Part shown: positions 1 to 64,000 of the stretch, piece by piece
How positions within the stretch are numbered: position 1 is the stretch's first letter
Layout: every line of letters begins with the position of its first letter
Assembly (NCBI GenBank): GCA_958510825.1
Contig: OY294044.1
Location: forward strand, 80,336,895 to 80,400,894
From: Brachypterus glaber
Taxonomy: Eukaryota; Arthropoda; Insecta; Coleoptera; Kateretidae
Length of the DNA stretch: 64,000 nucleotides
Direction: 5' to 3'
Made by a program: the position numbers and the translations under genes
Notes under the pieces: model-generated
Database searches by the model: none
What the model saw: only the letters and a program-made list of their open reading frames with translations
What the model was told of the DNA's origin: nothing

Positions 1-291
1 AATATTAGAGAATCTAAAAATTGAATAAATGACCCCCTATAAAATAAAAAAGAGAAGATATTTTAAATCTGCTTTTTTTGGCTTTAAGCCTCATAAATTA
101 AGAACCAATCCACGACAAAAAAAATAGACTTTCAATTTATTTTATATGGGTAAAAAACATTGTGCATTATATCTCAAAAAACCGATCCGAAAAGGGTTCC
201 GAAATTAGCGCATCAAATATAGCCGTAATCAACTAAAAGGTTCCAGGCAAATAAAAAAAAGTTTATTTATGTAAAGCAGTGTTAGATATCA
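1..291. other. AT-rich sequence, nothing recognised
   Basis: No open frame, RNA gene or repeat boundary could be supported in this short AT-rich stretch. Confidence 0.5.
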
Positions 292-1078
292 GTGACTATT
301 TCACAAACAATGACCAATCAGTTCAAAATGAATCTGATAATTTTTGCACAAATGCAATTATCACTTGGTTACTATGGAAACAAGAAAATGACAGTTACAG
401 TTAATAAATGTTATATTTTTGCAAAATTTGTTTTTAATTTGTGAAGCTTACCTTTAATTCATTTATTTTTATTGATAAGCAATATAAATGCTTATTTTAT
501 TACCAAAACATCAAACCCCTTATTAATTTTAGATGATATATTTAATGCACTTTCGATCTTAAAAGCTTGAATTCATAAATTTTAATTTATTTAATTGAAT
601 CTTGGTATTAAAAACAGGCCACTCAAAACTAATTTAAACACTTACGTATTAAAAATATATTTACAGTAAAGAAGTAAATAATTTACTTCTTTTAAATGAC
701 GGAAATCAAAACATCAAATGACTGCTCTGGTACCAGAACAGCGTTGCCAAACTTTATTAAAAACCGATCGCAAATTGTTTTTTTACTAGTGGAAACACCC
801 GTTATTTTATTTCTTTTCAGTTGAAAACTAAACTTTTTAAACAAAAACAGCAATGATCTTTATTTAAATGCTAAAATATATGATAACATCTATTTTATTG
901 GAATAATCTCAAGCATAACATAACCCTCAAGCAAAGTTTAGACTTGGCAACGTTCGCGAATAAGTGAACATCGTGGTTTTAAAAAGTGAGCCAAATTTTA
1001 GATTTAAATGTTTAATTATTGATGTAAAGTAATATTGTTGTTTAGTTCTAAAATTTTTAATTTAAATATGAAACAACA
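292..1078. repeat. Dispersed repeat, copy 1 (partner at 17637-18455)
   Basis: About 780 bp match 17637-18455 in the same orientation, with small indels. Shared landmarks are the opening GACTATTTCACAAACAAT, the phrase CACTTGGTTACTATGGAAAC, and the block around GATCGCAAATTGTTTTTTT. The similarity stops abruptly after ATGAAACAACAT in both copies, which marks a real element boundary. No coding potential is visible, so this is either a nonautonomous element or an old segmental copy. Family unknown. Confidence 0.8.
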
Positions 1079-1145
1079 TCAAACATGGTAAAATTATATA
1101 CTTCCCTATTTTGTTTGTGAAATAGTCTTTCAAAATACTATTCCT

Positions 1146-1262
1146 GCATGTTAAATTATACATCATTTTTTTACTGTTTATAAAAAAACATTTTGCTTAA
1201 GGAAATTGCCAAGCAAAATATTTTTTTAATACAGTAAAAAAATTATCGATAATTCAACATGC
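1146..1262. repeat. 117-bp imperfect hairpin
   Basis: The arms 1146-1197 and 1211-1262 are inverted copies. One end reads GCATGTTAAATTATACATC and the other is its approximate reverse complement ending in CAACATGC. About 12 bases lie between the arms. The compact form suggests a small foldback MITE. Confidence 0.6.
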
Positions 1263-1977
1263 ACCTATGATATTACTATTAATAATTTTTAAAGTTTTTT
1301 ATTAACCAGTCATTAAACGGTATTTCTTACCATGTGTTTCTTTCTGACCAATCATATTACAGTTATACTAGGAATTAAAAGGTGAATTTAAAAATGTAAA
1401 CAAATAACCGGAAGTTATATTTTTTATTGATTATGGAAAATTTTCAAACAGTTATCTCTTGTAGAGATAATTCATAAGCAATACTTGATACTCTTTGACA
1501 CCCCGTATATAATAATTGATCGTAAACATTTTACATTTTTGAGTTGTGCTACATAACCATGCGTGGAAAGCAAATTGTGTCTATTAAGGTTGTTTAAAAT
1601 AACACGTGAAAAGAAAATTATTCATAAAACGTGACAAGATAAAATTATTTTATTATGTAGGAAATTCTTGTTGCCCGTACGAAAATGTCGGTATTTTAAT
1701 TTAAAAAATAAAAAAAAAATCAAAACTGTATGATATAGAAGAATTCGTATTTACATTTTAAATCAGACCAAGAATTAAAATTTTATATCTATATAATTAT
1801 AATTCCTTATAGGGAAATATGAATAAAATTCTAGCTTGCGGCGTCATAATCTTCCAAATTTAATCATTTCTCTTCTTTATTCCGAGATGTATTTAGGTTA
1901 AAATTTCATCTAAAATTTTCTTTAGAAAATCTTACACTTTTATTCGCGATTTAAAAAAGAAGCTTTAAATTATTTTG
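1263..1977. other. AT-rich sequence, nothing recognised
   Basis: No gene is visible. The phrase CACCCCGTATAT at about 1500 resembles the outer end of a mariner-type element (compare ATACCGGGTGTC at 22848 and 27268), but no partner end was found. Confidence 0.4.
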
Positions 1978-2160
1978 ACGACAAAAAAAAGGTCACCTCA
2001 CCTGTTATTCCCAACTCCAAAAAAAGCTTTACCCCTGACGAGAAATTTTAATTACTAAAAAAAAAAGATCCTCACCTGTTAAAAAATTCCCAACACCAAA
2101 AAAAGCTTTACCACTGACTAAAAATTTTGATGACTAAAAAAGGTCCTCACCTCCGAAAAA
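1978..2160. repeat. Two imperfect tandem copies of a 75-85 bp unit
   Basis: The phrase CCAAAAAAAGCTTTACC, preceded by CTCACCTGTTA and TTCCCAAC, occurs twice in tandem (about 2000 and 2075). A diverged relative with the same CCCAAC...AAAGCTTTG wording sits near 30430. No coding potential. Confidence 0.55.
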
Positions 2161-2489
2161 ACTCGCTTATGTGCAGCTCTTTATGCCGCGTTTTGATAAA
2201 CTGCGCACGAGCATGCGCTGACCGTTTTTCAATGTGTTATTTTAAATAAGAAATATTTTTTTACAGAAAAGAAAAACACCAAACAGACGCCAAACCAACG
2301 TTAACGTAAACCAAGGCCCCCTCATTAAAAAAAAAGTCCAAAACAAGAAAAAAAACAAAAAAAACTCCTGCACAGGGAGCTGCAATTAGGCGCTTGTCAA
2401 TTTTCCCAACTGCACTATAGGCCAGGAGACCCTCGTTTTTGGCCAAAATTCGGCTTTTGGCCGTAATACCGTAAAAGTTACTAACAGAG
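2161..2489. other. No gene recognised
   Basis: A short open frame exists on the minus strand but its composition (runs of Phe, Val and Leu from A-rich DNA) gives no reason to call it a gene. The segment leads into the tandem block that follows. Confidence 0.4.
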
Positions 2490-2815
2490 GGTTTTCGAGG
2501 ATGTTGAACCGAATCTGTTTTTAAAAATTCAAAATTAAAAATGGCGGATTCAATATGGCGACCAAATCTGTTAGATTTTATTGGATTCTGATAAAAATTT
2601 ATATTCAGTGGTTTTTAAAGATGGTAAAATAGAATCTGTTTTTAAAATTTTAAAATTCAAAATGGCTCATCCAATATGGCGCCCAAATCTGTTAGATTTT
2701 ATTGAATTCTAATGAAAATTGATATTCAGGGGTTTTTGAGGATGCTGAAACCGAATCTGTTTTTAAAAATTTAAAATTCGAAATATCGGATCCAATATGG
2801 CGGCAAATTTTGAAC
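2490..2815 (+). repeat. Tandem block with ATGGCGG-type motifs, forward
   Basis: Three diverged units of roughly 120 bp. Each carries a 'fragment of TTCAAAATGGCGGATTCAATATGGCG, then AAATCTGTTAGATTTTATTG, then GGGTTTTTGAGGATG' order. The same family appears inverted at 3540-3860 and in both orientations at 5150-5740, and looser relatives occur at 30600-31010. It is probably an internal part of a repeated element or a dispersed satellite. Confidence 0.65.
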
Positions 2816-2997
2816 AATACTTCTTCTTCTTTTTCTTCTTTCCTATTTGTTATTGGCGTTGTATATACGTTTCCGCCAATTTCATCCGCGGGATTTGACT
2901 TCACTACCGCACAAATTACTTGTAACTTCGGTTTTATTTTTACTATTTTTCAATAATTTTTACTTTTAGTTTAGCAGAGGGGTACCAGCGGTAAGTC

Positions 2998-3530
2998 TCA
3001 GAAATTAAAGAGATGATAGAGGATTACAAGAAAATCTACAATGATTGCAACCACTACCGGACTTGGATTATGAAATAAGGTTTGGATGTTGCAAGGAAGG
3101 TCTAAATTTGTTGCTAAGCGGGTATCTACTGTGTAGTTCATGCATTTTAATATGATGTGTTCGATGTCCTCTACTTCACCACATGCGCTATTTGGAGAAT
3201 CTGCTTGTTTCGTTCTGTGAAGGTGTGCTTTAGTCCTACAGTGTCCACTTCTTAATTTACATAGTAATGTTACATGTCTTCTCGATAAATTTAGGTTCCA
3301 GAACCAAGGGTATGTGTTCCAAGTGTTAGTGTGTGTATAATAGAAACGACCTGCAGTTTGAACATCTTCTCTCTATTTTACTTTCCATCTCTGTATTTCT
3401 GTCCTTTTTGCTTCCGCCTCGAACTCCAACCATGATATTGGAGGTCACCTCGTGCATCGCCGTTGTCCCCACCGCAGCTAGGTGGTCCGTTCCCTTCATT
3501 ACCCTCTATCGCAGTATGGCTTAAATACTT
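2998..3530 (-). pseudogene. LINE RNase H and C-terminal tail remnant (Jockey/I-like)
   Basis: Read on the minus strand, one frame is open from about 3390 down to a stop at 2998-3000. It begins TYPWFWNLNLSRRHVTLLC and continues through GHCRTKAHLHRTKQADSP to CGEVEDIEHIILKC. This Cys...Cys...His...Cys arrangement (C-G-E, then H-I-I-L-K-C) is the zinc-knuckle-like tail that follows RNase H in many Jockey, R1 and I-clade LINEs. Upstream, near 3500, the frame contains HTAIEGNE followed by a shifted DHLAAVG, which fits the RNase H 'H-x-G-I-x-G-N-E-x-A-D' motif. At least one frameshift and one stop break the reading frame, and nothing 5' of RNase H is present. It is a 5'-truncated dead copy. The family assignment comes from motif recall, not a search. 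Confidence 0.7.
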
Positions 3531-3539
3531 AAATTTATC

Positions 3540-3860
3540 AAACTTTGCCGCCATGTTGAAACCGTCATTTTGAGTTTTTAAATTTCAATAATGGACTCGG
3601 TTTTAGAATCCTCAAAAACCCCTAGATGTAAATTTTTATTAAAATAAATTTTGCCGCCATATTGGATTCGCCATTTTGAATTTTTTAATAACGGATTTAT
3701 CTTGAGTATTCCCAAAAACTTTTAGACACCGATTTTTATTAAAATCCATTAAATTTCTCATGGCGACATCTTGGGCGCGCCATTTTGAATTTTTAATTTT
3801 AAAAATGGATTTAGTTCCAGCATCTTTGAAAACCCCCAGACACCAAATTTTACAAAAATA
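3540..3860 (-). repeat. Tandem block with ATGGCGG-type motifs, inverted
   Basis: Three units of about 100-120 bp repeat the motifs of 2490-2815 in reverse complement (CCGCCATATTGGATTCGCCA, then AAATTTTTATTAAAAT, then CCTCAAAAACCCCTAGA). With the forward block it brackets the LINE remnant, so the LINE sits between inverted copies of the same repeat. Confidence 0.65.
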
Positions 3861-4869
3861 CCACCAAATACCGATTTTTGACTGCCGATAAGTATAGTAT
3901 ACTTAGGTATTCCTTACGCTATGCGCGACCATGGATTTTGTTTAATAACTTTTTGAAATCTAAAAAGGTGGAAAATAGTGAATATGTACGTTTTAATACA
4001 ATTCATATTATACAAGATTTTGTAAAAAAAAAGTTTGATTGGGTGGGGAATCTCGGGGAAATTTGAATTCAAAGGGTGGCAATACACTAAAATTTATTAA
4101 ATTTTGATATAAAATAATAAATTAATATATGTTAATATTATGAAGTCCAACTTTTGCAGCTTTTAGGTGATAATTAAGCTTATTTTGATTTATAAGCGCA
4201 CAAAAAACTATTTAAATAGAATGCACTGTGCAGACTAAAAGACCATCACAATTTTATTTTTAGGAAAAAAATATATTGAACTTTTAACTTAAAGTAGTCA
4301 TAACAACGATATTTTTTAACAACTTTGACTATAATTTTATGTATATATAAAATAAGTATTGTAGATCGTGATTTTAGGGAGCTCCTGGCTCATAGTAAAC
4401 TGGCGGAATTTACTAACCAATTTTTCAAATGTACACCTCAATTTTCTCAACTTTCTACCAATTTACCAAAATTTACAACTCAATTTCCAAAATTTTCCAC
4501 TCATCCAAACTAACTAAACAGTAGATTTTCCCAACTCAAGCATGACTTGGCGCCCTCCTACCCCCCATTTTGTTTAGTAAATATATATTTTTTGTTTTAA
4601 ATTCTGAATACCGTTTTTATTGGTATAAGTTTAAACTTTAGGGAAATTGTAAACAAAAACAAATTAAGGGTTCTGCCACTTTTTTTTAATACGGTTAACT
4701 TGTTATTTTAAAAGTTTTAGATTTTGATAAAATAAAAAACAAAAATAATATGTAACAAAATACTTAAAATATTAACCTAAGGATCAACAAAAAACTGTAG
4801 GATAAGATAATTTTTTTGTTAAAAATAAACCATTGCGGAAAAGACTTTAATCTTAGAGTATATACACTA
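3861..4869. other. AT-rich sequence, no gene recognised
   Basis: Two 62-codon plus-strand frames occur (3878-4066, 4325-4513) but neither shows a recognisable motif. The second is low in complexity (repeated TQF, FPKF, FTTQ from a CAATTTTC-type microrepeat at 4420-4500). I treat both as chance frames. Confidence 0.4.
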
Positions 4870-6332
4870 AGGTGCATCGTTATTTTTTTTTAATTCACTT
4901 CTAATAGTAATTATCTGATGATTTAAGTCATAAATAGGTGGCGCCATGCCCTCGAAAGTCCACATATCGCGAAAATTCGACTTTTTCGTAATTATTTTAT
5001 AAATACCGATCTTTCTAAAAGCTTATACGCCGAATATTATTCTAACAATTTTTTTTTCAAGGTATCCAAATTCACCGGCACGCAAAACAAAAATCTCTAG
5101 TGCGACAGACCAGACTAGTCAATTCGTATTTTGGATCTTTAAAAGTTAGCGTTCAAAATGGCGGATTCAATATGGCGGATTAGATTTTTTAAGATTACTC
5201 GGATTTGCTTAGTAATTGGGAGTTTTTAGGGTCGCTGATTACAAATCTGGTGCCAGTTTTCCAAAATTCAAAATGCCGGATCCAATATGGCGGATTAGAT
5301 TTTGTAAAGTGGCTCGGATTTGTTAAAACTTGGTCCTCGAGGTTTCTGGGGTCGCTGATTACGAATCTGGTGCCAGTTTCCAAAATTCAAAATGCAGGAT
5401 CCAATATGGCTGATTAAATTTTCCGAGAAACTTTAAAAAAATTAATCAGCCATATTGGATCCTCCATTTTTAATTTTGGAAAAGTAGCACCAGTAATCAG
5501 CGACCACAAAAACCCCCGAGTGCCAAGTTTCCAGCAAATCCGAGCAACTTTAAAAATCTAATCCACCATATTGGATCCGCCATTTCGAATTTTGGAAAAC
5601 TGGCACCAGATTCGTAATCAGCGACCCCAAAAATCCCCGAGTACCAAGTTTCAAGCAAATCCGAGCAACTTTAAAAAAAACTAATTAGCCATATTGGATC
5701 CGCCATTTTGAACTTTTAAATTCTGACCTCGGATTCAGATTCAGCGACCCAAAATACGTAAGAATTGACTAGTCTGGTCAGCCGCACTCGAGATTTTTGT
5801 TTGTAAGCCGGTATATTTGGATACCTAGACGATAACAAAATCTTAAAAATGCTATAACTTTGGTTCCAAAGCACCTAGAGACTTCTGCCAGCTTTTAAAT
5901 TAAAGGTCTTGAATAGTACTATAAAAAACTCTTAATAAATAAATCACTTACATGGCGTATTTTTTCAGAAAGAGCGATATTGTCACAAATTTGAAAAAAA
6001 TATGTTAAAAACTGCCCAAAATATCGTGCTGAAAAATTGAATTTTATATGTATAAGTGATTTTCGTTTTTTTTTTAACATAGTATATATATATATATATA
6101 CTTTAATCGAAAAAAAATTGTTAGAATAATATTCGGTGTATAAGCTTTTATAAAAATCGTTATTTATGAAATAATTACGAAAAAGTCGAATTTTCGCGAT
6201 ATGCGGACTTTCAGGGCATGGTGAAAAAATCAGTTGTGGGGCCTCTCCTTGCACAGTTTTTCTATTTATGACTTTAAGCATTAGAAAATTACTATTAGAA
6301 GTGAATAAAAAAAAATAAAAAACGATGCACCC
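4870..6332. mobile_element. Foldback-type TIR element, TA-flanked, 1.46 kb
   Basis: The ends are inverted copies, GGTGCATCGTTATTTTTTTT on the left and a terminus ending AACGATGCACCC on the right. TA lies immediately outside each end (4868-4869 and 6333-6334), as in the Tc1/mariner class. The outer arms are long: about 4870-5058 matches 6108-6332 inverted, including GAATATTATTCTAACAATTT. A second inverted pair lies inside at 5075-5125 and 5760-5815, around GACTAGTCTGGTC. The middle carries the ATGGCGG-type repeat in both orientations. No transposase is visible. A 155-codon minus-strand frame (5919-6386) runs out through the right end and is low in complexity, so I do not call it a gene. Confidence 0.75.
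5150..5740. repeat. ATGGCGG-type repeat units in head-to-head arrangement
   Basis: Two or more forward units (5150-5420) face two or more inverted units (5440-5740). The shared wording is AATATGGCGGATTAGATTTT, GGGTCGCTGATTAC and CTGGTGCCAGTTT. The arrangement forms a large inverted repeat centred near 5430 inside the TA-flanked element. Confidence 0.7.
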
Positions 6333-6718
6333 TAATATACACGATGACATGATAAATAATACAAGTGCCGCAGTCGACAGGCTCAAAAGACATTAAGTAA
6401 TACCTACGGCAAAAATTTAGAAATAAATCTTACTTCTTGGTAGCGAAGAAGTCAAGCGATGATTAAATAAAAAGTCTTCTAGAAGATGAATTATCACAGC
6501 TTGAAACAAAAAGCTTTACCACGTTTCCCATGCATTGCAGAAATTAGATAATTAATCTGCACCGAGCCTACATGATGCCGATAAACTGAACTCGGGGTCA
6601 ATATAATTTGCAGTGATCGGACTTTGGATGTTTTAACAGGTACGCATTAAGGAAAACAGAATAATTTCATAAAACGCAAAATCATTTAAATTGTATTTAG
6701 AGTAACAAAAATACATTA

Positions 6719-6722
6719 TTTT

Positions 6723-6757
<35 letters not shown>

Positions 6758-6760
6758 TAT
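6719..6760 (+). repeat. (TTTA)n microsatellite, LINE tail
   Basis: About ten TTTA units. On the minus strand this reads (TAAA)n at the 3' end of the LINE remnant that follows, which is how several LINE clades end. Confidence 0.85.
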
Positions 6761-7770
6761 AATTAAGTTTACAATATATAAAAAATATAGAATAACCTAA
6801 CTAATAACATAACAATAATTCGCAAGATGAGGCACACTGAGCTGTTAAACAGCTTGTATAGTGTCTCGAACTTATTTTAGCAAAGATACCTAATAAAAAA
6901 CATATAAGTAATAATATATCATTTGTGATTAAATTTTGATAATTATTTAAAAGTAACTTGGATATTAAGTTTTAAACGAGGACTACATAAGAGGCATTTT
7001 TATAATCTAGTTCAAGACATTTTAATAATAATTTCTTTGTTTTCAAAAATAAACTTATTTAACTTTTTTTTAAAGAGGTGAATTTTATTTATTGAATTTA
7101 AATTATCAGAAAGTAAATTGTGCAATTTTGGACCAAGATAGTTGACAAACTTTTGTGTGTGTGTTTTTTTGCATTTTTGTATTGTTAAATAGTTTTTGGC
7201 TTTATTTCTAGTCATATAGGAATGGTTTATTTGCTTAAAAAGTATAATTTCATTTTGGGTAAAGATTATAGATTTCTTTGCATATAAAAGTCTAATATTA
7301 AATAGTTCCGCTTCATTGTATAAATCCTTCGTTGAATATATTTTATTTTTATTATAAATTATTTTTAAAATTGAGTTTTGGGTAACATTAAGGGATTTTG
7401 CAGCATCATCGTACAAACCACCCCATGCAATAATACGATACTGCAGTATAGACTCAACCAAGGCCTTGTAAACTGTTTTTAAAATACTTTTCTTTAAGTA
7501 TTTCCTCAATTGGTAAAAGAGGTATATGTATTTACGAACCTTATAATTCAACATTTCAATGTGTTTTTTCCATTTTAAATCTATCACAATGCCAAGATAT
7601 TTGATATTTTCTGTAGAACAAATTTCTTTTGTGCAATTACAAGACATCATATTGTTTTGTAAACAGTTGGAAGTGTGTATTTTAATTATGTCAATAAAAC
7701 TTTTTGTAGCATTTGTGATAGAGAAAGTTATAAATTTGGTATTATTGTTATGTAATTCTTGGTTTGTTTA
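6760..7770 (-). pseudogene. Non-LTR retrotransposon RT, C-terminal portion (5'-truncated)
   Basis: One minus-strand frame is open from about 7768 to a stop at 7012, roughly 250 codons without interruption. The first Met in it is at 7650, but a start there is unlikely because the frame reads through from upstream (TKFITFSITNATKSFIDIIK). Recognisable pieces are IKYLGIVID followed by LKWKKHIE (the segment after the RT palm), then RKYIYLFYQLRKYL, then YKALVESILQYRIIAWGG, then SILKIIYNK. These match the RT-thumb region of Jockey-like insect LINEs. The catalytic palm (with YADD) and everything 5' are missing, so it is 5'-truncated. The absence of stops suggests a fairly recent insertion. About 250 bp of 3' UTR and the (TAAA)n tail follow. 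Confidence 0.8.
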
Positions 7771-7986
7771 ATTTTAATTTTATTTAATTTTGCTCTTTTG
7801 TCTAATGTATTATTTTAAATATTCCTGTGAAATCAAACTAATTTAAATACCTACAGTCAAATAAAATAAAAAGTAAAACAAAAAACAGTGTGTACATAAA
7901 TATGTCTTTTCCTTTTTTTAAGATAAGCGAACAGATTTCAATATTCGGTCTGGTTTCTAGGTTGTTAAATATAACAGAAATTAAGG

Positions 7987-8096
7987 GAACGTTCAACTAT
8001 TACGTAACTCAAATTTTGATCATTTTAGACCCCCACCCCTCCTGTAACGCTATTTTCCTATACCATTAACATGGGCGTAACACTCGAAAATTACGT
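7987..8096. mobile_element. Truncated MITE, GGGAACGTTCAA family
   Basis: It starts GGGAACGTTCAACTATTACG and runs through TTTTCCTATACCATTAACAT, then ends before the second terminus. Full-length relatives are at 35497-35644 and 37583-37728. Confidence 0.75.
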
Positions 8097-8715
8097 TTAC
8101 TAATTTTCTGACAGTAGATATGTAAAATCATCTGATTGTCACTTTCCAACCGTTATCATAGGCAACGAATGGAAAATAGGCACTAACTACTAACTAGGTC
8201 ATAGGAAAATACGTTTTTCTTTGCACCACTTACATTGGTAGACGTGGAAAGGTCATTTTGTTTACATAAATGGGTTTTAATACAAAAAGAAATGCATTAC
8301 TTCAAAAAAAAAAATAGAAAAGATTTTAATAATTTACTTTAAAAATAAAATACTTAAATAATTTCTTACATAGCGCTTTTATTTACTATAATAATACCAA
8401 AAACAATATCTGTATACAATACAAGTAATATTGTTATTAAATACTATAAATCACGTTTTCCTTAATGCGGTCCTGTTAAAAAATCCAAAGTTCGATCACT
8501 GATAATTTGAGATAATAGATTTCGTCTGTGTATTATAGTTTTTTATTATTCTATTTTAATTAATTGTTAATACAATAAATAAGTTTAAGGAAAAAACTTG
8601 TTTACGTTAGTTTTAAATTAGTTCATTATTAATTTAATTAAAATTTCATATTTATATTTTTTAAAGAATTATTTTTGTTAAAACAAAAATACTATGAATT
8701 TTACATTATTATGAC
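8097..8715. other. AT-rich sequence, nothing recognised
   Basis: No open frame of note and no clear repeat boundaries. Confidence 0.4.
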
Positions 8716-8955
8716 CAATAAAAACTTTTCGCAAAAAAAATGAACTGACTTTTATGTCTCTAAAAAGTAAAAAATAAAAAATACTCAAGTCGGTGCCAAT
8801 TTCCCCATTCCCTAAATTAATTACTAACAATTATTTTTTTATTATTTTATTATTGTTTGCTGTGAAATTGATTTAAGTTTTTTTATTTTTTACTTTTTAG
8901 AGACATCATTTTTTTTGCGAAAAGTTTTTATTTTTTACTTTTTAGAGACACAGAA
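8716..8955. repeat. Imperfect inverted repeat, about 75-bp arms
   Basis: The left arm has AATAAAAACTTTTCGCAAAA then GTCTCTAAAAAGTAAAAAAT. The right arm (8877-8955) carries the reverse complement, and part of it (TTTACTTTTTAGAGACA) is duplicated. This looks like a MITE whose right arm suffered a small tandem duplication. Confidence 0.6.
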
Positions 8956-9727
8956 CTTGTAGATTTGTAACGTCATCTAAGCTAAATTATAGTTGTCATT
9001 TCATCTCTGCAAGCTGATGACGTCACAACGCACTGTGACTTCATTATCTTAAAGATAAATTTCTAAAGAATAAAAGTAATATTTTTATTTCAGCGCCCAA
9101 GAGCCCAACCAACCTCATTTTAATCGAAATACTAAAGAAAATCTTGTTAAACTTCAAGCGTTAAGTAATAACCAAACAACGCTTTTATCATAACATTTAT
9201 CATTTTCTGTTGGTATTTTAATATTACAGGTCCAGAGAATCAAGTTTGGCGGCATTTAAAAGATTTTCAGTGTGCCGTGATACTTAAGTGACCCTTAATC
9301 AAGTTATCCGGCTTATCCGAGTTATACGATATTTCTCTAAAAATTTGGCTGGTAGTAGAACCAAATTAAGCCGTTTTTAAGTGAAATTGCGTTAAAATGA
9401 TTAGTTTTATCTTAATTATCCGGTTTACCCGGCATTATCCGAGCGTCAAATTAAAACGGGACCACCTCATGAATTCCCTCTTTAAGTTGCAATAAGTTTC
9501 ATCAAATTCCGTTGATTCGTTCCAAAGTTATGCGGGAACAAACATAAAAAAACAATGTAACACGTCGAATTGATAACCTCCTCCTTTTTGGAAGTCGCTT
9601 AATAACTAATTTTTGAAGTACATAAATATTTCAAACTATATTTCACTAATGGGTCTGTCATATCGACGCTCTTATTGCAGGGTGAGGTGGAATATGAAAT
9701 CAAAAATTGAAAAAAAATGTTTTTTAT
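8956..9727. repeat. Intergenic stretch with a dispersed repeat at about 9260-9430
   Basis: The part around CAAGTTATCCGGCTTATCCG and ATATTTCTCTAAAAATTTGG reappears in the opposite orientation at about 26500-26665. The phrase reads as a diverged copy there (CGGATAACTTGATTAAGGGT). The rest of the stretch shows no gene or repeat. Confidence 0.5.
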
Positions 9728-9906
9728 CCAAAGGACATGGCACAATTTATAGGAAATTTTGGCCCTCGGTGAAATTCGCTAAATTTTTTATATGTTTTAG
9801 TTTATGCTTTTTAAAAAGGAATTAGGAACGTTTCAAGCACTTTGTATGTACAGTTTTTTTTCTATAACGAAAATAAAAAAATATTTTTGCCCCAAACTCC
9901 TCATAA
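9728..9906 (+). repeat. Left terminal inverted repeat
   Basis: It pairs with 16972-17151. It contains GGCCCTCGGTGAAATTCGCT and CAGTTTTTTTTCTATAACG. A 70-codon frame overlaps it (9613-9825), but that is coincidental to the repeat. Confidence 0.8.
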
Positions 9907-10015
9907 AAATAAGTTTAATTAGCTTAATGATTAAGAAAAAAGCTTGATTGGTATAAGTCAAACTGATGTCTGTCAATTTTTTTATATATTATTAGTAATA
10001 TAAAATTAATTTAGC

Positions 10016-10704
10016 ATGGCTTTTAGAGCCTTTTTTCAAGTAAATTGCTTTGTATGCAACCGTCAAGGTGGTCAACAGCAGATGCCCCGAATGGGAGGAA
10101 ATGAAAACAAACAGCAGATAGCTTTAGCAAGAAGGGATAATAATAACTTGCCTAATATGCAAATACAAAACGATGTAAGAATTTGCTTTAATTGCAATCA
10201 ATCCATTATAGATGAAATTGCAGCAGTTGACGCAGATCCTACTTGCCTCAGGTTAAATGTAGTGAATCAGAGAGGAAGTCGGGCATGCCTTGTTTGTAAT
10301 GCTGAAAATAATGTGCATCGCTTATCCTTAGAATGCAGAGCCAATTATTTACATTTCTGAAAATGTAAGATGTTGTCCATTACATTTGGACCATAGAGGC
10401 TTCCTTAATAAAGAATTAATAGCTGGGCTACGTTTTTTCAATAAGCCCTATATTATCCGAGGACTAGAAATGCAGATATTCCTCGAACAAATATGTGTCG
10501 TTGCAGTAGCTGCAAGTTCGCGTTTTGAGGACCCCAATTTATTGAGCGATGAGGAATTTAAAGTTTTATATCCAGTAAATAAGTCCAAACAATTTGAAAA
10601 TTTAGCAACTTATTGCGAACCAGTTCCAGGTCCGGTTGGTGTAAGACATGTAAGAAGAAAAGATCTTATGGCATTTTTATGCAAAATGAGAATGGGCTGC
10701 TAGG
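10016..10704 (+). pseudogene. Transposase N-terminal part, frameshifted
   Basis: Two overlapping frames together make the N-terminal region. The first starts at the ATG at 10016 and includes CFVCNRQGG, VRICFNCNQSI and RACLVCNAENN, three Cys-x-x-Cys pairs that suggest a zinc-binding module. It ends after SLECRANYLHF at 10360. The protein continues in the next frame from about 10352 (ISENVRCCPLHLDHRGF), so a 1-2 base indel near 10345-10355 breaks it. The second frame runs through EQICVVAVAASSRFEDPN to HVRRKDLMAFLCKMRMG. There it meets the foldback insertion, whose TSD supplies the terminal Cys codon and a TAG stop. The inverted copy at 15304-15582 confirms the same Cys-rich sequence. The function is the DNA-binding and entry part of the transposase that moves the 9728-17151 family. 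Confidence 0.8.
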
Positions 10705-10705
10705 G

Positions 10706-11385
10706 GGCCGTGTGAACCTGGCCATGAAGATGGGGCACTTACGAAATAAGGGTCCTTTCCTAAAAGGGGACCCCCTAGAAAGGTTAGTGCCCCAATTGGT
10801 TTCGTTAGTGCCCCTTTGGTTCTCGACTTATAAGGTTGGGGAAAAAACACCTGTTCTTCACAAAAGAGAAATAACGATTTTTTCAATTTTTTTTGTTTAT
10901 CACTCGAAAGCATTTCGTTAGTGCATGTTAGTGCCCAGGATTTTTTTTCTCCATCCTCAAAGGTTAACTCTCAGGGTCACCTCCAAGTTGATAATTTTAA
11001 ACCGTCACACTAACAAAAGTAAAAGAAATATATTTGTTTTTTTCGCACATATGAGCTCTCTAGCGTTGGTAGAGGTTAGTGCCCAATCAAACTATCCTCA
11101 GCCTTTATTATGAGGCTCGCCTCAGGGCTCCGAAAAAGTGCAAAAAAAAGTATATATTATTAAAGCATATACGAGTTCTTTATTGTAGGTGGACGTTAGT
11201 GCCCTGAAAAAAATGACTTAATGTCCAAAGACGACGACTCCAGAATCTTTTAACTTTCCTAGATTTTAAGACCATACCATAGACTATAATACTATATAAC
11301 TTAAGCCGGGAAAATTATTCTAACCAAACTTTTAATATCTTTCAATCTTTGACATGAATTAAAAAACTTGAGTTGTTTAGTATAC
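10706..11385 (+). repeat. Left arm of the foldback element
   Basis: Inverted partner of 12890-13564. It holds chance frames (10613-10921, 10925-11113) that are mirrored in the other arm and are not genes. The sequence AAAGACGACGACTCCAGAAT lies near the inner end of the arm. Confidence 0.85.
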
Positions 11386-11416
11386 AAAAAATTAATTGCC
11401 GATTATTAAATTATTG

Positions 11417-11931
11417 GGTGATTTTCAAAAGGCTATAACTTGGCGAAAACTGGTCTTAGAGCAATGATAAAAAAGAAAATTAAAGCTTTAAGTTCCTAGT
11501 TTTTAATAATTAATTAATTAATTACTCGGGAACTATGGTATGGTTTGGTTCTAAAAACTTTGAAGTATCTATAAATAAGATATTTTTATCGTTTTTTGAT
11601 AAAAAAAATCTTAATGAATAATTAATTATTAAATTTATAAGTGTAATTTTTGCTTTTAAGGTCGACAACTGAACATAAAACAATCGCACAGACCTCTTGG
11701 ACCACTTAAATGAAAGAAGAAAAATCAAGCTAAAAGAGGTTTCAGATGAAATTACAAAAAACAATATTGAAGACAGCAAAAATAAAAAAAAAAATGATCG
11801 CAGTATCAGAAATAGATAACGGTTAATGATAGAAATAATAAAACTAGAGAATTGACACCTCAATTTATTTTTCTTTATCATTGGACTACGGCCATTTTTT
11901 GCCAAGTTACAGTCTTTTAAAAATCACCTAA
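11417..11931. mobile_element. Nested inverted-repeat element inside the foldback
   Basis: GGTGATTTTCAAAAGGCTAT at 11416 and its diverged reverse complement ending TTTTAAAAATCACC at 11929 are about 60-bp inverted ends that also share TATAACTTGGCGAAAA-type sequence. The 515-bp body includes a 127-codon minus-strand frame (11522-11905) made largely of Phe, Leu, Ser and Lys, which I read as noncoding. It is probably a MITE that jumped into the central region of the foldback. Confidence 0.6.
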
Positions 11932-12889
11932 AAATGTAGGATTGACTACGTTTACACATAGCCCTAACTACCAGTATTTATAACTATCATTCTTTCTTTC
12001 TCTAAAACGACTTGACAAAAAGGGACAAACTGCTGTCGGATTTTATAAATACCGTAGTCATTTTTTATATGCTTTAATTTTTTTGCCTAGTGTACTTTTC
12101 GATATTTTTTCAAGCAAATTTTCTGCGTTTTATTTATTACATTATTCAGAGCGCCTGCGCTAGAATAATATTATGCAGTAGTTTCGAATCATCAAAAAAC
12201 GTCCTGGACAAAAAATTCTTGGATACAAATATTTTAGATGGAAATAAATAAATAAAAATAAATAAATAAATGTGTTTCATGAAAAAAACAAGAAACTTTG
12301 AAAGAGTCCGTCCGTCCGTCCAATGTCACGATTTTTGTTAACACGATAATTCAAGAACGATTAATCCGATCGACTTTTCTCTTAATTTTCAAGAAAAATC
12401 AGATTTCACTAGGGGAAGATCCCTATTGTTTTTAAAAGTGATCCCTTCAAAAACAAAAAAGTTATGGGGGGTTCAACTGTAATAAAATCGAAAAAAGCTA
12501 AAAGAAAATTCCTATTAACGTATCTTTTTAAGGAAAAATTAATTTTATTGTAAGGATTATTTGCAGATAGGAAAACTTTTCTTAGCCGGGCAGCATAGGT
12601 ATAGTAGCCATAGTTCCTTTCCATACTCGTTTCAGTATTAGACCATCTTCAAAGAAAACCTAACACTAATCTAATCTAACTTTCTATGGTAAGTCCCTAT
12701 AATTTCCCGAACAGACCAATCTTACGACTGACCGACCGATTTTTTTTTTGCTCAAAATTGACTTATATATAAAACGTCATAAAAATACCCGAAACAAATT
12801 TTAAAACTTTTGCACGAATGCAAGGCTTTCCCAAAGTTTTGAATATTTTAAAAATGGGAAAGCAAAATTAATAATTTGATACTAAGGAA
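11932..12889. other. Central region of the foldback, no gene recognised
   Basis: It contains an (AAAT)n tract at 12242-12272 and the insect-type phrase GTCCGTCCGTCC followed by CACGATAATTCAAGAACG at about 12308-12360. No transposase motif is visible on either strand. Confidence 0.5.
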
Positions 12890-13564
12890 CTCAAGTTTTA
12901 TGTCAAAAATTGAATGATGATCAAAAGTTTGGTTAGAATAATTTTCCCGGCTTAAGTTATATAGTGTTATACTGTATAGGTATTGTCTTAAAATCTGGGA
13001 AAGTTAAAAGCCTCTGGAGTCGTCGTCTTTGGACGTTATGTCATTTTTTTGAGGGCACTAACGTCTACTAACGACAAAGAACTCGTATATGCTTTAATCG
13101 AGGCTTTAATAATATACACTTTTTTGTTCACTTTTTCGGAGCCCTGAGGTGAGCCTCATAATAAAGGCTGAGGAGAGTTTGATTGGGCACTAACCTCTAC
13201 CAACGCTAGAGAGCTCCTATGTGCGAAAAACACAAATATATTTCTTTTAGTTTTGTTAGTGTGACGGTTTAAAATTATCAACTTGGAGGTGACCCTGAGA
13301 GTTAACCTTTGAGGATGGAGAAAAAAAATCCTGGGCACTAACAGGCACTAACGAAATGCTTTCGAGTGATAAACAAAAAAAATCGAAAAAATCGTTATTT
13401 CTCTTTTGTGAAGAACAGGTGTTTTTTTCCCCAACCTTATAAGTCGAGAACCAAAGGGGCACTAACGAAACCAATTGGGGCACTAACCTTTCTAGGGGGT
13501 CCCCTTTTAGGAAAGGACCCTTATTTCGTAAGTGCCCCATCTTCATGGCCAGGTTCACACGGCC
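12890..13564 (-). repeat. Right arm of the foldback element
   Basis: Inverted partner of 10706-11385, with a few substitutions and single-base indels in homopolymers. The arms are similar enough that the element either moved recently or its arms are homogenised. Confidence 0.85.
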
Positions 13565-13573
13565 GCTGCTAGG

Positions 13574-14916
13574 ACATATTTTTAAAATTGCTTTTTAATT
13601 TCAGCACAAGGCAGGCTGTAAGCATGGCTTTTAGCACTGTGAGAAGTTCACTACAAATAAGATTTACACCTGGTAACATTGGCACAGGTTCAATTACTAG
13701 GGACGACTTTATAAATGAACATGTGACACCATTTGCTAACCAATTGTATAATGTAGACCCAGCTATGCCAAAAGCAATAGTTATATGTGATGCCACATAT
13801 GCATACATCCAAAAAAGTAACAATTTTAGGGTCTTAAGACAATCCTACTCCAACAATTAGGGTAGACACCTTTTAAAGCCGACACTAATAGTTGGAACAG
13901 ATGGCTACATTTTGACTATACTGGGTCCCTATTTCTCCGACAATTACAATAACGATGCTGCTATTTTGCAAAACGAGTTTGAAAGAGATGCTCAAAATTT
14001 TATAGACTGGTTTGAAAACGGTGATGTTTTTTTAGTGGACAGAGGATATAGGGATGTTAAACCAATTCTTGAGAGAATGGGTATCCATTGCGAAATTCCA
14101 GCATTTCTCCAACAGAGTGAAACGCAACTTTCTACGGAGGATGCCAATCTTTCCAGACTGGTTACAAAAAGTCGATGGATGGTAGAGTCTAGAAATGGAC
14201 ATATAAAAACTATTTTTAAGCTCTTTGACCATTGCTTTTCTGTTCACAATGCAAGGTTTATCGGCGAATATTTTAGAATTGCTGGAGCAATAATCAATAA
14301 ATATTATCCACCCATCATTATGCAGGACGCAACTGTGGACCTTGCCAGGGAAATGCTTCAGAAAAGCCAGGAACCAAATGTAGTACAAGCTCGCATTGAA
14401 GAAGACAATCTGCGAAATAGGCGTGGCCAATGGCAAAGACTTCATAATCAAATACCTGATTTTCCTAGGTTGGATATTGATTACCTGAAACTCTTAACTG
14501 TTGGAATTTACCAGGCCAACTTAGCAGCATCCTACATTCAGGATAAGTTGCAAAGAGATGGGGATGATGAACTCCAGATTGACACACTTATTAATGAAAA
14601 CAATCTTATAAGAATTAGACTTAATTCCAGATTCAGAAATTCTACTAAGCACCAAGTCTTTATATCCTACATTAATGAACAGAATAGGTTAGAAGCAGAG
14701 AACCCCGTTTCAGGTTATTATTGTACTGGTCAGTCCGGTGCAAGGACTCTGGGAACATGCGCACATGTTGCAAGCATTCTTTGGTATCTTGGATATGCAC
14801 GTCATGAACCTAATATTCGATATCCAGATAATGGGTTGTTGGAAACCACAATTGATGCAGCTCATAGGGCAAGACAAGAAAATGTAGAAGCCATAGAACC
14901 AGAAGTTTTAGACTAA
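13574..14916 (+). pseudogene. DDE transposase catalytic domain with SWIM-like C terminus
   Basis: It encodes the nuclease half of the transposase split by the foldback. One frame runs from 13588 to 14916, interrupted only by a TAG at 13858-13860; the sequence on both sides (RVLRQSYSNN, then GRHLLKPTLIVGTDGY) is clearly continuous. The three catalytic acids of a DDE_4-type nuclease can be placed: Asp in VICDATYAYI (codon 13789), Asp in FLVDRGYRD (codon 14038) and Glu in MVESRNGHIK (codon 14185). Near the end, GYYCTGQSGARTLGTCAHVA (Cys 14722, Cys 14758, His 14764) resembles a SWIM zinc finger whose usual second Cys is Gly here. The stretch 13574-13604 ends TTTTTAATTTCAG, like a 3' splice site, and a short segment expected between KMRMG and STRQAV seems missing. 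The gene is dead in this copy, but most catalytic features survive. Confidence 0.85.
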
Positions 14917-15061
14917 GATTACTCGTAAGATTACTCGTTCCTGAATTTGTTAACTAGATTTTTCTTGATGTTTGTTTTGTTTGTTACATACATTTAGTTA
15001 TTAATTACTTTCGACTAGTGATTTAGAATTAATTACAGGCATTAAGTACTTTATAAAAAAA

Positions 15062-15570
15062 GGATCTTAAGACCTGGAACTTGTTCGCAATAGGTTGCTA
15101 AATTTTCAAACTGTTCCTTATTTACTGGATATAAAACTTCCCCATCAGTTTTCAAAACGTGAATTTACAGCTACTGAAATTTCACATATATGTTCAAGGA
15201 ATAACTGCATTTGTGATCCTCGAACAATAAGCCCTAGCTTATTGATAAAAGAAAGCCTCTATGGTCCAAATGTACTGAACATCTTCAGTTTTCAGGAATG
15301 TAATTAATGTAATTCTAAGGATAAGCGATTCAAATTATTTTCAGCATTACAAACATGGCATGCCCGACTTCCTCTTTGATTCACTACATTTAACCTGAGG
15401 CGAGTAGGATCTGCCTCAACTGCTGCAGTTTCATCTATAATAGATTGATTGCAATTAAAGCAAATTCTTACATTGTTTTGTATTTGCATATTAGGCAAAT
15501 TATTATTATCCCTTCTTGCTAAAGCTATCTGTTGTTTGTTTTCATTTCCTCCCATTCGGGGCAGGAATGT
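15062..15570 (-). pseudogene. Inverted second copy of the transposase 5' region
   Basis: On the minus strand this repeats 10072-10650 at high similarity, including NKQQIALARRDNNNLPNMQ and RICFNCNQSIIDE. It has small internal deletions (missing the RCCPLHLDHRGF region in part) and a few substitutions relative to the plus-strand copy. It stops near the end of the first block, where VNKEQFENLATYCEQVPG would be encoded. It lies head-to-head with the main transposase body, which ends at 14916. Confidence 0.8.
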
Positions 15571-15589
15571 AAATTCTGGCATTCATAAA

Positions 15590-15665
15590 TACATTTTTTT
15601 AATTTCTTTTTTGTTTTTTGATTTTTTTTTTGTTTTTTGATTTTTTTTTGTTTTTTGATTTTTTA
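15590..15665 (+). repeat. T-rich short tandem (TTTTTTGTTTTTTGA)n
   Basis: Four or so units of a T-rich phrase follow the inverted transposase copy. Confidence 0.7.
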
Positions 15666-15812
15666 AAATTATTTGGGAAAATCAATGTACTATTTATATA
15701 CCATTTACTGTCTAATAGTATATGGAATGCGTAATTTGATATTTTAAAAAGATAAACACCTAAGTTTTGTTAATAATTTTTATAATTTATATCTTGTTAA
15801 AAAATTATAATT

Positions 15813-16025
15813 ATATAAAGAACTTTCACTTTCGGGTTTAGACCGTGTTAATGGATTTTCACTTTCCGACGTTTCGTCTCTTACTACTAGAGATATCTTC
15901 AGGGATTAATCTGAAAATCAGTTTCAGATTAATCCCTGAAGATGTCTCTAGTAGTAAGAGACGAAACGTCGGAAAGTGAAAATCCATTAACACGGTCTAA
16001 ACCCGAAAGTGAAAGTTCTTTATAT
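15813..16025. repeat. 213-bp near-perfect palindrome
   Basis: Arms of about 100 bp pair with a single visible mismatch (AGATATCTTC against GAAGATGTCT). The ends are ATATAAAGAACTTTCAC and its reverse complement, and the centre falls near 15919. Each arm contains CTGAAGATGTCTCTAG followed by AAGAGACGAAACGTCGG. Seen as RNA, this is a 6-bp hairpin flanked by CUGAAGA and GAAAC, reminiscent of a hammerhead core. It lacks a stem III and a stem I partner in a single strand. It is probably a foldback MITE. Confidence 0.8.
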
Positions 16026-16971
16026 CTTAATGGCCGTAAAAGCTTAAAATCTAAAATTATAATTATATAAAAAATGATATATTTGTTTAATTTGCACTAT
16101 TTTTTTATAAAAATGTCCTAATGTAATACTGTGAAAAAAATTGAATCAAGGACACATGTCTTTTGAAAAGTACAACACCACATTCTCTTATTTTAAGGCT
16201 AACATCTTAAATGAAGAGCTCGGATTTCCATTCAAAGACCCGCGCCAGTTATTAGGTTCATAAGATATGCTAGTCCAAAAATAAAAGAATTTGGCTAAAA
16301 TATAATCGAAAGATGCATTTTCTTGATTCATGGATACTTTTTTTTAGTGTTCATATTTTAAATCATATCGAGGGCTTCATAGCATAGGGGCATATCTGCT
16401 ACAAGTTAACACGGTTGATACAGCCCTGTTATGAAGCCCACAGTATTTCACTTTCAACTTAGTTTTTCTGTTCTGTTTTACTTCTTATTTTATTATTTTA
16501 TTAAGTTCTGGAGTTTTAACATAGGTTCCAGTACATTATATTACAAAAACACATATTCAATTTCTTCTATGTAGAATTTTGGAAATAATTGTTTTTTTTG
16601 CCGTACAAAAATAAGGGATACACTTTCGGCATTAAAATCGCTTATTATTTTACAAACGATTCCCTTAAAACGTATTTCTATTCTGCTTTTCTTCTTATTT
16701 CATTCTTTAGTTCAATTTTATATACGTTTTAGTACTTTTTACCAGGTTAGCAAATAACTTATTTCACGTATTTCACTAATTTAGTCCTTAAGAAGTATTT
16801 CTGTTGCACTTTTCTTCATCTTATTTAATTATTCTGTCCAATTTCAATATGTATTTTATTACTTTTTCCCAATAAAACTGACAATTTAGTCTAAAAAACT
16901 TCAAAAATACGTCAGAATATCCTTCACTGACAAGTTGTCAAACGAAACAATGCCTACTAGAAAAATAATGT
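16026..16971. other. No gene recognised
   Basis: AT-rich spacer inside the composite transposon, between the palindrome and the right TIR. Loose repetition of TTTCTTCTTATTT phrases (16470, 16690, 16810) is visible but no defined unit. Confidence 0.4.
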
Positions 16972-17151
16972 TATGAGGAGTGTAGGGCAAAAATATTTTT
17001 TTATTTTCCTTATAGAAAAAAAAACTGTACATACAAAGTGCTTGAAACGTTCCTAATTCCTTTTAAAAAAGTATAAACTAAAACATATAAAAAATTTAGC
17101 GAATTTTACCGAGGGCCAAAATTCCCTATAAATTGTGCCATGTCCTTTCAG
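16972..17151 (-). repeat. Right terminal inverted repeat
   Basis: Inverted partner of 9728-9906. It ends ...GCCATGTCCTTTCAG, followed by AT. Confidence 0.8.
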
Positions 17152-17153
17152 AT

Positions 17154-17636
17154 GTATTATGTTATATTATTATTATTTTATATTTTTCTAAAACGTCAAA
17201 ATAAAGCAAAACAAATGAGGTATGTCTGTATGTCTGTCTGTATCCACAATAACTTAAGAACGTGTTGCAATTTTTATATTCTTGGGCAAGTTTGCATTTG
17301 GGGGATAAAAGATATACATGTTAGCATTTAGATACATTTATGTATCTTATTATAATGCAGTCTAATTAAAATACTTTGCTACTATTTTCCAAATTAACAA
17401 AAGCCATAATGGTATAAATACCAGGTTTCGTTGTTTTTGTCTTAATTTTTCCATTAATAACTTTTTAGCATACTTTCTCGGATTTTTTTTGTATTTTCTT
17501 GTGACAAATCTATCTGACACGGATTTTAGAATTTCTTTCTTGCTTCTTCTATTAATAACTTTGATTTTTTTGAGATTTTGGAATACTTTGACATGCATGA
17601 CGTATCAGGATTTTAAAACGTCATTTTTGAATTTAA
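17154..17636. other. No gene recognised
   Basis: A 78-codon minus-strand frame (17362-17598), rich in Lys and Arg, has no recognisable motif. I treat it as a chance frame. Confidence 0.4.
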
Positions 17637-18455
17637 ATGACTATTTCACAAACAATATACAGGCCAAGCAAAATCTTGCATTTTTAGTTTCTTGACCAAT
17701 CAGATCAAAATAAATCTGATAATTTTTGCACGAGTTTTTGCACATGTGCAATTATCACTTGGTTACTATGGAAACATGAAACTGACAGTTACTGAGATCT
17801 TAATAAATGTTATATTTTTGCAAAATGTGTTTTTAATTGGTGATGCTTACCTTTATTCGATTTATTTTTATTGATAAGCAATATAAATGCTTATTTTATT
17901 ACCAAAAAATCCTAGGTATAAACCCTAATTAAGATAATATATTATATTTTATGCACTTTCCATTTTAAAAGCTTTAAATCACTGATATTCATAAATTTTA
18001 ATTTATTTATTTGAATCTTGGTATTAAAAACAGGTCACTCAAAACTAATTTAAACACTTATTTATTAAAAATATATTTACAGTAAAGCAGTAAATAATTT
18101 TAAATGACGTAAATCAAAACTGGTACCAGTACAGCTATGACAAACTTTATTATAAACCGATCGCAAATTGTTTTTTTTACGGGTGGAAACAACCGCTATT
18201 TTATTTCTTTTTAGTTGAAAACTAAACTTTTTAAACAAAAACAGAAATGATTTTTATTTAAATGCTAAAATATATGATAACAACAATTTTATTGGAATAA
18301 TCTCAAGCATAAAATATTCCTCAAGCAAAGTTTAGACTTGTCAACATTCGCTAGTGAAGCGCGGCAAATTTGAGATTTAAAATTTTAATTATAGTTGTAA
18401 AGTAATATTGTGGTTTAGTTCTTAAATTCTTAATTTAAATATGAAACAACATTAA
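17637..18455. repeat. Dispersed repeat, copy 2 (partner at 292-1078)
   Basis: Same orientation as copy 1, with a 34-bp longer segment near 17660 (AGGCCAAGCAAAATCTTGC) and a duplicated TTTTGCACGAG. The two copies bracket the region 1.1-17.6 kb as direct repeats. Confidence 0.8.
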
Positions 18456-18729
18456 ACAAAAAACTAAAACCTTACGCTAAATGTAAAGTTTTGAATTAAA
18501 AATTGTATATTGCTTTTATAAACTTATTTAATAACCTTTCGCTGTATATACTTGCTGTATTAAGGACTTTTTATTTATTTCTAAATATACTTTCATAGTT
18601 TCAGTTGCAATGTAACATAAATGTAAATAAATTTGTAAAAGCTTGTAAAGCTACTTTACCAAAGTGAATAAAACGGTATTTATGTGTTATCCACAAACTC
18701 TGCTGTAATAGGCAAGTTACATGTTTCTT
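18456..18729. other. No gene recognised
   Basis: AT-rich spacer between a dispersed repeat and a SINE. Confidence 0.4.
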
Positions 18730-18759
18730 TAATATTATACTAATCTACTTAATTAAGCA

Positions 18760-18965
18760 TCCCCTAAGTCCAGGACTTGTGTGGGCTAGTAGTAGAGGAA
18801 ACCATCGGTTTTAACTGAACCATTTTATAGGGAGTGTCTCGCTTTCGCCATATTTCGATTATTAATCAACTGGAAAAAGGCAATCGGCGCCAGTGAGAAT
18901 CGAACTCACTCTAGCCGGCGTCTCAGGATTTTAATAGATGTCATACCCGATTGGCTATACTTACA
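18760..18965 (-). mobile_element. tRNA-derived SINE (minus strand)
   Basis: On the minus strand, GTATAGCCAATCGGGTATGA resembles the tRNA D-arm region with an A-box-like TAGCCAATCGG. GAGTTCGATTCTCACTGGCG supplies a good B box (consensus GGTTCGANNCC). The distance between them fits a tRNA head. The tail continues through TTGATTAATAATCGAAATAT. These are internal RNA polymerase III promoter signals of a SINE. The anticodon arm is degenerate, so this is not a functional tRNA gene. Confidence 0.65.
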
Positions 18966-19132
18966 TAAAGTATTTTTCTTCATAGTGCGGTATACAGGAA
19001 GAGTAAATTTTATGCTTCTATTTGGAAATATCTTCATCTTGGTTTTCGTTGTTGTTTTCATACCTTCATGCTTTAGGCTTCTTAGTATCAAATGCAACTA
19101 TGTCACTAAATCTGTTTCTTCCTTTATTGTAA

Positions 19133-19650
19133 GTGCTCCACAATTTTACGAATAAAATGCATAAATTTTTGAATAAAATTAGAAAAATAATAGCAATATT
19201 TCTAGACCTTGCAAAGGCATTCGACAGTATTTCTCACTCTATGCTTTTTAAAAAACTTGAGGACTACGGAATACGTGGCATCGTTTTAAAACTTTTTGAG
19301 AGTAACCTAGTCGATCGCGAATCCTTTGTAAAGATCTTAGACCAGTTAACTTATTCAAAAAATATTGGATATGGCATCCTCAGGGGACGGTTTTGGGACC
19401 CAAGTTGTTTTTGCTATATATAAATGAAATGTTAAAAATGCAATTTTTAGGTGATATTTTTTTATATGACACAGTGCTGCTTTTTAATGACAATACTTGG
19501 GACAACGTAAAAAAGGATAGTGAAAATGGTCTATATCAAATAAAATGTTGGCTGGATAGTAATTTACTTAGTCTAAACTTTACCAAAAGTAAATTTTTAA
19601 CCTTCCCTAATAGTTCTGTTACCCAACCAATTTTCTACTACAATTTGTAG
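19133..19650 (+). pseudogene. Reverse transcriptase palm fragment, frameshifted (Jockey-like LINE)
   Basis: The first frame reads AIFLDLAKAFDSISHSMLFK and then LEDYGIRGIVLKLFESNL. This is the RT motif with the first catalytic Asp (FLDLAKAFD). A frameshift near 19385-19395 moves the protein to the next frame, GPKLFLLYINEML. The catalytic YADD box then appears only as LYDTVLLF, so two residues are missing. The fragment ends with CWLDSNLLSLNFTKSKFLTF, typical of the segment after the YADD box. It is inactive and truncated at both ends. The style matches the RT-thumb remnant at 7012-7770, so the two may belong to one family. Confidence 0.75.
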
Positions 19651-19844
19651 GTTATTTCCAGAACAGGAGTCCGTTACATGAGAAGGGATTTTTTTCTCTT
19701 TGCCGCGTTTGCGGTTAAGACTGTTTGGATTTGAACCTTTAACACCATTTAGATTGGCATAATTGCAGTTGAGTTTTATTGCAGAGAGATCTTAAAAAAG
19801 TTCAGTAATGCGTATTTCAGATTCTTCATCCTCAGCGATCATAT

Positions 19845-19955
19845 TATTAATATGAATATAAAATTAATCGCAATGTTAAACAATAAAGATAAAAGAGGCC
19901 CACCTTGAGGTACTCCGGTGTGTTTTCTGATGTATCTTTTCCAATTTTAAAGGTT
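19845..19955 (-). pseudogene. Short RT fragment, minus strand
   Basis: Minus-strand translation gives RKHTGVPQGGPLLSLLFNIA, the RT motif around G-V-P-Q-G-x-x-L-x-x-L-L-F. It is only about 35 codons and ends in a stop. Because it lies opposite to and next to the plus-strand RT fragment, it comes from a separate LINE insertion. Confidence 0.55.
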
Positions 19956-20150
19956 ATAAAATTTTCTTTAACAAGTGCCATTGTTAGGGCTATAAGATTT
20001 TCTGGAACTCTCATAGCTGTCAATGATTAATGAATATGTTTATGTCCGATTCGGTCAATGCTTACACTACTGTACAATTTTTCTTTCTTTTTTACCATCC
20101 TTTCAACATACATTAACAAGTCTGCTATTGATGTGACATCCCTGAACTAT

Positions 20151-20445
20151 AAGCCGACCCCGGTGGTGCAATGGTTAGCGCGTTTGATTACAGATCCCGG
20201 GGTTGTGGGTTCGAGCCCCATATAGAGCATGGATGTACACTGTTCATTGTACAGTGGTGTAAATAGTCGGTAGATGAAACTACGATGACTAACTGTAATG
20301 TGGGTTGTAGGTGAAACTGTAAACACATTTCAGGGTGGATGCGAGTTCTGTTGAGGACCGTGCTTCAGAGAGCACGTATAGATGGCGGTCCCGTCAATTA
20401 GGCCATAGCAGCGAAAAACGACGTTTGGACGCCAATTTAATAATT
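20151..20445 (+). mobile_element. tRNA-derived SINE (plus strand)
   Basis: The head reads CCGGTGGTGCAATGGTTAGC (A box TGGTGCAATGG) and GGGTTCGAGCCCCATATAG (B box GGTTCGAGCCC), spaced as in a tRNA. A tRNA-unrelated body follows (GATGTACACTGTTCATTGTA ... GCGAAAAACGACGTTTGGAC). The B box is an excellent match. The anticodon region (GATTACAGATCC) does not fold cleanly, so this is a SINE rather than a tRNA gene. Confidence 0.75.
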
Positions 20446-20846
20446 TTTATCACCACTTTTGTGAATTAGAACTGCACCAAGGGCAAAAATAATCTTCGCC
20501 TACTTGATAAAGATGTTTTACTATGCCAAAAGTGTATTAAAGTAGTACCTCAACTAAAAACTTATTGTGGCCATAATCAAAAAAGAATAATTTTAGACAA
20601 TATACTATATTGTATCTATATGAACTTTTTAATTTTTACAATGAATACAATGGCTATGTATAGCCAGCCCACCTTTTTTGTCACACGCTATATTTAAAAT
20701 GAATTTTTTTAAAACTGTTTTTTACCCGTGGATCTGCAGAATAATTATGTATAACTGAGATGTCTCTGAGAATAGCCTAATCCGAATGTAATAAATGTTA
20801 TATGTTTGACCCGGTAAGTTAAAAAACAGATTTTTAGGGTAACTCG
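20446..20846. other. No gene recognised
   Basis: AT-rich spacer with no motif of note. Confidence 0.4.
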
Positions 20847-20849
20847 TCA

Positions 20850-20896
20850 CCTTTTTGGGGCTTCTATTGCGTTACGTAATACTTAAACGTTCCCTA
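20850..20896. mobile_element. Right-end fragment of the GGGAACGTTCAA MITE family
   Basis: TGCGTTACGTAATACTTAAA followed by CGTTCCC matches the right terminus of the copies at 35644 and 37728. Confidence 0.65.
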
Positions 20897-20900
20897 ATGC

Positions 20901-21940
20901 ATACCGGGTGGGCCATTTAAAAGGTTAAAAGTCGATATCTCAGAAACCGCATAAGATAGGTTTTTGAAATTTGGTACTAAGCTTCAATATCAAGGGGGAC
21001 ACCTTTTTTTTTCATCCATACCCTTAGGCGGGAGAGGGGGTAACTTAAAAATTTTAAATGGAATGGGGGTGTTTTTTATTCAGATTCAAATTCAGTATAA
21101 AAATTACATAATTGACCGAAAAAGTTTTTTTTTTCGACCTCAAATTAGGCTGTTAAAAAAAACTAAAATAAAAAAGACGCCATTTAAAAAAAATTAAAAA
21201 TTTGAATATTTTAGTAGTTTTTTATTGTTTAGGTTCATTTCATTGTTTTAAACCTAAAAATATACAAAAGAAATAAAATCTGATTTTATTCCAAAAATTT
21301 AATTTTTTTTACCTGACGCGCCCGGACGCGACATGACGCGTCCGGACATGGAGATAATACCTTTCTATGATTTAATACCCCATGTTTGTACTATATTTTA
21401 AAATTTAAAAAATACAGCCCTAAAAAAAATTAAGTGTAAGATATTGTATATGCAATGTGCCACTTACATTTAATTTTTTAAGCAAAATCGCAAACATTTT
21501 CAAAAAAATGTATGTACATCATTTAGAGGACACCATAAGGTTTATAAATACCTATACAACTTTCGAGGCTTCAATTTTTTCCGTTTTTTTTTGGAATTTT
21601 TTACCTGTGTGCGTCGTGTCGGAAATTTTAACAACAATATGACTAACCAAAATTTTAGAATGAAAAATATTGAGGTCTCACCTCCAAATTTGTTCACTGG
21701 GGTAAGAGGATCATCCCTCATTTTATTCATAAAAATATCCATCTTTTGAAAATTTTACAGCAAAAAAAAATTTTTTTAACTGTAAAAAAATGGAGGCAGA
21801 TATTAAAAAAAAATCTTCCAACTTCTTAAAAGCACATCCTTTTTTTATAAGTGACTCGAATTTGATTAAAAAGTATTCATAAAAGCAAATTCTACAGTCA
21901 TTTAAAAAAAGGTGTTTTTTTTTCTAAAACACCCTGTATA
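20901..21940. mobile_element. Candidate decayed TIR element
   Basis: ATACCGGGTGGGCCATTTAA at the left and AACACCCTGTATA at the right are inverted over about ten bases (ATACMGGGTG). Between them lie T-rich sequence and short chance frames with no transposase motif. The termini resemble those of mariner-type elements, but the match is short. Confidence 0.35.
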
Positions 21941-23580
21941 TAAAAACTATGGGGTCATAGCTCAAATCTGAAAATAGATTCAGAATCAGAAGAAAAAATA
22001 CTTTAAGTTAGGTTATGTTAGAAAAAAAGTATGCATCTCGGTATGCTTCTAAAATTTCATTTTGCGGGAAAGTATTTTTGTCTTCGCGCTGAGAAATATG
22101 CTTATTTTCCAACGTCATTTTTGAGCGTTTGGTGGGAGATACACCAAGACATTATAAGACAAACTTTATGCAGAATTTAATGGAGAATATAATAAGTCCT
22201 TTAAAATTTTTTGGTCAGAGTAACGGTTTACGAGAAAAATGCAGAAAAGCATCATGAGGTCACGTTTGGGGGTGTTTTTTTAGCAAAATGGGATGAAGCT
22301 CCCACTCGGGCGGTAAGAACTCTTCGGATCTGTATTTGGGTTCCTACTGGGAATTTCAAACGAAAATTTTAAAACTTTTTAAATTATTTCTTTTATTCGT
22401 CGTTTTTTTGTCTAATTTGCTTGAACTATAAACTGACAATTTGAGGGTATATCTCGGAGTACGGACACGAAGGATCGCCGATTATCGGAAATGGCCACTT
22501 TTTATAGCGTATTTCTACTATAGTAGTCACTAGTGACTTATGAACTACATTATTTATGTCTAATCAATAATAGAATCATTAAAAAGATTTGTTGGATAAA
22601 AGCTTTTTTCCATGAAATATTCAACGTTTTTACATTGTGTTCAATTTATATCAAACATTATGGTGTAAAAGGTAAAAAAGCTGTAAAACAACTGAAATTA
22701 CATCGCTAAAAATGGCGATAAAATGTATATGCATATCTTCAATGCATCTTAATTTTATTACCATTTAATCAGTTAAAATCGTAAAAAATAGTCATTAACC
22801 ATAAAACAAACCGTGGAAAATAATTATATAAATAGTTATAAATGTGTATACCGGGTGTCACAAGAAGTATTGTCTATGAAATATCTCCGTAACTATAAAA
22901 AGTTCTTTGAAGTGCTTATAGTAGTTATAAAAACTCTAATTTTTGCATACCCATTAAAAAGTATATCACTATATCCGGTCTACCAACTTTTGTTTTTTAA
23001 ACATATGTCTAAACATGCGTCATAAGGAAGCTAAGCCCCTTTAAAAGTGGCTAAAAAATTCAGTTTTTCTTTAATGACTCGCTTTAAAAAGTTTTGCACG
23101 TGAACTACCCTTAATAAGGCCCATCTTCATATGTTATTTCCATGTACGTATTTTAACCAGGGGTGTGCAAAAGGGGGGCTTATCAGTTTTCTGTGTATTT
23201 TGTTGCCGTTTAATTTTTGGAATATAATTCCTCAGGTCAGAATACATAAAAAAGGCACTCTTGTTGTAATAACGTCCATAAATCTGTTTGTAATTAGCAC
23301 GAGGTGTACAGATTCTTTTCAGTGCGTTTTGTGAGTCTTGTTGTCTTTAATTGATCGGTCAGATGAAGAACAGTACTAGTCCAAAATTGTTGTTTTGAAA
23401 TAAACATTTCCTTAAATGTTGATCATATCTAAGAATATATTCTCCTTTTAAGCATACCATATTCTTATCCTTTATATTTAAAGTACAATTTTGCTTAAAA
23501 GAAGAATATATTCTCTTCGTTATATCCAAATCACACATTCTTTATTTAAGACAATATTTTTATCTGTGCATCCGAAAAAT
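21941..23580. other. No gene recognised; isolated transposon-end motif and a small inverted repeat
   Basis: ATACCGGGTGTCACAAGAAG at 22848 is an orphan mariner-type terminus, also seen at 27268. AGAATATATTCTCCTTTTAA (23432) and an inverted match near 23490-23515 make a small inverted repeat. Open frames here show no motifs. Confidence 0.4.
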
Positions 23581-23589
23581 CTTATGGGC

Positions 23590-23746
23590 ATGTCAACTTA
23601 AGAACGCTTCTAGCTGGAGACTTGAACATAGCAAAGTAAATTTGATATGGGTACCAGGACATCAAGGTATAAATGGTAATGAGAAGGCAGATGACCTTGC
23701 AAGAAAGGGAAGTGAAGCCGTACTCACAGGACCAGAACCGTACTAT

Positions 23747-23827
<81 letters not shown>

Positions 23828-24035
23828 GGTATCATATTCCACGGCCAGACACGAGGTCAGGAAAATGTTGCGGAATGAACACCAGCAACACTGGATAGAT
23901 GCACCTAAAATGAGGCACTCTAAACTCTTTCTATGGGGATCAACCATAATGGTCGGTCGGTCGATCGGTCTGTCCGGGAAATCTTGTGGGCACGATAACT
24001 TAAGAACGCTTAAAGCTAGACTTGAAATTTGACAT
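23590..24035 (+). pseudogene. LINE RNase H C terminus, interrupted by a (TA)n tract
   Basis: In one frame: SKVNLIWVPGHQGINGNEKA then DDLARKGSEAVLTGPEPYYG, which is the RNase H motif H-x-G-I-x-G-N-E-x-A-D of R1/Jockey-type LINEs. A (TA)n tract of about 73 bp follows. The next frame then resumes with ARHEVRKMLRNEHQQHWIDA and PKMRHSKLFLWG, the conserved tail of the same protein. The TA expansion or an indel at its edges shifts the frame. A phrase close to AACTTAAGAACGCTT occurs at both ends (23595 and 23998), a short direct repeat bracketing the remnant. Confidence 0.75.
23752..23824. repeat. (TA)n microsatellite
   Basis: About 36 uninterrupted TA units inside the RNase H remnant. It is responsible for apparent Ile/Tyr-rich frames on both strands that are not genes. 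Confidence 0.95.
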
Positions 24036-24119
24036 ACGGGTATTTTACTAGCTCGGGATTGTTTTTGGTGAACAATGGGGTGCGGCAAGGGGGGCAATGG
24101 GGAAAAATACATTTTTTTT

Positions 24120-24795
24120 AGAAATTTTAAAAAATTGCTATATATGGGTTTTTGAGGTTGAAATTTAATCTGATAATAACTTTTTTCTAACTACACCCCC
24201 GAGGGGGTGAGGGGGTAAATATTTTTAAATATTTTCAATATTTTCGTCAAAATTGGTATATAGGGGTTTTTGGGGTTGGCGAATATGAATCTGATAATAA
24301 TTTTTTTCTAATTTCACCCCCTGAGGGGTGGGGGTAGTTTTCGTGTAAACTGGTATATTGGTGTATTCTAGGTTACTGAAAGTGAATCTGATTATAAAAA
24401 AATTCTAACTCCACCCCCAAATGAGACGGGGGTAGTTTTCGAGAAAATTGGTATATTGGGGTTTTTCAGGTTGCTGAAAGTGAATCTGATAAAAAAAATT
24501 CTTACTCCACCCACTAAGGGGCAGGGAGTAGTTTTTTTGAAAATTTATATATTGGGGTTTTTGGGGTCGCTAAAACTGAATATTTTAATAAAAATTTTCT
24601 AATTTCACCCCCTGAGGATGGGGGCTAGTTTTTGTGAAAATTGGTGTATGGGGGTTTTAAGGGTGCTGATAGAGAATCTGATAATAAAAAAGTTCTAACT
24701 GCACCCCTAAGAGTCGGGGGGTAGTTTTCGTAAAATTGGTATATTTTTAAGGTTGCTAAAAGTAAATCTAATAATAAAAAATCCATTTTTCGCGC
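24120..24795. repeat. Imperfect tandem repeat, unit about 110 bp, 6 copies
   Basis: Each unit carries AATTGGTATATTGGGGTTTT, GCTGAAAGTGAATCTGATAA, TTCTAACTCCACCCC and a G-rich TGAGGGGTGGGGGTAGTTTT. Units differ by many substitutions, so this is an old satellite-like block. One and a half more units lie at about 25830-26090. Confidence 0.8.
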
Positions 24796-25829
24796 GGAGG
24801 TGTAAAATGGGAAAGCTCTTTTACTGGGCAGTGTATTTTTTTTGATTTACCTTGTAGTATGAATTCTATCTGAAATTTTGTTATATTTCAGGGACTATTA
24901 AAAAATGTCTATTAAAAGTTAATAGTTGGCAGATTTAGAATTGTGTGAGATATCTTAGGAAATTTTATGATTGTGCCGTTTCTTTAATGGTTTTAAAAAT
25001 AAAAAACCAGAATTTATTTTTTTTACAGTCAGTATAGCTAAGAGTTTTAGTTAGTCCGAGTTAAGACTAAGAAAAATCTAATGTTATGGCTATTAAATCT
25101 TCTTTTAGCCTTAAACATGTCAGAGAGACCTTAATGTAGTGGCTATAAACGTTACTTTGTAAACAGTTAATTATAATTATTATAGTTTTTTATAAAAATC
25201 CCCTTAAGTAACATGTGTTTGATGTTAAAAATCACAAAATTGCATATTGTGCCTAATTTGACCATAAATGTAGAAATATAAATATAACCAACATCCTGTA
25301 ATTTAATACATACTCAAAAGTTTTAAACGTTTAATTTTATTTCAGAATTAAATATTTTTTTTTGCGTAAACTTATTTGATATTCAAAAAAATTAAGCTCA
25401 GTTTTAAATTAATTATAATATGAACAAATTCCCATTCTCTAAATATTTGGATAGAAAATATACGCAAAACCTTTTAAGTATTGAATAAACTACTTATAAA
25501 ATAAACCATATGAAAGGATTTTCTTAAAGTGCATATAATAATACTAAGTCAAATATATATTTATAAAATGTTGAATAAAGTTTATTATCAAAATGGATCC
25601 AACATGTCATACTTATATAAATCGACCATTAAACCAAGAACTTACAGAATGCTAATTAATTGTTTAATTATAATTAAATTTCATTCAAAAATGAAATGTA
25701 ATTTTTAATAATCGTGACTAAAAAGTATTACAAAAATAATACTTAATATAATAAAAAAGTATTATTACAATACCTGTTATAAATATAAATTGAATTTGTA
25801 TGCAATCAACGTGTTAAACTAAATCTTTG
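24796..25829. other. AT-rich sequence, nothing recognised
   Basis: It separates two parts of the same 110-bp tandem family and may therefore be an insertion, but I could not define its ends. Confidence 0.4.
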
Positions 25830-26095
25830 AATATTTTTTTTCTAAATCCACCCCCTGAGGGGTGGGGAGTTATTTTGGTTAAAATTAATATATTGGGGTT
25901 TTTGAGGTTGCTAAAAATAAACCTGATAACAAAAATGGTCTAACTTCAATAATATTTTAATATTTACAATATTTTTACAACATTTTTGTGAAAACTTAAA
26001 TGTTAGGGTCCTCTTGGTCGATGAACCCGATTCTAAAAATAAAAAAATCATGTCCACGCCCGAGGATGAAAAAATGGTAAAGTGTTTTTACTGGG
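25830..26095. repeat. Further units of the 110-bp tandem family
   Basis: TCTAAATCCACCCCCTGAGG, then ATATTGGGGTTTTTGAGGTT, then a second, more diverged unit ending near TTTACTGGGCAGTGTATTT. That last phrase also ends the first block at about 24820. Confidence 0.65.
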
Positions 26096-29000
26096 CAGTG
26101 TATTTAAAGTATAGATGTGTTTTGGAACTGCTGCCGAAAAATTCCAATTTAAATATTTTGTTTTTGTAAAGTGGTATAAATATCTCTTCTACTTTTTAGT
26201 TATATTTATAATATTACGTATTATATACTTAATGGTAGGGGTAAATCCATGGTAACTCACGATACAGCTGCAGAAAAAAAAATTACACTTTCTTTTAAAT
26301 ATTTTATTACAATATTATTTTTTAACAAACAATCTTTAATAATAATATAATAAAATCGAATAAAATATTTAAAAAGTCTTTTTTTTTTTGCGGCTGTAAT
26401 GTAAGTTACCACAGATTTACCAGAAGGGGTTTGGACTTTTTATTAGAGACTGAAGTCGGTTTAATTTTGTTTGGACTTTTTGTTTGTTCGCGTTTAACTT
26501 TGGAACAGGTAAACGGAATTGGGTGAAACTTAAGGTGATATTAGAACCTTATCTTCACTTAAAAACAACATGATCTGGTTCCAATACCAACCAAATTCTC
26601 AGAGAAATATAGCATAACCCGGATAACTTGATTAAGGGTTCACTTAAGTATTACGTCGGGATAAAAAGTTCTTCTTTAACCTATATTTGTGTAACGTCTA
26701 TATAATTTTAAAAAAAATACTAAAAATAATATAAACATTACTACGTTTTACTGTGCTAAAATTACCACAAAAAAAACGTCTAAAAATCACGCAGGTAATG
26801 TTTTCATTTTACAAACTATTAACACGACAAATTCAGGTAGAATTTACTTGTGAGGTCCCATCTGTGGACCTGACACGATCTGTCACAGAATTTCTGTGTT
26901 AATTTTGTATAATGTATTATTTGCAGTTTATACAGACAAGGAAAGCAATACATAGTTACGAATTGAGTGGTAAATGATTCTCTAGTTAATCCTATAAGAT
27001 GTTATACCGTTACAATAGCTCCATTACCACAATCCTAGAAAAACCCTGACCTACTAACTTTAAAATAGAGTAATCTTCGGCATGTTCCGGTTTTTTATGT
27101 GTTGTTGCTCGTAGATCCGAGCAATTAGTATCAATTGTTTGAACTTCTATAGAGTCAACAAGCCGTGAAGAATTGATATGCCTCATATATCATAGTTAAC
27201 TATGAACCGTAAACAGAATACATAGAAAAATGTATTTTTGACATGCGGTGTTATTCATTTTAATAGTATACCGGGTGTCCCAACTCTATTTACTCAACGA
27301 TTTTCTCGAAACATTAAAGAGATAATCAAATTCTGCGAAAACCATCTTAAATAAGACAACTTAAACTATCTTTTAGCATATATTTGACTTTTAGCTCTTA
27401 AAATGTGGACAGGGGGTCACAGGGGGACATATAAATGGAAAGGGGGGTCGTGTGATACATCATTTTAAAGCTTATTAAATTCTCCATTTAACTATGTATT
27501 TTGAAATGGGTATTTTGTCAAAATTACTCTAAAAAAATCAAACAATTTTTTAAAAGTTGCTAATTTCATGATGAAAAAACGTAAATTATAATTTTAAACT
27601 AAATTTAATTGACATAAATAAAAATTTACAAAAAAAATCTTAAAAAGTCGCATTTTTTAGCACAAAAAATTAAAGAATTAAAGCCTTTAAATTGTTTAAA
27701 AGATTAAAAAATATACAGTCCAATAGAGTACTTAGATGCTACCGCAAATTATAGTTAAGATTTTTATTTTTAATGAATTATTTTTAAAAATGTTGAACAT
27801 TAACAGTGCTTTTATATTCGACGGCGTGGGGCCCCCTAAAGACCGGGCCCCCTCCGCACCGCACCCCCTGCACCCCCGGTAGTTACGCCATTGGTTCAAA
27901 AAAAAGTATCGTAAAATAATTTCTGAAAAGTGGAATTGAGGTCGAAATTCAACTTTTTTTTTTAATTTAATTAAAAGTTGGTCAGCAGAATCACGGAACG
28001 CAATAGCGAAATCGCGTTGGAAATCATAAGAGATTGTTTAGATAAATTTTATGAAGTGAATAAAAAAAAAAAATTGGAAAAAATTTCAATTTTTTTTTTT
28101 TTAATTTTTTGTAGTAACTTTAAACGCTGGTAGCGATAAAAATATGAAAAAAAATCGAGAGATTTTTTTTTCGTATTTTTAGAGATTATAATTATCAGCG
28201 TTTAAGAGAAAAAACTTGTTCATTTAATTTTTTCAAAAATTCAATCGAATGAAACAAAACAACGGCTGGATGGATCGAATTGAAACTTTGTAGGGTTTTT
28301 GTGGGTATATTGGGCTGTAAAAGGCACACTTAACATTAGTCGCTTTTGCAATATTCTTAATTCAGCGCGTGATTTTCCAAAAAACCTCCAAAAGCCTATT
28401 TTTTCGCGATTTTTCAAAATCATGTTAAGAATGGAAAACTAAAAAAAAAAAAACGATGGCCAAACCTTGTAAAGAATTTATTCAAGTTTTTGAAACCCAT
28501 CTTCAATTCTCTGTGGGACCACTGGTTGCTGAGATATCGATGATCCAAGACAAAATGATCCATTTCCATTCAAAGTCCGATTGCTCAGCGAGATATGGTC
28601 GTATCAAAGCTTACAAGAAATCCAATTAAAGCTGAATAAACAACCTATCCGATCCATATAGTGGTTTAGTCGGAAAAATTTTTTTAAAGTCCGTGGACCA
28701 AAAAGAAAAACAAAAAAAAATCAAAAATTTTTTCTTCACGGTACTCATTAGGATTGCGCGATACTTGTTCGAAAAAAATGTTTGTCCTAAAATCTCAAAA
28801 CTAGAGACTTCAAGCTTCAAATTGCTTTTTTCATGACTCCTATACGTCTATTTTTCACAAAGATACAGCCATTTGAAAAATCGCTAAAAATTTGGAATCT
28901 TTTTTTGATCCTTTAAATTTTTGTCCTAGTGTATTTAGCTTTTAAATTTTGGGACCCATCAGTAGAATGCTATGGAAGAAAAATATTAATATTCTACAGA

Positions 29001-29129
29001 ATAGATCAATTAAAATCAGCGTAACTTAAATTTCAAACTACAACAATTCCAAAATAATAAGGCTGGTTAAAAATTAGGTGCTGTACCGTTTAAAAAAATA
29101 TCCTTGTATTAATATCATCTGTATACTAT
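26096..29129. other. Long AT-rich stretch without a gene
   Basis: It includes the dispersed repeat at 26500-26665 (partner about 9260-9430, inverted), an orphan ATACCGGGTGTCCCAACTCT terminus at 27268, and an unusually GC-rich patch at 27822-27886 (GGGGCCCCCTAAAGACCGGG). Short frames on the minus strand (28241-28423, 28626-28820) have no motifs. Confidence 0.45.
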
Positions 29130-29131
29130 TA

Positions 29132-29828
29132 GGGTGGACCTTATTTTTTTATTGTTTAAAAATTTTCATTCTGGTATAACTAGAAAATCCTGAAAATATG
29201 AGGGTGATCAAACTTCTCATAGGGTCCCAATTGGTCCCCTAAAATTCATGAATTTACGCAAAAATCGTAAAAATCGTTGAAAATTGACTGCACACCAAAT
29301 TTCAAAATGATTCTATCACGTGCCGAAAATCCACCAAAGTTGCATTTAGTATTTAAATGCTAAAATGCATTTAAAAAATATGTCAATCTGGACCTAACTT
29401 ACTTTTATTTAATACATGTTAATATAAAATGATTTTACAAAAATAAAACGAGCTAAGCGCCAAATAAGAGCCCCTAAAAAGGATCTTCTATAAAATCTAA
29501 ATTAATTAATTCTTATTTGGCGCTTAGCTATTTTTTTTTGTTAAATCATTTAATATTATTAATATGCATTAAATAAAAGTAAGTTAGGTCCAGATTGACA
29601 TATTTTTTAAATGATTTTTTAGCGTTTCTCACATTTATGGTGGAAATTCGTATTTAGTGTTTTAGGGGCAACTTTGGCGGATTTTCGGCACGGGATAGAA
29701 TCTTTTGATCATTTTGATATTTGACACATGATTTTCTACACTTAAAAGGAAAAAACTAAGATTTCAAGACTTTTAAATTTTCCACTAATGCAACGATTTT
29801 TTTATAATTAAAATAATAAGGTTCACCC
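29132..29828. mobile_element. TA-flanked MITE with long inverted arms, 697 bp
   Basis: The termini are GGGTGGACCTTATTTTTTTA and its imperfect reverse complement ending ATAAGGTTCACCC. TA lies directly outside on both sides (29130-29131, 29829-29830). Inner arms also pair: ATATGTCAATCTGGACCTAA at about 29380 against TTAGGTCCAGATTGACATAT at 29583, and AGCTAAGCGCCAAATAAGAG against CTTATTTGGCGCTTAGCT. No transposase is present. The TA duplication and GGG tip fit a Tc1/mariner-mobilised MITE. Confidence 0.8.
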
Positions 29829-29830
29829 TA

Positions 29831-30600
29831 GTATACTATACAGTGTATACCACGATACATGTTTTGTACTTATTAATGTCTTGCAATGCTAATATTTTTA
29901 TGATTCGATGATTTAAATCCCTAGACTATTTCTAAAAAAATATGTATTATGTATATGGGTGTTTCTACACTAATGGTAAATTTCTTGTCCGGACAGAACA
30001 AAATGTTATAATACATTTTTTATTTATTTATTATTTTTTTCTATATAAATTGTTAAACTCACCTATTTTTATTAAATACACGTGATAAAATGTAATATTT
30101 TGCTTTTGTAGGAAAAAATAGAAATAGTTCGAAAATCGTGTATTTTTTACGTGTCCAAAATGAAAATTTTAATTTTTATCAAACAAAACTTTTTTTTCTT
30201 TTATTTATTTGCGGTTTTTGATGTTAAAAAGTTTGGACGATTTTACAAGACTGGAATAGGTTGTAATATGCCCAAATATTTGTCTGTTAATAGATTTAAA
30301 CACGAACTTTTTATAAAGTTAATTCATTCTGATCTTTTATTGACTATTACTTTGAAACTAAATAATAAATATCAATGATAGGATTGCAAATGATTACTAC
30401 TTCATATAGGATTGGATTTTAAAAAAAATTCCCAACCCTAAAAAAAAAGCTTTGTCCCACCAAAACTTGGCGCCCCATGGGAGCACCCCTGGCCAGCGTC
30501 ATATACCGTTCTGCCACACATTTTTTTAAAACAGTTTTTTTAGAAAAGTATTAATTAGGTTTTTTTACTTGTTAAGATTCTTTTGAGGTGCTGATTTCAA
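29831..30600. other. No gene recognised
   Basis: AT-rich. One 75-codon frame (30151-30378) lacks motifs. A phrase near 30430 (CCCAACCCTAAAAAAAAAGC) echoes the tandem unit at 1978-2160. Confidence 0.4.
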
Positions 30601-30604
30601 ATCT

Positions 30605-31015
30605 GGTGTTATTTTTTAAAAATTCAAAATGGCGGATTAAACATGGCGGACACTTTTTTTTAATTTTTCTACAAATAAAAGAAAATAAATGTTTCTGATA
30701 TTATTATTATAAAATTCAAAATTGCGATTTCAAGATGGCAGATTTAAGGTTACGAATTATAAAAAAAAAACAGTTTTTACTTCAACAAATGTGAGTTTTT
30801 TGACTCCATGAAATAAACTGGGAATTTGAAGGTTACAAAAAAAAATAATAATTATCAATATAATAACGTTTAAAATGGCGGATTCAAGATGGCGTTTTAT
30901 TAAATAAATATGTAATTTATTGATTATAAATGGAAGTTTTTTGGGCAAAAAAATGTATTGTGGGTCTTTAAAATTTTTTATATTATATAGTTTTTCTAAA
31001 CCAAAATGGCGAATT
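30605..31015. repeat. Scattered ATGGCGG-type repeat units
   Basis: AATTCAAAATGGCGGATTAA, then CAAGATGGCAGAT, then AAAATGGCGGATTCAAGATG, then AAAATGGCGAATTA recur every 110-150 bp. It is a diverged block of the family seen at 2.5-5.7 kb. Confidence 0.5.
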
Positions 31016-31019
31016 ATTT

Positions 31020-31385
31020 CGAAAAAATAATAAGCCACAAAAATTCCTTTAATTTGATACCCTCATTTAAAAAGAAAAAAATAATTACTAGGTCATACAC
31101 ACAGTTCAGCAGCCATTTTTGTTTTTTTTGCAAACAAATGTAATATAATACAACCTAAAAAAATTCTTTACTTGACATTTTTTAAATTTTTTAATTATTT
31201 TGTAAAAAAAATACGCCTATCAGCCGCCATTTTGCTTTTTTGCCAACCAAATTTAATATTTAGCAACCTACAAAAAATTTCCTATAATTTGATACCCAAC
31301 TTGACACCTTTTTAATTTTTTAATTTTTTTGTGATAAAAAAATGATGCTCAGCAGCCACCATTTTATTATTTTTTTTCAACATTA
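31020..31385. repeat. Three tandem units of about 115 bp
   Basis: Each unit carries CAGCAGCCATTTT or a variant, then TTGCAAACAAATGTAATAT, then CCTAAAAAAATTC, then TTGACACCTTTTTAATTTTT. It may be an inverted, diverged continuation of the ATGGCGG-type family. Confidence 0.6.
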
Positions 31386-31989
31386 AGGTCGCCAGAATAC
31401 TACCGAAATAAGATGAACCAAACCAAGTCAAAATCGTCGATATCGGATAAAGCGTTTGGCTTCAGGAGATAATGTATAAACATACGTAGACTGTAAAAAC
31501 CATAACCTTCTCTATTTCGAAATGGGTACTGTTCTTTTCATTTAAAAAGGGTCGAGACCATTTTCTTTCATTTTCAACTAATTTTTGGTCATTTAGTGAT
31601 AAAAAAAGTAACCAGACAAAAATCGATTGTTTTTTCCCATTACTGTAGAAATACCCATATATATCATTAGCGAAAGGTGTGAAAAAATATAATTTTAGAG
31701 AATTTTTAACAAACTATCTGACATCCCTATATTTTTTATGATTGATTGATTACTTTTCCTAAAACCGAAAAGTTGCCTTAAGGTGAATTTACGAAGTTTT
31801 ATCTTAAGTTTTAACTTTGAAGAATTCACAAGTCGACTGCAGTAACAGATTTTTTATATAATTTGCTTTGGACTTTTTAAAAATTAAGTTTAAAATTGTT
31901 TAAATCTGCGTAAGCAATTGGTCGATTTATTGTTTTCAGTGGTTTTGCCCGAGAAATCTTGTGGGCATGAAAACTTATGAGTGCCTTAA
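31386..31989. other. No gene recognised
   Basis: It contains the phrase GAGAAATCTTGTGGGCATGA near 31953, shared with the edges of the RNase H remnant at 23583 and 23975. Confidence 0.4.
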
Positions 31990-32396
31990 GCTACACTGAA
32001 AAAAACGTTGGTATTTTTACAAAAAAAAATACTAACATTATTGCAGCGATTTTATATTGTTATATTGTAAAATCAAAAGTTAATTTAATAAAAACGCAAT
32101 ATTATTGTGGGTTTACTAAATTTTGCGAAAATACTTGAACATTTTACAAAATGTTTAAGCTTTTCACAAAAAAAAAATATTTAAAATTACAAAGACGTGT
32201 TGTAATATTGTAAAAACTCGAAATAATTTCACAATTTATTATGTAATATCACAGGAAAATGTTGTGAAATTTACAAGATTACAACGCAGTTTAGTTAAAT
32301 TACAAAGTTGATATGTAATATTACTAGCAAAATCGGTGGCATTAAATAACCAACGATATTATTAGTAATTTCACAAAACAATTTTTAGAGTGTAGC
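31990..32396. mobile_element. MITE with GCTACACT termini, 407 bp
   Basis: GCTACACTGAAAAAAACGTT at the left and AACAATTTTTAGAGTGTAGC at the right are inverted. The interior is AT-rich, with repeated AATATTGTAAAA and TTACAAGATTAC phrases. Similar GCTACACTGAAA tips occur in the palindrome at 33703-33960. Confidence 0.65.
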
Positions 32397-32732
32397 TAAT
32401 AATAATCTGTATTTTAATTAAAGCAAGTCATGTCAAGATTTTCTGGATAACCCTGCATATAAAAATTATAATTTATAATCCTCAATTTTAAAAAGTTTAT
32501 ATTTAGGTTGTTATTTAAGATTCAAATTTTGTTGGTAAGAAACTACGTCTAATAAAAGTTTATATTCTTTTAAAGTATATAATACTTAAACTAGTAAGAA
32601 AAGTTTAACCTACATAAAGTTTGTACTTGTCTAAAATCTTGTACCTTAACTTAAATCAATTGTTTCAAACCAAAAAAGCAATTTTCTTTTTTAAATTAAA
32701 TCAACAGTTTAAAAATAATTAAATTATTATTC

Positions 32733-33019
32733 CATCAATCTATTTTCTAATCATCGTACAGAGTGATATTGGTAGACTGACAATTTCGGGCTGCGGGCCC
32801 TCTTCAGTACCAAGTATGCACGCTGATTAACAAAACGTTTTTAGACTTTATTCGCAAAAGGAATATAGTCATTAGATTGATGTAGACTTGTGCCCCCATC
32901 TATTGCTAGATGTAGACAACTACTTATACCTCTCCTAGTCTGGAGACTGAATGGTAACAAGTTGAAGACTTGTGTGTCTCAAGCAAATAGTACCACTAGT
33001 GGTTAGATGTAGAATTAGT
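32733..33019 (-). repeat. Dispersed retrozyme-like monomer (minus strand)
   Basis: It matches one 354-bp unit of the 51.8-61.9 kb array in reverse complement: ATCAGCGTGCA, GGTACTGAAGAGGGC, CTCTGTACGATGATTAG, and the AACCAC...CTTGAGACACACAAGTC and GATGTAGACAACTACT segments. Divergence is about 5-10%, with some deletions. A partial forward unit (GACTAGGAGAGGTATGAGTA on) follows directly at 33020-33090, giving an inverted junction. Confidence 0.85.
32755..32822 (-). ncRNA. Hammerhead ribozyme copy, minus strand
   Basis: On the minus strand: TTGGTA, CTGAAGA, stem II GGGC with loop CCGCA and GCCC, GAA, stem III ATT-GTC-AGT (one U-G wobble), C, TACCAA. The core is intact. The outer part of stem I is shortened, because the 5' strand reads CGTGCATAC in place of the array's CGTGCAGAGTTGACTC. 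Cleavage would fall after the C preceding TACCAA. Activity is likely weaker than in the array copies because stem I lost part of its internal loop. Confidence 0.75.
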
Positions 33020-33095
33020 AATAGACTAGGAGAGGTATGAGTAGTTGTCTACATCTAGCAATAGATGGCGAACAAGTCTACATCAATCTAATGGC
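33020..33095 (+). repeat. Partial forward retrozyme unit
   Basis: GGAGAGGTATGAGTAGTTGT through CAAGTCTACATCAATCTAAT matches the middle of the array unit. It abuts the minus-strand monomer, so the locus has an inverted, tail-to-tail structure. Confidence 0.75.
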
Positions 33096-33318
33096 TTTAT
33101 ATCGATATGTATAAAACACATTGGAAATTTTTAATATTGCATGCTAAAAAATGCGCTTATACACTGATAAAAAGGATTTATTTGGGTATGGCCAATTAAA
33201 TTATTTGGTTGTGAGTAACAAATTTTATTTGAATCAAATATTTAGTTCATGTAAACAAATATTTTAATTTCAAAATGATTTATTAATGGGAACAAAATAG
33301 TTTATTTGACAGAAATAA

Positions 33319-33480
33319 CATTTATTTTATTATTCCATTAATCTATTTTCTAATCATCGGACAGAGTGATATTGGTAGACTGGCAGTTTCGGGCTGCTGG
33401 CCCTTTTCAGTACCAAAAATAAAATTAAAATAAAATAAATATTTTTATAATTTTGTTTAAAATTAAAAATTTATGTCATT
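33319..33480. repeat. Small retrozyme-derived fragment, inverted then forward
   Basis: 33319-33413 is the minus-strand piece around the ribozyme (TTTTCTAATCATCGGACAGA ... TTTTCAGTACC). 33436-33478 is forward unit sequence (ATTTTTATAATTTTGTTTAA then AATTAAAAATTTATGTC). This repeats, in miniature, the inverted-then-forward start of the main array. Confidence 0.75.
33356..33416 (-). ncRNA. Hammerhead-like copy with damaged core
   Basis: The minus strand reads TTGGTACTGAAAAGGGCC then AGCAGCCCGAAACTGCCAG, TC, TACCAA. The core G at position 8 (CUGAAGA to CUGAAAA) is changed; that residue takes part in catalysis in known hammerheads, so this copy is probably inactive. The outer strand of stem I is also missing. 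Confidence 0.6.
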
Positions 33481-33702
33481 AAAATTTGTTTTTCACAGCC
33501 AAATAATTCAATTGGCCATATCCAACCAAATATTTTGTTGACACAAATAAACTGTTTTATCAGTTTACGCCAGTTATAAAAAATAAGTTAACTTAATACA
33601 ACAAATAGTTTTGGGAATAAGCCTTTGGTAAACAATCGCATATATTTACGTAGTCATGTTTTAACGGGAAACTCCCATTTAACGAAAATAACACCGGCCC
33701 AC

Positions 33703-33960
33703 AAACAAAAATTTGTCTGTGCTGGGGTTAATACCCACCTATTCTTATGTATTTGGGATGCCAAACACGAATCTGTCATAAAAAGGGAACCTCATAGGCT
33801 CATTTTTTTGCTACACTGAAATTTCAGATGAGATTTTCACCATTTTTCAGTGTAGCAAAATAATGAGCCCATGAGTTGCCTTTTCTATTGCAGATTCATG
33901 TTCAACCAAAATACATAAGAATAGGTGGGTCTCAACCTCAGCACAGACCACTTATTTTCG
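33703..33960. repeat. Imperfect palindrome, about 120-bp arms
   Basis: CCCACCTATTCTTATGTATT on the left pairs with its inverted copy at about 33910, and CTACACTGAAATTTCAGATG meets TTTTTCAGTGTAGC at the centre (about 33831). It is a foldback MITE. The 64-codon frame crossing the left arm is a by-product. Confidence 0.75.
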
Positions 33961-35482
33961 TGAGCCTGTGTAATCAATTTCATCAGCACTATAGCTTCTA
34001 AACGCAATCAATCCCGTACGAAGAAGTTATATCACATGTACACTGAAAAAAATAGCGAGCATGATCACATAGAAATTATTATTCTGCTAAGTATATCAAG
34101 ACAAAACGCATTATACTATCCACTGTAAAGAGCATACTTAGGAATACGAAGCATTACATATCTTCACAGCTTGTTTATTAATATATTTTTTCTTTTTTTG
34201 CAGGTACGCCTACAGTCCATAAATAATGAAGATTATAAAACCGTGGAGTAAGTGTTTGAAATAATAATTATATATAATTATATTATTATATTAATAATTG
34301 CAGTTATAATTATTATAATAAGGACTACTGTGAGGACAAAGTCATCCCCTCTTTACTTTCAAATGAGTAGAGATATTAACTTCAAATTCGAAAATTAAAG
34401 AAAATAACTTACAATACATTGGGAATATATTTAATATGGGCAAGGGTTGTGGAGGAATAAATTGCAATTTACAAAAACGGCTCGCCTTTCAATATTGAAA
34501 GGAGATATATTTATTACATTACTGTAACTGTCTACAGACATAGATGTTAACATGTATGAACTTTTTCTCCTTGCTTCAAAACATTAAAATAACATTAGAT
34601 AAACATTAAATAATTCAAAATATTGTTGTTCTGCTTTCAATAACTCCCCGGAAAATCTTTGTTACTGGATTCAATCTAAAACTTTTTTTTTATTTTTATT
34701 TGAAAAAAAAAAAAAAAAATTGAATTGAATTTTTATAAACTTCACGTGTGTTAGTGTTGCTTATAAAAAATCAGAAACATATCCTTAGTACTTATATAAA
34801 ACTTTTTGAAGAAATATAGCGAAAAAATGCGAAAAAAAATAATTAGATCTAAATTATTTTTTTTCTATTTTGCGACTCTTATAAGCTCATAATCACACGC
34901 ATTTTGCCAGTCCGACACTGCTGTAAAGAGTATAAAATTTACTGTATAATTGCATAATTGCATGTCTGATATAATTACATACCCTGGTGGATGTAAGTAC
35001 ATTTTATAACACATCGATTAATTTAGGTTTCCAAACTAATAGCGTAAAAATGTGTTATTTCAAAAATCCCCAGCTCTGCTGCAAATTAAACGAGATAATA
35101 AATCATTTCCCGAGATGATGGCATAACACAGTTTGTGAAATGTCTTTTCTCTTGACGTTCCCCTTGATATATAATGTGGCGACGCGTGACACCAGTAATT
35201 AGTGAGGCAGAGGTATGAAACTTTATTTTACCTCAGGAACAAACATTTAAATTTATGCTCTAAATCAACTACACTTAATACAGGGTAAGTCAGAACTCTC
35301 GAGTCAAATTTAATTATACCCCCAGTGTTGCTTTGCAATTAATGACTAAGCTCTGCGCGAGAGACCAAAAAGCTACTGGAGTAGACGCGTGCTTTTCTTT
35401 TCTCTTTCTGGGAAAAAAATGTATTATCCGGTAAAATACGTATTATCTGAGAACACGGATTTTTCGGAAAACACTTTTCTGC
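33961..35482. other. AT-rich sequence, no gene recognised
   Basis: Short frames only. A further TACACTGAAAAAAATAGCG tip lies at about 34038. Confidence 0.4.
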
Positions 35483-36380
35483 ATTGTGGCCCATAAGGGA
35501 ACGTTCAAGTATTACGTAACGCAAATTTTGATCATTTTGGACCCCCCCCCTGTAACGCTATTTTCCTATACCATTAACATGGGCGTAACATTCCAAATTG
35601 ACCCCCACCCCCCTTAGGTGCGTTACGTAATACTTGAAGTTCCCTAAGTCACTTTACCATTTAAAAATTGAATAACTTTTTTGTTTGTCAATTTTTTTTA
35701 ATTATTTATTTTGCAATATAGAGTACAGGAAATGTTTTTTTTTTTTGAAATATGTATGAAAAATCATATATTTTAAATGACGTTCATTTTCCGCTTTGCA
35801 ATTACAGGCTCTTTTTACGACATTTTCCATGCCGGCTCTTAATATGTATGGCTCCAGCTAGGGTCGTGAATCAACGTGAATTACACCCCCATGAAGGTCA
35901 CGGTTTGGTGATGGAGCCTTACTTTTGCCAGGAAAATGGCAATACATTTACAGTGAACGGCAACCGATATCGCGCAATGCTACAGTGTAGGACATGCCAG
36001 AGACATAGTGGGAGCATGCGGCCAGAGCCACAATGCACCTTTTAAGGTAGATTTTCTAAGAGCGAATAATTTCGCGAAATTAACAGCACCGGACTTTTTT
36101 CTTTATGGCTATCGGAAAGATCGGGTGTATGTCAATAAGCCCAGGACTATTCAACAGCTTAAGCCAGACATGTTAGGAACCGTCATGGAAAATGTTGTGA
36201 AAAGTGCCCGTACTTGCAAAACGGAAATTGGACGTCATTTAAAATATATGATTTTTCATACATAGTTCAAAAAAAAATCCATTTCTTGTACTATATTGTA
36301 AAAGAAATAAATAAAAGAAATTGACAAACAAAAAAACAATTCAAATATTAAATGGTAAAGCGACTTATGGGCCACCCTGT
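35483..36380 (+). pseudogene. Mariner-like element with decayed transposase
   Basis: The ends match in inverted orientation: left TGGCCCATAA then GTCACTTTACCATTT once the nested MITE is removed, right AAATGGTAAAGCGACTTATG then GGCCACCCTGT. Inside, the plus-strand frames give EPYFCQENGNTFTVNGNRYR (the region after the second catalytic Asp block in mariner/Tc-like transposases) and, after a large deletion and frameshift at about 36010, LTAPDFFLYGYRKDRVYVNK and a C terminus ending in GRHLKYMIFHT. LTAPDFFLYGY matches the segment carrying the last catalytic Asp in mariner transposases. The middle domain is missing, so it is dead. Confidence 0.75.
35497..35644. mobile_element. 148-bp MITE, GGGAACGTTCAA family, nested in the mariner end
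   Basis: Termini GGGAACGTTCAAGTATTACG and the inverted CGTAATACTTGAAGTTCCC, with TAA on both sides (35494-35496, 35645-35647). It sits inside the terminal repeat of the mariner element. A 3-bp TAA duplication fits PIF/Harbinger-type mobilisation. Relatives: 7987-8096, 20850-20896, 37583-37728, 43488-43530. Confidence 0.85.
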
Positions 36381-37582
36381 ATATCAAAGACAAAGCTTCG
36401 TTTAAAAAGCTTGATTTTCCAGAAATTGGGTCGTAAAGATGGAACACTGTAAAAAATGTTTCTCGTGCGGATAATCTGCAATTTAATTACCGGCTATCAG
36501 AACCAGAATTTCAAAAGACATTGTAAAATTAAAATTTTACAATCGAATTAAACTTTTATTTAATTTTAAAATTAAAAATTTCACCCAATTTGGTATCGTA
36601 ATTTTAAAATAATATTGTAATTTTAAACTTGATTTTAGGATGAAACTTTAATATTACGTTGGCATCTCTAAGTTAAAGGGTAAATTTAAAGAAGTTTTAG
36701 GTTAGGTTTTTGGGATATTCAATTAAAAAACTTTTTCTTCAAATTGTGACGTTTCGACAGGAATTTCCGATGTTTTCGAACAAATTAAAACTTAAAGTTT
36801 CTCATTTGTCAACGTATACACATCTAAAAACATTTTACCATACAGTTTGACGTTATACATAATAATATAAATAAATAATTGAATACAATTTTTTACATAA
36901 AATTACAGATATAAATAAACATTGACAGGTTAACATTTTTACTCTTTTTCTCCTTCTTCTCTTTTTTAATTGAATACCCCCCGATACCCCAAAAACCTAA
37001 CCTAAAATATTATACTTCGGGATAAAATCTCTTATTAATCAATGGTATAAAACAAATGAATTTTACAATTTAATTTTAATATTACACTCTAATTTTACCT
37101 CTATTTTTTATATTGTTAAGGGTGGTTTTTATATTCTTTTGAGTGATCGAGCTAAAATTTATTTATTTTTTTTTTGTTTTTGCTTAAATACTCTTGATTT
37201 TTCATATTTCGTGGAGAAATATAAAAACAAGTTATAAAAGTTTCCCGTCTGTCGGTCTGTCTGATCTGTCTGCTTGGCGTGCCAGTCTGCCTGATTCGTC
37301 TGGTTAAATATAGCTCATAAAATATTTTCTATGTATTCTGATTTGGAAACGGCCTTAATTTATTTTTAACATTAATTTTAATTTTACTTAAAAAAAAAAC
37401 GAGAAAACGAGAAAACAATTTACATAAATTATCCTTAACTTTTTCCATGTCCGACTCGTATCCTTTTCTAGGTGATTTTTTAATTATATAGCTACAGAGG
37501 TTTTATTTTAATATTTTTTTTAAGAAAAATATAATCATAATATAATACAAAAAAAAGAGAAATTAAACGTATTTTTATCCTA
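36381..37582. other. AT-rich sequence, no gene recognised
   Basis: Dispersed AATTTTAAAATTA phrases at 36520-36640. The stretch GTCTGTCGGTCTGTCTGA at 37244 is of the insect TCGG/TCTG microrepeat type. Confidence 0.4.
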
Positions 37583-37728
37583 GGGAACGTTCAAGTATTA
37601 CGTAACGCTTCTAGGGGTGGGGGTCATTTTGGAGTGTTACGCCCATGTTAATGGTATAGGAAAATAGCGTTACAGGGGGGGGGTCTAAAATTATAAAAAT
37701 TTGCATTACGTAATACTTGAACGTTCCC
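37583..37728. mobile_element. 146-bp MITE, GGGAACGTTCAA family, intact ends
   Basis: GGGAACGTTCAAGTATTACG at the left and CGTAATACTTGAACGTTCCC at the right are perfect inverted termini. The internal TAATGGTATAGGAAAATAGC matches the other copies in reverse orientation. The flanks CTA and ATA do not give a clean duplication. Confidence 0.8.
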
Positions 37729-37788
37729 ATAAAATAAAATGCAACTTAAAAGTGAAAAATTAAAACAAAATTTAATTTGATCTTAATC

Positions 37789-38745
37789 TGTTTTTCGGAT
37801 AAAAACTGATTGTATATAAAATTGAGGAAATTTTGGAGGGTTTCTTTGGTAATATTTAAAAACAATACTAGTTGGGAGAAACTAAACAAATTATATTCCC
37901 CCTCCCCTTAGAATAGAATAGAATAGAATAGAATAGAATATTATTGAATTCCAGAAAATGCTTAATACGATGCAACAAAGATAAAAAGACACTTAAAAGA
38001 AATGTTGTCAGAATTAACAATAATTATTATAATTGCAGATTAAAATAAATAAAATTACACAATGACTAATTTAAAATAAATCTTTGGTTTAAAATATATT
38101 GTTGGTTAGTGTTTTTATATTCACTAATTGCAATTACAAACACAATTGTGTACGGTTCCATATCACATATATAATTAAATAATTGTCTTTTGAATACACC
38201 TATTTTATTTTTATTATTTTTCAACAGCGAAAGTAAACTATTAAAAAAATATACACAAGAATAGTGGGAACCTTTTTCAAAGGTTGCAAGCCTATGTTTG
38301 GGAACAGTATAGTCTGTTACTCTTTTAGAGTTGGGTAACAGATCTTTAAATAAAAGATTGTTTTTGACTAAAAACATTATAGTCTCGAATATGTACAAAC
38401 CTACAACTGTCATAATTCTGTTAGAACGGAATACTCCCCTACAGGATTCTTTATTTCTTTTGACTTACAAAAACTAAATCGATCGATTAAGTTAGAACAT
38501 AAAAAAATCGCCAATTATTTGAAGATTTCGCGATAATTTCTTTTTTGCAAGTTTTAGATAGGTTAACATGTATATATGCTTGTATACTATATATAAATTT
38601 GCAGGTTTTTTGTTTAAAACTATTTTTTATGAAGTTTTTAAAACTTTTTTAGTTTCTCCCAACTAGTATTGTTTCTAAATATTACCAAAGAAACCCTCCA
38701 AAATTTCTTCAATTTTATATACAATGTTTTTATCCGAAAAACAGG
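37789..38745. mobile_element. Inverted-repeat element split by a LINE insertion
   Basis: The roughly 95-bp arms 37789-37890 and 38649-38745 are inverted (GGAGGGTTTCTTTGGTAATA and ACAATACTAGTTGGGAGAAA). The LINE remnant 37905-38450 sits between them. Confidence 0.6.
37911..38450 (-). pseudogene. LINE 3' end, RT C-terminal tail with (TATTC)n terminus
   Basis: The minus-strand frame 38066-38413 reads VGLYIFETIMFLVKNNLLFK, then PKHRLATFEKGSHYSCVYFF, then GVFKRQLFNYICDMEPYTI. This order (helical start, HRL, HYS, FF-N, FKR-LF) is the extreme C terminus of Jockey-like LINE RTs. The element ends in a (GAATA)n run at 37911-37941, which reads (TATTC)n on the minus strand. It is 5'-truncated; nothing of the palm remains. 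Confidence 0.65.
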
Positions 38746-39253
38746 TACCGATTTTTTTCTAAGTTTGAGTGCTTTGAGCTACTTCTAAACATTAATCGAT
38801 TTGGCTCATTTTTGAGTGGCGACGGTTTTTTTTACCAAGGATAAGCCAGAAAGCGTTTTCGATTTCGAAATTCGGGATTTTTTGACACACCCTAATGGAC
38901 ATGCCTATATGGGATAAGAAAAAAGCACGATTTTGTCGGAAGCAGTTTAGTCTTGAGTATTTTTTGTCATTTGGAAACGTAGAAAAGATTTGTAAAAAAT
39001 CGCGTACCTAAAGAGCTGTAAAGAGTATAATACTTTAGATCAATATCTATCTTAATTCTGTTTTTCCTTTCTCCAATGCATGTAGGCGTGCCCGCTTGAT
39101 AAAATGAATGGGTAGTTATAAAGGGGATAACTCCATAAAAGTTAAAATAAGGAAAACTAAAAAAACTGTGTAGTTCTAGAGCTAAAGGAGCTACAAAGTT
39201 TTTCACCACAGGTAAAATGAAGCTGTAAGTTAAAAATAGTTATTTATAATACA
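38746..39253. other. No gene recognised
   Basis: An 80-codon minus-strand frame (38967-39209) has no motif and is treated as chance. Confidence 0.4.
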
Positions 39254-39360
39254 AGGGCAAAAGTTAAATTTTTCGATTGAGTTTTTAAATCCGAGGGCTG
39301 GCCGATGGGGCCGTCCCAAGGGTAATAAACCTACGAAATCGAAATTTAACTTTTTGCCTG
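39254..39360. mobile_element. Short palindromic MITE, about 107 bp
   Basis: GGGCAAAAGTTAAATTTTTC and its inverted match AATTTAACTTTTTGCC bound a GC-richer core (GGCTGGCCGATGGGGCCGTC). A partial direct relative lies at 46930-47015 with the same GAGGGTAATAAACCTA wording. Confidence 0.65.
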
Positions 39361-40314
39361 TGTATTATACAATATTTTTTATTCGATTGTTACTAATTAT
39401 AATAGACTATTAAAATATACTTAATTTTAAATTGCAAAAAATATTTATTTTTACTGTCTTATTACTTATTTAGTTATCCATGACAAATTGCTATCCAATA
39501 AAATGGATAAAAAACAATTAAATCCTTTCTTTTGTATGCGGTTTCATTTTTAAATTAAAAAAGCTATAGCTTGGTGATTATTTTCTGTTAAAATGTGTCT
39601 ATTATGAAAATGATAATACTTCTGAAACCGTTCTATAAATATTATAAATATTAAAATTGATTTTACAATTGAAATTTTAAACATCATTAGACATAATTTA
39701 TTATACTCCTTAAATTTTTTACATAATCGTTAATATTTTGTGTTTTTAATTCATTTTAGTGGATGAATACAGATTAATCAGTTAACATATATTTTGAGGA
39801 TATGTTATAAAAGAAATTTTTATTTTGTATAAAATGATTATAATAACTGTATCTGGTCAAAAATAATAGTTAGTTCAAGGCCAAAAGTGACCAAATGTCA
39901 TATTTCTTTATAAATATTACAGTAAAGGTAATGCATCTTTTAAAAAGCTTAAAAATAATAAGTTTTAGCGGGCGAAAAAAAATGTTTCTTTGATCTAATA
40001 GAAAAGTTAACATTTCTACAAAAACAAAGTTTTCAGACATCAAAATAACCTATTTCTTAGTATTTTACTTTTCTGCTCGTTACCATGACAGCAAGCGCAA
40101 AATTGAATTTTGCGCGCTCAGTGTAGTCCACCAGCATGCCGCGGCAGGCCAGTCGTAAAACAGCTGTCACTATTATGCAATTAAGTAAATAATAATAAAA
40201 CTCTACTAATCTGATAGAATTTTTATTTTTATTATGTTTGCTTAATTTGTGAAAGATTTACTTTCTAATAATAAAAAAATAAATAAATATGATTTTAAGA
40301 AATTATTATAGTTG
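39361..40314. other. No gene recognised; dispersed fragment at about 39890-39940
   Basis: CATATTTCTTTATAAATATT followed by ACAGTAAAGGTAAT recurs at 47152-47190. Nothing else is recognisable. Confidence 0.45.
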
Positions 40315-40695
40315 TTACGTGAGGGTGGTTACCAAATTTCAAACTGAATTTGGGAAAACTACCTATACGTTAAATTATTCCTCTATAGGGCAATATACTA
40401 CAATTTTTTTTTGCAGTTGATCGTGGTTTATTAAAGGGTCGTTTAGGGGACCAAAACTTTTAATTTAGGGTATTTTACAAGTTTCTTTGCACGTACGTTA
40501 CCAAAAAATGTTACGAATGTTACCTGAGGGTGGTTACTAAATTTAAAACTGAATTTGAGAAAACTCTCTATACGTTAAATTATTCTCCTGCAGGGCAATA
40601 TACTACAAAGTTTTTTTGCAGTTCATCGTGGTTCATTTAGGAGTCGTTTAGGGGACCTAAACTTTCAATTTTGGGTTTTTACAAGTTCTTTTGGA
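40315..40695. repeat. Two tandem copies of a roughly 200-bp unit
   Basis: GAGGGTGGTTACCAAATTTC at 40320 and GAGGGTGGTTACTAAATTTA at 40525 start each copy. Both continue through CGTTAAATTATTC, GGGCAATATACTACAA, TGCAGTT.ATCGTGGTT and CGTTTAGGGGACC. Identity is about 85%. Confidence 0.8.
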
Positions 40696-42084
40696 CTAAG
40701 TGTTTCACCACAACAGTTTTGAAAATGCTGAATGAATTTTAAACTTTAACCTTACTCAAATAAATATATAATAATAATATTTAATTTTTTATGCTGTGGT
40801 AGCAGTTCGCGCGGAATGACCCATAACTATAGTTACAATTATTATTAATAAATATTAAGTATATGTATGTATCATTTTAGACAAACCGCAGTTACAAATA
40901 CATTTAAAATGCATAATATGCATATATTATATGCTTTTAAGTCGAGTATTGAAACTATTCCATTTATACAACTTAAGAAAATTAAAACGGGTTTTATTAC
41001 AAACCGAAACTAAAAAAATGATGCTAAAACATGGTATTTAAAAAACGTATATCTTAGTTAAATTTTGTCGAAAATTGGAGTTAACCTCTTTATATAACAA
41101 TTCAAATGGATTATATACGAAGCTTCTAGTTTTGATTCTAATATATAAAAACTAATATCCTTAAAACAGAATTTCTGGCTAGTTTCAGATAACAAAACAA
41201 AAAGATTTGTACATGTGACTCGACGTCATAAATTTCTTTTTATACACCTTCTTCTTTCTCAATTTTTACTAATCTAGCACATATATCATAATGATTTCAT
41301 ATTTCTTGTTTTTTCGTAGAAAAATGCCTTATTACCAGCATATAATATAAAACTGTAATATTCAGTTTAGATGTGTTTTTGGTTCTTATACTTCACGAAG
41401 GATAATAACTTTATTTGATAAAAAACTTTTATCTCAATAAATCGTCACGGAAAATAGGGTTTTTCGTTATTTGAAATTTACGAGGAAAAATACCTATATT
41501 TCTTTTAGGATAATTTATAGTCCAGCAGCCAATTTGTTACTGAATTGCATTTTCCGTTCTATAAACCATTTTTAATTTTATACAGCGTAATTCACCTATT
41601 AAAGTCATGAAAATACAAATTTTACCAGTTAATATGAACCTAATTACCTATAATTTCCCCCAGACAAAGGTTTTCTACTGTTTTTTGTTTTTGAGCTGGA
41701 GCTCCACACATACATATTTTTTAAGTATAACCTAGCATGACTTTTTTATCGCTTTTTTCACGCGTTTCATAATATGTTATTTCGTCTATGTACTGTTTTT
41801 ACTGTTTTAATACGCGCTCTTTTATCACCAGTAGTCGGCGTAAACTCAGTTATGACTCATCAACGTTGAAAATAAACACAGAAACATAGGCTTACGGAAT
41901 AATTTTGCCAAATTTTGCTAAATCGAAACATTTGACGACTTATTTGTTTCACACAACAATATTGACTATACGTATTAACGTATTAACTATACATATAAAA
42001 ATGTAAATATTTAAAACCTCGCGTCAACGCTAGAGTCGACGCGGCGCCTATGCGAGTACTAGAAATTCGACGAGTACTGTTTAT
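40696..42084. other. AT-rich sequence, no gene recognised
   Basis: No open frames with motifs. No repeat boundaries found. Confidence 0.4.
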
Positions 42085-42290
42085 CACACGCTATTTTATC
42101 CAAGCTATTTTATCCACGCTATTTTATCCATGCTATTTTCTTACGCGCTTATGTGTTACACGCTGTTTTGTCACAAGCTGTTTAGTACACGCGCTCTTTT
42201 GTAACTCGCCATTTTGTACAGGCGCTCTTTAAAGACACGCTGTTTTCAACAGCGCTATTAGATCCAGCGCTCTTTTATACCAGAGCCGTG
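42085..42290 (+). repeat. Degenerate 17-20 bp minisatellite
   Basis: CACGCTATTTTATCCA and variants (AAGCTATTTTATCC, CACGCTGTTTTGTCAC, GCGCTCTTTTGTAAC, GCGCTATTAGATCC) repeat about ten times. The chance frame at 42050-42232 arises from it. Confidence 0.75.
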
Positions 42291-42719
42291 TTATCTACAT
42301 AACGGTTTCCTTCGTGCAAAAACATTTAGTATGCACAACAGTTGTGTATACAATAACCGATTCTCAGCATATCCATTAAATAGCGAATATTAAGTTATTT
42401 TATGCAAGAAATAAATGATAAAATTTATTATTTTTTTTAGTGTAAATTTATACAGTTTTAGCAAAAAGTATAGAGCAAAAGAACAAATTTATACATTTTC
42501 AGAAAAAAGTATGGAGGAAAGAGTTGAATCGCTCAGTCAAAAGAACTAAAATTGTAGAAATAATCTTTGAATGTCCATACATTTGAAACCATAAAAAAAT
42601 ATTTTCTTTGAAATTATTTAATCATGCATTCCAGTTTTAATTAAAATTCTACATCATACGTAAACTAGTTTTCATTTAAAATATTTTATTAACGCACGCG
42701 TCTGTAGTACACACTGTGT
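42291..42719. other. No gene recognised
   Basis: A local repetition of AAATTTATACA.TTT.AG.AAAAAGTAT at 42445-42515 (two copies) is visible. Confidence 0.4.
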
Positions 42720-42722
42720 ACA

Positions 42723-44043
42723 GGATGATCCATTTGAGCAAGTCAATATCCAAAATAAATTGTCAAATGTTGATATTTTACATAAAAAAAATAAACTAAT
42801 AAAAATTGGGGCATTCTGGAAAAAATAAATAAATAAATTCACTCACTTTGCGCCTTCTCGTAAATAAGTATACCCCTGTATTATTAACAGAGGAAAATTG
42901 AACCGGTTTTGCTAAAAGGGCGTAAGTTATTAACAGTGCCCGGCATATTTGCTTTACCTGCAAATAATTCAGGGAGTTTGATATTCGGTTTATTGGGTAG
43001 AGTTTAAGGCCACAAATAATAAAACCAATTTTGCGACGTTAAACTTGATTTGTAATATTTATGGTACTAGTGGGTAAAGTAAGAAAATTAACCTGCGAGG
43101 CGTCAGCCAAGCAGGTTAATTTTCGAGAGGTTTACCTATGAGTGCCATACAAGGTACATCCAAAATATGAAAATAAAGAGGATCGAATTTTCAACATTTT
43201 TTGTCCCATGCATTTTTTTGTACGACTTATAGCTAATTCACGGCAACGCCTTAAACGTTACACTGTAGGTTTTTGAGATTTTTTAATTTTTCAGTTAGGA
43301 AGGTTTTTTTACTTAATATTATAATACAATAGTGATTTTCAATCGATTTACTCGGGATAGTGGGGCACGAATGTGTGAATTATTTTAAAATTTGTAATTT
43401 TACGTTAATTAAAAAAAAGCGCCAGATAGTTTTTTTAATTTTCACCCAAAACTGTTTTTTTTATTTGTGGCTCCAAACCCTACGGAAACGTTCACCTATT
43501 ACGTAACGCAAATTTTGATCCTTTTGGAAACCTTTTGGAAAATTAAAAAAAAAACTTCCTATTTTTTTTCTTATTAAAAAAATCCAAAAACACTTTTTGT
43601 TAAAAGTAAACCTAGTTTATAGTGTATAGTGAAATTTTCACATACGTTGGAAGAGCCGTTTTTATGTAATTAAATCCCTAAATTTGTAAAAAACGCCCTT
43701 TTAACAAAAATCGAAGGAAATGAGAACATTATAAAACGTCAACAACAGCTAATTTTCTTCGCCGTCTGACTCAGGTTTAAAGTCACTGTCAGGATATTTA
43801 GCATCAGTTGTAGGCCAGTTTGTTATGACTTCAAAGTACTCTTTGTACTGATCAGGAAAAAAAAGATAGAAAAAAAACGTCTCTTCAACAAAACCAATGT
43901 GTCTATCCTCTACCATAATAAAACTGTATCCAACTCAATTTTGAAAAAAAATTGACTTACGCCCTTTTAGCACGGATTTAATTGCATTTACCATTAATGC
44001 ATTACTTAGATATTGGCTTGCTTGCTCAAAGTTAGATCACCCT
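42723..44043. mobile_element. Decayed TIR element, about 1.3 kb
   Basis: Left ACAGGATGATCCATTTGAGC and right GCTCAAAGTTAGATCACCCT are inverted ends. Further in, GCTAAAAGGGCGTAAGT (42912) is inverted at ACTTACGCCCTTTTAGC (43958). A short acidic frame (43749-43916) lies inside on the minus strand and could be the end of its transposase. A fragment of the GGGAACGTTCAA MITE is at about 43488. Confidence 0.6.
43749..43916 (-). CDS. 55-codon acidic C-terminal-like frame, unknown
   Basis: Starting at the ATG at 43914-43916, it reads MVEDRHIGFVEETFFFYLFF and ends EVITNWPTTDAKYPDSDFKP ESDGEEN followed by TAG. The composition is protein-like (Trp, Pro, Asp-rich tail) rather than A/T-driven, and upstream it extends a few codons (GYSFI) before a stop. 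It may be the last exon or C terminus of a transposase belonging to the enclosing TIR element, or a relic of a captured gene. I do not recognise the family. Confidence 0.3.
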   Translation of the reverse strand: MVEDRHIGFVEETFFFYLFFPDQYKEYFEVITNWPTTDAKYPDSDFKPESDGEEN

Positions 44044-44328
44044 GTTAATGTTTACCAAATATACATATGTAAAGCAATTAAAATATAAGAATATGCAAGA
44101 AACGTTATAAATTTCTCCTATCTGCAATCCCTATTGTCCAAGTTTCACAACCGAACTTTACTCTATATTAAGGGTTTTAAGAGCCAATTTCTATTATCTA
44201 AATTTATGCACTGTAATTTTTTTCTTTAAGTTAAAAGCTATTTATATTTTTTCTAATGATTTTTTGCCTAATATTACGCATTTAGTATATTTAGTAAAAG
44301 GCCGGTCAATAAAGCTTGGGAATTCACT

Positions 44329-44478
44329 ATTGGCTGATTCAGGCATATTTATCACTAAATAAACCAAGCCATTTTGTCCTTTTTATTGGCCAAGTGAGGC
44401 CATATTTTTTTTTGGCCAATACAAAATATGGAACAGCTTAGTTAAGTTAGTGATAATTATGCCTGAATCAGCCTTATA
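44329..44478. repeat. 150-bp inverted repeat
   Basis: GGCTGATTCAGGCATATTTA then TCACTAA.TAA at 44333 pairs with TTAGTGATAATTATGCCTGA then ATCAGCC at 44448. GGCCAA...TTGGCC makes an inner pair. Foldback MITE. Confidence 0.7.
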
Positions 44479-44990
44479 ATTGCAAACAATCCGGAACTTG
44501 GGATTTACGTTTGATTAAAGAAAATCAAAAACTATAAAAATTTGCATGTCCCTATGACGTACGGAACATTATTTAATCGCCAAAAATTAACAATAAGGTA
44601 TAACTCCTTGGCCAAAATTGCAAAATATGTGCAAATTGACAAAAATGCATCGTTTAACTATTCCAACCTTGTTTCAAGTTTGCATGTCTTTTCATTCACA
44701 GGAACACATTAAATAACTAATTATTGTTAAAAATTGTTATATTTTCTTTGTTAAAACTGTAAAAAAAGTGCAAATCACGATTAAACACCACCAACGTCGA
44801 AGAAATAATTTTGCAAGTTTGCACCTCTCAATCTCCTCTGGAAATCAATGATTCGCACGAATATGAAATTTTATATTTCAAAACAGACAAATTTGCAAAC
44901 AATTCAAAAACTAGATACAAATTTTCAGATTGATTGTCAATGTAGAATGCAAGATTTGCACCCAAAAATTTTGTGTGGAAACCAATTATT
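44479..44990. other. No gene recognised
   Basis: TTTGCA-rich sequence (for example 44660-44950) leads into the tandem block that follows. Confidence 0.4.
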
Positions 44991-45495
44991 TATACAGTTT
45001 CATATTGTTGTCAATTTTTAGGAATCGAAAATTTTGCAAACATCGTGCAAATAAGAACAGTAGCTTACTTTACACGCGTATACGGTGTACGGAAAACCAA
45101 TGTCCATAATTTTTTTATCTTACTGATTTATGCACATTGTGTAAATACGAAAAGTGATTCTCAATTTAATTTTGAGTGTAATTGCCACTTTGCACGCGCA
45201 TACGTTGAACGAAAACCTAATAGAAAATATATAGACATTGAACAATTTTCAAACACGTTGCAAAAATGACAAGTAGTTCGTAATTTATTTTCAAGTAGGT
45301 ACTACTACTACGACTTTGTACAAGTTAACGTTCAACGAAAACATAATGCTAATTACTTTCTATCTTAATGTAAATTTATGGACATTGAATATTTTGCAAA
45401 CACCGTGCAAAAATAACAAGTAGTTCGCAATTCGTTTTTAAGTGTAACTACGATTTTGCACAAGTAAACGTTCAATGAAATCCTAATTTTAATGA
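44991..45495. repeat. Tandem block, unit about 150 bp, 3-4 copies
   Basis: Repeated phrases per unit: GACATTGAA.ATTTTGCAAAC, the CGTGCAAAAATAACAAGTAG type, and TTGCACAAGTAAACGTTCAA then GAAAACCTAAT. Units are diverged. The frames 44973-45269 and 45365-45628 are produced by this repeat. Confidence 0.65.
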
Positions 45496-46030
45496 CTTTA
45501 TCTTGATGAACATTGAAAGGAAAGTCATCAACATTAGGTTTCCGCTGAAACTGCAGATTATTTTCCCACGCGGCGCAAAAAAAAAAACGGCTAGGAATTT
45601 TTCTAAAAAAAAAGCTGAAGCATTCCAAACTTACTTAACACGAAAAAGAACTCCCATTATTGATACCAATCCCATTTTTGATGATTAAAAGTATTGCTGC
45701 ACTTGATTTAAGTATTTATATATTGATTTTTGAATGTGGGGAAAAATTTCAATAAAAATAACTAAAAATAACTTGATTTGTTTATAGCAAATAAATTCGG
45801 AAAACATTTAGAGTTTGCTTCACTTTAATTTTTTAATGGGGCTTAGTCCGGGACAAAGCAGAATTTGAAGTTTTATATTTGTTTATTTATTAACAACAAT
45901 GGAGCGATTTTGCTCCACTAAAAAAACCTTTACCTGGTTATAACAAATACATTCTGAAGGCATTTGGAGTTCATACTTTATTAATATTTTAATGGGACTT
46001 AGGAAAAACGGAGAATTCAAAGTTTTATTT
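45496..46030. repeat. Diverged tandem pair of about 145 bp
   Basis: TTTAATGGGGCTTAGTCCGG (45834) and TTTTAATGGGACTTAGGAAA (45978) begin similar segments that share GTTTATTTATTAACAACAAT (45883) with 46365. This sequence is therefore present on both sides of the inverted-repeat element that follows. Confidence 0.5.
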
Positions 46031-46358
46031 TGAATCGGTCAGTTGAAAAACAGTACTAGTCCAAAATTTCTGTTTTGAGATAAACGCAAAAAATCTTTTA
46101 TTTCCGTTAATATTGATTATACAGTGTATAATAATTAGTAAGTTGTAGTGTTTAACTAGACCGATATATGATAACTGATAACTGAATATAACTGATAAGC
46201 AGTGGATTTAAAGGCGTATAGAAACTGAATTAAACCGTGTACCACCGGTGGCACACGTCGTCGCGAACGCGTTAAGCACAGAATGAATAAAGTACAAATT
46301 TTGTGAACATTGGCAATGACTATTTTGGACTAGTACTGTTTTTCAACTAACCGATTCA
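46031..46358. mobile_element. MITE with ATCGGTCAGTTGAAAAACAG ends
   Basis: Left TGAATCGGTCAGTTGAAAAA then CAGTACTAGTCC and right GGACTAGTACTGTTTTTCAA then CTAACCGATTCA are inverted arms of about 40 bp. A solitary left-end copy (GATCGGTCAGATGAAGAACA) is at 23352. Confidence 0.75.
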
Positions 46359-46379
46359 TTTGTTTATTTATTAACAACA

Positions 46380-46980
46380 ATGGAGCAAACTCGATCAACA
46401 CTAAAAATGACTTTATTTGTTAAGGTAAAAAATGCTGAAAAAGAAAAACGACCACGGAAAAGGAACTTTTCACGGACAAAGGAAAAGGTAAAACGAAATC
46501 AAGACGAAATTCGTGATGCATCCACAAAAAGATTTAGTCGGAAGTTGCAAGAACGGAAGATATGGCAGGAGAAGATGAAAAAGAAAAATATGACGGATGA
46601 TAGAAAAAGGTCAAATATCAGGACTCAGATATTCGAAAAAAAAAACAAGCCAGAAATCACGTGCATGCAGATACTGTTCACCATACGCAAAATAAAAAAG
46701 TTACAAAATCTAAAAAAGATAAAGACATTGATTTACTAGAAGAAAAATGGTTCAGAAAAAGCCCTACCGAAAAATTGGAGGCACATTCCAAAAAATTCCC
46801 AAGTTTATTAGTCCGACCGAAGAAACAATGTGTTACACATTGTTACACATTATGTGTAACATTATCAGAATTATGTGTTACATTACCAAGAATAGTTATT
46901 ATTAATACAACGGCAAAAAGTTTAATTTTTGGATTGAGTGGGTTTTTTGAAGCCGAGGACCGGCCGGTCCGAGGGTAATA
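46380..46980 (+). pseudogene. Frameshifted, strongly basic open frames of unknown origin
   Basis: From the ATG at 46380 a frame reads MEQTRSTLKMTLFVKVKNAE and is dense in Lys/Arg/Glu (KEKRPRKRNFSRTKEKVKRN). Protein-like sequence then seems to pass to the next frame near 46660 (HADTVHHTQNKKVTKSKKDK, then LLEEKWFRKSPTEKLEAHSK). The amino acid use is unlike the A/T-driven chance frames elsewhere in the window. It may be the N-terminal part of the same decayed gene as the protease remnant 700 bp downstream, but that link is only positional. A 35-bp cluster of TGTGTTACACATT phrases sits at 46826-46880. Confidence 0.4.
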
Positions 46981-47009
46981 AACCTAAGAAATCAAAATTT
47001 AACTTTTCG

Positions 47010-47420
47010 CCCGTGTATGTATTTCTGGGCCAAATGGCATCTCTGGTTGGAAATTTTTCATTTTCTTATTAGGTTAGAAATATACTATTTTTGAGTTGTG
47101 TCACTTTTGAAGCAAGGGTGCGATATATTTCAAGACCATAAGTGATCAAAGATCATATTTCTTTATAAATATTACAGTAAAGGTAATAATAATAATAATA
47201 ATTTATTTTTTCCATAAGTCCAACGTTTTGGACAATGTCAATAATACAATTTACAAATAAATAATACAACACATTTAAAAATACATTTAAATTACAGTAC
47301 ATTTAAAATCTATCTCCATCTTTTATCTATAATAAGTGGCCCTAGGGCCAAAGTATAACTTTTCGCCCGCAAAACACAAAGTGTCTCTTTTAGAATTAAT
47401 CGAATAAAAAATCATTGATC
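47010..47420. other. No gene; (AAT)n tract and dispersed fragments
   Basis: (AAT)n at 47186-47203 and a fragment shared with 39895-39940. CTTTTCGCCCG at 47000 and 47370 brackets the stretch. Confidence 0.5.
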
Positions 47421-47469
47421 ATCGAAATAATGCATACTCGTGATAGCGTGTCAATGCAGTCGATGATCG

Positions 47470-48050
47470 AAGACGAAAACGGCCTACCGAGAAAGCCAGA
47501 AATGAAAGATAATTATTATTTCATATTTTAAGAAATTAAATGTAACGTTACAGAAGACGAAAAACACGCTTTCCTCCGAGAGTCTGAAATCAATCCACTT
47601 CATGCCGAAGGTAAGGCAACCAACGCCCTTTTTCCAATGCAAGGCATAAGTGAGATATCACCATGACTTGATTATGCTAAAGGCGAAGTGGTAGGTAAAA
47701 AAATGACAGTCTGTAACATCACTTTGTACAAAGAAGATTTTAAAAGCTCTGGTCCTAACGAATTGGTTAACGATAACATTATCAAAAGCAATTCTGAAAT
47801 AAAAATACCAATCCGATACATTGATTTTCGATATATTTTTCATGAAATCTTTGACCACTGTGAACTTCAAGGAATTTTTGCAAATGGGATACTTTCAGTG
47901 GTCTCTTAACAAAAAAGTATGGGACTACAAGTGTTGGATCATACCAGTCAACGTAAACGAAATACGTTGGGCACTGCTAGTTGTTGTATTTCCTTTTCGT
48001 GTTTTTTGTGATCTTGATACAAGTTTTTTTTTTCTGAAAAAATTACACTA
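47470..48050 (+). pseudogene. Ulp1/SENP-like cysteine protease remnant
   Basis: The frames in order read MIEDENGLPRKPEMKDNYYF, TEDEKHAFLRESEINPLHAE, then (47688-47907) CNITLYKEDFKSSGPNELVN, DNIIKSNSEIKIPIRYIDFR and CELQGIFANG. In the next frame comes WDYKCWIIPVNVNEIRWALL then VVVFPFRVFCDLDTS. 'ELVNDNII' followed by 'IPVNVNEIRWALLVV' is the layout of C48 (Ulp1/SENP) peptidases, where the second motif normally reads H-W and carries the catalytic His. Here it is Arg-Trp (codon 47965). At least one stop (before LDYAKGE) and one frameshift (about 47908) are present, and the segment with the catalytic Cys is missing. Such proteases are often captured by DNA transposons. It is a dead copy. Confidence 0.6.
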
Positions 48051-51000
48051 ATCGGAATTTTCCTTCAGCTTTTTCTATTTTTTTTTTTTAAGTTTGGCCC
48101 CCGATAACTTTTTTGTTTTTGAAGTTATTATTTTTAAAAATAAAAGGGATATTACTGTAGGATTTTGGATAGCTCAGGTTATAATAAAACACGAATTACA
48201 CTTTACTGCTCGGCTAACCACACAAGACTGACTCACTACAATTAAGTTTATACTTTTGGTACAATCTTATGTAATCGCTTTGTTCTTTATTTAATTTCAA
48301 TACACTACATCTCTCCTTTGTTTTTTTATATATATTTTTTTTTATAACAATTTATAACTTTAAAATGCACACAAGACTAGCACCAGCCTAGAATATTTAA
48401 CTTGTTCTAAATTACAATCACTTATGACTACTTATGACTACTTAAGACTACTTATGACTAACTTATGACTAATGGTTAAATTATGTCGATAAAGTAAATG
48501 ATTTTATAATCACTTTGCCTATCTAGATATTTAGTTTGTTTCGACTGAGGTACAAAGTCACAGTTACTATAATTTCCTTGTAATAATATAGTTTTGAATA
48601 TTTTAGACAATTTTATTTAGAACTTTTCTGTAGTTGATCTATCACATACTTCCCATTTCCCATTTCCTTTTTTTTTTACTTTTTTTTTTTACATAACATC
48701 CCAAGGTGGACACGATTTCTTTTCTTTAATCTTATTCCTAATAGGTATATGTGAAAACGTTTCTGTTAATGTTGCTTGGTTTGCCTATATATCTGACAAG
48801 AAAGATTTTATTTCCGTCTATTGTTTTGGGTGTTTGAAGGAAGAAGTGAACTGTTTTCAGATTACAGGAGGAACGCATATGAACTGGTTCACTATTAACG
48901 AGAATATCGATAAGGACGTTTTGAACTAATGGAATAGTAAATTATTGGTGACATTTTTTATGACGTAAAATTTAGTGGTTTCATTTTATTGTTTACTATA
49001 ACTTTAGATTTAAAAGAATGGTTAATAGTATTTCGCTACCATAAGCCATCAAGATTTTATAAGACTATTTTCCATGTTTGCTTTTGCTCCCCGAATCTAT
49101 TAGCATTTTAGCTTCTACTAAGCCTAATAAACATTTATAGTTTCATCCTTATCAATGTAGAAAACGTAGTCGACCTTATTTTCTGAGTTAGACTATTCTC
49201 CTATAGTATGAATACCGGACCCACTAAACATGAAACATAGAAACCACCTTTATACAATATTTTATTTAAATAGCATGACATAGATTTAAACATTTTTAAA
49301 TGTTGCATTTAAATAAGCCAGTAAACATGGATTTGTTATATTTAAAAATATTGTATTAATGTTGCATTTAAATAAGATAATTTGCATTGTTTGTTACTTT
49401 TAAAACGTTAACGCAACCTTGTATTTGTATATGCATTAAGATGTTGTTAATATAAACGTGTTATTGTATTTCAATATTAGAAACCCTTTAAAATGACTTA
49501 ACATTTGTTGCATATTTTCTTGGGACGATTTCCTTGGCGTCATGCTATAGGTGGCGTCACATATTGTTTCCTACCACTAAAATACTTGTAAACACTATAA
49601 GGTCTCTTAAGGAATAATGTACGTTATAGTAACAGAAAAACAAAGTTTATAACCAGTTTTCGGTTAACCGGTTGCTGAAGGTACGAAACATTATTAAAAG
49701 TATCGTGGCAATATTTAGCTGAGGTTGTGCTTTATTAAAATGGTAATATTTTAATGTAGCCCTACATAATCTTAAGGTCGTGAGTTACATAAACATTTTT
49801 TTTTTTTTTTTTGTAATGTAGCACAGGAGGACGTTTGCGGACATGACAACATTGCATATACATTATTTTTATTTAGATGTAAACGTTACCGGATAACATT
49901 TTATTGTAGATTTAAAGTTGTTGCAATATAGGTACCATAGCATAGCATTTATTACAGGTTTGGAATATAAAGAAATATGTGATGTTTTACGTAGAACGTT
50001 CTTAGAAGGTTTTAAGACATCCAATGGATACCGTTTTAATCATACGAAAGCTTCTATGATCATTCTAAAAAAACTTGCAGAATATGCCCAGCATCTTCTT
50101 ATAAATTGCAAGACTATCTAGCCCAATTTATGATCTGTCAAATCTAAAGTAGTCAATACCCAGAACAGTGACCTGTGTGTAATAATGACACTGTGTGGTA
50201 CAAAAAGATGTCTTAAACTATTATATAATAGACAACATTTAAAATTCAGGAATATTAACATTTTCCTGCATTAATTTGTTTGTATACAGGTACATACCTT
50301 TCTATGATTACAATACAATCTTACATAGCCTACAAACACTAGACTTAATAAAATCGCCAATCACTAGACTTAGATCTATAATTCTAATCCAATAATACAC
50401 GATGGGAATCACCAAACAATAAATGTATAATTTTTTATCGGCCATTATAGAATTACAACTCAAACATGTCCAAAATGTATTGCAGAACAGCGGCAAATTC
50501 CGATACCTTCTATCAGAACATTCTTAGAATATGTATAGCATAATTTCTAAGAACATTCTTAACAGAAATTTCTTAGAATATGCATTGGAGGAATGATATG
50601 AGAAACTTTTAAGGATATTTCATGCATTGATTATGCATTTTAAGCGCAAGTTTTAAGCATAATCATAGCATATCTAAAAGTTTATTCTTAGAATATTCCC
50701 AATAGAATAATTAGAGAATATTCTTAGATCATCGGTGCTATTTGGGGTATTCATACACATGTGCGTAAACGTAAACCCACACATATTCCCTGCTAACACA
50801 TCCTTTAAAGAAGGAAACCTGTTAATTTTAATGTTTTATCCACTAGATTTTTATGGTTTTCTTAATAAAAGGCATAATTGTGGGAATAATAGCGTATGCA
50901 ACTCGTCGCTTACCTTTTCCAATATACTCGATTTTTTCCTCGTAATGTACTCTCGTACACCAAAATTAAGTTCGAAAACTCGTTGCGTAATTTATCATTG

Positions 51001-51076
51001 ATATACGGTTGCCTTTTATTATACTCTATGGTTTTTTTAATAAACTAACGCTTATGAAAGGTAATATAATAAAAGC
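48051..51076. other. Long AT-rich stretch without a recognised gene
   Basis: It includes a short tandem of CTTATGACTA (48419-48473), a repeat of TTGCATTTAAATAAG at 49302 and 49363, a T-run at 49797, and clustered TTCTTAGAATAT phrases at 50518-50730 in both orientations. Open frames at 49918-50121 and 50735-51001 have no recognisable motifs. Confidence 0.45.
48419..48473 (+). repeat. Short tandem (CTTATGACTA)n
   Basis: Five to six units, with AAGACTACTT variants. Confidence 0.8.
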
Positions 51077-51275
51077 AGAAAATTTAATATTTTGTTCCTT
51101 AATTCAAATATTTCAGTATAAATATAATTTTATATGTTTTTAAAAGAACTAAGTTTTTGCGTTATTTGTAAGTCCAAACGAAAATTTAATATTTTGTTCC
51201 TTAATTCAAGTATTTCAGTATAAATATAATTTTATATGTTTTTAAAAAAACTAAGTTTTTGCGTTATTTGTAGGC
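51077..51275. repeat. Recent tandem duplication, unit about 102 bp
   Basis: GAAAATTTAATATTTTGTTC begins both copies (51077 and 51179). They differ at only a few sites and each ends GTTTTTGCGTTATTTGTA. Confidence 0.9.
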
Positions 51276-51783
51276 GAAATATTCTTCATATTTAAACTTA
51301 CTTTAGGTCGTATTTTGTTTGGGGACTCCTACGCACATAATATGTGATACCTACATGTACTGATGCCATATTGTGTGCCATACGTACTTACACATACTCA
51401 CACACACTTATATTTACATACACATGAAGGGGTGTTGGAATATCTATTATATAATCAACATAAATATTTTTTTCTAAATTGTGAATACGCTTAGAATAGA
51501 AATGTTCTATTTTGACGGCGAATACTTTCTGTCTGTCCGTCAATACTATATTGTTTACATGTGTTTTTTTTTTTTTTTTTAAAGTAAAGTCCAAACGAAA
51601 ATTAAGAAGAAGAACTACATGTTTATGTTTTTGCCTTAAACCTGTTTATGTTTTGTGCCTAAAACTTGTTTATTTTTTGTGCCTAAAACTTCTGGGGTTA
51701 TATTTTGGCCTTTGCTACCAAAATATCTCAAACATTAATGCAAAATATAGAAGAATATTCTGGTCTTGCTGTTTACCCATAAC
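51276..51783. other. No gene recognised
   Basis: It leads to the array. A poly-T run lies at 51565-51581. CACATACTCACACACACTTA at 51391 is a small CA-rich tract. Confidence 0.45.
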
Positions 51784-51796
51784 AAACCTATAGGTT
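51784..51796. repeat. Left 13-bp direct repeat flanking the array
   Basis: AAACCTATAGGTT, identical to 61945-61957. The array starts at the next base on the left and ends at the preceding base on the right. This is the expected look of a target-site duplication. Confidence 0.85.
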
Positions 51797-51917
51797 AATT
51801 TATTATTCCATCAATCTATTTTCTAATCATCGTACAGAGTGATATTGGTAGACTGACAGTTTCACTCTGTACGATGATTAGAAAATAGATTGATGATATT
51901 GGTAGACTGACAGTTTC
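51797..51917. repeat. Inverted fragments at the start of the array
   Basis: 51797-51863 is unit sequence in reverse orientation, from the ribozyme stem III side outwards (its reverse complement ends GGAATAATAAATT). 51864-51895 is forward (ACTCTGTACGATGATTAG...). 51896-51917 is reverse again (ATATTGGTAGACTGACAG...). From 51918 the array runs forward without further inversion. The joints share a few bases (TTTC, GATG). Confidence 0.85.
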
Positions 51918-52177
51918 ACTCTGTACGATGATTAGAAAATAGATTGATGGAATAATAAATTAATATTTTTATAATTTTGTTTAAAATTAAAAATTTCTGT
52001 CCTTACTAATTTTACGTCTAACCACCCGTTAGTGGTACTATGTGCTTAAGACACACAAGCCTTCAACTTGCTACCATTCAAAGTCTCCAGATAAGGAGAG
52101 GTATGAGTAGTTGTCTACATCAATCTAATGGCTATATTCCTTTTGCGAGTAAAGTCTAAAAACGTTTTCTTAATCAG

Positions 52178-52252
52178 CGTGCAGAGTTGACTCTTGGTAC
52201 TGAAGAGGGCCAGCAGCCCGAAACTGTCAGTTTACCAATATCACTCTGTACG
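52178..52252 (+). ncRNA. Type I hammerhead ribozyme, first array copy
   Basis: Stem I outer strand CGTGCAGAG (pairs with CTCTGTACG), internal loop, stem I inner TTGGTA (pairs with TACCAA), core CTGAAGA, stem II GGGC-CAGCA-GCCC, GAA, stem III ACT-GTC-AGT, then the cleavage base. In this first copy the cleavage base is T (GTCAGTTTACC) where the other copies read GTCAGTCTACC, so cutting after U rather than C would be expected to be slower. Confidence 0.85.
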
Positions 52253-52531
52253 ATGATTAGAAAATAGATTGATGGAATAATAAATTAATATTTTTATAAT
52301 TTTGTTTAAAATTAAAAATTTCTGTCCTTACTAATTTTACGTCTAACCACCCGTTAGTGGTACTATGTGCTTGAGACACACAAGTCTTCAACTTGCTACC
52401 ATTCAAAGTCTCCAGATAAGGAGAGGTATGAGTAGTTGTCTACATCTAGAAATAGATGGCGCACAAGTCTACATCAATCTAATGGCTATATTCCTTTTGC
52501 GAGTAAAGTCTAAAAACGTTTTCTTAATCAG

Positions 52532-52606
52532 CGTGCAGAGTTGACTCTTGGTACTGAAGAGGGCCAGCAGCCCGAAACTGTCAGTCTACCAATATCACTC
52601 TGTACG
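52532..52606 (+). ncRNA. Type I hammerhead ribozyme, consensus array copy
   Basis: In RNA terms it folds as follows. Outer stem I is CGUGCAGAG with CUCUGUACG (nine pairs, one G-U). The internal loop is UUGACUC against UAUCA. Inner stem I is UUGGUA with UACCAA. Then come CUGAAGA, stem II GGGC with loop CAGCA and GCCC, GAA, stem III ACU with loop GUC and AGU, and C. Every element of the known hammerhead core (CUGANGA, GAAA, UH before the cut) is present, and the cut would fall between 52586 and 52587. Stem I with an internal loop opposite a stem II loop is the natural arrangement for the tertiary contact that speeds cleavage. Cleavage at each copy would release 354-nt monomers. Confidence 0.9.
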
Positions 52607-53239
52607 ATGATAAGAAAATAGATTGATGGAATAATAAATTAATATTTTTATAATTTTGTTTAAAATTAAAAATTTCTGTCCTTACTAATTTTACGTCTAA
52701 CCACCCGTTAGTGGTACTATGTGCTTGAGACACACAAGTCTTCAACTTGCTACCATTCAAAGTCTCCAGATAAGGAGAGGTATGAGTAGTTGTCTACATC
52801 TAGAAATAGATGGCGCACAAGTCTACATCAATCTAATGGCTATATTCCTTTTGCGAGTAAAGTCTAAAAACGTTTTCTTAATCAGCGTGCAGAGTTGACT
52901 CTTGGTACTGAAGAGGGCCAGCAGCCCGAAACTGTCAGTCTACCAATATTACTCTGTACGATGATTAGAAAATAGATTGATGGAATAATAAATTAATATT
53001 TTTATAATTTTGTTTAAAATTAAAAATTTCTGTCCTTACTAATTTTACGTCTAACCACCCGTTAGTGGTACTATGTGCTTGAGACACACAAGTCTTCAAC
53101 TTGCTACCATTCAAAGTCTCCAGATAAGGAGAGGTATGAGTAGTTGTCTACATCTAGAAATAGATGGCGCACAAGTCTACATCAATCTAATGGCTATATT
53201 CCTTTTGCGAGTAAAGTCTAAAAACGTTTTCTTAATCAG

Positions 53240-53314
53240 CGTGCAGAGTTGACTCTTGGTACTAAAGAGGGCCAGCAGCCCGAAACTGTCAGTCTACCAA
53301 TATCACTCTGTACG
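53240..53314 (+). ncRNA. Hammerhead copy with a core change (CTAAAGA)
   Basis: The core reads CTAAAGA, so the invariant G5 is A. Stems I, II and III are intact. Expected to be inactive, which would leave a dimer-length (708-nt) product. Confidence 0.75.
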
Positions 53315-53947
53315 ATGATTAGAAAATAGATTGATGGAATAATAAATTAATATTTTTATAATTTTGTTTAAAATTAAAAATTTCTGTCCTTACTAATTTT
53401 ACGTCTAACCACCCGTTAGTGGTACTATGTGCTTGAGACACACAAGTCTTCAACTTGCTACCATTCAAAGTCTCCAGATAAGGAGAGGTATGAGTAGTTG
53501 TCTACATCTAGAAATAGATGGCGCACAAGTCTACATCAATCTAATGGCTATATTCCTTTTGCGAGTAAAGTCTAAAAACGTTTTCTTAATCAGCGTGCAG
53601 AGTTGACTCTTGGTACTGAAGAGGGCCAGCAGCCCGAAACTGTCAGTCTACCAATATCACTCTGTACGATGATTAGAAAATAGATTGATGGAATAATAAA
53701 TTAATATTTTTATAATTTTGTTTAAAATTAAAAATTTCTGTCCTTACTAATTTTACGTCTAACCACCCGTTAGTGGTACTATGTGCTTGAGACACACAAG
53801 TCTTCAACTTGCTACCATTCAAAGTCTCCAGATAAGGAGAGGTATGAGTAGTTGTCTACATCTAGAAATAGATGGCGCACAAGTCTACATCAATCTAATG
53901 GCTATATTCCTTTTGCGAGTAAAGTCTAAAAACGTTTTCTTAATCAG

Positions 53948-54022
53948 CGTGCAGAGTTGACTCTTGGTACTAAAGAGGGCCAGCAGCCCGAAACTGTCAG
54001 TCTACCAATATCACTCTGTACG
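53948..54022 (+). ncRNA. Hammerhead copy with the same core change (CTAAAGA)
   Basis: Identical G5-to-A change as at 53262, two units downstream. The two were probably spread by unequal exchange or by copying of a dimer. Confidence 0.75.
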
Positions 54023-57000
54023 ATGATTAGAAAATAGATTGATGGAATAATAAATTAATATTTTTATAATTTTGTTTAAAATTAAAAATTTCTGTCCTTA
54101 CTAATTTTACGTCTAACCACCCGTTAGTGGTACTATGTGCTTGAGACACACAAGTCTTCAACTTGCTACCATTCAAAGTCTCCAGATAAGAAGAGGTATG
54201 AGTAGTTGTCTACATCTAGAAATAGATGGCGCACAAGTCTACATCAATCTAATGGCTATATTCCTTTTGCGAGTAAAGTCTAAAAATGTTTTCTTAATCA
54301 GCGTGCAGAGTTGACTCTTGGTACTGAAGAGGGCCAGCAGCCCGAAACTGTCAGTCTACCAATATCACTCTGTACGATGATTAGAAAATAGATTGATGGA
54401 ATAATAAATTAATATTTTTATAATTTTGTTTAAAATTAAAAATTTCTGTCCTTACTAATTTTACGTCTAACCACCCGTTAGTGGTACTATGTGCTTGAGA
54501 CACACAAGTCTTCAACTTGCTACCATTCAAAGTCTCCAGATAAGGAGAGGTATGAGTAGTTGTCTACATCTAGAAATAGATGGCGCACAAGTCTACATCA
54601 ATCTAATGGCTATATTCCTTTTGCGAGTAAAGTCTAAAAACATTTTCTTAATCAGCGTGCAGAGTTGACTCTTGGTACTGAAGAGGGCCAGCAGCCCGAA
54701 ACTGTCAGTCTACCAATATCACTCTGTACGATGATTAGAAAATAGATTGATGGAATAATAAATTAATATTTTTATAATTTTGTTTAAAATTAAAAATTTC
54801 TGTCCTTACTAATTTTACGTCTAACCACCCGTTAGTGGTACTATGTGCTTGAGACACACAAGTCTTCAACTTGCTACCATTCAAAGTCTCCAGATAAGGA
54901 GAGGTATGAGTAGTTGTCTACATCTAGAAATAGATGGCGCACAAGTCTACATCAATCTAATGGCTATATTCCTTTCGCGAGTAAAGTCTAAAAACGTTTT
55001 CTTAATCAGCGTGCAGAGTTGACTTTTGGTACTGAAGAGGGCCAGCAGCCCGAAACTGTCAGTCTACCAATATCACTCTGTACGATGATTAGAAAATAGA
55101 TTGATGGAATAATAAATTAATATTTTTATAATTTTGTTTAAAATTAAAAATTTCTGTCCTTACTAATTTTACGTCTAACCACCCGTTAGTGGTACTATGT
55201 GCTTGAGACACACAAGTCTTCAACTTGCTACCATTCAAAGTCTCCAGATAAGGAGAGGTATGAGTAGTTGTCTACATCTAGAAATATATGGCGCACAAGT
55301 CTACATCAATCTAATGGCTATATTCCTTTTGCGAGTAAAGTCTAAAAACGTTTTCTTAATCAGCGTGCAGAGTTGACTCTTGGTACTGAAGAGGGCCAGC
55401 AGCCCGAAACTGTCAGTCTACCAATATCACTCTGTACGATGATTAGAAAATAGATTGATGGAATAATAAATTAATATTTTTATAATTTTGTTTAAAATTA
55501 AAAATTTCTGTCCTTACTAATTTTACGTCTAACCACCCGTTAGTGGTACTATGTGCTTGAGACACACAAGTCTTCAACTTGCTACCATTCAAAGTCTCCA
55601 GATAAGGAGAGGTATGAGTAGTTGTCTACATCTAGAAATAGATGGCGCACAAGTCTACATCAATCTAATGGCTATATTCCTTTTGCGAGTAAAGTCTAAA
55701 TCGTTTTCTTAATCAGCGTGCAGAGTTGACTCTTGGTACTGAAGAGGGCCAGCAGCCCGAAACTGTCAGTCTACCAATATCACTCTGTACGATGATTAGA
55801 AAATAGATTGATGGAATAATAAATTAATATTTTTATAATTTTGTTTAAAATTAAAAATTTCTGTCCTTACTAATTTTACGTCTAACCACCCGTTAGTGGT
55901 ACTATGTGCTTGAGACACACAAGTCTTCAACTTGCTACCATTCAAAGTCTCCAGATAAGGAGAGGTATGAGTAGTTGTCTACATCTAGAAATAGATGGCG
56001 CACAAGTCTACATCAATCTAATGGCTATATTCCTTTTGCGAGTAAAGTCTAAAAACGTTTTCTTAATCAGCGTGCAGAGTTGACTCTTGGTACTGAAGAG
56101 GGCCAGCAGCCCGAAACTGTCAGTCTACCAATATCACTCTGTACGATGATTAGAAAATAGATTGATGGAATAATAAATTAATATTTTTATAATTTTGTTT
56201 AAAATTAAAAATTTCTGTCCTTACTAATTTTACGTCTAACCACCCGTTAGTGGTACTATGTGCTTGAGACACACAAGTCTTCAACTTGCTACCATTCAAA
56301 GTCTCCAGATAAGAAGAGGTATGAGTAGTTGTCTACATCTAGAAATAGATGGCGCACAAGTCTACATCAATCTAATGGCTATATTCCTTTTGCGAGTAAA
56401 GTCTAAAAATGTTTTCTTAATCAGCGTGCAGAGTTGACTCTTGGTACTGAAGAGGGCCAGCAGCCCGAAACTGTCAGTCTACCAATATCACTCTGTACGA
56501 TGATTAGAAAATAGATTGATGGAATAATAAATTAATATTTTTATAATTTTGTTTAAAATTAAAAATTTCTGTCCTTACTAATTTTACGTCTAACCACCCG
56601 TTAGTGGTACTATGTGCTTGAGACACACAAGTCTTCAACTTGCTACCATTCAAAGTCTCCAGATAAGGAGAGGTATGAGTAGTTGTCTACATCTAGAAAT
56701 AGATGGCGCACAAGTCTACATCAATCTAATGGCTATATTCCTTTTGCGAGTAAAGTCTAAAAACATTTTCTTAATCAGCGTGCAGAGTTGACTCTTGGTA
56801 CTGAAGAGGGCCAGCAGCCCGAAACTGTCAGTCTACCAATATCACTCTGTACGATGATTAGAAAATAGATTGATGGAATAATAAATTAATATTTTTATAA
56901 TTTTGTTTAAAATTAAAAATTTCTGTCCTTACTAATTTTACGTCTAACCACCCGTTAGTGGTACTATGTGCTTGAGACACACAAGTCTTCAACTTGCTAC

Positions 57001-57251
57001 CATTCAAAGTCTCCAGATAAGGAGAGGTATGAGTAGTTGTCTACATCTAGAAATAGATGGCGCACAAGTCTACATCAATCTAATGGCTATATTCCTTTTG
57101 CGAGTAAAGTCTAAAAACGTTTTCTTAATCAGCGTGCAGAGTTGACTCTTGGTACTGAAGAGGGCCAGCAGCCCGAAACTGTCAGTCTACCAATATCACT
57201 CTGTACGATGATTAGAAAATAGATTGATGGAATAATAAATTAATATTTTTA

Positions 57252-57310
57252 ATATCACTCTGTACGATGATTAGAAAATAGATTGATGGAATAATAAATT
57301 AATATTTTTA
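57252..57310 (+). repeat. 59-bp internal duplication in the array
   Basis: AATATCACTCTGTACGATGA through TAAATTAATATTTTT is repeated directly, lengthening this unit from 354 to 413. The repeat joint is ATTTTTAATATC. Confidence 0.9.
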
Positions 57311-59316
57311 TAATTTTGTTTAAAATTAAAAATTTCTGTCCTTACTAATTTTACGTCTAACCACCCGTTAGTGGTACTATGTGCTTGAGACACACAAGTC
57401 TTCAACTTGCTACCATTCAAAGTCTCCAGATAAGAAGAGGTATGAGTAGTTGTCTACATCTAGAAATAGATGGCGCACAAGTCTACATCAATCTAATGGC
57501 TATATTCCTTTTGCGAGTAAAGTCTAAAAACATTTTCTTAATCAGCGTGCAGAGTTGACTCTTGGTACTGAAGAGGGCCAGCAGCCCGAAACTGTCAGTC
57601 TACCAATATCACTCTGTACGATGATTAGAAAATAGATTGATGGAATAATAAATTAATATTTTTATAATTTTGTTTAAAATTAAAAATTTCTGTCCTTACT
57701 AATTTTACGTCTAACCACCCGTTAGTGGTACTATGTGCTTGAGACACACAAGTCTTCAACTTGCTACCATTCAAAGTCTCCAGATAAGGAGAGGTATGAG
57801 TAGTTGTCTACATCTAGAAATAGATGGCGCACAAGTCTACATCAATCTAATGGCTATATTCCTTTTGCGAGTAAAGTCTAAAAACGTTTTCTTAATCAGC
57901 GTGCAGAGTTGACTTTTGGTACTGAAGAGGGCCAGCAGCCCGAAACTGTCAGTCTACCAATATCACTCTGTACGATGATTAGAAAATAGATTGATGGAAT
58001 AATAAATTAATATTTTTATAATTTTGTTTAAAATTAAAAATTTCTGTCCTTACTAATTTTACGTCTAACCACCCGTTAGTGGTACTATGTGCTTGAGACA
58101 CACAAGTCTTCAACTTGCTACCATTCAAAGTCTCCAGATAAGGAGAGGTATGAGTAGTTGTCTACATCTAGAAATATATGGCGCACAAGTCTACATCAAT
58201 CTAATGGCTATATTCCTTTTGCGAGTAAAGTCTAAAAACGTTTTCTTAATCAGCGTGCAGAGTTGACTCTTGGTACTGAAGAGGGCCAGCAGCCCGAAAC
58301 TGTCAGTCTACCAATATCACTCTGTACGATGATTAGAAAATAGATTGATGGAATAATAAATTAATATTTTTATAATTTTGTTTAAAATTAAAAATTTCTG
58401 TCCTTACTAATTTTACGTCTAACCACCCGTTAGTGGTACTATGTGCTTGAGACACACAAGTCTTCAACTTGCTACCATTCAAAGTCTCCAGATAAGGAGA
58501 GGTATGAGTAGTTGTCTACATCTAGAAATAGATGGCGCACAAGTCTACATCAATCTAATGGCTATATTCCTTTTGCGAGTAAAGTCTAAAAACGTTTTCT
58601 TAATCAGCGTGCAGAGTTGACTCTTGGTACTGAAGAGGGCCAGCAGCCCGAAACTGTCAGTCTACCAATATCACTCTGTACGATGATTAGAAAATAGATT
58701 GATGGAATAATAAATTAATATTTTTATAATTTTGTTTAAAATTAAAAATTTCTGTCCTTACTAATTTTACGTCTAACCACCCGTTAGTGGTACTATGTGC
58801 TTGAGACACACAAGTCTTCAACTTGCTACCATTCAAAGTCTCCAGATAAGGAGAGGTATGAGTAGTTGTCTACATCTAGAAATAGATGGCGCACAAGTCT
58901 ACATCAATCTAATGGCTATATTCCTTTTGCGAGTAAAGTCTAAAAACGTTTTCTTAATCAGCGTGCAGAGTTGACTCTTGGTACTGAAGAGGGCCAGCAG
59001 CCCGAAACTGTCAGTCTACCAATATCACTCTGTACGATGATTAGAAAATAGATTGATGGAATAATAAATTAATATTTTTATAATTTTGTTTAAAATTAAA
59101 AATTTCTGTCCTTACTAATTTTACGTCTAACCACCCGTTAGTGGTACTATGTGCTTGAGACACACAAGTCTTCAACTTGCTACCATTCAAAGTCTCCAGA
59201 TAAGAAGAGGTATGAGTAGTTGTCTACATCTAGAAATAGATGGCGCACAAGTCTACATCAATCTAATGGCTATATTCCTTTTGCGAGTAAAGTCTAAAAA
59301 TGTTTTCTTAATCAGC

Positions 59317-61864
59317 GTGCAGAGTTGACTCTTGGTACTGAAGAGGGCCAGCAGCCCGAAACTGTCAGTCTACCAATATCACTCTGTACGATGATTAGAA
59401 AATAGATTGATGGAATAATAAATTAATATTTTTATAATTTTGTTTAAAATTAAAAATTTCTGTCCTTACTAATTTTACGTCTAACCACCCGTTAGTGGTA
59501 CTATGTGCTTGAGACACACAAGTCTTCAACTTGCTACCATTCAAAGTCTCCAGATAAGGAGAGGTATGAGTAGTTGTCTACATCTAGAAATAGATGGCGC
59601 ACAAGTCTACATCAATCTAATGGCTATATTCCTTTTGCGAGTAAAGTCTAAAAACATTTTCTTAATCAGCGTGCAGAGTTGACTCTTGGTACTGAAGAGG
59701 GCCAGCAGCCCGAAACTGTCAGTCTACCAATATCACTCTGTACGATGATTTAAAATAGATTGATGGAATAATAAATTAATATTTTTATAATTTTGTTTAA
59801 AATTAAAAATTTCTGTCCTTACTAATTTTACGTCTAACCACCCGTTAGTGGTACTATGTGCTTGAGACACACAAGTCTTCAACTTGCTACCATTCAAAGT
59901 CTCCAGATAAGGAGAGGTATGAGTAGTTGTCTACATCTAGAAATAGATGGCGCACAAGTCTACATCAATCTAATGGCTATATTCCTTTTGCGAGTAAAGT
60001 CTAAAAACGTTTTCTTAATCAGCGTGCAGAGTTGACTTTTGGTACTGAAGAGGGCCAGCAGCCCGAAACTGTCAGTCTACCAATATCACTCTGTACGATG
60101 ATTAGAAAATAGATTGATGGAATAATAAATTAATATTTTTATAATTTTGTTTAAAATTAAAAATTTCTGTCCTTACTAATTTTACGTCTAACCACCCGTT
60201 AGTGGTACTATGTGCTTGAGACACACAAGTCTTCAACTTGCTACCATTCAAAGTCTCCAGATAAGGAGAGGTATGAGTAGTTGTCTACATCTAGAAATAT
60301 ATGGCGCACAAGTCTACATCAATCTAATGGCTATATTCCTTTTCGAGTAAAGTCTAAAAACGTTTTCTTAAACAGCGTGCAGAGTTGACTCTTGGTACTG
60401 AAGAGGGCCAACAGCCCGAAACTGTCAGTCTACCAATATCACTCTGTACGATGATTAGAAAATAGATTGATGGAATAATAAATTAATATTTTTATAATTT
60501 TGTTTAAAATTAAAAATTTCTGTCCTTACTAATTTTACGTCTAACCACCCGTTAGTGGTACTATGTGCTTGAGACACACAAGTCTTCAACTTGCTACCAT
60601 TCAAAGTCTCCAGATAAGAAGAGGTATGAGTAGTTGTCTACATCTAGAAATAGATGGCGCACAAGTCTACATCAATCTAATGGCTATATTCCTTTTGCGA
60701 GTAAAGTCTAAAAATGTTTTCTTAATCAGCGTGCAGAGTTGACTCTTGGTACTGAAGAGGGCCAGCAGCCCGAAACTGTCAGTCTACCAATATCACTCTG
60801 TACGATGATTAGAAAATAGATTGATGGAATAATAAATTAATATTTTTATAATTTTGTTTAAAATTAAAAATTTCTGTCCTTACTAATTTTACGTCTAACC
60901 ACCCGTTAGTGGTACTATGTGCTTGAGACACACAAGTCTTCAACTTGCTACCATTCAAAGTCTCCAGATAAGGAGAGGTATGAGTAGTTGTCTACATCTA
61001 GAAATAGATGGCGCACAAGTCTACATCAATCTAATGGCTATATTCCTTTTGCGAGTAAAGTCTAAAAACATTTTCTTAATCAGCGTGCAGAGTTGACTCT
61101 TGGTACTGAAGAGGGCCAGCAGCCCGAAACTGTCAGTCTACCAATATCACTCTGTACGATGATTTAAAATAGATTGATGGAATAATAAATTAATATTTTT
61201 ATAATTTTGTTTAAAATTAAAAATTTCTGTCCTTACTAATTTTACGTCTAACCACCCGTTAGTGGTACTATGTGCTTGAGACACACAAGTCTTCAACTTG
61301 CTACCATTCAAAGTCTCCAGATAAGGAGAGGTATGAGTAGTTGTCTACATCTAGAAATAGATGGCGCACAAGTCTACATCAATCTAATGGCTATATTCCT
61401 TTTGCGAGTAAAGTCTAAAAAGGTTTTCTTAATCAGCGTGCAGAGTTGACTTTTGGTACTGAAGAGGGCCAGCAGCCCGAAACTGTCAGTCTACCAATAT
61501 CACTCTGTACGATGATTAGAAAATAGATTGATGGAATAATAAATTAATATTTTTATAATTTTGTTTAAAATTAAAAATTTCTGTCCTTACTAATTTTACG
61601 TCTAACCACCCGTTAGTGGTACTATGTGCTTGAGACACACAAGTCTTCAACTTGCTACCATTCAAAGTCTCCAGATAAGGAGAGGTATGAGTAGTTGTCT
61701 ACATCTAGAAATATATGGCGCACAAGTCTACATCAATCTAATGGCTATATTCCTTTTCGAGTAAAGTCTAAAAACGTTTTCTTAAACAGCGTGCAGAGTT
61801 GACTCTTGGTACTGAAGAGGGCCAACAGCCCGAAACTGTCAGTCTACCAATATCACTCTGTACG
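59317..61864 (+). repeat. Four-monomer higher-order repeat (1414 bp) at the right of the array
   Basis: Monomers ending at 59338, 59692, 60045 and 60398 carry marker variants that recur in the same order at 60752, 61106, 61459 and 61812: AAGAAGAGG with AAAATGTTT, then ACATTTTC with GATTTAAAATAG, then GACTTTTGG, then AATATATGG with TTTTCGAGT, AAACAGCGT and CCAACAGCC. The period is 1414 bp. The same order with fewer markers is seen from 54324 and 57568. Confidence 0.85.
61790..61864 (+). ncRNA. Last hammerhead ribozyme of the array
   Basis: Complete fold as in the consensus. The stem II loop is CAACA instead of CAGCA (also in the copy at 60398). The core and all stems are unchanged. Confidence 0.85.
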
Positions 61865-61944
61865 ATGATTAGAAAATAGATTGATGGAATAATAAATTAA
61901 TATTTTTATAATTTTGTTTAAAATTAAAAATTTCTGTCCTTACT

Positions 61945-61957
61945 AAACCTATAGGTT
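61945..61957. repeat. Right 13-bp direct repeat flanking the array
   Basis: AAACCTATAGGTT, identical to 51784-51796; the 12-bp core AACCTATAGGTT is itself a palindrome. Confidence 0.85.
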
Positions 61958-62740
61958 ATTATATTATAATAAGTTAGTTTTGGACCAATAATACCTATTT
62001 ATTATAGGCGTACCCCGGGGACTAGCGAGCTGTTTTTGACCATGGGCGTAGCATTAATTCAACACTGATTAGAAGCCACTGCGGTGTACCGCAAGATGGC
62101 TGTCCCCCCTCTAGAACAAAGCAACGCTAGTGTATTTATGATAATACTAAAACATGACAAAAGATGACTAATAGCTCGCAATTGCCCGGGCTCTGATTAT
62201 AGGACTTGTGAAAATGTCCTCTTTCATTTTTCTCATCGCAGGCCGACTGAGCCCCTTCGACGTCAAATTGACAGTTTATTTTGCCTATAATTTATATAGA
62301 TATAACGTATCTTTATGAACCTTTTTTAAATCATTTTGCGTAAATGGTTGTTTTGGCGAAATATTTTTTAAAATGTGACACTTCATATGTCAAACATGTT
62401 GCACCTACGTGCAGTGGGACATTACGACTACTGTAAGTAATGCCGCCAATTGAACTTGGTTTCGAAACCGATTTATTTTGGTTTATAACGATTCGTTATT
62501 AGCGACAGATTATAATGAAGCTAAAATTATTAGTTCAGGCCTCAACCGTGAACATTAAAAGTTTTTCTTCTTTTGCTAGGAATGGTGGCCCAGTGTACTG
62601 TGACCTATGGTCATTTGAACTTTAGTTCTGGTCCGTGACCGTATGGGATTTGTTCCTGCTGTTACAGTAGTAACTACTGTAGCTACTCGTAGTCATTCGG
62701 ACTTTTAGTTCGGTATGTAACCTCTGCTTGAGCTTTAACC
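61958..62740. other. No gene recognised
   Basis: It is less AT-rich than the rest of the window and has no open frame with motifs. Confidence 0.4.
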
Positions 62741-62744
62741 CTGA

Positions 62745-63575
62745 CCGGTGGCCATGGTCGTTTGAACTTTTAGTTCTGGTCTATGACCTGCCAAAACTTG
62801 TTTAGGACAATGGCCGATGGCCCATGACTCATGGTCCTTTGAACTTTTAGTTCAGGTCCGTGACCCCTCTAAACCATGTTTAGGACTTTGGCCCATGGCC
62901 CATGACTCGTGGTCGTTTGAACTTTTAGTTCAGGTCTGTGACCTGCCAAAACTTGTTTAGGACAATGGCCGATGGCCCATGACTCATGGTCCTTTGAACT
63001 TTTAGTTCAGGTCCGTGACCCCTCTAAACCATGTTTAGGACTTTGGCCCATGGCCCATGACTCGTGGTCGTTTGAACTTTTAGTTCAGGTCTGTGACCTC
63101 TCTAAACCTTGTTTAGGACTTTGGCCCGTGGCCGATGACTCGTGGTCGTTTGAACTTTTAGTTCAGGTCTGTGACCTCTCTAAACCATGTTTAGGACTTT
63201 GGCCCATGGCCCATGACTCGTGGTCGTTTGAACTTTTAGTTCAGGTCTGTGACCTCTCTAAACCATGTTTAGGACTTTGGCCAGTGGCCCATGACTCGTG
63301 GTCATTTGAACTTTTAGTTCAGGTCTGTGACCTCCCTAAACCATGTTTAGGACTTTGGCCAGTGGCCCATGACTCGTGGTCGTTCGAACTTTTGTTCAGG
63401 TCTGTGACCTCTCTAAACCATGTTTAGGACTTTGGCCAGTGGCCCATGACTCGTGGTCGTTCGAACTTTGTTCAGGTCTGTGACCTCTCTAAACCATGTT
63501 TAGGACTTTGGCCAGTGGCCCATTACTCGTGGTCGTTTGAACTTTTAGTTCAGGTCTGTGACCTCTCCGAAACTT
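62745..63575 (+). repeat. 78-bp minisatellite, about 11 copies
   Basis: The unit core is CATGACTCGTGGTCGTTTGA, ACTTTTAGTTCAGGTCTGTG, ACCTCTCTAAACCATGTTTA and GGACTTTGGCC. Copies begin at 62823, 62901, 62979, 63056, 63134, 63212, 63290, 63368, 63445 and 63522, with a degenerate leader from 62745. Because 78 is divisible by three, one frame stays open at 62972-63427 and would encode a 26-residue repeat (with WSFELLVQVCDLSKPCLGLW). The right copies lose one or two bases (TTTTGTTC, TTTGTTC), which breaks the frame. No splice or promoter signals mark it as a gene. Confidence 0.9.
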
Positions 63576-63824
63576 ATTTCGGTACTACACTAGGAATCTA
63601 GTTAGTTTAAATACATCTCTACTAAACGTGTTGGGTATTTACGATCTAATGCTGAATTAACTAGCCAACAAATAAATATATCATATGTAACCTAACACCT
63701 GCTTAGTAAAGCCCATAACGTACGAATATCTTTAATTTTATAAACATTCTATGTAAATTTTATTCGAACATTGTTTATTTAAAATAACATAATTATGTAA
63801 GTAAAGTGATTTCAATTAATTCTT
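63576..63824. other. No gene recognised
   Basis: AT-rich spacer between the minisatellite and the microsatellite. Confidence 0.4.
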
Positions 63825-63930
63825 ACACATATATACATATACACACATATACATATATATACATATATATATACACACATATACATATATACACATATAT
63901 ATATATACATACATACATACACATATAGTA
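63825..63930. repeat. Compound (AT)n/(ACAT)n microsatellite
   Basis: Alternating ATATAC, ACACAT and ATACAT units. Confidence 0.9.
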
Positions 63931-64000
63931 CTGTGATAGGTACTTACTGTGAAATGAGCTAATATTACAGTGGTAATATTGTTATTTTCATCCTCGTTGC

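Follow-up and report, generated by a model that had tools for sequence, protein, structure and literature searches.

A probable metazoan retrozyme array with an inverted left end in the beetle Brachypterus glaber

Penelope-like elements (PLEs) are strong candidates as movers of animal retrozymes according to the available part of PMC7229834, because both carry type I hammerheads, both are arranged in tandem and both coexist in the animals analysed there. A PLE studied in purified form cuts both strands and extends them, with starts lying within the RNA (PMC11167929); the commonest are at +111 to +118 and the hammerhead cut is at +26, i.e., 85-92 nt upstream of them by our own subtraction. In the same study, no difference in start site is reported for the two strands, insertion occurs without hammerhead cleavage and the hammerhead of the Anolis PLE cleaves only when the protein is present. 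Thus, neither an RNA circle nor a rule of one site per strand follows from these findings. The accessible text of PMC3846280 describes PLE copies with an inverted head-to-head repeat, a palindromic junction and duplications of 8-10 bp. For animal retrozymes, neither head-to-head ends nor paired start sites are described in the portions of the open-access literature that were searched.

Here, a stretch of 64,000 nucleotides of contig OY294044.1 from Brachypterus glaber (the window, whose numbering is used throughout) was analysed. It holds a tandem array that is, with a probability of roughly 0.83, a metazoan retrozyme: a 354-bp, non-coding, predicted self-cleaving repeat whose insertion was likely the work of a PLE's reverse transcriptase and endonuclease.

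Hammerhead motifs of the array

The unit (354 bp, GC 0.354) lies within the 150-450 bp, low-GC tandem repeats by which metazoan non-LTR retrozymes are recognised. It has no protein-coding capacity, the longest stop-free run in the unit concatemer being 65 codons, and there is no stop-to-stop frame of at least 75 aa between 51793 and 62942.

52113-61946: tandem array of period 354 (TRF)
52178..61864, plus strand: 28 type I hammerheads (strict descriptor, model R1, inspection of core residues)
52178..52252, plus strand: hammerhead copy 1, T instead of C17 at the cleavage site (C17U in RNA)
52532..52606, plus strand: one intact hammerhead, predicted cut after C52586
53240..53314, plus strand: hammerhead copy 4, core G5 changed to A (G5A)
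53948..54022, plus strand: hammerhead copy 6, core G5 changed to A (G5A)
54003..55418, plus strand: four-unit variant pattern, units 6-9
57192..57310, plus strand: 59-bp tandem duplication inside one unit

The initial annotation had counted 28 copies, all on the plus strand, and this is confirmed, with C17 at 52232, 52586 and so on to 61844. Its statement that every unit encodes a hammerhead holds for the motif (28/28), but the core residues are fully kept in only 25 of the 28. In the same way, the spacing of 354 bp given for all copies is found in 21 of the 27 intervals, while five measure 353 bp and a single one 413 bp, the latter due to the 59-bp duplication. In the intact hammerhead at 52532..52606, stem I is formed by CGUGCAGAGU/ACUCUGUACG and UUGGUA/UACCAA, and the remainder comprises CUGAAGA, stem II (GGGC-CAGCA-GCCC), GAA and stem III (ACU-GUC-AGU). 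Stem III of the array hammerhead has 3 bp with a triloop. As regards the loop 1-loop 2 tertiary contact expected of metazoan non-LTR retrozymes, the hammerhead has both an internal loop in stem I and a loop II of 5 nt.

The motif, the type I assignment and the likeness to metazoan retrozymes, all proposed initially, find support. The strict type I descriptor gives 26 sites in the array and one at 32807 (minus strand) in the whole window, and none in 300 dinucleotide shuffles of it. R1, a covariance model built from 29 viral hammerheads only, recovers all 28 array copies (26.5-36.6 bits) and two dispersed minus-strand copies (26.5 and 26.3 bits), with no other match in the window up to E=10. 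The model is not fully independent of the window, since the viral loci were gathered with a pattern based on the core and stem II of the window itself, and 16 of the 29 sequences share stem II GGGC. Control loci with the same core letters reach up to 26.3 bits, level with the weakest window copies. The motif pattern occurs at 13 loci of prokaryote genomes, 11 of which R1 scored at 12.3-26.3 bits at the motif, the two others (L045 and L054) having no R1 match listed there. The minus strand of the array carries no hammerhead by descriptor or R1.

The covariance check against Rfam suggested initially gave no gathering-level match and, over the array up to E=10, no hammerhead family; a single array copy searched against Rfam reached 21.3 bits with RAGATH-1-hammerhead (E 0.08, cut-off 56.3). 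This null is uninformative rather than a refutation, because viral control hammerheads also remain without a gathering-level match: none was obtained for 17 loci with the same core letters, ten of which correspond to the type I descriptor. Up to E=10, RAGATH-1-hammerhead appeared on three of the four hammerheads of control locus L001 (25.4-33.4 bits, below cut-off) and nothing on the fourth, nor on those of L008 and L034. The classical hammerhead families are absent from all Rfam results, for array and controls alike, and their models seem to be missing or silent in the Rfam copy searched.

Copies inside the window are too alike to show covariation, and none was found. At 60 genome loci (described below), 110 further hammerheads were matched at E up to 0.01. 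Their alignment (45 distinct rows), which was fitted to the model, contains three stem I pairs with one compensatory change each; this is equalled in 4 of 500 shuffles, and slid versions of the structure give one or two pairs. Stem I is also present in a competing fold, so this covariation does not separate the two. Of 122 genome copies, eight differ from the consensus at C17. Divergence from the consensus affects 1.8% of positions in the hammerhead outside the selected 18-mer and 2.9% in the rest of the unit, the loci having been selected adjoining the hammerhead.

The competing fold bears on the claim that the segment folds into the hammerhead with no forced pairs, which did not stand. The minimum free energy structure of one copy (-33.8 kcal/mol) pairs the core CUGA with the UCAG of stem III, compared with -27.5 kcal/mol when the hammerhead stems are enforced and -23.9 kcal/mol for the bare hammerhead. 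Over the 45-nt core, the hammerhead lies 6.4 kcal/mol above the optimum; among the 29 viral hammerhead controls this gap is 0.0 in 26 and never exceeds 0.7. A double hammerhead across neighbouring copies has a smaller gap and comes closer to the energy optimum. Nearest-neighbour energies suggest that a lone copy tends to misfold and that neighbouring copies, as a double hammerhead, are nearer the optimum; the hammerhead is predicted to cut best as a double hammerhead of neighbouring units. The initially proposed processing of transcripts to monomers of 354 nt is likewise a prediction. The predicted 354-nt circle is 63.8% paired (z of the linear monomer -6.1), which is lower than the >70% that PMC4918200, in its available part, gives as a description, not a threshold, of retrozyme monomer RNA.

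Array edges, dispersed relatives and a two-site end rule

A target-site duplication and an inverted left end mark the array as an insertion. This, like the thousands of dispersed relatives, had escaped the initial annotation, and many of the relatives sampled are built by a Penelope-type rule.

51784..51797: left target-site duplication, 14 bp, AAACCTATAGGTTA
51795..51863, minus strand: antisense arm at the left end, unit position 56 down to 342, starting at site A, exact match to the antisense consensus
51862..51917: fold-back pieces where the two arms meet head-to-head, sense 9-42 followed by antisense 11-342 (exact tiling)
51916..61946, plus strand: sense arm, i.e., the tandem 354-bp array, ending at unit position 102, site B (TRF, tiling)
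61945..61958: right target-site duplication, 14 bp, its first two letters (AA) common to the last two of the array

The 14-bp duplication occurs exactly twice in the window, once per array edge (Markov expectation 0.0019 for the whole window, both strands), and its length is in the range of the target-site duplications of >4 bp expected of metazoan retrozymes. The first three letters of the left arm, TTA, are common with the duplication. The variant pattern of units 6-9 is found again in units 20-23, 24-27 and, interrupted, 12-17, which indicates later segmental duplication within the array, through unequal exchange or gene conversion. Neither an empty site for the array nor any tRNA gene was found inside the window. 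For a DDE transposase frame, the best named matches come from ants and other insects, up to about 60% identity, and a further relative reaches 65%.

Two older dispersed copies lie in the same window.

32688..33100, minus strand: antisense piece followed by a sense monomer that is nearly full, from unit position 96 through the cut to 86 (BLAST, R1); 89% identity, hammerhead at 32769-32813
33322..33481, minus strand: antisense 98 to 50 followed by sense 309 to 56; its hammerhead (33372-33416) carries G8A

In the genome, the 18-base core has 3,929 exact copies (backward control, 0). Among its first 100 places, neighbours less than 1 kb apart are ordered -+ in 15 cases, +- in 0, ++ in 15 and -- in six. 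A sample of 69 insertions at 60 loci was chosen by exact 18-mer on one contig, so that old copies are under-represented. Forty of these insertions are head-to-head (-+) and 27 have one orientation only; L123 holds two complex insertions (+-+ and +-), with the sole +- orders of the sample. Duplications of at least 9 bp flank 20 of the 40 head-to-head insertions (10-16 bp), against 6 of 800 flank-swapped controls; the other 20 have none, and L091 is the only one of the 27 single-orientation insertions with one. The inner junction of head-to-head insertions differs from locus to locus, and the arms (n=66) are 32 to 1,485 nt long, 15 of them at least 354 nt. The hammerhead cut is crossed by 54 of the 66 arms and only one ends within 3 nt of it, which indicates that the RNA copied was continuous across the ribozyme cut.

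In the head-to-head insertions with both outer ends classed, these fall at two sites, A and B, about 46-56 and 94-100 nt downstream of the cut (about 50 and 97), in an AU-rich tract of the unit. With end classes fixed after inspection of the tiling (A, 44-64; B, 92-115), both ends could be classed in 27 of the 40 head-to-head insertions, and all 27 have one A and one B end (17 BA and 10 AB; all different in 0 of 200,000 permutations). One of the 27, the second insertion in L077, seems to be a local duplicate of the first one there, and the remaining 13 insertions have one or both ends outside the classes. Taken by themselves, the three window loci give an end clustering of p about 0.01, whose significance is lost if ends have a strong preference for AT-rich DNA; the larger sample supersedes it.

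A PLE of the same genome, with a 716-aa frame matching RVT_1 (7.7e-10) and GIY-YIG (1.3e-5), shows the same layout. Four of its copies (L128, L139, L143 and L144) are head-to-head, with one end 55-60 nt and the other 86-91 nt downstream of the cut in a hammerhead-like motif, and have duplications of 12-18 bp; the end rule is thus seen in 4/4 of the head-to-head copies whose two ends both lie within the stretch analysed. A further head-to-head copy (L140) has its left end at A, its right end lying outside that stretch. The hammerhead-like motif of the PLE departs from the CUGANGA consensus, and a solved-structure search with the frame gave no match. The A-B region of the unit has no significant similarity to the PLE start region (local score equalled in 971 of 2000 shuffles); the two have a 9-mer in register in common, which arises in 104 of 5000 shuffles. 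A stretch of 37 nt that matches the unit near a GIY-YIG match in L129 resembles a fragment of a diverged retrozyme and was left unused.

Proposed mechanism and alternatives

In the retrozyme reading, the host would transcribe the 354-bp repeat, and its RNA would serve as template with the hammerhead site unbroken, either circular or in the form of an uncleaved multimer. Two reverse transcriptases would extend the two nicked DNA strands, one from A and one from B, and the two cDNA arms would join head-to-head, often through microhomology. Repeated laps on the template could produce tandem copies, and later unequal exchange would have enlarged the array. In one genome, the end rule connects a retrozyme with reverse transcription of the PLE type; it also supplies exact start sites for the published in vitro PLE assay and offers a route from mobile RNA to satellite arrays.

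A wider reading, tentative and in our judgement somewhat short of even odds, is that metazoan retrozymes relate to PLEs as SINEs do to LINEs: two Penelope reverse transcriptases would simultaneously copy a circle of hammerhead RNA, starting about 50 and 97 nt past the cut, one per nicked strand, and their laps around the circle would write tandem satellite arrays. The ribozyme would be on in the multimer, as a double hammerhead, and off in the monomer circle through the CUGA/UCAG trap, which, if true, would explain how monomer circles avoid re-cutting.

LINE twin priming places only one outer end at the usual start of reverse transcription. Movement of the retrozyme by an ordinary LINE, with the head-to-head layout due to twin priming, would agree with the LINE-like remnants of the window (RVT_1, zf-RVT, RNase H) and with 15-bp LINE-like duplications of Nematostella repeats, reported in the available part of PMC4918200. 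It is nevertheless unlikely, since both outer ends are at fixed starts, one each, in 27 of the 40 head-to-head insertions and in the four PLE copies.

Slightly less probable still is an ordinary satellite spread by unequal crossing-over, in which the hammerhead would be a relic and the array ends accidental. The repeated four-unit pattern speaks for such exchange, while the 14-bp duplication restricted to the two array edges, the thousands of dispersed copies and the duplications and fixed end rule of the sample speak against it. Unequal exchange is thus contradicted as sole explanation and remains as a later step in array growth.

Capture of a viroid-like or satellite RNA replicon with RNA-to-RNA replication is very improbable: the self-complementarity of the 354-nt RNA speaks for it, whereas the minus strand of the array lacks a hammerhead and no relative was found by sequence in 50,697 phage records and 72,556 plasmid records, nor any match for an exact 27-mer in IMG/VR. 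Two 17-mer matches in IMG/VR were rejected as relatives, having no hammerhead around them. The least probable alternative is a non-autonomous DNA transposon, whose terminal inverted repeats the head-to-head arms resemble, since the termini are unlike in 27/27 classed insertions, the inner junction is variable and the length of the 66 arms is far from constant.

Comparison with known systems

The Dolichopoda satellite pDo500 is about 500 bp long. As here, it is an insect satellite with a hammerhead, and it is described as a satellite (PMC2837043; likened by description). The satellite hammerheads of newt and axolotl share with the array a weak stem III of palindromic character, which favours a double hammerhead, as far as the available part of PMC7229834 goes. 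Compared by the description given there, ACUGUCAGU is palindromic here except for its central U, while the amphibian version combines a single pair with a palindromic tetraloop.

The metazoan non-LTR retrozymes in the accessible portion of PMC7229834 have type I hammerheads in tandem arrays, as found here. They differ from the present array, whose stem III has 3 bp and a triloop and whose monomer is predicted to misfold; furthermore, the word 'inverted' occurs 0 times in the main text of that article, whose available part mentions no head-to-head ends or fixed start sites.

The PLEs, as described in the available parts of PMC11167929 (PAc of Anolis) and PMC3846280 (Adineta Penelope), resemble the array in having two reverse-transcription starts separated by a 'tail', a head-to-head inverted repeat, target-site duplications and a hammerhead just upstream of the starts. 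The spacing of the starts is about 47 nt in the unit, longer than the tail of about 30 nt in the PLE of this genome. Unlike PLEs, the 354-bp unit is non-coding and would therefore need PLE proteins supplied in trans. Although the unit may insert in the manner of a PLE, it is not one itself, since with no stop-free run above 65 codons it encodes neither a reverse transcriptase nor a GIY-YIG endonuclease.

A tandem array of hammerhead-bearing units

The window, whose GC content is 31%, carries a long array of a 354-bp unit and, well apart from it, a transposase frame:

52113-61946, tandem array with a period of 354 (TRF)
57192-57310, stretch of 59 bp, duplicated, within the array
13573-14916, transposase frame with a DDE_Tnp_4 domain (13861-14916), whose best named relatives are in ants and other insects (about 60% identity), pointing to an insect or other arthropod as the source

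The plus strand of the array contains 28 hammerhead motifs, with C17, the nucleotide at the predicted cut, at 52232, 52586 and so on up to 61844. This confirms the initial annotation, which had placed all 28 copies, including that with the C at 52586, on this strand. The even spacing of 354 bp that it also described holds for 21 of the 27 intervals; five others measure 353 and a single one 413, due to the duplication of the 59-bp stretch. In the same way, a hammerhead was attributed to every unit, and the motif does occur in the 28 copies, but its core residues are all kept in only 25 of them. Copies 4 and 6 carry the change G5A and copy 1 carries C17U, G5 being an essential residue of the hammerhead core. 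On the minus strand of the array, no hammerhead was found by either the type I descriptor or the R1 covariance model described below. The variant pattern of four units (6-9) recurs in units 20-23 and 24-27 and, in interrupted form, in units 12-17, and part of the array length was thus supplied by later segmental duplication. Downstream, at a distance of about 0.8 kb from the array, another tandem repeat (78 bp, 10.5 copies) occupies 62755-63567.

The type I descriptor (CUGANGA, stem II, GAA-A, stem III, UH and at least five stem I pairs adjoining the cut) detected 26 sites within the array and one at 32807 on the minus strand, and none in 300 dinucleotide shuffles of the window. The R1 model was built on 29 of the 61 viral-contig hammerheads found by this descriptor, none being taken from the window. 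As the viral contigs were gathered by a pattern from the window's own core and stem II, and as 16 of the 29 training hammerheads have the stem II GGGC, R1 is not wholly independent. Its 30 matches in the window (E from 5.5e-9 to 1.1e-5) are the 28 array copies and two dispersed ones, and no further site appeared in the window up to E=10. At least 33.2 bits were obtained by 25 of the 28 array copies and 28.9 by copy 1. Control scores come from 23 loci that have the same core letters and fail the descriptor, some of which may be hammerheads of other types; the motif scored 12.3 to 26.3 bits in 21 of them, two being unlisted, so that the highest control scores are about level with copies 4 and 6 and with the two dispersed copies (26.3-26.5). 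A score of 31.6 in control locus L022 falls at a different place from the shared motif. The core CUGAAGA, with A at position 7, is also present in several viral hammerheads.

With Rfam, no classical hammerhead family matched the array, and the control loci with a hammerhead core were equally silent. RAGATH-1-hammerhead gave only weak matches, to three hammerheads of viral contig L001 and to one array copy. Classical hammerhead models therefore seem absent or silent in the Rfam copy used. In this copy, the viral type I hammerheads have no classical family match even up to E=10, and the weak RAGATH-1 matches concern one of three viral contigs only. Some single viral contigs bear several type I hammerheads (8 in L041:5576-10953, 4 in L001:460-2379 and 4 in L033:2302-3868), those of L041 having mostly near-identical stem I and differing stem III.

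Predicted folding of the unit

The hammerhead was initially said to fold without forced pairs, a claim that energy calculations contradict. The minimum free-energy fold of a single copy is not the hammerhead, since UCAGU of stem III is paired instead with ACUGA, which belongs to stem I and the core, and the hammerhead fold of the 45-nt core lies 6.4 kcal/mol above the optimum. By comparison, the gap is 0 for 26 of the 29 viral hammerheads and at most 0.7. In the predicted circle, the hammerhead costs 6.3 kcal/mol. As these energies ignore the non-standard core pairs, the predicted misfolding is compatible with activity. A purified Penelope-like element (PLE) protein has been studied with a hammerhead that cleaves only when protein is present (PMC11167929), which suggests by analogy that ribozymes of this kind may fold with the help of protein.

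Stem III reads ACU-GUC-AGU, nine letters that are palindromic except for the central U, and neighbouring copies can thus share a longer stem III. For a two-copy transcript, the predicted energies are -135.3 kcal/mol for the optimum, -131.1 for the double hammerhead and -117.6 for two single hammerheads. The double hammerhead is kept as a prediction because such a palindrome has fair odds of an accidental origin. The predicted paired fraction of the unit RNA (63.8%) is below the figure quoted for other retrozymes.

Dispersed insertions and the rule of their ends

The repeat is abundant beyond the window. The exact 18-mer CTGAAGAGGGCCAGCAGC occurs 3,929 times in the 648-Mb, 842-contig genome (2,019 forward, 1,910 reverse), whereas its backward control does not occur there. 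Among the first 100 listed places, neighbours less than 1 kb apart are in the orders -+ (15), ++ (15) and -- (6), never +-, and 18 of the 21 same-strand spacings are exactly 354. Sixty loci, covering these places up to the last three clusters, were tiled with the unit, and neighbouring pieces separated by no more than 40 bp were merged. This led to 69 insertions. Of these, 40 are head-to-head, with the antisense arm on the left and the sense arm on the right, 16 have sense pieces only and 11 antisense pieces only; the other two are complex and both lie in locus L123. Most of a complex sense-antisense-sense insertion at L123:747-2496 is found again about 1.1 kb beyond it.

Two end sites, A and B, were delimited after viewing the tiling, at unit positions 44-64 and 92-115 counted from the hammerhead cut (together 45 of 354 positions). 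The head-to-head insertions have 80 outer ends, 66 of which lie within these two ranges. Both ends could be classed in 27 insertions, one of which, the second of locus L077, resembles a local copy of the first; left to right, 17 are BA and 10 AB, with no AA or BB, a pattern that never arose when the right-hand classes were permuted 200,000 times. The other 13 of the 40 have at least one end outside A and B. Direct repeats of at least 9 bp flank 20 of the 40, compared with 6 of 800 when flanks are combined across loci, and only one (L091) of the remaining 29 insertions. In 18 of the 20 cases where such a duplication fixes the junction, A falls at 46-56 and B falls at 94-100. The exceptions are L102, where the repeat detected is probably not genuine, and L079, whose left end is at 40. 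Of the 40 head-to-head junctions, 27 show an overlap of 1-23 bases between the two pieces, 3 are flush and 10 contain 1-24 extra bases.

The window array is itself an insertion bounded in this way, with an AB end type. Its target-site duplication, AAACCTATAGGTTA, is found exactly twice in the 64 kb, at both array edges (51784-51797 and 61945-61958); its core is palindromic, but the direct-repeat match reaches 14 letters and the inverted match only 12. From the left edge inwards come antisense unit positions 56 down to 342, a sense piece (9-42), a second antisense piece (11-342) and, after these, the sense array. Elsewhere in the window, an older retrozyme copy at 33322-33481 seems to lie between the arms of an inverted repeat that is AT-rich and unrelated in sequence (33101-33600, examined by eye).

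Among the 66 arms that start from A or B, 54 pass the hammerhead cut, 11 end before it and 1 ends within 3 nt; 15 extend over one full unit or more, and 5 over two or more. As most arms run past the cut, we infer that the copied RNA was continuous across it, either circular or in the form of an uncleaved multimer. Variant positions are shared at 12% between laps and 16% between arms of one insertion, compared with 2.8% between insertions, which fits a common source RNA and is no proof of one circle; the complex locus L123 contributes at least 14 of the 55 arm-shared variants, and divergence varies among loci.

A Penelope-like element with the same end rule

A search of the same genome for the GIY-YIG endonuclease domain gave 31 matches among the 150 scored of 419 candidates. 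Locus L138 has a frame of 716 aa carrying GIY-YIG and the reverse transcriptase domain RVT_1, and a 1,020-bp stretch present twice, 3 kb apart, with 99.4% identity. Among 19 PLE loci (L126-L144), DNA matches to this PLE are in L128, L132, L138, L139, L140, L143 and L144. Ends were scored in L128, L139, L140, L143 and L144; L138 and L132 are overlapping stretches. Head-to-head copies with both ends in view have A left and B right in L128 and L139, and B left and A right in L143 and L144; L140 is also head-to-head, its left end being A and its right end lying beyond the retrieved stretch. The duplications of the four copies with both ends in view measure 12, 16, 17 and 18 bp. Near a GIY-YIG match, L129:325-361 resembles the unit around the hammerhead cut (86% over 37 nt), and is probably a diverged fragment.

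The PLE carries a hammerhead-like motif (UUGARGA, stem II GUUUAU/AUAAAC, GAAACUAGUC followed by GGC), which is conserved with small changes across 13 aligned PLE rows and whose core departs from CUGANGA. Counted from the cut of this motif, the PLE ends are 55-60 and 86-91 nt downstream. A palindromic ACUAGU stands where stem III would be (L138:8443, minus strand, and other PLE ends). After the cut, the unit and the PLE have no significant common sequence; the word AAATTAATA is found in both, at +50 and +48, and an equally long in-register word arises in 104 of 5000 shuffles.

These ends can be compared with those of a purified PLE, which cuts and extends both strands, starting inside the RNA, most commonly, by the published numbers, 85-92 nt past its hammerhead cut; the genomic "tail" is equated with the stretch between two starts (PMC11167929). 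In that study, the start site is no different between strands and insertion occurs without hammerhead cleavage. Both observations agree with an uncleaved template and with the existence of AB and BA insertions, and they leave unexplained that there is always one of each. For Penelope, PMC3846280 describes inverted repeats in head-to-head arrangement, whose junctions are palindromic, and duplications of 8-10 bp; additional cases are given in PMC4918200, PMC7761336 and PMC8490949.

The study that defines metazoan retrozymes (PMC7229834) considers PLEs a strong candidate for mobilising them. The 354-bp repeat has those of their sequence features that could be checked, its paired fraction lying under the quoted figure, with a predicted ribozyme activity and a putative circular RNA. 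Since its head-to-head insertions obey the same strict and unusual end rule as those of the genome's own PLE, the anatomy of both points to this PLE as the best candidate for having copied the repeat.
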